From IMG/VR virus record IMGVR_UViG_3300031578_000168, positions 1 to 36,378 of that record: 36,378 bases of DNA; one strand, 5' to 3'. Position 1 is the stretch's first letter, and every line of letters starts with the position of its first letter. Shown here piece after piece: positions 1-36,378 of the stretch. This DNA comes from a virus. Below the pieces are notes generated by a model. It saw nothing but the letters and a program-made list of their open reading frames with translations, searched no databases and had not been told where the DNA came from. Made by a program: the position numbers and the translations under genes.

Positions 1-154
1 GATCATAGTCGTTTGGACCCAGTTGATCAATTGCTTCAAACCTGTCGATCTGAACTGCTTTGGTTCCAGCGTCTGCCATACCCCATGCAAAAATGATTAT
101 GAGAATAGCGGACAAAATCATAATTGCTATACCACGGTTACGAGTGCGATTCAT
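1..154 (-). CDS. Membrane-anchored protein, N-terminal part only (runs off the left edge)
   Basis: An ATG at 154 follows a good ribosome binding site (AGAAAGGA) and opens a frame that runs to the window edge, giving 51 residues. The N-terminus is basic (MNRTRNRG). A hydrophobic stretch of about 15 residues follows (roughly residues 8-24, ending near FAW), then a polar region. This looks like an uncleaved signal anchor or signal peptide, so the protein is probably membrane-inserted. It is the last gene visible in the leftmost minus-strand operon, 15 bases after the preceding stop. The rest of the protein is outside the window, so no function can be given. Confidence 0.6.
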   Translation of the reverse strand, partial: MNRTRNRGIAIMILSAILIIIFAWGMADAGTKAVQIDRFEAIDQLGPNDYD

Positions 155-169
155 GTTATTTCCTTTCTG

Positions 170-721
170 TTAAATGTTACCCATTGATTCTATTTTTTCA
201 TCCACTTCAGTTTGATACTCTTGAAGCTTTGTTGCGATTTGCATTGCTTCATTTATAACATCTTCATTCATCATAGGGAACATGTTGATAATAACAAAGT
301 TTACGGTTTCAGCCAGTTGTCCCCTTATATAAATCCCATGATCACGATCATCAAAACATTGAAGATAATGATCTATTTGATCTCTCATAGGGTTATATAT
401 TGTTTTTAATACAAGGTCCAATTCATGAAGGACCTTTAAGAAATATAAACATGTGGCCGGATCAATTCTGATATTGTTAAGCATTGCAAATACCGGAGAC
501 GCTTTAACACCTTCAGCAATGATTTGAAGGTGTTTCAAATTTACCTTTTTTGACTTAAAGACTCCGGCCTGTTCTCGTAAACTAAGATAATTCATAATAT
601 CAAAGTCTGGCGGAATTGCAACGAACTCAATAGTCATGTAATTTTTCACTCTTTCATTTTGCTGATCAAGTTGTTCTTCTGTTGCAAAATCGTAATTTTC
701 TTCTCTTGATTTTTCTCTCAT
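170..721 (-). CDS. Unknown protein, 183 aa
   Basis: The open frame extends upstream to 931, but that part overlaps the preceding gene heavily. The ATG at 721 has a GAGGG Shine-Dalgarno six bases upstream and begins 53 bases after the previous stop, so I chose it. The protein is mostly helical in appearance and acidic towards its C-terminus. No catalytic motif, membrane segment or zinc site is visible. It follows the two FVTNSSSSSF-type proteins and a radical SAM enzyme in the same orientation. I do not recognise the family. Confidence 0.6.
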   Translation of the reverse strand: MREKSREENYDFATEEQLDQQNERVKNYMTIEFVAIPPDFDIMNYLSLREQAGVFKSKKVNLKHLQIIAEGVKASPVFAMLNNIRIDPATCLYFLKVLHELDLVLKTIYNPMRDQIDHYLQCFDDRDHGIYIRGQLAETVNFVIINMFPMMNEDVINEAMQIATKLQEYQTEVDEKIESMGNI

Positions 722-773
722 AACATCCCTCAGTGGTTTTCCATAGTAATTGGTTCTTTCTTTTGAGTATCGT

Positions 774-1286
774 CTAGTGTTTACTAATTCTGAAATGGTG
801 GAGCTTGCTGAAAATATTGTTGTGCTCCATTTCCGAAAAGTATTGACCATCCTCATCGCCATAGTTGAAAGTGTAAATGTAATATCCATCGGGTACGTTC
901 TCCAAAAACTCACCTGCGATAATGTTTGCAAATGAGTTTTGTTTTAAACGGCGTTCATCCCAAAATATCTCCCGCCATTGTGGATTATCATCCATCGCTC
1001 GTTCGTTTTCACCTTCTCGTGTTGCGAATCTCCTGTCCTCGTCCCAAGAGTCTTTGAATCGTGGATCGTCAATGTATCCATGGGTTATTTCTGTTGCGAT
1101 TTTCTTTCTGAGTTTTGGACTTGATACTTGTAATGGTTTTTGATTAGTTGCATCTTTAAAAACCGTTTCTGAATATTTACATGGAATAAAAGCTTCCACC
1201 TGTCTTGGGTATTTAATTTTTTTTGGGAAAGCAACTATGAACGAGGACGAACTTGAATTTGTTACAAAGTCTGCTTTAATTTTCAT
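774..1286 (-). CDS. FVTNSSSSSF-motif protein, 170 aa (second of a pair)
   Basis: The N-terminus (MKIKADFVTNSSSSSF) is nearly identical to that of the gene just upstream, while the remainder does not obviously match it. The body is rich in charged and aromatic residues. The start codon overlaps the stop of the preceding gene (TAATG), with only a weak ribosome binding site, so translation is probably coupled. A short conserved N-terminus on otherwise different proteins suggests a recognition or processing tag, or a modification site. The neighbouring radical SAM/SPASM enzyme at 1692-2696 is an obvious candidate modifier, but that link is inference from position. The biochemical role is unknown. 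Confidence 0.75.
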   Translation of the reverse strand: MKIKADFVTNSSSSSFIVAFPKKIKYPRQVEAFIPCKYSETVFKDATNQKPLQVSSPKLRKKIATEITHGYIDDPRFKDSWDEDRRFATREGENERAMDDNPQWREIFWDERRLKQNSFANIIAGEFLENVPDGYYIYTFNYGDEDGQYFSEMEHNNIFSKLHHFRISKH

Positions 1287-1672
1287 TAGTTATCCATCCA
1301 ACACTCTTCGATGTGTCCTACGTCCGCTAAGAACCCGAACGCATTTTGAATTTGAATTTTGACTCTGCCTTTAAATTCGGAAAGAGTTTCATCATCTCTC
1401 ATCTTTGTGTAGGGGATTCCTATCATTGCACTTTCTGCGTAATAGTCATACCCAAATGAATAATCAAGATCTGTTCCTTGAAGTATGGAATCAATGTGCT
1501 CGGGGAACTCTTCGAGTATTTCTTCCATTGTAATACCCTCTTCGCCATCTGACAGTTTTGCAATAATCTTGTCCCATACTTCTTCGGTGATCTTACTTGT
1601 GTCTAAATATGATCCCATGACTACAAATGATGATGAACTAGAATTTGTTACAAAGTCTACCTTTACCTTCAT
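1286..1672 (-). CDS. FVTNSSSSSF-motif protein, 128 aa (first of a pair)
   Basis: The protein begins MKVKVDFVTNSSSSSF, differing from its downstream neighbour at only two of the first 16 positions. The body is acidic and contains a tyrosine-rich stretch (residues about 70-82). The ATG at 1672 lies 19 bases after the stop of the radical SAM gene and has an AGAGG ribosome binding site. The paired arrangement next to a radical SAM/SPASM enzyme resembles substrate-plus-maturase gene pairs, but these proteins are longer than typical RiPP precursors. No catalytic residues are recognisable. Function unknown. Confidence 0.75.
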   Translation of the reverse strand: MKVKVDFVTNSSSSSFVVMGSYLDTSKITEEVWDKIIAKLSDGEEGITMEEILEEFPEHIDSILQGTDLDYSFGYDYYAESAMIGIPYTKMRDDETLSEFKGRVKIQIQNAFGFLADVGHIEECWMDN

Positions 1673-1691
1673 TCTCTACCTCTTTCGCCTG

Positions 1692-2696
1692 TCAGAATCC
1701 TATCGGACAGGTATTGGATTTTTGTTGCAGCACATCCCGAAAGAAATTGAATGGTTCTGAAGCATTCCATACTGATGATAAATCATTCCCATTCAAATCA
1801 ACCTCTGTGCTACATTCCGCAAAACTACACGGTTTGAATTTCATATCAGGTGTTATATATCCTGACATTCTGGCAGCTTCACATGTGTCAATAGACATTG
1901 CTTGCATTGGTGATGGTGTTACATATTTTAAAACATGGTTGGCTAAACAACTATCCATGCCGACCTTGAATTTACATTCGGGTTCGAGGATTCTGTTTGC
2001 CATTACTTCTAACTGTATTTCTGTTGGTTGAAGAAACTTCAATTGCTTACCGCTTCCTTGTGGTTTGAATAGTAGAAATATTACAGCATTTAACCGGTCA
2101 ATGTCAACACGTCCTGACCAATAATCAATGCCTTTAATCAATGATGTGCATTTGTGAAACGTCTTGGCGTCGAAGATCTGGTGAATGTTTGTTTTGATAC
2201 CTGCATCCATGAAGCGTTTCAGAGCATCATATGTAAAGTCTTTTCCATAATCGCTCACCGCAACAGCTCCACACATTTGAGATATTTCAATTTCATCATC
2301 CGTGAGATCAATCCCGCTTGTCGTATAATTTGGCACAACATTGTGTTTACGGCAATATTCTAGCATATCGGCAAAATGTGGATGCTTGTTTGGATCGCCG
2401 CGTCCGCCCAAAGCAACCTGGTTTGTATGTTGATGAACGTAATCAATGATGCTCATGAAGTCTGAGAGCTTCATATTCGGGTGTTGGTCATGCCCCTGAT
2501 AACAGAATTGACATCTATTTTTGCAGGTGCCCATCACCCCAATATCGAGCAACGATGGTAGACATAATGCGAATGGATCCTCCTTTCCATTAACACCCTG
2601 AAGGATTTCCAATCCACTTGATGTGTTGAATAGAAGCTCATAGTCATCATTTTTAAATCGTTTGTCGAACTTTAAAATGATCTTTTTCTTTTTCAA
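1692..2696 (-). CDS. Radical SAM/SPASM-domain enzyme, 334 aa
   Basis: A CX3CX2C cluster motif at Cys58, Cys62 and Cys65 is the classic site for the 4Fe-4S cluster that cleaves S-adenosylmethionine. A glycine-rich segment follows (LGGRGDP near residue 96). The C-terminal third has further cysteines (250, 272, 290, 295, 330) in a SPASM-like layout, including a GYITPDMKFKPC segment that resembles the usual IxPdGxvxPC pattern. SPASM enzymes commonly modify peptides or proteins and carry auxiliary Fe-S clusters. The start codon is TTG at 2696, chosen because AAAGGAG sits seven bases upstream and no ATG fits. It is not QueE-like, since that family has a different cysteine spacing. The likely substrates are the two adjacent FVTNSSSSSF proteins, by position only. 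Confidence 0.85.
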   Translation of the reverse strand: MKKKKIILKFDKRFKNDDYELLFNTSSGLEILQGVNGKEDPFALCLPSLLDIGVMGTCKNRCQFCYQGHDQHPNMKLSDFMSIIDYVHQHTNQVALGGRGDPNKHPHFADMLEYCRKHNVVPNYTTSGIDLTDDEIEISQMCGAVAVSDYGKDFTYDALKRFMDAGIKTNIHQIFDAKTFHKCTSLIKGIDYWSGRVDIDRLNAVIFLLFKPQGSGKQLKFLQPTEIQLEVMANRILEPECKFKVGMDSCLANHVLKYVTPSPMQAMSIDTCEAARMSGYITPDMKFKPCSFAECSTEVDLNGNDLSSVWNASEPFNFFRDVLQQKSNTCPIGF

Positions 2697-2706
2697 GGTA
2701 ACTCCT

Positions 2707-3096
2707 TTACAGTTTTTTCATACCGTTTGTTTCTGGTGGTTTCTCTATGGATTTTAATGTTTCTTTTTTAGCCTCCGGTTCTGCGACCAACACTTCCTCT
2801 TTCTTTTCAGGTGGTTCTTCTTTTGGGTCTGTTTCTTCAAACTCCTTTTTAATATCGTTAACTGCAACTCCCACTTCTTCCTTTAATTGTTTTCCTACTT
2901 CTTTGAGTTGACTTCCGACCTCATTAAGTTGATCTTTAATTGTTGGTCTCTCTGGAGATGGAGATGTTTGAACAATGGTATCCTGCTCAACAATTTCAAC
3001 CTCCTTTTTGTCACCATCGTCAAATATAATATTATACATGACCACTAAAAAAATGATAGAACTAATGCTTATACCACCACTTGACTTCTTTGCCAT
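2707..3096 (-). CDS. Small membrane-anchored coiled-coil protein, 129 aa
   Basis: I chose the ATG at 3096 because it has a very strong Shine-Dalgarno (AAAGGAGGT); the open frame extends ten codons further upstream. A hydrophobic segment at about residues 9-25 is a likely single membrane anchor. It is followed by a region with repeating DQLNEVGSQLKEVGKQLKEE-type heptads (coiled coil or amphipathic helix) and a proline/lysine/glutamate-rich tail. It is the first gene of the leftmost minus-strand operon, read from the divergent promoter region. No enzymatic motif is seen. It may be a membrane-tethered scaffold; function unknown. Confidence 0.6.
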   Translation of the reverse strand: MAKKSSGGISISSIIFLVVMYNIIFDDGDKKEVEIVEQDTIVQTSPSPERPTIKDQLNEVGSQLKEVGKQLKEEVGVAVNDIKKEFEETDPKEEPPEKKEEVLVAEPEAKKETLKSIEKPPETNGMKKL

Positions 3097-3136
3097 ATAA
3101 CCTCCTTTAAAAATTTGCCAATACACTCATTTCAAT

Positions 3137-3161
3137 AATTTATATATATAGTTTTGTTATC
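3137..3161 (-). promoter_or_regulatory. Candidate phage promoter for the leftmost minus-strand operon
   Basis: Read on the minus strand there is a TTTTTTAG tract (3168-3161), then ATAACAAAAC and TATATATATAAATT. The order T-tract, AACAAAA, TATAAAT matches the plus-strand element at 3185-3207 with a few extra bases. The TATAAAT core (3138-3144) lies about 40 bases before the ATG at 3096. It resembles a T4 late promoter (TATAAATA) but the flanking conserved bases differ. This is a motif inference with no transcript data. Confidence 0.45.
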
Positions 3162-3192
3162 TAAAAAAAATGAGATATCCTATATTTTTTAG
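3161..3192. repeat. Inverted repeat between divergent promoters
   Basis: CTAAAAAA at 3161-3168 and TTTTTTAG at 3185-3192 form perfect 8-base arms around a 16-base centre. Each arm is the T-rich upstream part of one of the two divergent promoter-like elements. The symmetry therefore probably reflects two copies of the same promoter element facing away from each other, though it could also be an operator for a dimeric regulator. Confidence 0.5.
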
Positions 3193-3210
3193 AACAAAAT
3201 ATAAATCTTG
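3185..3210 (+). promoter_or_regulatory. Candidate phage promoter for the plus-strand tail operon
   Basis: The sequence reads TTTTTTAG, then AACAAAATATAAATC. The same block, TTTTTT followed by (A/G)GAACAAAATA(T/C)AAATC, occurs upstream of the hub gene on the minus strand at 18668-18690. A shorter form is upstream of the terminase gene. It lies about 30 bases before the ATG at 3238, a suitable distance for a start of transcription. The element includes TATAAAT, the core of T4 late promoters. Confidence 0.5.
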
Positions 3211-3237
3211 GTGTCTATCCTATACGGTCAATAAAAT

Positions 3238-3822
3238 ATGAGCTTAGAAAAATACTTAGAACAGATTCAGGGTACAGATGAAATGGACGGTGCCGCAGCT
3301 GGAGGAGTTTCTGCTGCTGCAGGTATCGGTGCCACGTATGATGCGTTCCCTGGTTCTGACAGATATTTTAAAAAGAAAAAGAAAAAGAAACAAATACTAA
3401 GAGTTGCATACCCAAACGAGGCCGCAGTTAAATCGACTCGAGTTATGAGGGTAATGATTGATCTTGATAGAACAATACATAAATACTCAAAAAGTTGGCA
3501 GGACGGATCTCTTTATGATGATCCTATTCCTGGCGCAAAGAAAGTTATTGATTGGTTAAAATCAAAAGGGTATGAAATAGTTATATTTACAACAAGAGCT
3601 TCAGCCGAAAATGCTAAGGACCACGGTCAGGATGTAAATGATCAAATTCAAGGTGTGGAAAACTGGCTAAGCAATAATGAAATTTATTATGACAGGATAA
3701 CTGCTGAGAAACTAAACGCCGATTTTTATATAGATGATAAAGCCATTCATATAAAAAATGGTAACTGGCTGGAAGTTCTTAAGGAAATAAAATCTAGAAT
3801 CAGTCATAATTTGGAGGATTAA
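3238..3822 (+). CDS. HAD-superfamily phosphatase-like protein with a low-complexity N-terminus
   Basis: The C-terminal two-thirds carries HAD motifs: a nucleophile motif IDLDRT (Asp75, Asp77), a motif II threonine in IFTTRAS, and a later lysine plus YIDDKAI for motifs III and IV. The core layout fits small HAD phosphatases. Residues 1-65 are different: an Ala/Gly-rich stretch, then DAFPGSDRYF and seven consecutive lysines. No Shine-Dalgarno is evident before the ATG at 3238, although the promoter-like element is correctly placed. It is the first gene of the tail operon. The substrate is unknown, and the unusual N-terminus may tether it to DNA, to a partner or to the virion. Confidence 0.7.
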   Translation: MSLEKYLEQIQGTDEMDGAAAGGVSAAAGIGATYDAFPGSDRYFKKKKKKKQILRVAYPNEAAVKSTRVMRVMIDLDRTIHKYSKSWQDGSLYDDPIPGAKKVIDWLKSKGYEIVIFTTRASAENAKDHGQDVNDQIQGVENWLSNNEIYYDRITAEKLNADFYIDDKAIHIKNGNWLEVLKEIKSRISHNLED

Positions 3823-3826
3823 AAAA

Positions 3827-4546
3827 ATGGGAATCAAAAACTCATTTGCAAAAGTTCCTAACAACAGATTAACTCGTAATTTCGGTGGAACTGTTGGTGG
3901 GGTCGCTGACCCTTACGTTACTGGTTATCACTTTATGTACATGACCAAAATACCAACGAAGCTACCTGATTACGCTGGATTGGATACAGCAACAATTCAG
4001 AATCTGTTAGCGGGTGCATGTTTGTCTGTAACACCTCCAGGCGGAACTCTTAACAAAGTAGAGTTTACTGGACTTGGTGGAATTAAGTGGGCCGTGCCTG
4101 CGAATATTGATTATGGTAACTCTGTATCTGTTAAATTCTTAGAGTTTAACGGCGTGCCAATTCTTAATATTATGCATGGATGGATCAAAATGATCAGAGA
4201 CTACAGAACAGGTACAACTGATCTTGTTGATGGTCCACAAGGTGCAGGTTATACAAAAGGCACATATGCTGCTATTATGTATTACTGGACTACAGCACCG
4301 GATGCAAAGACCGTTGAGTACTATGCGTGCTACGATGGTGTGTTTCCAACAAAAGACCCACAAGACTTGTTCACAAGTGACGTTGAAACTGTGGGTAGAC
4401 TTGATACAGAAATTGAGTTTAACGTCGATTATATTTGGCATGAAAATTGGGTAAAAGATAAATGCCAAGCTCTGGCAGATGGAGTATTTGCACAGAAGGC
4501 CAACACAATTGAGCCTTACGGTAATATCACTGCTTCAGCCAGTTAA
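3827..4546 (+). CDS. Tail tube protein, T4 gp19-like
   Basis: The 239-residue protein has the features of contractile-tail tube proteins: a central KFLEFNG...NIMHGWIKMI segment, a later YYACYDGVFPTKDP segment, and a beta-rich C-terminal region ending near EFNVDYIWHENW. Tube proteins polymerise into hexameric rings that form the channel for DNA. A strong GGAGG ribosome binding site precedes the ATG, five bases after the previous stop. The next genes encode baseplate proteins, which fits a tail operon. T4 gp48/gp54 share this fold, so assignment as the main tube subunit rests on size and operon position. Identification is from sequence pattern only. Confidence 0.7.
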   Translation: MGIKNSFAKVPNNRLTRNFGGTVGGVADPYVTGYHFMYMTKIPTKLPDYAGLDTATIQNLLAGACLSVTPPGGTLNKVEFTGLGGIKWAVPANIDYGNSVSVKFLEFNGVPILNIMHGWIKMIRDYRTGTTDLVDGPQGAGYTKGTYAAIMYYWTTAPDAKTVEYYACYDGVFPTKDPQDLFTSDVETVGRLDTEIEFNVDYIWHENWVKDKCQALADGVFAQKANTIEPYGNITASAS

Positions 4547-4587
4547 TGAACTAACTACAAATAAAACGTGAATGAAAGGAGTTCAAA

Positions 4588-5373
4588 ATGTTTCAAGGAT
4601 TTAACATTAAGTACCCGGAGTATGAGGTTGTTACACCTCAAACGGGAAAATCGTTCCATGTAAGATCGCTAAATGTACAAGAAGAAGAACGACTAAAAGG
4701 AAGTTTATTAACACCATCTAAAATCAACGATCATTTAAATAAATGTATCTTTGATGCGTGTGTTGTAAAACCAGAAAAGGTCGTTACGTTTGATGATTTT
4801 TTAAGAACCACAACATTGAAGGATCGTGATGCATTGCTCTATGGCTTATATCACATTACATACGAAGAGATAAGAAATTATGATGTTACATGTGGTTCAT
4901 GTAGAAAAGACTATGCCATAACTGTAAAGGCTTCATCCACTTTTGATATGAACCCATATCCAGGGACTAACATTATTGGAAAAGAAGTTCAGGTTGAATT
5001 GCCAATATCAAAGGGTGTTGTTGCTAGTATTAAGCAGCCGACACTTTATGATGAAAGTATTGCATTGAAGTCAATGGGAATTGGAGTTTCATCAAACATG
5101 GATTTACTTACAGAAACTTTAATTCTAACCAAGTTTCAACATAATCCAGATGAAGGCGATACAATTGTTTATAGTGATAGAGAAGATGTTATTGATGCAT
5201 ATAAATCGTTACCTGCAAAAGATAAAAGAACTATCTATTCCAAATATAAGGACGAGTTCGGTCAGTATGGTATTCTATTAAGAATGACCAGTAGCTGTTT
5301 ACACTGTGGTCATCAAGAATCCATGGATATCGATCTCGTAGAAAACTTTTTTCGCATGGTGCACTCAGTCTGA
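4588..5373 (+). CDS. Baseplate hub/assembly protein, T4 gp26-like (zero-frame product)
   Basis: This 261-residue protein starts from an ATG with a strong AAAGGAG site. It has a CGSC pair (near residue 110) and a CLHC pair (near residue 239), a likely zinc site. Its general pattern resembles the T4 gp26/gp51 baseplate protein family. It ends shortly after FFRMVHSV. Just before the end is a run of six T residues followed by C. The +1 frame continues from there without a stop for 65 codons, and the extension has a credible protein sequence. I therefore suspect a programmed +1 frameshift, comparable to tail assembly chaperones, that yields a product of about 320 residues. The family assignment is moderate. 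Confidence 0.65.
   Translation: MFQGFNIKYPEYEVVTPQTGKSFHVRSLNVQEEERLKGSLLTPSKINDHLNKCIFDACVVKPEKVVTFDDFLRTTTLKDRDALLYGLYHITYEEIRNYDVTCGSCRKDYAITVKASSTFDMNPYPGTNIIGKEVQVELPISKGVVASIKQPTLYDESIALKSMGIGVSSNMDLLTETLILTKFQHNPDEGDTIVYSDREDVIDAYKSLPAKDKRTIYSKYKDEFGQYGILLRMTSSCLHCGHQESMDIDLVENFFRMVHSV
5347..5353 (+). promoter_or_regulatory. Candidate +1 ribosomal frameshift site (T6C)
   Basis: The zero-frame codons are AAC TTT TTT CGC. A tRNA-Phe on TTT can re-pair with TTC after moving one base forward. The +1 frame is closed by a TAG just upstream and the zero frame ends at TGA (5371-5373), so any shift must occur in this short overlap. TTTTTTC is the only obvious slippery sequence there. The downstream small frame also lacks its own ribosome binding site. 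Confidence 0.45.
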
Positions 5374-5551
5374 TACCGTAAATAAATATCGTGATATACT
5401 TGTATCAAATATTTTCACTTGTATGGAACTAAGTAAACAATCATACAGTGATATTATGTTAATGCCGGTTAAAAGATTTCAAGATTATTTAAAATGGAAA
5501 ACTGATCTTGAAGAAGAAAAACAAAAAATGTTGTTAGAGGGGTCAAAATAA
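5354..5551 (+). CDS. Frameshift extension of the gp26-like protein (or a separate 42-aa ORF from 5423)
   Basis: The +1 frame reads AWCTQSDTVNKYRDIL, then ELSKQSYSDIMLMPVKRF and a lysine/glutamate-rich helix ending LLEGSK, 65 residues from the putative slip. The pattern (helix, ELS...DIMLMP, helix) looks like the C-terminal part of a baseplate or tail assembly protein. If translated alone, the first ATG is at 5423 and gives 42 residues, but no Shine-Dalgarno precedes it. The stop lies just before the ATG of the gp25 gene. A sequencing indel or a true mutation in the run of six T residues is an alternative explanation. Confidence 0.5.
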   Translation, partial: AWCTQSDTVNKYRDILVSNIFTCMELSKQSYSDIMLMPVKRFQDYLKWKTDLEEEKQKMLLEGSK

Positions 5552-5552
5552 A

Positions 5553-5993
5553 ATGGCTAATTTATTAAAAAGATTCAACACAGAAGTGGTTGGATCCGAT
5601 GATAATATATATGATTATTTAGCCAAAATTACCGCTAAAGGGGATTTCAAAAGAGTTAAAGATATTGATGTTATTATTACATCATGGAATAATATCTTAA
5701 TGACTCCAAGAAGAACTTTTTTAATGGATCCTGAATACGGGAGCGACCTCCACAAAATTTTGTTTGATCCGGTAGACGAAACAACAGTTGAGAGGATTAA
5801 GACTGAGGTTGTATCTCGGATAATGGACTATGATGATCGCGCAAGAATTGACGGTGTTGAGGTTATATTAAACTCTAACCGAAAGGGATTCACTGTTAAT
5901 GTTTTTGTCGATTACGATGGCGATACAGGAACGCTGTCGGTCAAATTTGATGATAGCACTGTTGTAAGACAGGGCGGGAGTTCAGCTTTATAA
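5553..5993 (+). CDS. Baseplate wedge protein, T4 gp25/GPW family
   Basis: The 146-residue length and the conserved signature are typical of gp25-like proteins: RRTFLMDPEYGSDLHKILFD, then a helix with TVERIKTEVV and a beta-strand region VEVILNSNRKGFTVNV. In contractile tails gp25 links the wedge to the sheath and helps start sheath polymerisation. A GAGG site precedes the start, and the stop overlaps the ATG of the next gene (TAATG). The gp6-like gene lies two genes downstream, consistent with a wedge module. Confidence 0.9.
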   Translation: MANLLKRFNTEVVGSDDNIYDYLAKITAKGDFKRVKDIDVIITSWNNILMTPRRTFLMDPEYGSDLHKILFDPVDETTVERIKTEVVSRIMDYDDRARIDGVEVILNSNRKGFTVNVFVDYDGDTGTLSVKFDDSTVVRQGGSSAL

Positions 5994-6667
5994 TGAGCAC
6001 TCAAAAATACCAAAGGATATATGATTATATACATGAGTATCAAAATCTTGTGTATGATTTTTATAGCAAAGACGTAGTTGCGTTCTTAACAACATACTAT
6101 CATATTGATACAGATACAACCATTTGGGAAGATGAAAATGTGTTTGCCGGTTCCTACGATAGAGTCGGTGAATATTCGGGCGTCCAATGGAGCAAGATAT
6201 TGTTACTTCCTGTTTATTATTCTGAAGAAATTTCTACCGCATTTGATGGTCAAGACATGGGATATATAAAAGAAAATGAAACATCATTTACAATCCCAAG
6301 CACATACGGTTTCACACCATTACCCAATGATAAAATCAAATTAGAGCAGGCATACTTACAACCAGTAAATGACGTTTATCCGATATTCAATGTAACGGGT
6401 GTAGAAAAATCTGTAAACACACAAAGGACATTCTGGAAATTAAAAGTAAAGGTTGAGCAGAGTGTTACTGAAGATCAGCTCAATTTGCAAGTGTCAAATG
6501 TTTATTCATTCTTTGAGTACGATAAGAAAATTCACACATTGGAAGATGCACAGTTTATGTCTAAGTTACTTTCAAAAAATGAAGCTTTGAAGGTGTGTGT
6601 AAAGACTAATCTTTATGATGAAAGAAGTGGATATTATTTTGCAAATAATAATGTAGCACCTTGTTAA
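5993..6667 (+). CDS. Probable baseplate/virion structural protein, 224 aa
   Basis: The gene lies between the gp25-like and gp6-like baseplate genes, overlapping the first by one base and ending 14 bases before the second. The sequence is rich in aromatic and acidic residues with a beta-rich middle section. There is no membrane segment, cysteine cluster or catalytic motif. In T4 the wedge also contains gp53, so this may be a gp53 counterpart, but I see no sequence signature that establishes that. The structural role is inferred from position. Confidence 0.5.
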   Translation: MSTQKYQRIYDYIHEYQNLVYDFYSKDVVAFLTTYYHIDTDTTIWEDENVFAGSYDRVGEYSGVQWSKILLLPVYYSEEISTAFDGQDMGYIKENETSFTIPSTYGFTPLPNDKIKLEQAYLQPVNDVYPIFNVTGVEKSVNTQRTFWKLKVKVEQSVTEDQLNLQVSNVYSFFEYDKKIHTLEDAQFMSKLLSKNEALKVCVKTNLYDERSGYYFANNNVAPC

Positions 6668-6681
6668 TTTGGAGATAAGAA

Positions 6682-9255
6682 ATGGCAGACGAAACAGTAT
6701 CAAGTCAGGTATATAAATCAAGAGATCAAATTAGAAACCAAATTATTACTTTGTTAAAGCAATATTTGGAACTCGAGAATGTGGATTTAACGAAATCGTC
6801 TTTTTTATCTTTTATCGTTGATGCTCTTTCTACGTTGACAAGCAATACATTATTTTATCAAATCTCGGCATACAGGGAATTCTTTTTAACTAAAGCACAA
6901 CTACCTGAATCTATTTATAATCTTTCTGCATTTTTAGGATATAACCCAAGTGAAGCAACTTCATCACAAGCAAATGTTTTATTCACAATTCCATTTGGAT
7001 TTGAAGATACAATTACAGAATTTCAAATTCCAGAGGGATTTACTGTTACAGCTGAAGGCGATGTGGTATTCACTACATATTACTCAACAACGATTAAAGT
7101 TGTAAATAACTCACAGGTTACAATAACTATACGAGAAGGAAATAGAACTTATGTTCTTCCTGTAACATTAGAAGAATCCCAATTTGTATTTGTGTTGCCT
7201 TTTAGACAATTTTCATTGTCAGAACAAGAGTTTGCAGTACCGCAAGATTTACAACAATACCAATTTGTGTCTATTGATGTTCCTTTTACTGGCCAAATAT
7301 CAGAACAAACAGTTCAAGTAAAACCATCTGAGTCTGCTTCATATGAGAGTTATACAGAAGTTCCAAGTTTGTTTTTAATGGATGCAAATACAAAAGGATA
7401 TGTATCAAGAAGAACAGATTCGGGAATAAACCTACAATTCGGAAACGGATTGATTGGATATCAACCCGAAGCAGGTTCGACCATTCTTGTTAATTTATCT
7501 TTAACACAAGGTTCGGGTGGAAATGTTATTTCTGGATCAATAAAAAGTGGAGATAGAATTTACAACACAACAGATGCCGGTATAACTGAAATTGTTCAGT
7601 ACACTATTACCAATCCTGCTCCTGCCTTTGCTGGGGAAGATGAGGAATCTCTTGAAGAGATCAGACGAAATGCTATTATCAATATCTCTGCCCTGGAAAG
7701 AATTGTAACCGAAAACGACTTTATAAATGCAGATGTAATCATTGATAATTCTCCAATTGGCCCAAATTCGTTGCCTGTATTAAAACGGTCAGATTTGAAA
7801 GTGAATGAGATCGCGTTGTTTTCAACTATCTATTTTGCTGATGACTTGGTTCCTACGAGAGATGTGTTTGAAACATTTAACACTTTATATATTCCAAGAC
7901 AGACTGTTATTAATTTTGATGGAGTTGATTATTATACAGTATTCGATATTGAAATTGACCCTTTAAATTCAAATGCAGAATATACTTATATTATGTATCA
8001 GATTGAGCAAATTCCTTCATTGGTTACAAGCTACGGATCTGATTATGATTTATATGCTGATCTTCTGACTGTTGAAAGGTCTGGTTTGACAGCAACATAT
8101 ACATTGGATTATAAATCTACAGAGGTTGATTCAATTACAACTACCTGTACAATGGAAATTTCAGAAACGGGTGCTTCATATAATATGACAAATGACGGCA
8201 CAGCGTTCGTTTACTACTTTGCAAATAATCAAGCTATCCCAAAGGGTGAATTGACTTACTTCTTCACTATAAGTCATCCTACAGAAGGAACTATCGCTCA
8301 ATACTCAACACAGTTTATATTTAGACAAGACTTGAGTGATTTTACAATGTCAGATGTTGTTCAGTCAGATTCAACATCATATATTGTATATGATATTCCT
8401 ACGGTGGAAAAGGATTATTATGATAGTATAAACCAAAGAGATTTTGAATTACAAGTAATGCAGCAATTGCTTACAACTCTAACATTTAAAGATTACAGAA
8501 TGTTAACTGACTTTGTTAATTTTAAATTTTCAAATACTACAGGTATTCTGCGTAATATGCAACTAAATGATGTGGACTTGTTACCTGTATTGTCAATTAA
8601 ATGTAATATGCCATTGCTTCCAACTGAGGGTGATAGATATATTGTCGGAACAGGCAGTACCGGAGATTGGGCAACCCATGAGGATGATGTGGCTACATAT
8701 ACAAAGCAAGTAACCAGCGTTACAACTGATACTACGAGTATTATAGATACGACTGCGGTCATTGATGCAACAACTATTATTGATACGACTGCTATTATAC
8801 ACACAACCGTGACCACAGATACAACCAGTTATTTATGGATTTATACTGAACCAAAAAGCGATCAAATGGTTTATGTAGTCAGTGAAGATTATAAGTATAT
8901 ATTTTCAGACCCTGGTTGGGTAAAACCAGAGTATATGATTCCGCTTCAAATTTCTCTTGATGTATTCAGGGAATCTACATACACAAGTTCGTTAGGAGCT
9001 TTAACTCAAGCAATTCGAGAGGCGTTGGTTGCAGCATTTGCGGAAAGATTTGGTATCAATGCTGAAATTTACAGATCTGAAATTGTGGATGTTGTTCAAA
9101 GTGTTGATGGGGTTGATCATTGTCGTTTGATTGCTCCAGAATCAAGTATCTTTTTCAACTTTGATATTGATACATTTACACAAACAGAATTGTTGGAATA
9201 TGCACCAGAGTATGTTTATTTTACAGAAGATGATATAGCAATCAGGATATTCTAA
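6682..9255 (+). CDS. Baseplate wedge protein, T4 gp6-like (Baseplate_J type)
   Basis: This 857-residue protein has the layout of gp6: an N-terminal helical region (to about 95), a beta-rich FQIPEGFTVTAEGD segment, and a core around GNGLIGYQPEAGS and AGEDEESLEEIRRNA that is typical of Baseplate_J proteins. The C-terminal part includes the RESTYTSSLGALTQAI segment. gp6 forms the ring that holds the wedges together. A clear GGAGA site precedes the ATG. A stretch of six imperfect hexapeptide repeats (residues 680-715) interrupts the C-terminal part and has no counterpart that I know of in gp6. Confidence 0.85.
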   Translation: MADETVSSQVYKSRDQIRNQIITLLKQYLELENVDLTKSSFLSFIVDALSTLTSNTLFYQISAYREFFLTKAQLPESIYNLSAFLGYNPSEATSSQANVLFTIPFGFEDTITEFQIPEGFTVTAEGDVVFTTYYSTTIKVVNNSQVTITIREGNRTYVLPVTLEESQFVFVLPFRQFSLSEQEFAVPQDLQQYQFVSIDVPFTGQISEQTVQVKPSESASYESYTEVPSLFLMDANTKGYVSRRTDSGINLQFGNGLIGYQPEAGSTILVNLSLTQGSGGNVISGSIKSGDRIYNTTDAGITEIVQYTITNPAPAFAGEDEESLEEIRRNAIINISALERIVTENDFINADVIIDNSPIGPNSLPVLKRSDLKVNEIALFSTIYFADDLVPTRDVFETFNTLYIPRQTVINFDGVDYYTVFDIEIDPLNSNAEYTYIMYQIEQIPSLVTSYGSDYDLYADLLTVERSGLTATYTLDYKSTEVDSITTTCTMEISETGASYNMTNDGTAFVYYFANNQAIPKGELTYFFTISHPTEGTIAQYSTQFIFRQDLSDFTMSDVVQSDSTSYIVYDIPTVEKDYYDSINQRDFELQVMQQLLTTLTFKDYRMLTDFVNFKFSNTTGILRNMQLNDVDLLPVLSIKCNMPLLPTEGDRYIVGTGSTGDWATHEDDVATYTKQVTSVTTDTTSIIDTTAVIDATTIIDTTAIIHTTVTTDTTSYLWIYTEPKSDQMVYVVSEDYKYIFSDPGWVKPEYMIPLQISLDVFRESTYTSSLGALTQAIREALVAAFAERFGINAEIYRSEIVDVVQSVDGVDHCRLIAPESSIFFNFDIDTFTQTELLEYAPEYVYFTEDDIAIRIF
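8719..8826 (+). repeat. Six tandem 18-bp units encoding hexapeptide repeats in the gp6-like protein
   Basis: The units translate as VTTDTT, SIIDTT, AVIDAT, TIIDTT, AIIHTT and VTTDTT, with consensus x(I/V/T)(I/T)(D/H)(T/A)T. At DNA level the repeat is imperfect but the 18-base period is clear around repeated GATACGACT blocks. It lies between two conserved parts of the protein and may form a small beta-solenoid or a flexible thorn. It could change length by slippage. Confidence 0.8.
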
Positions 9256-9256
9256 T

Positions 9257-10378
9257 ATGCAAATATTATATGATAAAGTAGATCCAAACTACAATCAGTT
9301 AAAACGATTTATTACAACAAGTGCAGCAAGAGAACTGTCCGCACTTTCTGAACCTTGCTATTATCCGAAAACAAAAAGATTCTATTTTGAGCTTTTAAAT
9401 ATCTTAAAAATTAAAGATAAAGATATGAAAGAGTTTGTAAAAAGAACATATAAAGGCACAAAAGCAGAAAAGTTCCAATTAACAAATGATGTGGGAACTA
9501 ACATTTTGGTGTTTGTTATGCACTACTTTTTAGAGCATAGGGATCAAGCTGCTTTTCAGGCTGGAATGGCATATTTTATGGTAATTCAATATTCTCGCCT
9601 TATGCACAAACAAATAAAATATTGTTACCCTGATACATTCAAATATACACTCGATACGTTGACAAGAACTCATTTGTTTTTTAGAGAGAAATCAATCCCA
9701 AACAGTTTATACTATTTAGCAAATCAGATGCAATCTAATTACAAAGATGATATTAAAAATTGGGATATTGATAGAATTATTGCCTTTTTGAGTGCTGCAA
9801 GAACCAGAATCTCACAGAGCGTTAAAAGTTTTGCTGAAGCGTATTATAGAAATAGACAAGCTGGTTCGGCGATCAAAACACAAGGTGAAATATCTGACGA
9901 TGATGACTCAAACAATTATCAATATCAGGTATTAGAGAAAGGACAGAAAATCGTTGATGATCTCACAAAGAAAATTACATCATATAAGATCATTGATAGG
10001 AAAGCATTTGATGAAGCAAAGAAAATAAGTAAAGTAAAAACATCAATTGCAACCATAATTGCAAATGGTATCACAAATGAAAAACATTATAATAATGTGA
10101 AAATTGCGTTACAATTATTTGTTAAAGAAGCTAAAGCTGTTGATATGGTTTGTGGTGATGGGTTTTATATCTACGTGAAAAGACTCATGGCTGTTAAAAG
10201 AACGGTCGCTCAATTATATTTCAAAGCTCAAATAAACATACTTCTCACAGAGGTTTTAAAAGATGCTGGGCAACTTAAAACATATGAGAAGTACACGTCT
10301 CAAACTCAATTCATTATAAACTCCTTCTTAGCATTTTATCTTACAATAATGGTAAGAAGAAGTGTCTGCAATGTTTAA
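9257..10378 (+). CDS. Unknown virion-associated protein, 373 aa
   Basis: The start follows the gp6 stop by one base, with an AGGAT site inside the preceding gene. The protein appears largely alpha-helical. It is basic, with an acidic SDDDDSNN linker near residue 210 that divides it into two helical parts. No catalytic motif is recognisable. As the last gene of the plus-strand tail operon it is probably a baseplate or tail assembly component. Its stop codon shares the bases TTAA with the stop of the convergent gp48/54-like gene. Confidence 0.55.
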   Translation: MQILYDKVDPNYNQLKRFITTSAARELSALSEPCYYPKTKRFYFELLNILKIKDKDMKEFVKRTYKGTKAEKFQLTNDVGTNILVFVMHYFLEHRDQAAFQAGMAYFMVIQYSRLMHKQIKYCYPDTFKYTLDTLTRTHLFFREKSIPNSLYYLANQMQSNYKDDIKNWDIDRIIAFLSAARTRISQSVKSFAEAYYRNRQAGSAIKTQGEISDDDDSNNYQYQVLEKGQKIVDDLTKKITSYKIIDRKAFDEAKKISKVKTSIATIIANGITNEKHYNNVKIALQLFVKEAKAVDMVCGDGFYIYVKRLMAVKRTVAQLYFKAQINILLTEVLKDAGQLKTYEKYTSQTQFIINSFLAFYLTIMVRRSVCNV

Positions 10379-11676
10379 TTAAAAGAAGGAAATCTAGCCA
10401 CTATATCGTCGTATGTTTTCTTTACGGCAGTAGTAACTCTATTTGGGGGATTATCCTTTTGTTCATCTGTAAGTTCTTCTTTTGTAGGAGCTTGATTTTT
10501 AGTTATCAGTTGATCCTGTTGCTGAGCCAATAATCTTGACTCAGTTTCACGCCTTTGTCTTGTACTTGTTAATTGATCTTCCAATGTGTATTGTAAAGGC
10601 GTTGTACTAAAATTTTGTACTCCCTTTTTTTCCCAATCAGTTTCATGTATCATTGTATCAAGGTATGTTGATAAAGTAGGTCTTCCACTATTAATATTTG
10701 GTGCAGCTAACATACTATTAAATAAACTTCCAAACTCAATTCTTATATCAACTATTCCCAATGTTTGTCTGTAAGAAATTTGTTGTTGATCACCACCTTT
10801 AATAACAGTTATGTTTGAAATAAACGCGGGGTCTAAATCATATATACCAGGCGATTGAATCCTATGAATGAATGGCCAACTGAATGTAATCCCATCTGTT
10901 GAAACCGGCATTGCTAACAACATTATTGCTGCCATTGGAGCGGCTATGTATTTTTCTGTTGCATCTCTACTTCCTGGAGCTGGATTATAAAGTCTAACTG
11001 TCATTGTATATGAAGGTTGAAATGCGCTTCCTTTCCAAACCATAGGAAAATCAATTCTTGATCCCGCCATTAATTTGGAAACAACATCAATACCGCCTGT
11101 AATACTTTTAGGCAAAACAGCTCTTGCAGCACTTCCGATCATTCCACCAACGCCTCTAATAGCATTTGCAGCTGTTTCCCCCATTGCGCCGGTGCCTGCT
11201 AAATCTCCCAGAATTTTATCAGCAACTTCGCCCATATCTCTGGCGCCACGAATCTGTGCTAATGATGCAGCAGCATCTGAACCTACAGTAGTTAGTCCTT
11301 GTAAAAAGTTTTCTCCATACTCATTTGTAAATGAGTCAGTTGGAAAGCTATCAGCTTGATATGCAAGAACTAAACATCCTTCCGGACCACCCCCATTAAT
11401 TGCATGTTTGGGTTGTGATAAACCAAATCCGTGTGCATTTAACAAACTCGTATATGTTAAATTATTCTTTTTTCCACTACCTCTAAAATATGCCTGTCTT
11501 TTAAATAATGTTAATCCTTTTGTAAATGACGGAATTCCTGGAAATATTCTTGCGATGGGCATTGAATTTTCCATGACAATTTGAGATCTGTCATACATAG
11601 AATCATCCGCAAGATTCCCCGGAGGTAATCCAATTGTATAATCAATGGTTCTATTTTTAGTTACTGTTCTTGCCAT
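10375..11676 (-). CDS. Tail-tube-associated baseplate protein, gp48/gp54-like
   Basis: Residues about 205-325 have a pattern typical of tube initiator/cap proteins: FPMVWKGSAFQPSYTMTVRL, then a PMAAIMLLAMPVSTDG segment and DPAFISNITVIKGGDQQQ followed by IEFGSLFNSML. Before this is an Ala/Gly-rich helical region (about 135-190), and a Gln/Arg-rich tail follows. In T4 gp48 and gp54 cap the hub and start tube assembly. They lie directly downstream of the tape measure gene gp29, as here. A GGAGAC site precedes the ATG. Confidence in the exact counterpart is moderate. Confidence 0.6.
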   Translation of the reverse strand: MARTVTKNRTIDYTIGLPPGNLADDSMYDRSQIVMENSMPIARIFPGIPSFTKGLTLFKRQAYFRGSGKKNNLTYTSLLNAHGFGLSQPKHAINGGGPEGCLVLAYQADSFPTDSFTNEYGENFLQGLTTVGSDAAASLAQIRGARDMGEVADKILGDLAGTGAMGETAANAIRGVGGMIGSAARAVLPKSITGGIDVVSKLMAGSRIDFPMVWKGSAFQPSYTMTVRLYNPAPGSRDATEKYIAAPMAAIMLLAMPVSTDGITFSWPFIHRIQSPGIYDLDPAFISNITVIKGGDQQQISYRQTLGIVDIRIEFGSLFNSMLAAPNINSGRPTLSTYLDTMIHETDWEKKGVQNFSTTPLQYTLEDQLTSTRQRRETESRLLAQQQDQLITKNQAPTKEELTDEQKDNPPNRVTTAVKKTYDDIVARFPSFN

Positions 11677-11679
11677 TTT

Positions 11680-14600
11680 TTAGTCTCCGTCTACCTCACC
11701 AGGTATAATCAATCTGTTGTATTCTCCTCCGATATAATCCACTGCTGCTTGTCCTTGGTTCATCACATTGGTTGTTGTGTTATTTACACTATTCACGACA
11801 TTGTTAGAGGTTGCAACTACTGTGCCTTTAAGTTCTTTTGCAATTTGATCTCTATTTTGTACTGCTTTTTCTGCAGCATCTAATGTTGCTTTTGCTTGTT
11901 TATTTGCTGCGTACACACCCATTGCTACTTTTCGTTTTGCAAGTTCTGCTTTATCGCCATAGTTTCTTTCGAGTTTTTCTGTCATTGACAAATCATCATA
12001 ATTGACATATGGCATATCAACAGCTAATCCGCGAGAAGATTGATATTCAGCAAATCTGTCTTGAACTTGCTCGTCAGTTAGAGGTACATATGACTTGTTG
12101 GATGTTAAGAATTTTAGAAATTCTTTTTCTCGTTTCTTTCCATATCCTTTGGCACTTGTACCCAGACCTTTTCCGCCCATGCCAATCCAGTTACTCCATT
12201 TGCCTCTATTCTTTTTTATAAAAGCTTTTCTCGCTTGTGCAAGGGTTTTTGGGGAATATTTCATGTACTTTTCGATATTGGTCATCATGTGCTCTTTTTG
12301 ACCTGCTGCAATAGCAGACATATTTCTTCGGCCAAATGTTCCAACATCTTCTTGCCAATCTTTACCTGTACCTATTTTAGCACCAAGATGGGTTTTCATC
12401 TGCCCCTCAAACCCCAGTCGTCCACCTTCTCTCGCTGCTTGAGATGCAGTTGATGTCTTATCTTGTACTGTACCTACATATGCTCTATCCTTTTCATCCT
12501 GTTTAGTTAACCATCCCTGGATACTTTTAGTGATCCCAAGCATCTCATCTAACTGTTTACCTAATTCATATCCTGCATAACCAGCGGCCGCAACAGCACC
12601 AACGCCTCCAAGAGTTTTTAGAACTGTTGGATTTGAAAGAAAGCTGCCAACGCCTTTGGCCATTGTGCTTATCATCCCTGCTGCTATTGGACCACCTACT
12701 TTGAATAAATCTGCAATTGCAGGTCCTATACTTTTGGTGATAAAACCTGTTATTCCCCCACCCATCATCATAAGCAAAGGACCAAGACGTTTTATGAATC
12801 CGAGGATTCCGCCACCCCCACCAAACAAACCAAAAAGACCTGTTTTGGCTTTGTTGTAATTTTTCTTCAAACCTTCTCGTATCCTTTCCATTTTTGCGGC
12901 ACGCTTTTCTTTGGCAATAGCTTTCTTTTCCAATGCGAGTTTCTTTTGAGCTTTTTTGATTAATTTTGCAGCTATCTTTTGTGCTTGTTTTGCTCTTCTG
13001 TCTCTCCTTCTTTGGATCTCTTTTGCTACTGATGCTTGATGTTTTTCAAGTTTCATTTTTCTGGCATGATCTTTTTTCGCTTGCTCATATTGTTTCTTTG
13101 TCATTTTTGCAGCGGAGACTTCTTCATGTTCTTCTTTTGCTGCCTCTTTTGCTGCCTCTCCAATATTCCCAGCAATCATTACAGGCATCGCACTATGTTT
13201 TACTGCAAGTTTTGCCATACCTTTTGGCATATATTTCTGATACTCTTCTTCACTTTGACTTGCACGGATCGCTTGTTCTGATCCGTATATGTTTTCCATG
13301 TATCCTTTTGAAAGTCCTGCTAAACCAATCGGTTTTCCAGCTTGTCTCATAAGAATACTTTTCTTAGCCCCACCCCAAAAACCTTTTATCTTATCAGAAA
13401 CTGATTTCGATTGTGCTTTTTTTCTTGCTTTAAAATCTGCCTTACTTTCACCAATTTCTTTTCTCATTCCCCTGGTTGCAAACGGTGCAGCTGCAAGGCG
13501 TGTACCCAAACTTCCAGTTCCAGCAATAAGGGAATTTGTGAACCCCCTCATCATTTTAAAGATTGACCATTTTCCTGATGAAATTCCAGCTATTGCTTTG
13601 TATTTCGTTCCGGTTATTGCAGTGGATAGATGTCTTACGGCCTCGGCTGTTGCTCTTGTGTATGTAGCAATAGCATCAAGCCTATACATTGAACCTGTAT
13701 ATAAGGTACCAATGTTATCACTCATTGCTGAGAAGGGTTGTTTCGATTTCGATAGATGTCTTGTATATCCACCTCTGGTTTTAAAGAAACCATAAACTGG
13801 ACTCCACGCTCTTCCCAATACATTCTTTAGTATCTTCGCTGTATATAGAGATGTTCTCATTATCGGATGCTCAATGAGCATCTTTTGCCATACTTGTTGC
13901 CAAGTTCCTATCTGTGCACCAATCGCTGACTGAATTGCAAGCAATGATCTCAGCATACGTTTTTCTGCTGGCTCTTCATATTGTGATTGGACTTCCTCCA
14001 ACGCTCTCATGAAACCTTTAAACATACCTACTTTTTGTTGCGAATGAACATCACCAATATATGTGTCCATTTTTGCAAGAGCACTGGTTTGGAACTTAAC
14101 AGATGATGTTGCTAATGCTTGTGATACGGATATTTGATCATCCATCCGTTTCAATAGTTTATCAACCGGCATTACAACTTCGGCGGCATGTAGTCGAGCG
14201 ACACCTCCCTTCTCAACAACACCACCCCTTGCCATATGTGGAATTTTTTCTTTTGATTTCTTGTTTATTGAAATTGAAGCTCGGTCCACCTCTTTTGATG
14301 CCTTGCTTCTTCCAGTTACAAACCCTTTTATTCCTCTACCTAATCCACTCAGGGCATTACCGATGTTTGTTTTCATTTTATCTACTGCAGTTTTGAATAC
14401 ATCGGTTTCCATAAATCTAGAAATGTAATAACCAAAAATTGGACCTGTTGTTTTTGATAAAGCCATTGCTACCATTTTTTGAGGATCGTATTTAACCTCA
14501 TCCTGCATGGCTCTTCTCATTTGAGCAAGAGTTGATCCTGTTCCTTTTGCTAAATTCATAGCAATTGAAGAAAATCCCTTTCCCATGTCTCCGACTGTAC

Positions 14601-14817
14601 TACTTAACTTTCTCAAAACATCATTCATAGAGGATTGAATGGCACTAAGATCCTCACCGGTTGATACCTTGGTATCAATTTCGCTCATTTTTTGATCAAT
14701 CTGTTTTTGCATATTCGAGATCGCACGACTTACATTACTAATCTCAGATATACGTTGATCTTTGCTGTCAGCAGACGCTGTAATACTTCCAGGTCTTCTT
14801 GTTGTTTCGTCAGCCAT
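11680..14817 (-). CDS. Tail tape measure protein, 1045 aa
   Basis: Length, long helical and coiled-coil stretches, and hydrophobic Ala/Gly-rich segments (about 685-760) fit a tape measure protein, which sets tail length and is ejected with DNA. An ARGGVVEKGGVARLH...AEVVMPVDKLL motif at residues 196-222 resembles the GGiv...GE.G.EaviPl motif common in tape measure proteins. A very basic Lys/Ala-rich coiled coil spans about 565-660. The gene lies between the HExxH protein and the gp48/54-like gene, the place of gp29 in T4. A GAGG site precedes the ATG. Confidence 0.8.
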   Translation of the reverse strand: MADETTRRPGSITASADSKDQRISEISNVSRAISNMQKQIDQKMSEIDTKVSTGEDLSAIQSSMNDVLRKLSSTVGDMGKGFSSIAMNLAKGTGSTLAQMRRAMQDEVKYDPQKMVAMALSKTTGPIFGYYISRFMETDVFKTAVDKMKTNIGNALSGLGRGIKGFVTGRSKASKEVDRASISINKKSKEKIPHMARGGVVEKGGVARLHAAEVVMPVDKLLKRMDDQISVSQALATSSVKFQTSALAKMDTYIGDVHSQQKVGMFKGFMRALEEVQSQYEEPAEKRMLRSLLAIQSAIGAQIGTWQQVWQKMLIEHPIMRTSLYTAKILKNVLGRAWSPVYGFFKTRGGYTRHLSKSKQPFSAMSDNIGTLYTGSMYRLDAIATYTRATAEAVRHLSTAITGTKYKAIAGISSGKWSIFKMMRGFTNSLIAGTGSLGTRLAAAPFATRGMRKEIGESKADFKARKKAQSKSVSDKIKGFWGGAKKSILMRQAGKPIGLAGLSKGYMENIYGSEQAIRASQSEEEYQKYMPKGMAKLAVKHSAMPVMIAGNIGEAAKEAAKEEHEEVSAAKMTKKQYEQAKKDHARKMKLEKHQASVAKEIQRRRDRRAKQAQKIAAKLIKKAQKKLALEKKAIAKEKRAAKMERIREGLKKNYNKAKTGLFGLFGGGGGILGFIKRLGPLLMMMGGGITGFITKSIGPAIADLFKVGGPIAAGMISTMAKGVGSFLSNPTVLKTLGGVGAVAAAGYAGYELGKQLDEMLGITKSIQGWLTKQDEKDRAYVGTVQDKTSTASQAAREGGRLGFEGQMKTHLGAKIGTGKDWQEDVGTFGRRNMSAIAAGQKEHMMTNIEKYMKYSPKTLAQARKAFIKKNRGKWSNWIGMGGKGLGTSAKGYGKKREKEFLKFLTSNKSYVPLTDEQVQDRFAEYQSSRGLAVDMPYVNYDDLSMTEKLERNYGDKAELAKRKVAMGVYAANKQAKATLDAAEKAVQNRDQIAKELKGTVVATSNNVVNSVNNTTTNVMNQGQAAVDYIGGEYNRLIIPGEVDGD

Positions 14818-14829
14818 TTAATAGTCCTC

Positions 14830-15711
14830 TTAAGCTATGATTTGAAATAGTTTTTTCACTACAGAGTCATGTGGATTCATTTCAACAAATACACATGCTA
14901 CTTCTGATAGTGAAATTAGTTCTTGCATGGGTGTTGTGTATTGATTTCTCTTTCCAAATGCGTTTAAATATGCAGCATTTAGTGATGTGAACATCATTTG
15001 GTATTTTCTTATGTTTTTTAATAGAGATGGCATGTGCATAATCATCAATTTTAAGGCAACAACCATATCTGTCAATCTCTGGTCAAAGTCCTCTGGTGCT
15101 AATGTTGTATCTGCACCAAATAATTTAGCAATTAGTCGATAATAGTTTCCAAGATCTTTATTTGCATATTCTGGACCTCGTCTTTCCAAATTTGCAATGT
15201 ATTTCATCAATTCACTGACCTTTTTTGGATCTGGATAATTTACCCCAAAATAGGAATCAACGAATTGTGTATAATATGCGTGTAAATACCTAAAAAATGT
15301 ACTTGTGAATTTGGAAAAATTCCTTCCTGCTGATAAATGCATACATTCATGCATTGTTGTGGAAACAAGATCATTGTTTGCAGCTGTTCCAATTATAGAA
15401 ACGGCATGCTCGATCAATACAACTACTTTTTTATCTTTGACATGATAAAATCCAAGAATATACTTATCTGGGTCTCCTGTTAATTTCTTTTTGATAAAAG
15501 AAAACAGGTTCTTTGACTTGTAACATGGCATTACAAGCTTTTTCTGTACTAAACTTTCTATTTGTGCCGTTACCTGACTTCCTTTTGATGATTTTGCAAA
15601 TGCCTCAACAAACTTTGCTTTTAGAGAATCTGAGGAATAGAATTTACTCCCATCTATTGTAGTTTCAAGAGAAAGTGATAAAGGCATAGCCATTAGTTCT
15701 TGAATTTCCAT
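14830..15711 (-). CDS. HExxH zinc metalloprotease-like protein, 293 aa
   Basis: The motif HECMH at residues 121-125 is the HExxH zinc-binding signature. A glutamate in the segment LISLSEVACVFVE (near 267) could be the third metal ligand. The rest is helical. It lies between terminase and the tape measure protein, where T4 has gp28 (order 27-28-29-48). T4 gp28 has historically been reported as a zinc-dependent glutamyl hydrolase of the baseplate hub, so equivalence is possible but no direct similarity is shown here. It could cut a tail or capsid protein, or host cell wall during entry. The ATG has a GGGG-type site. Confidence 0.6.
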   Translation of the reverse strand: MEIQELMAMPLSLSLETTIDGSKFYSSDSLKAKFVEAFAKSSKGSQVTAQIESLVQKKLVMPCYKSKNLFSFIKKKLTGDPDKYILGFYHVKDKKVVVLIEHAVSIIGTAANNDLVSTTMHECMHLSAGRNFSKFTSTFFRYLHAYYTQFVDSYFGVNYPDPKKVSELMKYIANLERRGPEYANKDLGNYYRLIAKLFGADTTLAPEDFDQRLTDMVVALKLMIMHMPSLLKNIRKYQMMFTSLNAAYLNAFGKRNQYTTPMQELISLSEVACVFVEMNPHDSVVKKLFQIIA

Positions 15712-15713
15712 GT

Positions 15714-17369
15714 TTACCCCTTAAAAAATGTCAAAGTATCGACAAACCCTGTTGACTCGTCGTAATTGTTTTTAACATGTCTCATAATATCTTTATTTGA
15801 AAAACTTACATTCGGAGCGTCGTCATTCATGTTCATAATATCAGTCATCTCACCAGATAGATCACCAAATCGTTTCGAGTCGATCATCATAGGTGGATCA
15901 TATTTTCTAACATACATACAAACCGCAGCAGATAAAGCAATATCATCATGACACCCTGAATCTGCTTCAACTTTACCGCTTGATTTGGAAACAAGTCCTG
16001 TTAACTCAAGTGCCAGTCTTTGTGACTTAACTGACTCTGGGTATTGTGTCATGTATGAATACAATGCGTCAATCATTAGAGGTCTTGTCTTTGCATTGGT
16101 TGATAGACCAGGCACATATGTATTCTGCCCGCGTTTCTCTTTGTAAAGCATATAGGAGTATTCACTTGCGTTTAAATGCTCTACAACTTGGTTTCCGTAG
16201 GAGTTAGATTCAACAACAATCGTTCCTGGATACTCTGTTGCAGCAACCTTGACAACTTTAACAAAATCAAGGACTTTACATTTGCCTTGATATTCCCAAA
16301 CTTGCTCTAATGTTTCATAATCCCACACTGTAATTGCTGATTTATCATTTCCATGCTCGGGTGCGGTATCGACTCCAAGTATATAATGTTTACCAGGTAC
16401 TGCGTTTGAAAATTTCCATACTTCGCCATTAAATATTTTAATTTTGTCGATTGGTTCAGCTGCTGCATTTTGCATAGCTTCAACCGTTTCAGCTTCAAAG
16501 AATGATCCTTCTGTTGGAAGAAATTTTAGTTCCAATTCCTGTGCAATACGTTTTGAATCATGATCAAATAGAGCACATTGTGTTTTATACCAATCAGGAT
16601 CCTCTGCTAACTCAGGAATCATTTTCCAATGAATTACAAACGGTTCAAAAATATCATCATGAGCAATTGCTTTCATATATCGCTCAAAATACCATTGCCC
16701 GATTCCCACTGTCTTATTCGGAGTTGATAGAACAATAGTTCCATGTGGGATTCCAGCTTTTCTTGCTTGCATCTGGTTTGTTGACAAAGCAGGAACCATT
16801 GAAGTCCAAGCTGTACTAATGTGATGGACAAATGCTGCCTCATCAATAACCAAAAATGTGATTGCCTTACCACGAAGAGTTTTATCAGGTGCATTTGGGT
16901 TAACTGGTGATGCATAAACTTTTGAGCCGTTTGTTAAAATAAATGAACGCTCAGTTCTCTTTGCAAACCCACGACCAAGAAGTCCTCCGGGTGGTTTCAT
17001 CCAATCAGGAAGTTTTTCAACCATACCCCTAATTATTCTTGCAAAGTCTGTAGCTTCAGCACCATCTTTTGATATAATACCAATAACAACATTGTCATAA
17101 AAGGTTGTTAACCATGCTGCATATGCCTGAACGACAGTTGAGATTCCAATCTGTCTACTCTTTAATACTAATACATATTTTTTAAGATTGATAACATCAA
17201 TCAATTCTGTTTGTTTTGAATAAGGGTTGAATAGTACATCCTTGCCGGGAAGTTCCAAATAAACGTAATTTTTACAAAAATAGTTGAAGCTTGCTCGACA
17301 TTTTAAAAACTCAGCGATATATTGATTCGCTAAGTTTTTTAACTGTATTGGTTTCCTTATCTTCGCCAT
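15714..17369 (-). CDS. Terminase large subunit, T4 gp17-like
   Basis: This DNA-packaging motor protein of 551 residues has a Walker A-like LKSRQIGIST (69-78), a Walker B LVIDEA (173-178), a coupling motif LSTPNK, and a C-terminal RNase H-like nuclease starting at ILGVDTAPE (about 330) with later acidic residues in GCHDDIAL. This matches gp17, whose Walker A is SRQLGKTT-like. An AAGGGG site precedes the ATG, and a promoter-like motif lies 11-28 bases upstream. It sits inside a baseplate hub operon rather than beside a small terminase gene. Confidence 0.93.
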   Translation of the reverse strand: MAKIRKPIQLKNLANQYIAEFLKCRASFNYFCKNYVYLELPGKDVLFNPYSKQTELIDVINLKKYVLVLKSRQIGISTVVQAYAAWLTTFYDNVVIGIISKDGAEATDFARIIRGMVEKLPDWMKPPGGLLGRGFAKRTERSFILTNGSKVYASPVNPNAPDKTLRGKAITFLVIDEAAFVHHISTAWTSMVPALSTNQMQARKAGIPHGTIVLSTPNKTVGIGQWYFERYMKAIAHDDIFEPFVIHWKMIPELAEDPDWYKTQCALFDHDSKRIAQELELKFLPTEGSFFEAETVEAMQNAAAEPIDKIKIFNGEVWKFSNAVPGKHYILGVDTAPEHGNDKSAITVWDYETLEQVWEYQGKCKVLDFVKVVKVAATEYPGTIVVESNSYGNQVVEHLNASEYSYMLYKEKRGQNTYVPGLSTNAKTRPLMIDALYSYMTQYPESVKSQRLALELTGLVSKSSGKVEADSGCHDDIALSAAVCMYVRKYDPPMMIDSKRFGDLSGEMTDIMNMNDDAPNVSFSNKDIMRHVKNNYDESTGFVDTLTFFKG

Positions 17370-17379
17370 ACTATTCCCC

Positions 17380-17397
17380 TTATTATTTTGTTCTAAA
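17380..17397 (-). promoter_or_regulatory. Candidate phage promoter upstream of terminase
   Basis: Minus-strand sequence AAATTTAGAACAAAATAATAA shares the TTTAGAACAAAATA core with the plus-strand element at 3188-3201, though without the following AAATC block. It occupies the gap between the stop of the hub gene and the terminase ATG. Confidence 0.35.
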
Positions 17398-17398
17398 T

Positions 17399-18646
17399 TT
17401 AGGTTGTTGTCCTATTCGTTCTGATGAGATGTAATTTAGCAAGAGAGTTCCAATCTTTTTCTCGAAGAAAGGAAATCTCACTTGCTCTAAGCATATACAT
17501 ATCTGTGAAGTCTCGAGTTGGGGTAATTTGTGTATTCAGCTTTACAGCTTCTCCAACCTCCATTAAATTTAATATTTTCATCATGTTGGCAACCTGAACA
17601 GTAAGTTCTGTAAATGTTGAAACTCTTCTTGAATACTTTGCTCTAATGAAATTTTCATTCAGTTCATATCCAGTGTGATCTTTGTGTATTGCTACTCTGT
17701 ATGATGGTAATAAAGCTTTGTTATCATAAAATATTTTATCTCCTTTTGAGATTAAACCATACGTTTTAGCAAAATCTTCAAGGTCAACATCAATCGTATG
17801 AAATAATCTGTCCTTTGGTTTAACGATAAATTTTAATTTTGGAGCCATGTATGCCATTGCAGCAGATGCCTGATATGAAGTTTGTATAGGATCGGTTGTA
17901 TAAAAATTGACACCGTCATTACATTTATTAATGATTTCAGTATTGTCTTGATTTAATGGTAATTGATATAAAACAAATTTGTTTGACGTTGTCATTTTAG
18001 CTGTTAGATTTTTTACTCTAACAAGATTATCATAAGTACAAAAAATTGCTGCCATTCCATCGTATAAACCAAAAGTTCTGTTTAAATATTGCAAGCATTT
18101 ATAAAGAGTACTTGTTGGAACAAGAACTTGATCTATTTTTTCCGAGTTTGCCCCTTGGGTATCCATGCTTAATATTGCTGTTTTTGAAGCCTGATAAACC
18201 ATGCCCCCAATAATATTTTTTAATGTTTCCCCTATATGTACAGAATTTACAACAGCATTCATTGTCATATATGCTTGTCTTGCAACACATACAATTTTAA
18301 ACAGGTATCTATCTTTTTGAATATTCTCTGGCTTTGGTACTGAAACTCCCATTGGAATGTTAGATGATAAATACATTATTTCAAAATCTATTTGATCCTG
18401 AATTACAGCCTGTGAAGTAGCGTACAATCTGGTTGTCAATTTCAGTGGAGTTTGTCCATATATTTTCTCTAAGATAACGTCGTTTGGATCCATCGTAATT
18501 TGAAGGATAAATGTTTGATATGGAATATCAATTGACGTTAGAATAGTAACCGAAACGAGGTCCGGCGTAAGATCTACTTTTCCTATTTTTAGTTCAAATT
18601 CATATGTCCTACTTGGACTCCAATATCTACTACGGTCTTCTGCCAT
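17399..18646 (-). CDS. Baseplate hub protein, gp27-like
   Basis: The 415-residue protein has the signature of tail hub proteins: an N-terminal beta barrel (LVSVTILTSIDIPYQTF, MDPNDVI), a YLFKIVCVARQAYM segment, the hinge VLVPTSTLYKCLQYLN, then FGLYDGMAAIF and a second barrel. Hub proteins form a trimer at the tube tip and hold the puncturing spike. It is the first gene after a strong terminator and has a promoter-like element and a GAGG site just upstream. The tape measure, terminase and gp48/54-like genes follow. The exact family is inferred from pattern. Confidence 0.7.
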   Translation of the reverse strand: MAEDRSRYWSPSRTYEFELKIGKVDLTPDLVSVTILTSIDIPYQTFILQITMDPNDVILEKIYGQTPLKLTTRLYATSQAVIQDQIDFEIMYLSSNIPMGVSVPKPENIQKDRYLFKIVCVARQAYMTMNAVVNSVHIGETLKNIIGGMVYQASKTAILSMDTQGANSEKIDQVLVPTSTLYKCLQYLNRTFGLYDGMAAIFCTYDNLVRVKNLTAKMTTSNKFVLYQLPLNQDNTEIINKCNDGVNFYTTDPIQTSYQASAAMAYMAPKLKFIVKPKDRLFHTIDVDLEDFAKTYGLISKGDKIFYDNKALLPSYRVAIHKDHTGYELNENFIRAKYSRRVSTFTELTVQVANMMKILNLMEVGEAVKLNTQITPTRDFTDMYMLRASEISFLREKDWNSLAKLHLIRTNRTTT

Positions 18647-18667
18647 CCTACTATCCTCTTTTCATGT

Positions 18668-18690
18668 GATTTGTATTTTGTTCCAAAAAA
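18668..18690 (-). promoter_or_regulatory. Candidate phage promoter for the hub/terminase/tape measure operon
   Basis: Minus strand reads TTTTTTT, then GGAACAAAATACAAATC. It matches the element upstream of the plus-strand tail operon at 14 of 16 positions in the GAACAAAATATAAATC block, and is also preceded by a T tract. It lies immediately after an intrinsic terminator and about 22 bases before the hub ATG, which fits a fresh transcription start. Confidence 0.5.
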
Positions 18691-18699
18691 ATCTAAACG

Positions 18700-18732
18700 A
18701 AAAAAATGGGGAGAGTTTCCTCCCCCCATTTT
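18700..18732 (-). terminator. Strong intrinsic terminator
   Basis: On the minus strand a 13-bp stem (AAAATGGGGGGAG with CTCTCCCCATTTT, one G-T pair) is closed by a GAAA tetraloop and followed by seven T residues. It begins 14 bases after the stop of the DUF932-like gene, ending the long right-hand operon before the hub operon starts. Confidence 0.92.
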
Positions 18733-18745
18733 ATATTTACGGCAG

Positions 18746-19687
18746 TTATGATGATTGAAGTCTCTCTAAGACCTCATACATTCTTGGCGGGATAACAAGA
18801 ACGCTCTCTGCCGCATTCTCAAGAAGACGCTTGCTGTTCAAGTTCGGCTCAAGGCTACTGTATCTGGCAATCGCTAAAAACACCTGCCATGCCGAGGGTA
18901 ACGGAGGAGTCGCGCCTTCTTGTGTTGGGGGATTCAGTTCATTTAAAATAGATGCTATTCTCTCTTTTCGATTTTTACCGATGCCCTCAATAATATCGAG
19001 TACAGACAACATCTCATCTTCATTCAATGTGCTTTGAAAACTTGATGTAATCATGTCCAAAATACTTTCATTGAAGACTTGCATATAAGAACCGACCGCT
19101 GCTGATAATTGGGTTGTTGAGCTTTCAACATGAACCTGTCTCATTTCACCCAAGGAGAAGCCAAATATGGTGCGTCCGATTTGACGCCCTATGTTATCAA
19201 TTGCTATACCAAAACCCAGTGTGGCTGCTCTTGTGCCGTTGTAGCTATTGTTTACAATCATAACGGGAAGAACATCACCGGCTTGAGATGTACTTTGGCT
19301 GCTTTGCAGAATGATTTCATTTCTCATCCGGCAAAACGAATCCCAAAGGATTGTATTTTCCTCAAGGATTGGCATTCCAACGCTTTGTATAGCGTCTCTG
19401 ATCCGTTGATTTACAATGTCGTTACCAATGAATTTGTAAAGTTCAGAAACATATCCTGCATAGTTATATTCTTGTTCCTCAGGACCTTTTGAAAATATAC
19501 CGATTAATGGAGTATCAATTCCATCGGTAGGATGTGTGTTCCCAGGCAATTCACGAGAATCGAATTGCGGCTTGAGTTCACGATAAACAACTTCGCCATA
19601 TCTATCGACGTAGCTGTACAAACCTTTGAAGGAGAGAGTTGTGTTTAGGCCCATTGCCTCTGCTCTCTCGCTGAAGGGTGTTCTCAT
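18746..19687 (-). CDS. DUF932-like protein, 313 aa
   Basis: The middle region (DVLPVMIVNNSYNGTRAATLGFGIAI, then a MRQVHVESS segment) resembles the NSydG pattern of DUF932 phage/plasmid proteins, whose function is unknown. It is a weak family call. The gene is higher in G+C than its neighbours (31 of 60 bases in one line I counted) and ends at a strong terminator, which suggests high expression. The ATG at 19687 has an excellent GGAAGGAG site, so its 86-base overlap with the preceding gene appears real. Confidence 0.5.
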   Translation of the reverse strand: MRTPFSERAEAMGLNTTLSFKGLYSYVDRYGEVVYRELKPQFDSRELPGNTHPTDGIDTPLIGIFSKGPEEQEYNYAGYVSELYKFIGNDIVNQRIRDAIQSVGMPILEENTILWDSFCRMRNEIILQSSQSTSQAGDVLPVMIVNNSYNGTRAATLGFGIAIDNIGRQIGRTIFGFSLGEMRQVHVESSTTQLSAAVGSYMQVFNESILDMITSSFQSTLNEDEMLSVLDIIEGIGKNRKERIASILNELNPPTQEGATPPLPSAWQVFLAIARYSSLEPNLNSKRLLENAAESVLVIPPRMYEVLERLQSS

Positions 19688-20027
19688 CTAAGTCTCCTTC
19701 CGGTATTATGTTTTTTCCAGATACAATGGGTTTCAAGGCTTCAACAATTTTCATTTTCATTGTTTCCTGAAACATATCCATTGAACCGTCAAAAACAGCT
19801 TGGGTTAACATGTTAGCAATAATGTCTAAAGCACTATCCATTGTTGCTTCCCCATGTGGCCCATATCTGTTTTTCATTATAAAAAATTGATTGTCTTTAT
19901 CAAGAGATAGTACCATTTGAGCATTATACATTTTATCTTTTGATGTTGGTCCACGTCCAAGACCTATACTGCCACCGCCACCATCTCCTGATGCCTTTGA
20001 ATGAAAGTTGTATTTCCCAGGTGCCAT
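19602..20027 (-). CDS. Unknown protein, 141 aa
   Basis: A GAAAGGAG site precedes the ATG. The N-terminus is Gly-rich (GDGGGGSIGLGRG), followed by a probable alpha/beta region with NRYGPHGEATMDSALD and a methionine-rich helix. Its last 28 codons overlap the start of the next gene in another frame. I do not recognise it. Position in the long operon gives no functional clue. Confidence 0.6.
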   Translation of the reverse strand: MAPGKYNFHSKASGDGGGGSIGLGRGPTSKDKMYNAQMVLSLDKDNQFFIMKNRYGPHGEATMDSALDIIANMLTQAVFDGSMDMFQETMKMKIVEALKPIVSGKNIIPEGDLDENTLQRESRGNGPKHNSLLQRFVQLRR

Positions 20028-20600
20028 CTATGCTCCTTTCAATCCATAGTATAATCGTGAAACCAATAAGTTTCTCCCTTCATTTGTGTCTTCATATGGT
20101 GCATCAAGAACATCTAATATTTCAGGCATCATTTTCTTTCTTAACACTTTTGATTTTAAAGGAATTTCAAACGGTGATATAATATTGAATGGTTTTGCAC
20201 TCCAATAATGTCTTGTATGACCAATTCTTGGTCCAGTTAATAACATGACAACTGCACCATAATCTGTAAATGTGCTGTATTTCATTTTTATTTTTCTATA
20301 TCGACCGATAACAACACCAAGTTGATTTCTTGCCCATCTGGCGACATCCGGATTCCTTGGCCAAAATTTCTTTTGATCTTTTTTAGCTACGAACCACCCA
20401 CGCCAATCTGAAAACTGACGATGATAGAATCCATCGGTGAATTTTACTATATCGCCTTTTCTATAATGCATAGTTGGGTTGTCATCTAAATATTCCTTAA
20501 CATATCGAGTTCGACGTCCATCACGAAACGTGGAACGATGCGAACATGCAAAATAAGTACCACTAAATGATTGTTTTACCCAAGGCAATATGTCCTGCAT
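20028..20600 (-). CDS. Unknown basic protein, 190 aa
   Basis: The gene abuts the next one (stop directly before the following ribosome binding site region) and starts with an AAAGGA site. The protein is basic and rich in aromatic residues, with a KGDIVKFTDGFYHRQF segment that looks beta-rich, somewhat like a small SH3-type barrel, and a second RKIKMKYSTFTDYGAVVMLL strand pair. No catalytic motif is seen. Function unknown. Confidence 0.55.
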   Translation of the reverse strand: MQDILPWVKQSFSGTYFACSHRSTFRDGRRTRYVKEYLDDNPTMHYRKGDIVKFTDGFYHRQFSDWRGWFVAKKDQKKFWPRNPDVARWARNQLGVVIGRYRKIKMKYSTFTDYGAVVMLLTGPRIGHTRHYWSAKPFNIISPFEIPLKSKVLRKKMMPEILDVLDAPYEDTNEGRNLLVSRLYYGLKGA

Positions 20601-20601
20601 T

Positions 20602-21204
20602 TTAAATCCTTTCGATGAAGGACCTTAAGTATATATCCCTTCCATCAAATTTGAACGCTTGATTTTGTATCCCAACCCTGAAGCGTCCTTCAAGTTCCCA
20701 GAACCTTTTCATTCTCGCTGGAGTCCAAATAGATGCATGTGGACACGATGGTTCATTGAGAAGTTCGGTTGTAAGTAGAATATTCTTTTCTGTAAAATCA
20801 GAACGGTTCGGATTGTCATTTATTATCATTTCCGCAAGCTGTATATAATTTGGAACAATAACATCTACAAGTCCGCCTTTGTTCAATACAGTTGACACAA
20901 GATAAATAAAATATTCAACCTGTGTAAATGTTACGTGCTCAAGAAAACGATAGATAACAACCCGATCAAATACAACTGATGTTCTTTCCATGAACTCAAA
21001 TACGTCCATGTTTAAATTTCGGTGCATAGAGATTCTATCACCATCCATAACCCACCCATGAAGACAACTCTCCAATTCTCCAGCGTTTGTATCTGTGAAG
21101 TACGATGTATCCACATTTAATACAAATTTTGGCATCATTGAATCTTCTTTGGTTGACATTGGGAGCGGTTGAAACTTCCCTGCTGCAATGTTTAGTATGC
21201 GCAT
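20602..21204 (-). CDS. Class I SAM-dependent methyltransferase-like protein, about 200 aa
   Basis: A reduced Rossmann methyltransferase pattern is visible: LNIAAGKFQPL at the N-terminus (motif I region), LNVDTSYF (acidic ribose-binding end of strand 2), VVFDRVVIYRFLEHV (strand 4 with an EH pair as in many class I enzymes) and LNKGGLVDVIVPNY (strand 5). I place the start at the ATG at 21204, which has a GAGG five bases upstream, rather than the GTG two codons earlier. The substrate is unknown. Similar proteins act on sugars, small molecules or nucleic acid. Confidence 0.65.
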   Translation of the reverse strand: MRILNIAAGKFQPLPMSTKEDSMMPKFVLNVDTSYFTDTNAGELESCLHGWVMDGDRISMHRNLNMDVFEFMERTSVVFDRVVIYRFLEHVTFTQVEYFIYLVSTVLNKGGLVDVIVPNYIQLAEMIINDNPNRSDFTEKNILLTTELLNEPSCPHASIWTPARMKRFWELEGRFRVGIQNQAFKFDGRDIYLRSFIERI

Positions 21205-21206
21205 TT

Positions 21207-21938
21207 TCACCTCACATTTTCGTAGACGATTGATTTTGTAAACGGCTCGATGTAAAATTTGAAATATCTTTCTCTATCAACATCATCCGTATCCATTATT
21301 TTCAAAGTTGAATGAGACACTTCGAGTTCACCATATCCCAATAGAAATATATTGAACTTTCCATTTTTAACTGGTATCCCAAACAACTCGGGATTCTCTG
21401 TTTCAAAAAACTCATCTTTAAGTTTTTGTAATCGTGTAAACAATGAAGCTTTTGTAACATCGAGTATTAAACAAAGTTCTCGATACATTACATCCATTGC
21501 TTTATATTTAAAGGAAACCCCTTTTACTTTTAACTCATTATTACTATCTAACGCAATATAGGCTTTCCTGTCAATTGATGAAATAAATATTTTGAATGCC
21601 TGTCTCAACTCTAATGGCATATGACCGATATTTGTGACGTCAAGTTTTCTTCTTAAAATTAAACCGTCATATTGGCGGATTACAATATCATCATCTTCGA
21701 TATTATTTATGTTGATATAATCATTGATAATGGATTCTGTTGTTGTTCTCAGTAGAGATGTAATCCTGGGATTGTCACGCATCATTTGTCCGATCATTAT
21801 ATTTCTACCGAGCTTATCCTCAGGATCGATATGTGAAAGATCATACCCCTTATTTTTCAATATTGTGTAATGGCAGGCTTCAATATCGTAAACACGTAGA
21901 TCTCTCATTATCAATGGTAAATTTGGATTTAATTCCAT
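21207..21938 (-). CDS. Unknown conserved-looking phage protein, 243 aa
   Basis: The N-terminal half has a distinctive RVYDIEACHYTILKNKGYDL, RNIMIGQMMRDNPRI and IVIRQYDGLILRR series. The acidic DIEAC start and the YDG pair vaguely recall nucleotidyl-transfer or exonuclease folds, but I cannot assign a family. The start ATG at 21938 has no adjacent Shine-Dalgarno. A TAAGGAG lies 78 bases upstream, with a stable hairpin in between that would bring it close. The gene ends three bases before the methyltransferase-like start. Confidence 0.6.
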   Translation of the reverse strand: MELNPNLPLIMRDLRVYDIEACHYTILKNKGYDLSHIDPEDKLGRNIMIGQMMRDNPRITSLLRTTTESIINDYININNIEDDDIVIRQYDGLILRRKLDVTNIGHMPLELRQAFKIFISSIDRKAYIALDSNNELKVKGVSFKYKAMDVMYRELCLILDVTKASLFTRLQKLKDEFFETENPELFGIPVKNGKFNIFLLGYGELEVSHSTLKIMDTDDVDRERYFKFYIEPFTKSIVYENVR

Positions 21939-21947
21939 TTAAGAAAT

Positions 21948-22022
21948 GGGGGGTGAGGGTCAGGAGCCGGACCGTGATTGATGCAATGCACCCTGACCGA
22001 ACTACACCCCCCAAACTCCTTA
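21948..22022 (-). promoter_or_regulatory. Hairpin between a Shine-Dalgarno sequence and its start codon
   Basis: On the minus strand TAAGGAG (22022-22016, overlapping the upstream stop) is followed by TTT and an 8-bp stem, GGGGGGTG (22012-22005) with CACCCCCC (21955-21948). Inside is a further GTCAGG/CCTGAC pairing. Nine bases after the stem comes the ATG at 21938. Folding would leave about 12 bases between GGAG and ATG. T4 gene 38 is a known case of this design. The hairpin has only a weak T-rich tail, so it is a poor terminator. Confidence 0.6.
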
Positions 22023-22751
22023 CGCCAATGTGTCGATAATGACGTTGTCGATTTGAAGATGATGGTTAATATCTTCAATCGTTGCCTGCCGCTCAAGCAG
22101 CCAATTGATAGCATCCTGATTTGATTCAAGACCTTCGGCCTTTGAACTTTGTTTGTATCGTAACTGTAATGCTTCAATGTCGAGTGCCTCGCTCAGCTTA
22201 TGGCGAACATCGGCCGGATCTCTTGTGATAATTGAAATGCTTGTATCCTTTTTCTTTGCACGCACAATTGCGTATGGAATCAATGCATCATCAATATCAT
22301 TACAAAATGTTGAGATCAGCCCTGTGCGAACTCCGTAACTTTTTACGAAGATACCGTTGCCCAGATCATAAATGATTCTGAAACCATTGCTGTAGATCTG
22401 CATATCCATTGCAGGTTTGTTTAACACTGGAAGCAAATGTGCATCATCAAAAACAACCATGCGTCTTTTCTCTTCACTTCCTTCTGATGTTTCAACAGGA
22501 ATAGTTACAAGCAATTGCTCGTTTGCATCAACATTGGTGATAGCCATTGTTGGTTTCCTGATGTTTGGAAAGTTTGCAACATTTGCTGTAAACCAATCCG
22601 CCAAACATGCAATTTCAATAATTGTCGGATCCACAGTTTCTTCTGCTTGGACCTCTTCTGTCTCTGGTGGAATATCCAAATCTGCTTCGGAAAATACCAC
22701 CGGTTCTTCTGTTACTCCGTTTTTGACCATTTGAGATAAATTGTCATTCAT
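22020..22751 (-). CDS. Unknown protein, 243 aa
   Basis: A strong AAAGGAG site precedes the ATG. The N-terminal 45 residues are acidic and probably disordered (PPETEEVQAEETVDP). The middle looks alpha/beta with MVVFDDAHLLPVLNKP and an IIYDLGNGIFVKSYG strand pair. The C-terminus is helical. No catalytic motif is recognisable. It lies downstream of a small unknown gene in the long operon and is followed by the unusual hairpin at 21948-22022. Confidence 0.6.
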   Translation of the reverse strand: MNDNLSQMVKNGVTEEPVVFSEADLDIPPETEEVQAEETVDPTIIEIACLADWFTANVANFPNIRKPTMAITNVDANEQLLVTIPVETSEGSEEKRRMVVFDDAHLLPVLNKPAMDMQIYSNGFRIIYDLGNGIFVKSYGVRTGLISTFCNDIDDALIPYAIVRAKKKDTSISIITRDPADVRHKLSEALDIEALQLRYKQSSKAEGLESNQDAINWLLERQATIEDINHHLQIDNVIIDTLA

Positions 22752-22775
22752 TACAATTAGTTCTCCTTTACATTT

Positions 22776-23126
22776 TTATTTTTTCCACTTGGTGCTTTCT
22801 TCTTCGGGATCTTTTCTCCACTCTGATGGATTAATATCAGCAAATGTTTCTAATGCTGCCCCTGCCAATGCAAAGACTTTAACTAATTGTTCGTATGCCT
22901 CAACTGGTGCTGAACCTTCCTTCATTTCTTGTGAGTCGAATAACCACAATGGTGGATCTTCATCCCACTTTCCCGAGTAACACTTTTTGGCTTTTTGCAA
23001 ATATTCCTCAATGAACAAAAGGAAACTTGCAAAGTTGAGAGATTTTAAATCAGAGTATTCGCCAAAACAACATCTCTGATATTCCCTCTCGCGTTGATAC
23101 AGTTCGAAAAGTCCTCTTACATCCAT
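22776..23126 (-). CDS. Small conserved-looking phage protein, 116 aa
   Basis: An AAGGAG site precedes the ATG. The sequence (YQREREYQRCCFGEY, SLNFASFLLFIEEYL, then APVEAYEQLVKVFALAGAALE) is helical with regularly placed acidic residues. I have the impression of a protein family recurrent in phages, and the helical acidic layout could fit a MazG-like nucleotide pyrophosphohydrolase, but the diagnostic ExxE...ExxD metal site is not clear. I leave the function open. Confidence 0.6.
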   Translation of the reverse strand: MDVRGLFELYQREREYQRCCFGEYSDLKSLNFASFLLFIEEYLQKAKKCYSGKWDEDPPLWLFDSQEMKEGSAPVEAYEQLVKVFALAGAALETFADINPSEWRKDPEEESTKWKK

Positions 23127-23141
23127 AAACTTCTCCTTGCG

Positions 23142-23849
23142 TTAATTTACCAATGATTGTAAATAATTGGCATTTTTATTCAACTTATGTTGATGTTCGG
23201 GCATATATTCTAATACAATATCACCATCCCATTTATACCGATATTTTAATTCTTTAACAAACTTCACAAGATTTAAATTTCCCACTGGTGAATTAAATGG
23301 AAGATGTTGACCGTGCCCTTTAGCTCGATTGGATAAATGTATAACAGATGTATATCTTAATAGGAAGGAAATAATTTTAGGGTCAAACCACAATTCTTCA
23401 ATGTGGCTTGTGTCTATAACCATTCGTAATGATGGTTGATATATCAATATAAATTCCACTATCTCTAATGGACTTCGCAGATATTTATTACTTTTCCACC
23501 CAAATGTTTCAATACACAAACATGTCTGTGAATGACATCTGAAGAAAAACTGATCTATAAAATCAGTAAGCCCTTTATTTGGATGAATAACATATTTGAC
23601 ACACCCTGTTTTTTCAAATATCTCATTGATCATTGTACATATTTTTTCTGCCGGCAATTTTAATGTGTCCAGTGGTAAGTGTGTTGCCCGCACTTTTGTA
23701 TTATTTTCTTCTATAGATTTGAAGACATCATCTGAATTGATTACATAATTTTCATATTTGTACAATGCAAGCTGAATGCTCGGTGGGATATTCTCTGTAT
23801 AATATCTGTTATCATCACCGAACCCATACGAAACTGAAACATTTATCAT
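23142..23849 (-). CDS. TIM-barrel sugar isomerase/AP endonuclease-2-like protein, 235 aa
   Basis: The order of strand-end motifs fits the xylose isomerase-like TIM barrel: YVIHPNKG, LCIETFGWKSN (catalytic Glu position), MVIDTSHIEE (Asp and His metal ligands), VIHLSNRAKGHGQHLPF (His) and DIVLEYMPEH (final Glu). Members are sugar isomerases or epimerases and endonuclease IV. At 235 residues this is a compact version. It overlaps the FolE2 stop by four bases (ATGA), so the two are translationally coupled and perhaps functionally linked. The substrate is unknown. Confidence 0.75.
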   Translation of the reverse strand: MINVSVSYGFGDDNRYYTENIPPSIQLALYKYENYVINSDDVFKSIEENNTKVRATHLPLDTLKLPAEKICTMINEIFEKTGCVKYVIHPNKGLTDFIDQFFFRCHSQTCLCIETFGWKSNKYLRSPLEIVEFILIYQPSLRMVIDTSHIEELWFDPKIISFLLRYTSVIHLSNRAKGHGQHLPFNSPVGNLNLVKFVKELKYRYKWDGDIVLEYMPEHQHKLNKNANYLQSLVN

Positions 23850-24736
23850 AAATACCTTCTTCCGTTAAAGCCTCCTGGAACCCCTTTCCAATTGACTGCA
23901 ATCGCCTCATGCGTATGAATTGATTCCTCATGAATACATTTTACAATCCAATCTCGAATTGGTAGCGTATCCAATCCTTCTGATATTGTTCGGATTGCAT
24001 CTTCAACAAACATTGGATTTTCTGCTGCGACTCTTGCAATCTCTTGCTCATCAATACGCTTGATTACAGGATATGGCAATGTTTTAATTCTCGACTCAAC
24101 TACTTCAATGATATCCTCAAGCCACACATATTCATTTGGATCACATTCAACTAATATGTGAGCAAATGATCTTTGATTGTGAGGAAATCCTTTACTTTCA
24201 TTCTCTGATAAATGGCCACACAATTCTGCTGAGCATGGACAATATGATGCATATTGAACTGTTACTCCTTGGAAAAATCTAAACCGATCTCCTATTCTAT
24301 ATACATCTCCCTGCTCTACATCTTTTTTAACTTTATAAAGCTGCCCCTCAAATTTACATTTGTAATACAAAGGAAAGCTGTTATCAGACAAAATGGATTT
24401 TCGCATAAGCGGCATTCTAAAATCGAACTTCATAAAGCTTGCCTGACTTTCAACATTATTTCTTAATGCTTCAAGAATTTCTCGTATCAATGTTTTCTTC
24501 AATGGTAGATCAAGATATGGTTTTAATGTTAATCCCAACCTTGACATTGAAATGCCTTTTGTTGAGGCATCTAAATTTGTTCTCATTGAAACATTTGCGT
24601 TTAGCTGGTAAAATCCTCCTGTTTTAAATTCTAACTTGAAAGGAAGTTCAATGTTCTCAACACCTACCTGCATAATTGGCATATTGATGTTTGGTGCTGA
24701 ACATTGAACATCGGGTAAACACGTTTTATCTGTCAT
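23846..24736 (-). CDS. folE2: GTP cyclohydrolase FolE2 (type IB)
   Basis: FolE2 converts GTP to dihydroneopterin triphosphate, the first step to folate and to 7-deazaguanines (queuosine, preQ0). The sequence shows the family signature: VGVENIELPFKL near the N-terminus, a GGFYQLNANVSMRT segment, a YCPCSAELC motif with the conserved Cys (Cys166/Cys168) and PHNQRSFAHILVE (His186). The length of 296 residues is usual. An ATG with a GGAGGA site follows a 15-bp hairpin. In a phage it may feed 7-deazaguanine DNA modification, though no queC, queD or queE is in this window. It may alternatively boost folate for thymidylate synthesis. Confidence 0.88.
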   Translation of the reverse strand: MTDKTCLPDVQCSAPNINMPIMQVGVENIELPFKLEFKTGGFYQLNANVSMRTNLDASTKGISMSRLGLTLKPYLDLPLKKTLIREILEALRNNVESQASFMKFDFRMPLMRKSILSDNSFPLYYKCKFEGQLYKVKKDVEQGDVYRIGDRFRFFQGVTVQYASYCPCSAELCGHLSENESKGFPHNQRSFAHILVECDPNEYVWLEDIIEVVESRIKTLPYPVIKRIDEQEIARVAAENPMFVEDAIRTISEGLDTLPIRDWIVKCIHEESIHTHEAIAVNWKGVPGGFNGRRYL

Positions 24737-24762
24737 TAATAAACTTCCTCCGTTATTGTTAT

Positions 24763-24799
24763 TGTGAGGAAGAATGTTTTATATACATCCTTCCTCACA
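24763..24799 (-). terminator. 15-bp intercistronic hairpin after a small gene
   Basis: Minus strand TGTGAGGAAGGATGT (24799-24785) pairs fully with ACATTCTTCCTCACA (24777-24763), with one G-T pair and a 7-base loop. It begins directly after the stop of the 62-residue gene. No T-run follows, so it may be an RNA-processing or stability element rather than a full terminator. FolE2 begins 27 bases downstream. Confidence 0.6.
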
Positions 24800-24988
24800 T
24801 TATACGACTAACTGCATTGGATCGAACATTAAATTATCCTGACCTGCACGTCTTATATCTAAGGATAATCTTTTCCACCCCTCTTCGAACTCCTGTCGAT
24901 ATACTCTTTCATTTGTGTCAGAGTGTATGCCGTCATTCCAATTAAGTTCAAGTTCCTCACTTATTGTTAATTCTCTTTCTCTGGCCAT
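24800..24988 (-). CDS. Small unknown protein, 62 aa
   Basis: The ATG lies inside the end of the preceding gene (22-base overlap) and has only a weak AAAGGG site, so translation is probably coupled. The protein is acidic and probably helical, with RERELTISEELELNW at its start and no cysteines or membrane segment. It sits directly downstream of the RNA polymerase genes and ends at a stable hairpin. Function unknown. Confidence 0.5.
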   Translation of the reverse strand: MARERELTISEELELNWNDGIHSDTNERVYRQEFEEGWKRLSLDIRRAGQDNLMFDPMQLVV

Positions 24989-25326
24989 TTGTCAACTATC
25001 CCTTTTGGGTCAAAGTGGAAAACTGTTTGCGGTTCTTCTATATCTTTTTGATCGTGTTGATCTTTAAAATCGCCCATAACTGATCTCATGAATTGCTTTT
25101 TTGTATCATCAAAAGCGTTTAAGTATTCTGTTTTAAAATCAACAGGATATCTCATTTTAGGGATATCGGTTCTCAGACGCTCTTTTCTAACTTGATCTTC
25201 ATGTTCCATCTTCTGCATCATAGCTCGTCGATATTCCTCGTAAGCTATTGAACCGTATTTTTGATAATATCCTGACGATGCAGTTGTTGTTGATGTGCTG
25301 TTATACCAATCGAAATTGACAGCCAT
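24967..25326 (-). CDS. Small unknown protein downstream of rpoB-like gene, 119 aa
   Basis: The start overlaps the stop of the RNA polymerase beta-like gene by one base (TAATG). The N-terminus is Ser/Thr-rich (STSTTTASSGYY), followed by a charged helix and a C-terminal FHFDPKGIVDKWPE segment. There is no recognisable domain. Tight coupling with the polymerase gene makes a polymerase-associated role worth testing, but this is inference from position. Confidence 0.55.
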   Translation of the reverse strand: MAVNFDWYNSTSTTTASSGYYQKYGSIAYEEYRRAMMQKMEHEDQVRKERLRTDIPKMRYPVDFKTEYLNAFDDTKKQFMRSVMGDFKDQHDQKDIEEPQTVFHFDPKGIVDKWPEKEN

Positions 25327-28300
25327 TATTGATCAATGCCAATCACTGTCAAATATGAATTTAATAACTTGACAGATTCTGGAGTTGAATCGAGATCCTC
25401 GGGCTCTGTAGCTTTTTCATCAATGAATCCTCTGATATAAGCATTCTTTCTTTCAATACAATCTGATTTGGTTGTTAAAAATTCAAAAAGGTTTATCGGT
25501 GCATCGTGACCAATGATACATGCTGTTTCCATTTCACCACATCTTTGACCACCTTTGTTTTTACGACCCCCCAATGGCTGGAGTGTTCGTTTTGCATATG
25601 CACCAATACCACGAGCAGCTAACTTTTCTTCAGCTATATGAACCATCCGCAAGAAGTAAATATACCCGACCGCAACGGGATTTTTCAAATGTGTTTTTGC
25701 TAATGGATCATAAATTCTTTCCTTGAAACTCGTGTGCGTATAAGCTAACGCTTTCTTTATATCTTCAAGCTTACACGACTCAAATGGTGGCTGAATCAAT
25801 GTAAGCTCGTTTATGAAATCTTCAGTTATTGTATCCGGCAGCTGTGTAGCAAATTGTGTAACATACCACTTGTCTGCCGTTTTATCAATAATGTCAATGT
25901 ATGCCAACAAATACTCTTTGATTGTATTTTGATCAACACTGTCTTTGAGTAATTGTATCATGTTTGCTTTGAGGTCATAGAGTGACATTGATAATTGCAA
26001 CTCAAACAATTGACCGATGTTCATTCTTGATATGATACCAAGAGGATTAATACAGATGTCCAAATGCCTTCCATCATCTAATTTGGGCATTTTTTCGTGG
26101 GGAACAATCCTTGAGATTACTCCTTTATTTCCATGTCGGTTCGCAATCTTGTCACCAACCTTCACTTTTCTGAAATGGACTCCATACATTTCTACCTTGA
26201 TGCCGTTGATCTTTTCTTTCTTCTCTTTGTATTTTCCAACAAATGAAAATAAATCAAGACCATTCTCCCGGATGAATTTGTTAGCTTGATCTTTGTCCAG
26301 TTTATCTTTCAGGACCTTTTTCAGGACTAACTCTTTTTCCTTTTGTTTCTCAATCATTTCTGCTACCCAATCTCGAAACTCAGGGATGTCCTCATTCCAT
26401 GCGTTTGCATAAATATTCACCTCGGGAATAATATATGTTTTTTCAGCTTCAAGTGGAATGTCTTCATTAAATACTGAATACATATCATCAATTGTTAGGC
26501 TCTTTAATATTGCATAGGGGCTTCCTGCCTGAATAACTTCATATGATTCTTTTGATCCAGGCGTTGGAATTTCGGGTAAAGGTTTATATCTTCCTTCTTC
26601 TAATGATAACAATACCTTATGAGGTGGAATTACAAATGATAAATCTTTAAAATGAACCGATGTTAAGGTGTCTTCATTGACAAGACGATCCGATATAACA
26701 ATTCCGTCCTCATAATTGTTTCCATAATATACCATAACGCCGGTGAGAAGATTTCGACCAAAGCGAATACCCCCATCTTTACAGAAGTTACTCTCTGCTA
26801 AAATGTCACCCGCTTTAAATTTATCACCAGGTTTAACATAGACATTCATAAAGTCCATGTGCTCAACATAGATCTTTCGATATGAAATGTTGAATATGTC
26901 AACTTCGCCATCTGCGTAAGAGACAATTAAATATTTTGCATCAATATGAATGACCTCACCATCCTTCTTTGCTTTTTTAACAAACTGCGTGTAATCTGTA
27001 TATAGATGCTCACACCCAGACCTGATCATTGGATGGTCAAACTCCTTTAATAATATTGACTGTCTCATCTGTGAAGATGACATTTGTAAACGTGTCTGGT
27101 CATCATGCTCCAAAAACGGAACCATCGAAACAGGGATTGATATTGGCTGTTTCTCTAAATATTCTGGTTCAAATCTTAAATTTCGATCTAATTTAACATT
27201 TGGAATTAGGTTTTGTAAAACACCACAATTGTCACGGTCAGGTGTATCAACCGGACATATGCGACCAAACATTGATGGTGTAATGTCCCTTAAATGTCGC
27301 GGAATGTTTTCTCTCTTGAATCCGCCTGGTCCTAAAAGACTTATTCTTTCGAGTTTTGTCAACTCCTCAATTGGGTTAATTGAGAAATCGAATTGAACAA
27401 TATCTGAAACATTACACTCTGACAATATCTGTGTTGAACTGATATTGAATTTCGGATGCCGTGCTGTTCTGTTTGAAAAACATAAATCAAACACGATTTT
27501 TGATAATTTTGCAAAGATCATATACTCAAAACATCGAACACGTTTATTCGTGAACTCTGTATCATCAATATCACCAGCTTGCATTGCCCACAACAACTCT
27601 TCGATTAGAGAACCGGTGTTTAAAAATTGACATGTTATTGGGTCGACCTTTGGAATCAAATCCAATGCATAAAGAACATCCTCGCCCTTTGATTTCGCAT
27701 TGTATCTTGAATAAATACGACCAACTTCTAAAATGAAGTCGTCTTGTGTGTATCCTTTTGATTCCTGATAAAATAATTTCAAATCCTCAAGCAACAATTC
27801 CATTAAATTGGTTTTGTCTCGAATTTGAAATGTATCAAGCATGAATCGACTACCCATTTCATCTACACCATAATATGCCAACATAAGCAATGACAATGGA
27901 ACTTTCTTTCCTAAGAAACTCACATAGATATTTGGTTCCTCTTTATCTTTTATAATCATCAATGTTGCCACGTTTGTTCGCAGCTTAATGGACTCGCCCC
28001 TTGTAACAACGGGGATATCAAACAACTGAAACAGAGGGATCTTCTTTCTACCGTTGATCATTATATAGTTTCCGTCAATGATCTTTGGAACAAAGATGCT
28101 CAAATCAATATTGTGTGTCCCTTTTTGCAAGCGGATAACAAGAGATTGTTTTAGCGTTTTCGATAACTCTCCTGATGAGAATCTCGAATCTCTTAAATCC
28201 AACTCTGTAATTGTAAAACCGATCTCTGTCACCGGTTGTAGTATCTGCGTCGCTAAAGGTAAAATATTCTCATAATCGAGTCTCCTTAATGTGAAGATAT

Positions 28301-28346
28301 TGTTATCTTCGTTTTGGATTTTGAAAATCGGATTAATTATGTTCAT
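25326..28346 (-). CDS. Phage-encoded multisubunit RNA polymerase, beta (RpoB-like) subunit, 1006 aa
   Basis: Conserved beta-subunit blocks are present in order: a rifampicin-region block INPIEELTKLERISLLGPGG (323-342) followed by ITPSMFGRICPVDTP, YEDGIV (545-550), the active-site lysine region GDKIANRHGNKG (731-742), NPLGIISRMNIGQ (767-779) and, near the C-terminus, GGQRCGEMETA. It is a single chain, shorter than bacterial beta (about 1340) and unlike the split subunits of phiKZ-type phages. The catalytic blocks look intact. It overlaps the beta' stop by four bases, which suggests equimolar synthesis. No alpha, omega or sigma gene is visible in the window. Confidence 0.95.
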   Translation of the reverse strand: MNIINPIFKIQNEDNNIFTLRRLDYENILPLATQILQPVTEIGFTITELDLRDSRFSSGELSKTLKQSLVIRLQKGTHNIDLSIFVPKIIDGNYIMINGRKKIPLFQLFDIPVVTRGESIKLRTNVATLMIIKDKEEPNIYVSFLGKKVPLSLLMLAYYGVDEMGSRFMLDTFQIRDKTNLMELLLEDLKLFYQESKGYTQDDFILEVGRIYSRYNAKSKGEDVLYALDLIPKVDPITCQFLNTGSLIEELLWAMQAGDIDDTEFTNKRVRCFEYMIFAKLSKIVFDLCFSNRTARHPKFNISSTQILSECNVSDIVQFDFSINPIEELTKLERISLLGPGGFKRENIPRHLRDITPSMFGRICPVDTPDRDNCGVLQNLIPNVKLDRNLRFEPEYLEKQPISIPVSMVPFLEHDDQTRLQMSSSQMRQSILLKEFDHPMIRSGCEHLYTDYTQFVKKAKKDGEVIHIDAKYLIVSYADGEVDIFNISYRKIYVEHMDFMNVYVKPGDKFKAGDILAESNFCKDGGIRFGRNLLTGVMVYYGNNYEDGIVISDRLVNEDTLTSVHFKDLSFVIPPHKVLLSLEEGRYKPLPEIPTPGSKESYEVIQAGSPYAILKSLTIDDMYSVFNEDIPLEAEKTYIIPEVNIYANAWNEDIPEFRDWVAEMIEKQKEKELVLKKVLKDKLDKDQANKFIRENGLDLFSFVGKYKEKKEKINGIKVEMYGVHFRKVKVGDKIANRHGNKGVISRIVPHEKMPKLDDGRHLDICINPLGIISRMNIGQLFELQLSMSLYDLKANMIQLLKDSVDQNTIKEYLLAYIDIIDKTADKWYVTQFATQLPDTITEDFINELTLIQPPFESCKLEDIKKALAYTHTSFKERIYDPLAKTHLKNPVAVGYIYFLRMVHIAEEKLAARGIGAYAKRTLQPLGGRKNKGGQRCGEMETACIIGHDAPINLFEFLTTKSDCIERKNAYIRGFIDEKATEPEDLDSTPESVKLLNSYLTVIGIDQ

Positions 28347-31012
28347 TCAATCATCTCTCCCTTTAGGATTTTATCCATTATACCTGAATATCGACCTTCA
28401 TACATAATTCCTTTCAATATACTGCGTTTCGGATTTGAAAACGCCATTGCCAATATCCAACTTTCCTGATTTGGAACTGACTGGATACTGAAATATGATG
28501 GTTTCACCTTGTCTCGATCTTCAAGCAATCTCCATTTTCTTGAGCTTTTCCACATCAATTGTGCTACAACACATTCAAAATGAACATGATGAATGTCCTT
28601 ATCATATACTGCAAACAAGTCATTGACAATATCCGTGTACGTTTTACCTTTGAATCTGTGAAGCAATTCTGCAACTGCTGCCAAATCTCCGATAATGTCT
28701 TTCTGCTTCATACCATGATCGTTTGCATCTTCACCTTTTATTACAGCTGAACCAGATGTGTGAAATGTTCTCAACACTAACTGGGTTCCTCTTTCACCAA
28801 GGGTTTGTGCTGCAATGATTCCGACAAAACGACTTTTTATATATTTATAAAGATCTCCATAACATGTCTTGCACAACTTAGGCGATTTGCAAAGAATTGG
28901 ACTTCTGATGTTTATGATTGTTCCAACCAACGCTTCACAATTATTATTTGTGATTTTCACCAACTCTCCGCCCACTGACATATTGCGACCAACAAGCATT
29001 CTTGCTTTCTTGCTTGATTTCACATTTACCTCAAGGAGATCCTCTGTACCGCAATCATCAAGATTTTCATCAATTTGTAAATTGGCACATGTGAATATAA
29101 GTTTCCTTGATAGGTAACCGGACGTTCCTGTATTCAATGCAACATCAAGAAGTCCTTTTCTACAGCCATTGGTCGATAAGAAGAACTCCTCTGGAGTCAA
29201 CCCTTGTACCAAACTGTTTTTAATTGGAGTTGGTAAAATTTCACCATCAAAGTTTGAAATAAACCCACGGGTCAGAATCATCTGTTTTGCTTGATCCCAA
29301 CTTCCTCTTGCTCCAGATTCAATCATATATGCATAGGGAAAGGTTCTTTTCAAATCTTCAATTACTTCTGCACTATTTGCTGCAACCAATTGATCTCGGA
29401 TTTCTGGTCTATCATATATTGATGCTCTAATCTTATCAGCCTCTGGAAAATCAAAATCGTCCAAGGACATTGTACAACCCAGAAGTGTTGCATATTTGAA
29501 ACCAACTCTTTTAACAGCATCTAGTGTTTGTGCTGTAACTTGCTCAAGATAATTATCTTTAATTTCATTCAAGATCATCAGAAGTTTCTTTTCGTCAACG
29601 ATTTCCTTTACGTCGGGATAGTCCTCCGGTAAACAATCATTGAACAATTTGAATCCTTCTTCTCTGTCTTCAAAATCCGGTGATGTGATAAAGTAAATTC
29701 CCAGAATGATATCTTGACTTGGTGTTGTTGTCAAGCTTTGATTTGATGGACTGCTTAAATTCTTTGTAATAAATATCTTTTCACGAATCTCCTGTTTTGC
29801 TTCTGCTGTGATTGGAATGTAAACAGCCATTTGATCCCCATCAAAATCTGCATTGAATGGAGGACAAACAAGAGGATGAATCTTAATGACTTTATCAAGA
29901 GTCAGTTTGATGTTAAATGCAAGCATTCCCAATCTGTGTAATGATGGTTGTCTGTTCAATATACAAACTTCATCCTGTGTTACTTCTTCACATATTTTAT
30001 ACAATACCGGATTGTTTGTTTCGATACATCTATCAACAAAGTCAATTGCTTTGTTTAACAATTTGAACTTTCCAATTGCAATAATCTTTTTAGCAATCGG
30101 CAATTTAAACAATTCTAAAACCATAATGTAAGGCAACACACATTGATCTATACTCAATGTTGGATCGGGGGTTATAACTGCACGCCCCGAGAAGTCGATA
30201 CGTTTACCTAAAATGTTTCCACGAATCAACCCTTCTTTCTTTGCCATTTTTTCTAATATTCTATGATATAACTCATTGACATCCTTCTGTAATTGCTTGA
30301 AGTATGTGTAATATAGATTCTTATCACGAATAATGTTAAGAACCGTATCCTTCATGATTTCTTTTTTTGTTAATATCTGAACATAGTACCGATTGATTTT
30401 GTCCATCAATTGTTTTCCACCTGCTGCTGCAGATGAAGGTCTTAAATCTGGTGGTAGAACAATAACATGATCAATTAATAAATTGTCAATGTTATTATGG
30501 ATAAGTATCCATTCTGGGATTCCATCATCTGCAAACATCTTGGATAAATCTTTAACCAATTTGTATATTGCATCAGTCTTTTCCCAATATTCGGTTCCCT
30601 CGTTTCGTTTATCTTGATCGGACCCAACTATGTGCTCAACCCCATCCATATACAAGTAACTTTTTTCATTTCTCATTAATTCGTCGATGGCATGTTTTAA
30701 AGTCTTCCCCCCAACCTCTACAACAAGATCATAGAAGATGGGGTTGACTACAGGGATCGGTAAACCTATTTTTGCAAAACGTGTTCTTCTAACATCGCTA
30801 TTGATAATATCAACACCGCATGTTGAACATTTTCCGCCCGATTTCGATAAGCCATAGTAGGTTCCGCACTGACATGTGTAATTTTTTATTGGTCCGAAAA
30901 TTTGCTCTGAGAACAAACCTTGCGGATGAAACTTTTTCTTTCCGAATACTTTTAGAGACGTCACTTCGTCTAGTTCTTCACAGAATTGTGCGTAATCTAA
31001 AACTTTTGGCAT
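28343..31012 (-). CDS. Phage-encoded multisubunit RNA polymerase, beta' (RpoC-like) subunit, 889 aa
   Basis: The catalytic Mg-binding motif NADFDGDQMAV is complete (387-397, aspartates 389, 391 and 393). An N-terminal zinc site has Cys47, Cys49, Cys62 and Cys65. Other hallmarks are VLPPDLRPS, LGKRIDFSGRAVI, LNRQPSLHRLG and a bridge helix/trigger loop-type LGERGTQLVLRTFHTSG. The chain is much shorter than bacterial beta' (about 1400), lacking much of the C-terminal part. It precedes beta in the operon, the reverse of the bacterial rpoB-rpoC order. An AAGGAG site precedes the ATG. Confidence 0.95.
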   Translation of the reverse strand: MPKVLDYAQFCEELDEVTSLKVFGKKKFHPQGLFSEQIFGPIKNYTCQCGTYYGLSKSGGKCSTCGVDIINSDVRRTRFAKIGLPIPVVNPIFYDLVVEVGGKTLKHAIDELMRNEKSYLYMDGVEHIVGSDQDKRNEGTEYWEKTDAIYKLVKDLSKMFADDGIPEWILIHNNIDNLLIDHVIVLPPDLRPSSAAAGGKQLMDKINRYYVQILTKKEIMKDTVLNIIRDKNLYYTYFKQLQKDVNELYHRILEKMAKKEGLIRGNILGKRIDFSGRAVITPDPTLSIDQCVLPYIMVLELFKLPIAKKIIAIGKFKLLNKAIDFVDRCIETNNPVLYKICEEVTQDEVCILNRQPSLHRLGMLAFNIKLTLDKVIKIHPLVCPPFNADFDGDQMAVYIPITAEAKQEIREKIFITKNLSSPSNQSLTTTPSQDIILGIYFITSPDFEDREEGFKLFNDCLPEDYPDVKEIVDEKKLLMILNEIKDNYLEQVTAQTLDAVKRVGFKYATLLGCTMSLDDFDFPEADKIRASIYDRPEIRDQLVAANSAEVIEDLKRTFPYAYMIESGARGSWDQAKQMILTRGFISNFDGEILPTPIKNSLVQGLTPEEFFLSTNGCRKGLLDVALNTGTSGYLSRKLIFTCANLQIDENLDDCGTEDLLEVNVKSSKKARMLVGRNMSVGGELVKITNNNCEALVGTIINIRSPILCKSPKLCKTCYGDLYKYIKSRFVGIIAAQTLGERGTQLVLRTFHTSGSAVIKGEDANDHGMKQKDIIGDLAAVAELLHRFKGKTYTDIVNDLFAVYDKDIHHVHFECVVAQLMWKSSRKWRLLEDRDKVKPSYFSIQSVPNQESWILAMAFSNPKRSILKGIMYEGRYSGIMDKILKGEMIE

Positions 31013-31025
31013 TATCAGCTTCTCC

Positions 31026-31244
31026 TTAAATTGAAAATTTCTCTTTTACGAGATCGGCTAACTCGGTGAAATGCTCTTTGACTCGTTTGGATATAAGTTC
31101 ATCTAAATGTGGTAAAATGGCCAAAACGATTCTACTAGCATCTTCTTCTTTTAATGTTACTTCTAACAAGTCAGCTTGCTCATTCAGTTCCGCTTTGATA
31201 AGTTTTTTTATATAATCTTCCATGATGTTTGGTGTTTCACTCAT
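31026..31244 (-). CDS. Small helical protein between E2-like and polymerase genes, 72 aa
   Basis: An AAGGAG site precedes the ATG, and the gene ends 13 bases before the RNA polymerase beta' start. The protein is almost entirely predicted helix, acidic, with heptad-like spacing of leucines (YIKKLIKAELNEQADLL). There is no signature of the omega subunit. It could be a small polymerase-binding or conjugation-system factor, but there is no direct evidence. Confidence 0.6.
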   Translation of the reverse strand: MSETPNIMEDYIKKLIKAELNEQADLLEVTLKEEDASRIVLAILPHLDELISKRVKEHFTELADLVKEKFSI

Positions 31245-31248
31245 GTAT

Positions 31249-31722
31249 TTAATCTCCTTGATTGAATTGCATAGATATTGATTTCAGTTTTTTATATTCC
31301 ACTTGATTCTTAGGTGGAGTATAGAAACAGTCATCAAGATAATACGTTTTAATATTTGTTAGAAGCATTTCATAATATTTTTCATCATACTTTACTCCCT
31401 TTTTATATTTAGGTAAGCAATAGAAATTTGTCTCAGGATCTCTATTTGGGTGATATCCAAATAGTGTAATGTTCCTTACAAAATCCTGTTCTGTTATAAC
31501 CATGAACCCATTAATAAAAAACTGTGGGTGGAGATATGTAATCTCATATACTTGTTTATTTTTAATCATACGGGTTGGTATGATTTGCCCCTCATAGAGA
31601 TAAATTTTCTCTATAAGAGGCAAATCGTTGTTGTGACCCCATATGACTATTCGGTCGTCAACATAATCCATCGGTTTACGCGGCGCCCGTTTCTTCCAAT
31701 AACTCGATGAAGGATTTCCCAT
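31249..31722 (-). CDS. E2-like ubiquitin-conjugating-enzyme-like protein, 157 aa
   Basis: The segment GYHPNRDPETNFYCLPKY has HPN at 91-93 and a cysteine at 102. This reproduces the core of E2 enzymes, where an HPN precedes the catalytic cysteine by seven to nine residues. Upstream are beta-strand-like segments (RIVIWGH, KIYLYEGQ, VYEITYLHP), and downstream a helix (YYEMLLTNIKTYYLDD) falls where E2s have one. The ATG has AAGGAG and overlaps the upstream E1-like gene by 47 bases, so the pair is co-translated. E2 proteins receive the modifier from E1 and pass it to a target. The call is from motif and neighbourhood; structure prediction would settle it. Confidence 0.6.
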   Translation of the reverse strand: MGNPSSSYWKKRAPRKPMDYVDDRIVIWGHNNDLPLIEKIYLYEGQIIPTRMIKNKQVYEITYLHPQFFINGFMVITEQDFVRNITLFGYHPNRDPETNFYCLPKYKKGVKYDEKYYEMLLTNIKTYYLDDCFYTPPKNQVEYKKLKSISMQFNQGD

Positions 31723-32593
31723 TTTCTCTCCTTACTGTAACTATGTAGTTTGATACTCCAGGTTGTAATTCAACTAAATCTGAGAGACGTTGCATCACAT
31801 CCATTGATGTGTTTAAACTTCCGGCTGGAATCATTGAGTATTTTGTTTCTGCCACCTCAGGCATTCTGTGAAATAACTTTTGAATGATATTTTGAGATGG
31901 TTTTTCGCCAACATAAACATCAACATGTTCTGTTCTGTTAAGATTCAATATTGGTTTGATATTGTCTTCTATGCATTGTAGACGCTGTGATACATCTGCT
32001 TGCTCATAAATAATGTCAATCTTATTATCCAAAGTTCTTTTAATAGCTCTACTCATAACAGAAGGCAGAATACTTAGATCAATTCGTTGTAACAAATTGT
32101 TCTTAATCATATCATTTACTTCCTCACTATCAATAATCTGAGCTGCATAAAATGCTGCTTTGTTAATCTCAGGCCTTGATAAGTTGGTTGAATATGATCC
32201 ATTGTACGAGCAAGCATTTCTGACATTTTTTCTACAATCTATTATTAGAACTTTTTCCGAGATGTAAAACCGAACATCAATTTCTCCATCTCTATCGCAC
32301 ACAACATCTCGGCAATCTATTATAAGATTACATTGAGGTAAAGACGTTTTCCCTTCAATATAACTTTTATTAATTGCAGTGACAGTAACATCATCGTTTA
32401 TAATATCTTCAAGTGCCTTGACTTTATACTCTCCAACTTGAGAAGAATTGTAGATAGATTTGAAAACATTCTTACTTTCTACAATGTCAGGGTCAATTAT
32501 GACTAATTCTTTTACACCGTCTAATTCGGAAATATGCTTACATAGAAAACCGCCTAATGTACCTATTCCGATTACTGCCACTTTACGAAACAC
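31676..32593 (-). CDS. E1/ThiF-like adenylating enzyme (second of two), 305 aa
   Basis: The N-terminal Rossmann fold has VIGIGTLGG (GxGxxG at 9-14), the ATP-ribose acid in VIIDPD (Asp34/Asp36), a KN pair at 41-42, a lysine in GEYKVKALE and IIDCRD (Asp93) at the strand end. The usual arginine after the Asn is not evident, so ATP use may differ. The C-terminal 100 residues include a segment (PAGSLNTSMDVMQ...IVTVRRENG) that could be a small beta-grasp or E2-binding domain. The start codon is GTG with an AAGGAG ten bases upstream. It is flanked by the ubiquitin-like gene and the E2-like gene. Confidence 0.8.
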   Translation of the reverse strand: MFRKVAVIGIGTLGGFLCKHISELDGVKELVIIDPDIVESKNVFKSIYNSSQVGEYKVKALEDIINDDVTVTAINKSYIEGKTSLPQCNLIIDCRDVVCDRDGEIDVRFYISEKVLIIDCRKNVRNACSYNGSYSTNLSRPEINKAAFYAAQIIDSEEVNDMIKNNLLQRIDLSILPSVMSRAIKRTLDNKIDIIYEQADVSQRLQCIEDNIKPILNLNRTEHVDVYVGEKPSQNIIQKLFHRMPEVAETKYSMIPAGSLNTSMDVMQRLSDLVELQPGVSNYIVTVRRENGKSFIELLEETGAA

Positions 32594-32621
32594 TGAGGTA
32601 CATCTCCTTCCTAGTGGATTT

Positions 32622-32641
32622 GGGGGACCCGAAGGCCCCCC
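32622..32641 (-). terminator. C(UUCG)G-capped hairpin between the ubiquitin-like and E1-like genes
   Basis: Minus strand GGGGGGCC, TTCG, GGTCCCCC forms an 8-bp stem with one G-T pair and a UUCG loop closed by C-G, an exceptionally stable RNA loop known from T4 intercistronic regions. It begins 22 bases after the stop of the ubiquitin-like gene. No T-run follows on this strand, so it may stabilise the upstream message or attenuate rather than terminate fully. Confidence 0.75.
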
Positions 32642-32663
32642 ATTTTATTCCATCAAGGATGGA

Positions 32664-33140
32664 TTAGCACCCTTTCTTGCCGGCAGGTTTCAGATACTCG
32701 AGGGTATCTCCCGGTTGCAGGGTGTACTCTGCACCGACTTCCTTACCGTTTACCAGACCTGTGGACAGGCGATCCACATTCAGAACCTCACGGAGAAAAT
32801 CCCCAACTTCCTTGACGCTACGGCCGGCAACGGGAAAGTTACCGGAAGAGGCACCACAGGACACCTGAATGGTGGTGGAGGTTTTGGAACCGAAAGGAGC
32901 TCCAGGTTTGGTCAGAACGCTTTGTGCCTGAAAGGCCACGCCGCCTATTGCTGCAGGTTTTGCTGCGGCCGCTTTGGCCACGGTTGCTCCGGATGCACCG
33001 AATTTGTTCAGAATGGCTGCGATCACGACATCCTTGGGTTTCTTGGTCATGCCAGGAATGGCGAGTTCATCAACACACATTCTTTTGAGTTCGACTGCAG
33101 TTTTGGCTTCCAGAGTTTCGCGAGTAAAAGTTGCTCCCAT
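32664..33140 (-). CDS. Ubiquitin-like modifier with an N-terminal SAP-like domain, 158 aa
   Basis: Residues about 14-47 (ELKRMCVDELAIPGMTKKPK...) fit a small SAP/HeH-type helix-extended-helix domain, often a nucleic-acid binder. An Ala-rich linker follows. Residues about 88-153 read as a beta-grasp fold: TTIQVSCG, a helix VKEVGDFLREVL, then LVNGKEV and YTLQPGDTLEYLKP, similar to ThiS/MoaD-type proteins. The C-terminus PAGKKGC resembles the xGxKG end of PRTRC protein C but has an extra cysteine. G+C is about 54% in two stretches I counted, well above neighbours. Strong AAGGAG site. Two E1-like genes and an E2-like gene surround it. Confidence 0.7.
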   Translation of the reverse strand: MGATFTRETLEAKTAVELKRMCVDELAIPGMTKKPKDVVIAAILNKFGASGATVAKAAAAKPAAIGGVAFQAQSVLTKPGAPFGSKTSTTIQVSCGASSGNFPVAGRSVKEVGDFLREVLNVDRLSTGLVNGKEVGAEYTLQPGDTLEYLKPAGKKGC

Positions 33141-33186
33141 GTTTAAATCTCCTTGTTACGTTTAGTTTGTTGTTGTTGTTCACGAT

Positions 33187-33202
33187 GTGACCAAATGGTC
33201 AC
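33187..33202 (-). promoter_or_regulatory. Short palindrome after the ThiF stop codon
   Basis: GTGACC and GGTCAC arms of six bases flank AAAT. On the minus strand it starts at the last base of the ThiF stop codon. It is followed by an unstructured AACAACAACAACAAAC leader and then the ubiquitin-like gene. It may be a transcript-processing hairpin or an operator; the T-run of a terminator is missing. Confidence 0.4.
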
Positions 33203-33894
33203 TACTGTTTTACGATTCGAATCTTCGAGTTGGAGTTCATACTCAAAATATCAAAGTAGACCTCCGACCGATCATGCTGACCCTTCACAACAGAGTTGTA
33301 GAATAACCAACACATCAGCGTTGCAACGCCCAGATTTGTGAAATACAACTGGGGTTCCGATTGTGATAATTCCTCACATGACATTTCATCTGGTAACTTA
33401 TCGTCAGGGTTTGCAATCTCTGGATGATAGGCACATAGGTCAGGTGTTAAATCTACCCCCCCTCTTCTGACATAAAGTTGTGCATTACCATCTGTTAATT
33501 CATTCCCACCAGAAATAATTGTAACATCATTCAGATTCTTACAATAATTGTTAATTATCATTCTGGATTTGTGATTGTCAACACATATGAATACAATTGT
33601 ATTCTCTTTAATTACTTGGGCAATATTAGTTTCATTGATGTAAGCATCGAATACGTCAAATTCGATATTGCTGAACTTCATAGCAAGCTCATCGGCTTTT
33701 GTTTCAGCTTTGTTGCCCATACCACTAAATTCCTGTCGTTCGAAATTTTTCATTTCGTATTGGTCTCCATCGACCAAAAGTATGTTCGCTTCATAATCTT
33801 GAGAAAAGTTTAGAAACCGACAAAGACGTTCTGCAAGGATTGTGCCGACACCGCCCAAGCCGATAATAGTAATATCAATGGACTGTTGTGTCAT
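33202..33894 (-). CDS. ThiF/E1-like adenylating enzyme (first of two), 230 aa
   Basis: The Rossmann motif IIGLGGVGT (GLGGVG at 12-17), ribose-binding VDGDQYE (Asp42/Asp44), KNFERQEF (Arg53) for ATP phosphate and ICVDNHKSR (Asp106) fit ThiF/E1 proteins. The YHPEIANPDD...MSCEELSQSEPQ segment places a candidate thioester cysteine at 173. Its layout resembles PRTRC-system ThiF proteins. I chose ATG at 33894, with GGAGG five bases upstream, over the GTG at 33900. The gene overlaps the JAB gene by 20 bases. It probably adenylates the C-terminus of the neighbouring ubiquitin-like protein. Confidence 0.88.
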   Translation of the reverse strand: MTQQSIDITIIGLGGVGTILAERLCRFLNFSQDYEANILLVDGDQYEMKNFERQEFSGMGNKAETKADELAMKFSNIEFDVFDAYINETNIAQVIKENTIVFICVDNHKSRMIINNYCKNLNDVTIISGGNELTDGNAQLYVRRGGVDLTPDLCAYHPEIANPDDKLPDEMSCEELSQSEPQLYFTNLGVATLMCWLFYNSVVKGQHDRSEVYFDILSMNSNSKIRIVKQ

Positions 33895-35737
33895 TCCCAC
33901 CTCCGAATACCTTTCTCATTTTCTCAATAAGAGATAATGGTTTTGAAGTCCCTGGTTGTTCAGGATCAGGAATCCTTTCCAGGTGCTTATCGGCTTCTGC
34001 TGCAGCATCTAATATAGCTTGATGCTCTTCATCTGATTGGTGAAGGAATGCCCCTGAGTCTGCTTCCATTTGCTTCTCACGATCAATCTCGGAACTTGAC
34101 ATTGGATGACCACAAGCGTAGCAGCCTCCGATTCTTTCAATGCTGTCAAATGTGTTTTCTTCATTACATTTGGGGCAAATCAGAAAATGGCCAGGTTCTT
34201 CGTCATCAATAACAGTCAACTCAACAGGTCCGTTACAATAAGGGCATTGTCCTGCGGTTTCCATTTCTGACTCACCAAAGACTCCTTGGCAATATGGGCA
34301 TTCCCATTCCATCTCTTTATCCGCTGAGACGGTATCCGGCAATAATGTGTAACAATACGGACAACATTCATCTGTTGATAATTTCAAGAACGTATTGTTA
34401 CATTCCAGACAGGTTTGATATCCCTGTTGATCCGGTTGTACTTCCATTGATTGTGCAGAGTTTAATGCCGCTTCCCGATCTATATCATCCATCGGCGGCC
34501 CCTGCTCATAACCATCTTTAAGTTCATCTTGATCTATCTGGACCAAATGATCGTCCGTTTTACATGTTGGACATACTGCTTCAGCATCTGTTGTTGTGAA
34601 AACGACCTTGCACTTTTCGCAGTGATACATTTCCTCTTCAAACTCAATGCCTTCCATTTCATTCATAATTTTAGTTTCTCGGTGCTTACATGACAGACAT
34701 GGATTTAATGGATCACATGCTGGTTTTTCACCTGGTTTTACAACAACCGCCGGAGTTCCTGGTTTCTGCCCAACGAATCCTGGTAATTGTTTTTGGTTGC
34801 CAGGTGCAATGTATCGGCCAGCTTGGTCCCAAAGACTGGCGTCATAATTTCCACCCCAGCCATTCCAGCGACCACGACCATTCTTGTACATCCCACGTTG
34901 ACCCTGCCAATAGTTTCCACCACGCCAATCGCCATAGTATCCACCGTAGGTATATGTATATGTCCCACGTTCAACCATGTCCATCCATTTGGAATTGAAT
35001 TGGCGTTTGCTTTCCGACACTTTAAATATGTATCGTTTGTCGAATTTTCTTGTTTGATATGCACTCTTGCTGCTGGCCTTTTCATCTAAGACCATTTTAC
35101 CATTTGCGTCAGCCTTATATATCTTTGTGGTATATTTGATTTCTTTTTCATCAATATCCTTGGTCTTTGATAACCCAAGCATATAATCATCGGGATTCAC
35201 CATAAACCGATGGCCATTGGCAACGATTGATGCTGATAAGCTAAACTCTTCAGACATTACATTGCCGTATGTGATATGAAGTCCATCAAACGTCTTTTCA
35301 TCGCTATCATCAACACCTGAGTGAAACGCTGAAAAGTTTGCATGGCTGTGAATTGTTCCGATCATTGTAAAACCTTCAATGGTAACTCCTCGGTTATAAT
35401 CACATGCCGCTGCTGTAACTTTTTGATGGGGAGGAACAACTCGGTACTTTCCGGTTGCCTCATTGTAGAATAACAGCACAATTGCCTCGCCACTATACTT
35501 TTGATATACTGCTTTAAAGAACTCAAGTATCTTGGCTCCGGTTTGTGCTGGCAATGGATTGATATACATGCGTGCCATTGTATTGGCACTTTGCAAGATT
35601 GAAATGTTTTTAACAGGGGCGATGCTTTCCATCACCCCCATTTTCTTTTTCAGGAAGATTCCTTCTTTTGCGACGATATAATAAATATCATCATCCGGAA
35701 GTTCCTGTGTCCCGTCATTGATAACAACTTTGAACAT
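33875..35737 (-). CDS. JAB/JAMM metalloprotease fused to tandem zinc ribbons, 620 aa
   Basis: The JAMM motif is complete: His130-Ser-His132, seven residues, Ser140, two residues, Asp143, with Glu84 as candidate catalytic base. JAMM proteases remove or process ubiquitin-like tags. After a Gly/Tyr/Trp-rich region (260-310), four CxxC...CxxC zinc ribbons follow at 373-392, 443-462, 480-501 and 521-542, with an extra CLSC at 347-350. The ribbons could bind substrate, modifier or nucleic acid, or serve as an E3-like adaptor. An AAAGGAG site precedes the ATG, which overlaps the stop of the upstream gene (TAATG). The ThiF gene follows. Confidence 0.9.
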   Translation of the reverse strand: MFKVVINDGTQELPDDDIYYIVAKEGIFLKKKMGVMESIAPVKNISILQSANTMARMYINPLPAQTGAKILEFFKAVYQKYSGEAIVLLFYNEATGKYRVVPPHQKVTAAACDYNRGVTIEGFTMIGTIHSHANFSAFHSGVDDSDEKTFDGLHITYGNVMSEEFSLSASIVANGHRFMVNPDDYMLGLSKTKDIDEKEIKYTTKIYKADANGKMVLDEKASSKSAYQTRKFDKRYIFKVSESKRQFNSKWMDMVERGTYTYTYGGYYGDWRGGNYWQGQRGMYKNGRGRWNGWGGNYDASLWDQAGRYIAPGNQKQLPGFVGQKPGTPAVVVKPGEKPACDPLNPCLSCKHRETKIMNEMEGIEFEEEMYHCEKCKVVFTTTDAEAVCPTCKTDDHLVQIDQDELKDGYEQGPPMDDIDREAALNSAQSMEVQPDQQGYQTCLECNNTFLKLSTDECCPYCYTLLPDTVSADKEMEWECPYCQGVFGESEMETAGQCPYCNGPVELTVIDDEEPGHFLICPKCNEENTFDSIERIGGCYACGHPMSSSEIDREKQMEADSGAFLHQSDEEHQAILDAAAEADKHLERIPDPEQPGTSKPLSLIEKMRKVFGGGNDTTVH

Positions 35738-36378
35738 TAAGCTCTCCTTTGGTTTAAGTATCTGGTTGATAAAGCATTCTCGAATACATCAAATGAATGT
35801 AGATTTAACATCCCCCTGAGTATCCCAACTTGTTCGATTTTCGCCGGTGAGACTCGTGGTGCAGGAATACAATCCAGCCTGCACTCCCTTGTCATATAAC
35901 GATCAAGAGAATAAGACTCGGGATAACCACCGAAATATTCAAGTGGCATTGCTCTTAATGCCCGTGTTGTTGATGGGCCGTATAATAGATATCCATAATT
36001 ATTCTTGTAATCTTTCAAGCCATTGATAATATCTCCTGCCTGAAATTTAATCTTTGATAAATCTAATGGGGCATGGTCAAGTTTCGGCCATTGTTTGGAC
36101 TTCAATGTGATTTTCTTGAAGTTTTCCATAACATCATTGAACCACAATGTGCACCCATTTGAACAGAGAACTAATGGTTCTCCGCCGGTGTCGGTAATGA
36201 AGGCGACTATAATATTCACATCCTTCTTTGGAAAACAAGGAATGCCGGCAGTTGTTGCTACGATCTTTGTGCCTGCTGACAAACGGCCAATTTTATTTGT
36301 GACCTTTCTTACTTTACCCGTTTTAATGATTCCATGATATCCGTCAACATATAGGGTTTCCGACAGATTGCCTTCTTT
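35737..36378 (-). CDS. Unknown protein, C-terminal 213 aa (runs off the right edge)
   Basis: The frame is open from the right edge to a stop overlapping the JAB start. The first in-window start-like codon is a TTG at 36282, but the frame continues upstream with plausible protein (LYVDGYHGIIKTGK), so the true start is probably outside. The visible part is beta-rich at first (GTKIVATTAGIPCF, VNIIVAFITDTGG, VLCSNGCTLWF) with two cysteines, then helical. It is coupled to the conjugation cassette by its one-base overlap with the JAB gene. I do not recognise the family. Confidence 0.7.
   Translation of the reverse strand, partial: KEGNLSETLYVDGYHGIIKTGKVRKVTNKIGRLSAGTKIVATTAGIPCFPKKDVNIIVAFITDTGGEPLVLCSNGCTLWFNDVMENFKKITLKSKQWPKLDHAPLDLSKIKFQAGDIINGLKDYKNNYGYLLYGPSTTRALRAMPLEYFGGYPESYSLDRYMTRECRLDCIPAPRVSPAKIEQVGILRGMLNLHSFDVFENALSTRYLNQRRA

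Follow-up and report, generated by a model that had tools for sequence, protein, structure and literature searches.

A phage window of 36,378 nt (the whole stretch of DNA analyzed here) carries five consecutive genes that most probably encode a ubiquitin-like (Ubl) conjugation module, related to the plasmid PRTRC core (E2D - JAB - ThiF - Ubl), with a second E1-like protein and a UBC-like E2 in addition (Table 1). We assign this reading, which is drawn from profiles, catalytic residues and gene order, a probability of roughly 0.8. Bacterial ubiquitin-like conjugation is represented mainly by defence systems and by largely unstudied PRTRC clusters of plasmids. Here a large phage clade keeps it as a conserved core module, physically linked to RNA polymerase, with a probable nucleic-acid-binding domain in the modifier, an apparent heterodimeric E1 and two candidate E2s. 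The cassette is a compact genetic system in which the purpose of PRTRC-like conjugation could be studied, and it bears on the origin of eukaryotic-style E1/E2 arrangements.

Table 1. Features of the cassette and of the neighbouring RNA polymerase genes.
Feature	Position	Strand	Length (aa)	Basis or remark
Putative Ubl-conjugation cassette, five genes	31249-35737	minus		
E2D fusion protein, C-terminal part	35737..36378	minus	213	truncated by the end of the window
JAB/JAMM metalloprotease	33875..35737	minus	620	profiles and motif
ThiF1, E1-like adenylating enzyme	33202..33900	minus	232	profiles and residues; GTG start
Modifier (Ubl)	32664..33140	minus	158	Rho_N/SAP and ThiS/TGS profiles, C-terminal Gly
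ThiF2, second E1-like protein	31676..32593	minus	305	ThiF profile and conservation; GTG start
E2b, UBC-like E2	31249..31722	minus	157	HPN...C motif and profile
Small helical protein	31026..31244	minus	72	between E2b and rpoC
RNA polymerase beta' subunit	28343..31012	minus	889	RNA_pol_Rpb1 domains, best E=2.3e-34
RNA polymerase beta subunit	25326..28346	minus	1006	RNA_pol_Rpb2_6, E=3.8e-52

The preliminary description had placed five open reading frames on this strand, with the ThiF2 and E2b genes overlapping by 47 nt (31676-31722), and both the frames and the overlap are present. The beta' gene starts 13 nt downstream of the gene for the 72-aa helical protein, which is kept in 48/65 rpoC neighbourhoods, and the beta and beta' genes overlap by 4 nt. 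A promoter/terminator scan returned terminator-like sites at the level expected from shuffles and promoter-like sites with no interpretable pattern, and we draw no operon boundaries from it.

All five genes sit just upstream of rpoC in 58 of the 65 rpoC-centred neighbourhoods that extend far enough upstream (54 of 60 clusters). Their order, whose recurrence had been proposed as a check on the cassette, is repeated in dozens of independent contigs at protein identities down to about 20–40%, and the cassette is nearly always found beside rpoC even where rpoC identity falls to about 50%. Each of the genes is under purifying selection, with dN/dS of 0.05–0.25, and since the gene order recurs in independent contigs under such selection, a chance origin is excluded. 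Gene distances correlate with rpoC distances for all five genes, exceeding 500 permutations, with a modest correlation of 0.29 for E2b. In this large clade of uncultured phages the cassette is a core module, almost always present and passed on mostly by vertical descent, and not a patchy accessory.

This mode of inheritance makes the counter-defence purpose entertained in the preliminary description less favoured. Under such a purpose, the modifier would tag or divert host immune proteins (for example, CBASS Cap2 or Bil components), or JAB would strip host conjugates. Bacterial E1/E2/JAB systems do work against phages (PMC10097602), and JAB could act on host conjugates, but counter-defence genes are expected to be spread patchily, in contrast to the near-constant rpoC adjacency, and PADLOC matches are limited to the shared E1 domain. 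We consider this purpose improbable. Neither E2b nor the modifier had a match when annotated phages were searched, and in the literature searched, which was thin on subscription papers, we found no published account of a phage-encoded E1/E2/Ubl system as a core lineage module.

Sequence features of the individual proteins agree with much of the proposed enzymology. JAB joins a PRTRC_A-like N-terminal part to C-terminal CxxC zinc-ribbon-like repeats, with profile matches to PRTRC_A (E=7.7e-10) and Prok-JAB (E=3.6e-4). Its JAMM motif (E84, H130, H132, S140, D143) is invariant in 50/50 aligned family proteins, so the complete active site noted earlier holds across this alignment. ThiF1 matches ThiF (PF00899, E=2.2e-19) and, over residues 3–223, PRTRC_ThiF (E=5.1e-11). 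It keeps the GxGxxG motif, and the adenylation residues D44, N52, R55, Q56, K64/K68 and D108 together with Cys175 are conserved in 59–60 of 60 relatives; for Cys175, the candidate thioester cysteine (codon at about 33376-33378), the count is 60/60. The ATP-site motifs and candidate thioester Cys initially assigned to this protein are thus retained.

ThiF2 also matches ThiF (PF00899, E=1.8e-11), as do 33 of its 34 relatives, and it retains the ATP-site Gly motif, D34, K57 and D93/D96. By family conservation, the adenylation-site Arg and Gln are replaced and no conserved Cys occupies the position of ThiF1 Cys175. With the catalytic Arg/Gln gone and no obvious equivalent of the thioester Cys, the earlier count of two E1-like genes stands only in the sense that ThiF2 is E1-like; it is not a second complete E1, and it looks like a degenerate pseudo-E1. 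The ThiF2 C-terminus, ETGAA, is conserved. Overlap with the E2b gene does not account for this, since relatives whose two genes share a single nucleotide, such as L024, keep ETGAA, and the idea that this end forms a second beta-grasp was dropped for want of profile support.

The modifier consists of a Rho_N/SAP-like N-terminal domain (residues about 8–47), probably DNA- or RNA-binding as judged from its profiles, a linker, and a ThiS/TGS-like beta-grasp (about 88–157). Across the family, 31 of 44 members match Rho_N (best 3.8e-13), 32 match TGS, 25 ThiS and 6 SAP, the ThiS/TGS matches being individually weak with a best value of 6e-4. The window protein ends in GKKGC, that is, in Gly157 (codon about 32670-32672) followed by a one-residue tail, Cys158. 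This terminus had been singled out from the start, and its two final residues have fared differently: Gly157 is invariant in the aligned family, whereas the Cys is missing from most relatives, 39 of 65 of which stop exactly at Gly. One relative (L065) carries a tandem two-unit precursor in which AGRKG closes each unit. The invariant Gly, the variable short tails and this tandem precursor together imply maturation of the modifier at that Gly, with Cys158 as a predicted removable tail.

E2b bears HPN at residues 91–93 and a putative catalytic Cys102 (codon about 31417-31419). The HPN...Cys arrangement seen in the window extends to the family, in which His91 and Cys102 are invariant (64/64) and HPN is nearly so. 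Against the PDB, the E2b family profile found a sole sequence at E<10, the E2 5nkz, aligned on HPN...C with an E of 1.1 that is weak alone. The HH-align score of E2b against eukaryotic UBC is 29.0, with 100 shuffles reaching at most 19.0 and the Prok-E2_D/PRTRC_B positive control scoring level with it at 28.6, over a short alignment of 42 columns at an HH probability of 37%. AlphaFold models built from seven close sequences gave a mean pLDDT of 45.9 for E2b, where Foldseek found nothing significant, and of 60.6 for the modifier, where Foldseek was uninformative. The low-confidence E2b model has four predicted strands, the HPN..C and then a helix, which is compatible with a UBC fold. Because the models are of low confidence, we base the assignment of E2b as an E2 and of the modifier as a beta-grasp on profiles, motifs and conservation.

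The protein encoded upstream of JAB, about 856 aa in relatives and complete in a near-identical one (L005:1594-4164), begins with a Prok-E2_D/PRTRC_B-type E2 domain (E2D) with a conserved Cys181. On a full-length relative, the Pfam match (PF14460, E=0.0055) is below cut-off and TIGR03737 reaches just 11.6 bits, while HH-align to plasmid PRTRC_B proteins spans 190 columns at E=2.9e-11 with the Cys aligned. This Cys is present in 44/45 aligned proteins, the exception being a truncated copy. Profile comparison of E2b with E2D detected no direct homology. Since the upstream protein bears a second E2-type domain, the cassette reaches beyond 35737 and past the end of the window. Profile matches, invariant catalytic residues, synteny and a core resembling that of PRTRC support the claim of a Ubl-conjugation cassette. 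The claim that it supplies every step is to be amended in two respects: E2D had been overlooked, and no E3 was found for the phage cassette.

These two E2-type proteins also weigh on a sulfur-carrier alternative, in which the ThiS/TGS-like modifier would be a ThiF-activated thiocarboxylate donor for sulfuration of nucleosides or cofactors, with JAB trimming it and the E2-like proteins as scaffolds. The beta-grasp matches are indeed to ThiS/TGS, and JAB-ThiS-ThiF clusters of sulfur metabolism are on record (PMC1779556). Both E2-type proteins nevertheless carry invariant cysteines, the cassette proteins scanned contain no rhodanese or sulfotransferase domain, and a Rho_N domain would be odd on a sulfur carrier, so we regard this alternative as improbable. 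The invariant cysteine of ThiF1 suits an E1 thioester and a ThiF-type acyl-disulfide equally and makes no choice between the two readings.

For conjugation, we infer the following steps. In modifiers with a tail, JAB would cut past the ...KG glycine; the window protein carries Cys there, and some relatives have a short tail or tandem copies. In Cap2/CD-NTase conjugation a single C-terminal Gly is enough, and Cap3 cleaves past the Gly (PMC10097602). ThiF1 would adenylate the modifier Gly with ATP and then form a thioester on Cys175. ThiF2 would probably assist as its catalytically degenerate partner, a guess modelled on NAE1-UBA3 and on BilD, which pairs an inactive with an active adenylation domain (PMC11354881). 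The modifier would next pass to the cysteine of an E2, which may be Cys102 in E2b, its counterpart in the E2D fusion protein, or both. From there it would be joined to lysines on at least one target protein, and JAB may also take it off again.

Since the modifier bears a Rho_N/SAP-like domain, a target should gain a nucleic-acid-binding handle, and the near-constant place before beta' suggests that the targets belong to the machinery with which the phage transcribes or handles its own genome. The best reading of these sequences is reversible conjugation of a nucleic-acid-binding modifier that serves core phage biology. The preliminary description had pointed to polymerase as a possible target; the linkage proves far stronger than the window by itself could show, but polymerase as the substrate does not follow from it. 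A lineage-defining system that reversibly conjugates the Rho_N/SAP modifier onto the phage multisubunit RNA polymerase (or a partner) via two E2s and a heterodimeric E1, and so controls how the enzyme docks on phage DNA or on nascent RNA, is a speculative and rather doubtful extension; if true, a virus of prokaryotes would encode ubiquitin-like control of transcription. Placement of the modifier on structural or head-packaged proteins, for example for sorting, with JAB removing it, seems unlikely as well. The window does encode structural genes (T4-like baseplate, terminase), and TAPI/TAPK tail modules of lambdoid phages pair a Ubl with JAB (PMC1779556), but the cassette adjoins transcription genes and not tail genes, and nothing here ties it to virions. 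The virion and counter-defence proposals are rivals about purpose and leave the chemistry unchanged.

Compared with known systems, the lambdoid TAPI/TAPK modules likewise encode a phage Ubl plus JAB, but in a tail module without E1 or E2. CBASS Cap2/Cap3 and other E1-E2/JAB systems share the E1, E2 and JAB chemistry and the single C-terminal Gly, while the phage cassette has E1 and E2 as separate proteins, a dedicated Ubl, and no CD-NTase or type II E2-E1 fusion; PADLOC E1-E2 models match the E1 part alone. Bil (BilABCD) also combines a Ubl, an E1 with active and inactive adenylation parts, an E2 and a JAB. It differs in that phage ThiF1 and ThiF2 are separate proteins and E2b has a classical HPN, against the CEHH motif of BilB (PMC11354881), and a PADLOC scan for Bil components gave just a weak E1-domain match (BilD, E=0.012 for ThiF1). 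Two large isolated phages, Bacillus phage vB_BauM_KLEB27-3 and Vibrio phage D69, carry the E2D - JAB - ThiF set, with no ThiF2, E2b or Rho_N-Ubl beside it in these loci.

The closest likeness is to PRTRC, operon type 6d of Iyer, Burroughs and Aravind 2006 (PMC1779556), which has E2D(B) - JAB(A) - ThiF in common with the phage cassette and in which the plasmid B-A-ThiF gene order equals the phage E2D-JAB-ThiF order. JAB misses the curated PRTRC_A cut-off (TIGR03735; 38.6 bits vs. 101.8), being homologous and not an equivalog, and ThiF1 misses that of PRTRC_ThiF (TIGR03736; 42.4 vs. 144.75 bits) while aligning over nearly its full length. Like PRTRC_C, the phage modifier is predicted to be a small beta-grasp, and in both a Lys precedes one closing Gly (plasmid LGTKG, AVGTKG and AAGAKG plus tail; phage AGKKG/AGRKG/GVKG); although their profile match is weak (E=0.036), the ends are in register. 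PRTRC E, F and ParB-like genes were not noted in the phage stretch or the neighbours read. Only the phage has a Rho_N/SAP-fused modifier, a long C-terminal part on E2D, ThiF2, the UBC-like E2b and an RNA polymerase neighbour, and it is the ThiF2/E2b pair, the Rho_N fusion and the RNA polymerase linkage that set its cassette apart from PRTRC.

The putative conjugation cassette is a core module that has been inherited largely vertically. In a set collected, so as to limit bias, by searching with the RNA polymerase β′ subunit alone, 65 loci have 6.5 kb or more of sequence before rpoC (one of them, contig L097, came via ThiF1 and not β′). The genes for JAB, ThiF1, the modifier (Ubl), ThiF2 and E2b all lie upstream of rpoC in 58 of these loci, or in 54 of the 60 clusters formed at 95% identity. 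The gene order is shared with other phage contigs, a comparison for which the preliminary description had called. Loci without all five genes mostly have a divergent rpoC, and could partly reflect profile misses. Profile searches with ThiF1, E2b and the modifier recover dozens of viral contigs that carry the cassette, the full set occurring in contigs up to 248 kb. More distantly related contigs, the largest of 459 kb, have the E2D-JAB-ThiF1-Ubl core, in which the modifier is shorter. Across the gene neighborhoods compared, dN/dS is 0.05–0.25 for every gene, and pairwise distances correlate with those of rpoC at 0.29 (E2b) to 0.71 (modifier), all above 500 permutations. A counter-defense purpose is disfavored, as the cassette is nearly constant across rpoC loci. 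L097 (DAOVGR010000079.1), binned as a Thermoplasmatales (archaeal) MAG and carrying the full cassette with rpoC, is the sole match among the genome contigs searched, and is probably a mis-binned viral contig.

In the window, an IMG/VR viral record 36,378 bases long, adjacent genes overlap by 1–47 nt or are separated by 4–70 nt, which suggests that the large protein through β are arranged as in one operon; the 47-nt ThiF2/E2b overlap agrees with the value first reported. The record also encodes a baseplate protein of T4 type and a terminase-like protein, which mark it as a tailed phage. The 72-aa protein is helical and kept in most relatives, and a 228-aa ORF antisense to the modifier gene (32460-33146, plus strand) is probably a chance shadow ORF.

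Cassette and polymerase genes of the window in transcription order, followed by an additional gene of related contigs
Feature	Contig	Position	Strand	Remark
End of large protein (E2D fusion, C-terminal part)	window	35737-36378	minus	cut by the window's end
JAB (JAMM protease)	window	33875-35737	minus	
ThiF1 (E1-like)	window	33202-33900	minus	
Modifier	window	32664-33140	minus	
ThiF2 (second ThiF)	window	31676-32593	minus	
E2b (UBC-like)	window	31249-31722	minus	
72-aa protein	window	31026-31244	minus	between E2b and β′
RNA polymerase β′	window	28343-31012	minus	
RNA polymerase β	window	25326-28346	minus	
RGxSICSxxD gene	L024	6535-7116		
RGxSICSxxD gene	L025	6528-7094		
RGxSICSxxD gene	L026	6503-7069		
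RGxSICSxxD gene	L037	6536-7072		
RGxSICSxxD gene	L056	7174-7764		

The catalytic assignments made earlier hold for JAB and ThiF1, whose profile matches both score well under curated cut-offs: JAB matches PRTRC_A (E = 7.7e-10) and keeps a complete JAMM site (E84, H130, H132, S140, D143) in 50/50 family members, while ThiF1 matches PRTRC_ThiF over nearly its full length (E = 5.1e-11), with the ATP-site adenylation residues and the candidate thioester Cys175 kept in 60/60. The C-terminal half of JAB (33875-35100) has many CxxC pairs and is zinc-ribbon-like; JAB is far shorter in distant relatives. All five proposed parts are present, but a sixth, the upstream E2D protein, had been missed. It is 856 aa at full length in the near-identical contig L005, and there the Prok-E2_D profile (PF14460) hits the N-terminal part with E = 0.0055. 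The alignment of the family profile to PRTRC_B proteins from plasmids spans 190 columns (HH E = 2.9e-11) and includes the motif P..NI....C.G. Of 45 aligned sequences, 44 have its Cys, and the remaining one is a truncated copy. Together with E2b, this PRTRC_B-like N-terminus would give the phage two E2-type proteins. L084 and L146 carry the E2D-fusion gene in two tandem copies.

E2b of the window has no Pfam match of its own, and UQ_con is matched by one of 38 relatives (E = 0.0059). Against the PDB, the family profile has a single match at E < 10, to a ubiquitin-conjugating enzyme whose HPN...C falls precisely in register (E = 1.1). In a profile–profile comparison with five eukaryotic E2s (one of which, UBE2D2, was checked against PDB entries), the family scores 29.0. 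None of 100 column-shuffled versions exceeded 19.0, and the accepted E2 family PRTRC_B scored 28.6. Within the HPN...Cys noted at the outset, His91 and Cys102 are invariant (64/64).

ThiF2 belongs to the ThiF family in 33/34 relatives and retains the Gly motif, D34, K57 (68/68), D93 and mostly D96, but in the family alignment the Arg/Gln pair is substituted and no Cys occupies the ThiF1 C175 position; "second E1-like protein" thus stands as to family and not as to these residues. BilD and NAE1-UBA3 combine active and inactive adenylation halves (PMC11354881), which active ThiF1 and degenerate ThiF2 resemble; the two may pair. The C-terminal ETGAA of ThiF2 (31676-31700) is kept in most relatives (A305 in 63/68), also where the ThiF2/E2b overlap is 1 nt: could it be a binding or processing signal? 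L172 has two copies of ThiF2. Some relatives, including L064, L067 and L084, carry between Ubl and ThiF2 an extra gene (~150–210 aa) with a conserved RGxSICSxxD motif, a candidate accessory factor.

The modifier's N-terminus is Rho_N/SAP-like (Rho_N in 31/44 members, best E = 3.8e-13), and Rho-factor N-terminal domains form the majority of its PDB profile matches. Its C-terminal domain matches TGS in 32/44 and ThiS in 25/44 members, and is therefore predicted to be a beta-grasp; structure prediction from shallow alignments gave no confident folds. The GKKGC end described previously holds the invariant Gly of a terminal KG, but its final Cys belongs to a minority: 39 of 65 distinct relatives stop at Gly, 17 add a single Cys and the remainder have other tails. 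L065:6713-7672 encodes two complete tandem Rho_N-Ubl units, each with an AGRKG end, which looks like a polyubiquitin precursor; comparable is the di-Ubl of a Cytobacillus plasmid by a PRTRC-like cluster (L088:1475-1816), two small tandem units with AGTKG ends, the second followed by F. The invariant Gly, variable tails and tandem units point to probable maturation after Gly, presumably by JAB. In CD-NTase conjugation one C-terminal Gly is enough, and Cap3 cuts after it (PMC10097602). L128, L142 and L150 have a second Ubl gene upstream of E2D.

In the most likely mechanism, the modifier would be matured and recycled by JAB, activated by ThiF1 with ThiF2, carried on the E2 cysteines and joined to target lysines, so that targets would acquire a Rho_N/SAP domain. 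A sulfur-carrier role for the modifier is disfavored by the presence of two E2-type proteins. We observe gene content, motifs, conservation and synteny directly, and infer the conjugation activity and its targets; the adjoining β′ gene suggests targets in transcription or genome handling, though the cassette may instead have a virion role.

The nearest known kinds are operon type 6d (Iyer et al., 2006; PMC1779556) and PRTRC. The plasmid order B-A-ThiF (Cupriavidus, Xanthomonas, Sphingopyxis) equals the phage order E2D-JAB-ThiF1, which the isolated Bacillus phage KLEB27-3 also has. Such systems are unmentioned in two jumbo-phage overviews (PMC7824862; PMC13282480). Unlike type 6d and PRTRC, the phage cassette is a phage core module linked to RNA polymerase, with a modifier fused to Rho_N, E2D as a fusion protein and an additional ThiF2/E2b pair, whose E2b has the classical HPN where 6d E2s are without that His. 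Because of these differences and the absence from both overviews, the phage cassette is placed outside PRTRC membership, as a relative of PRTRC and type 6d.
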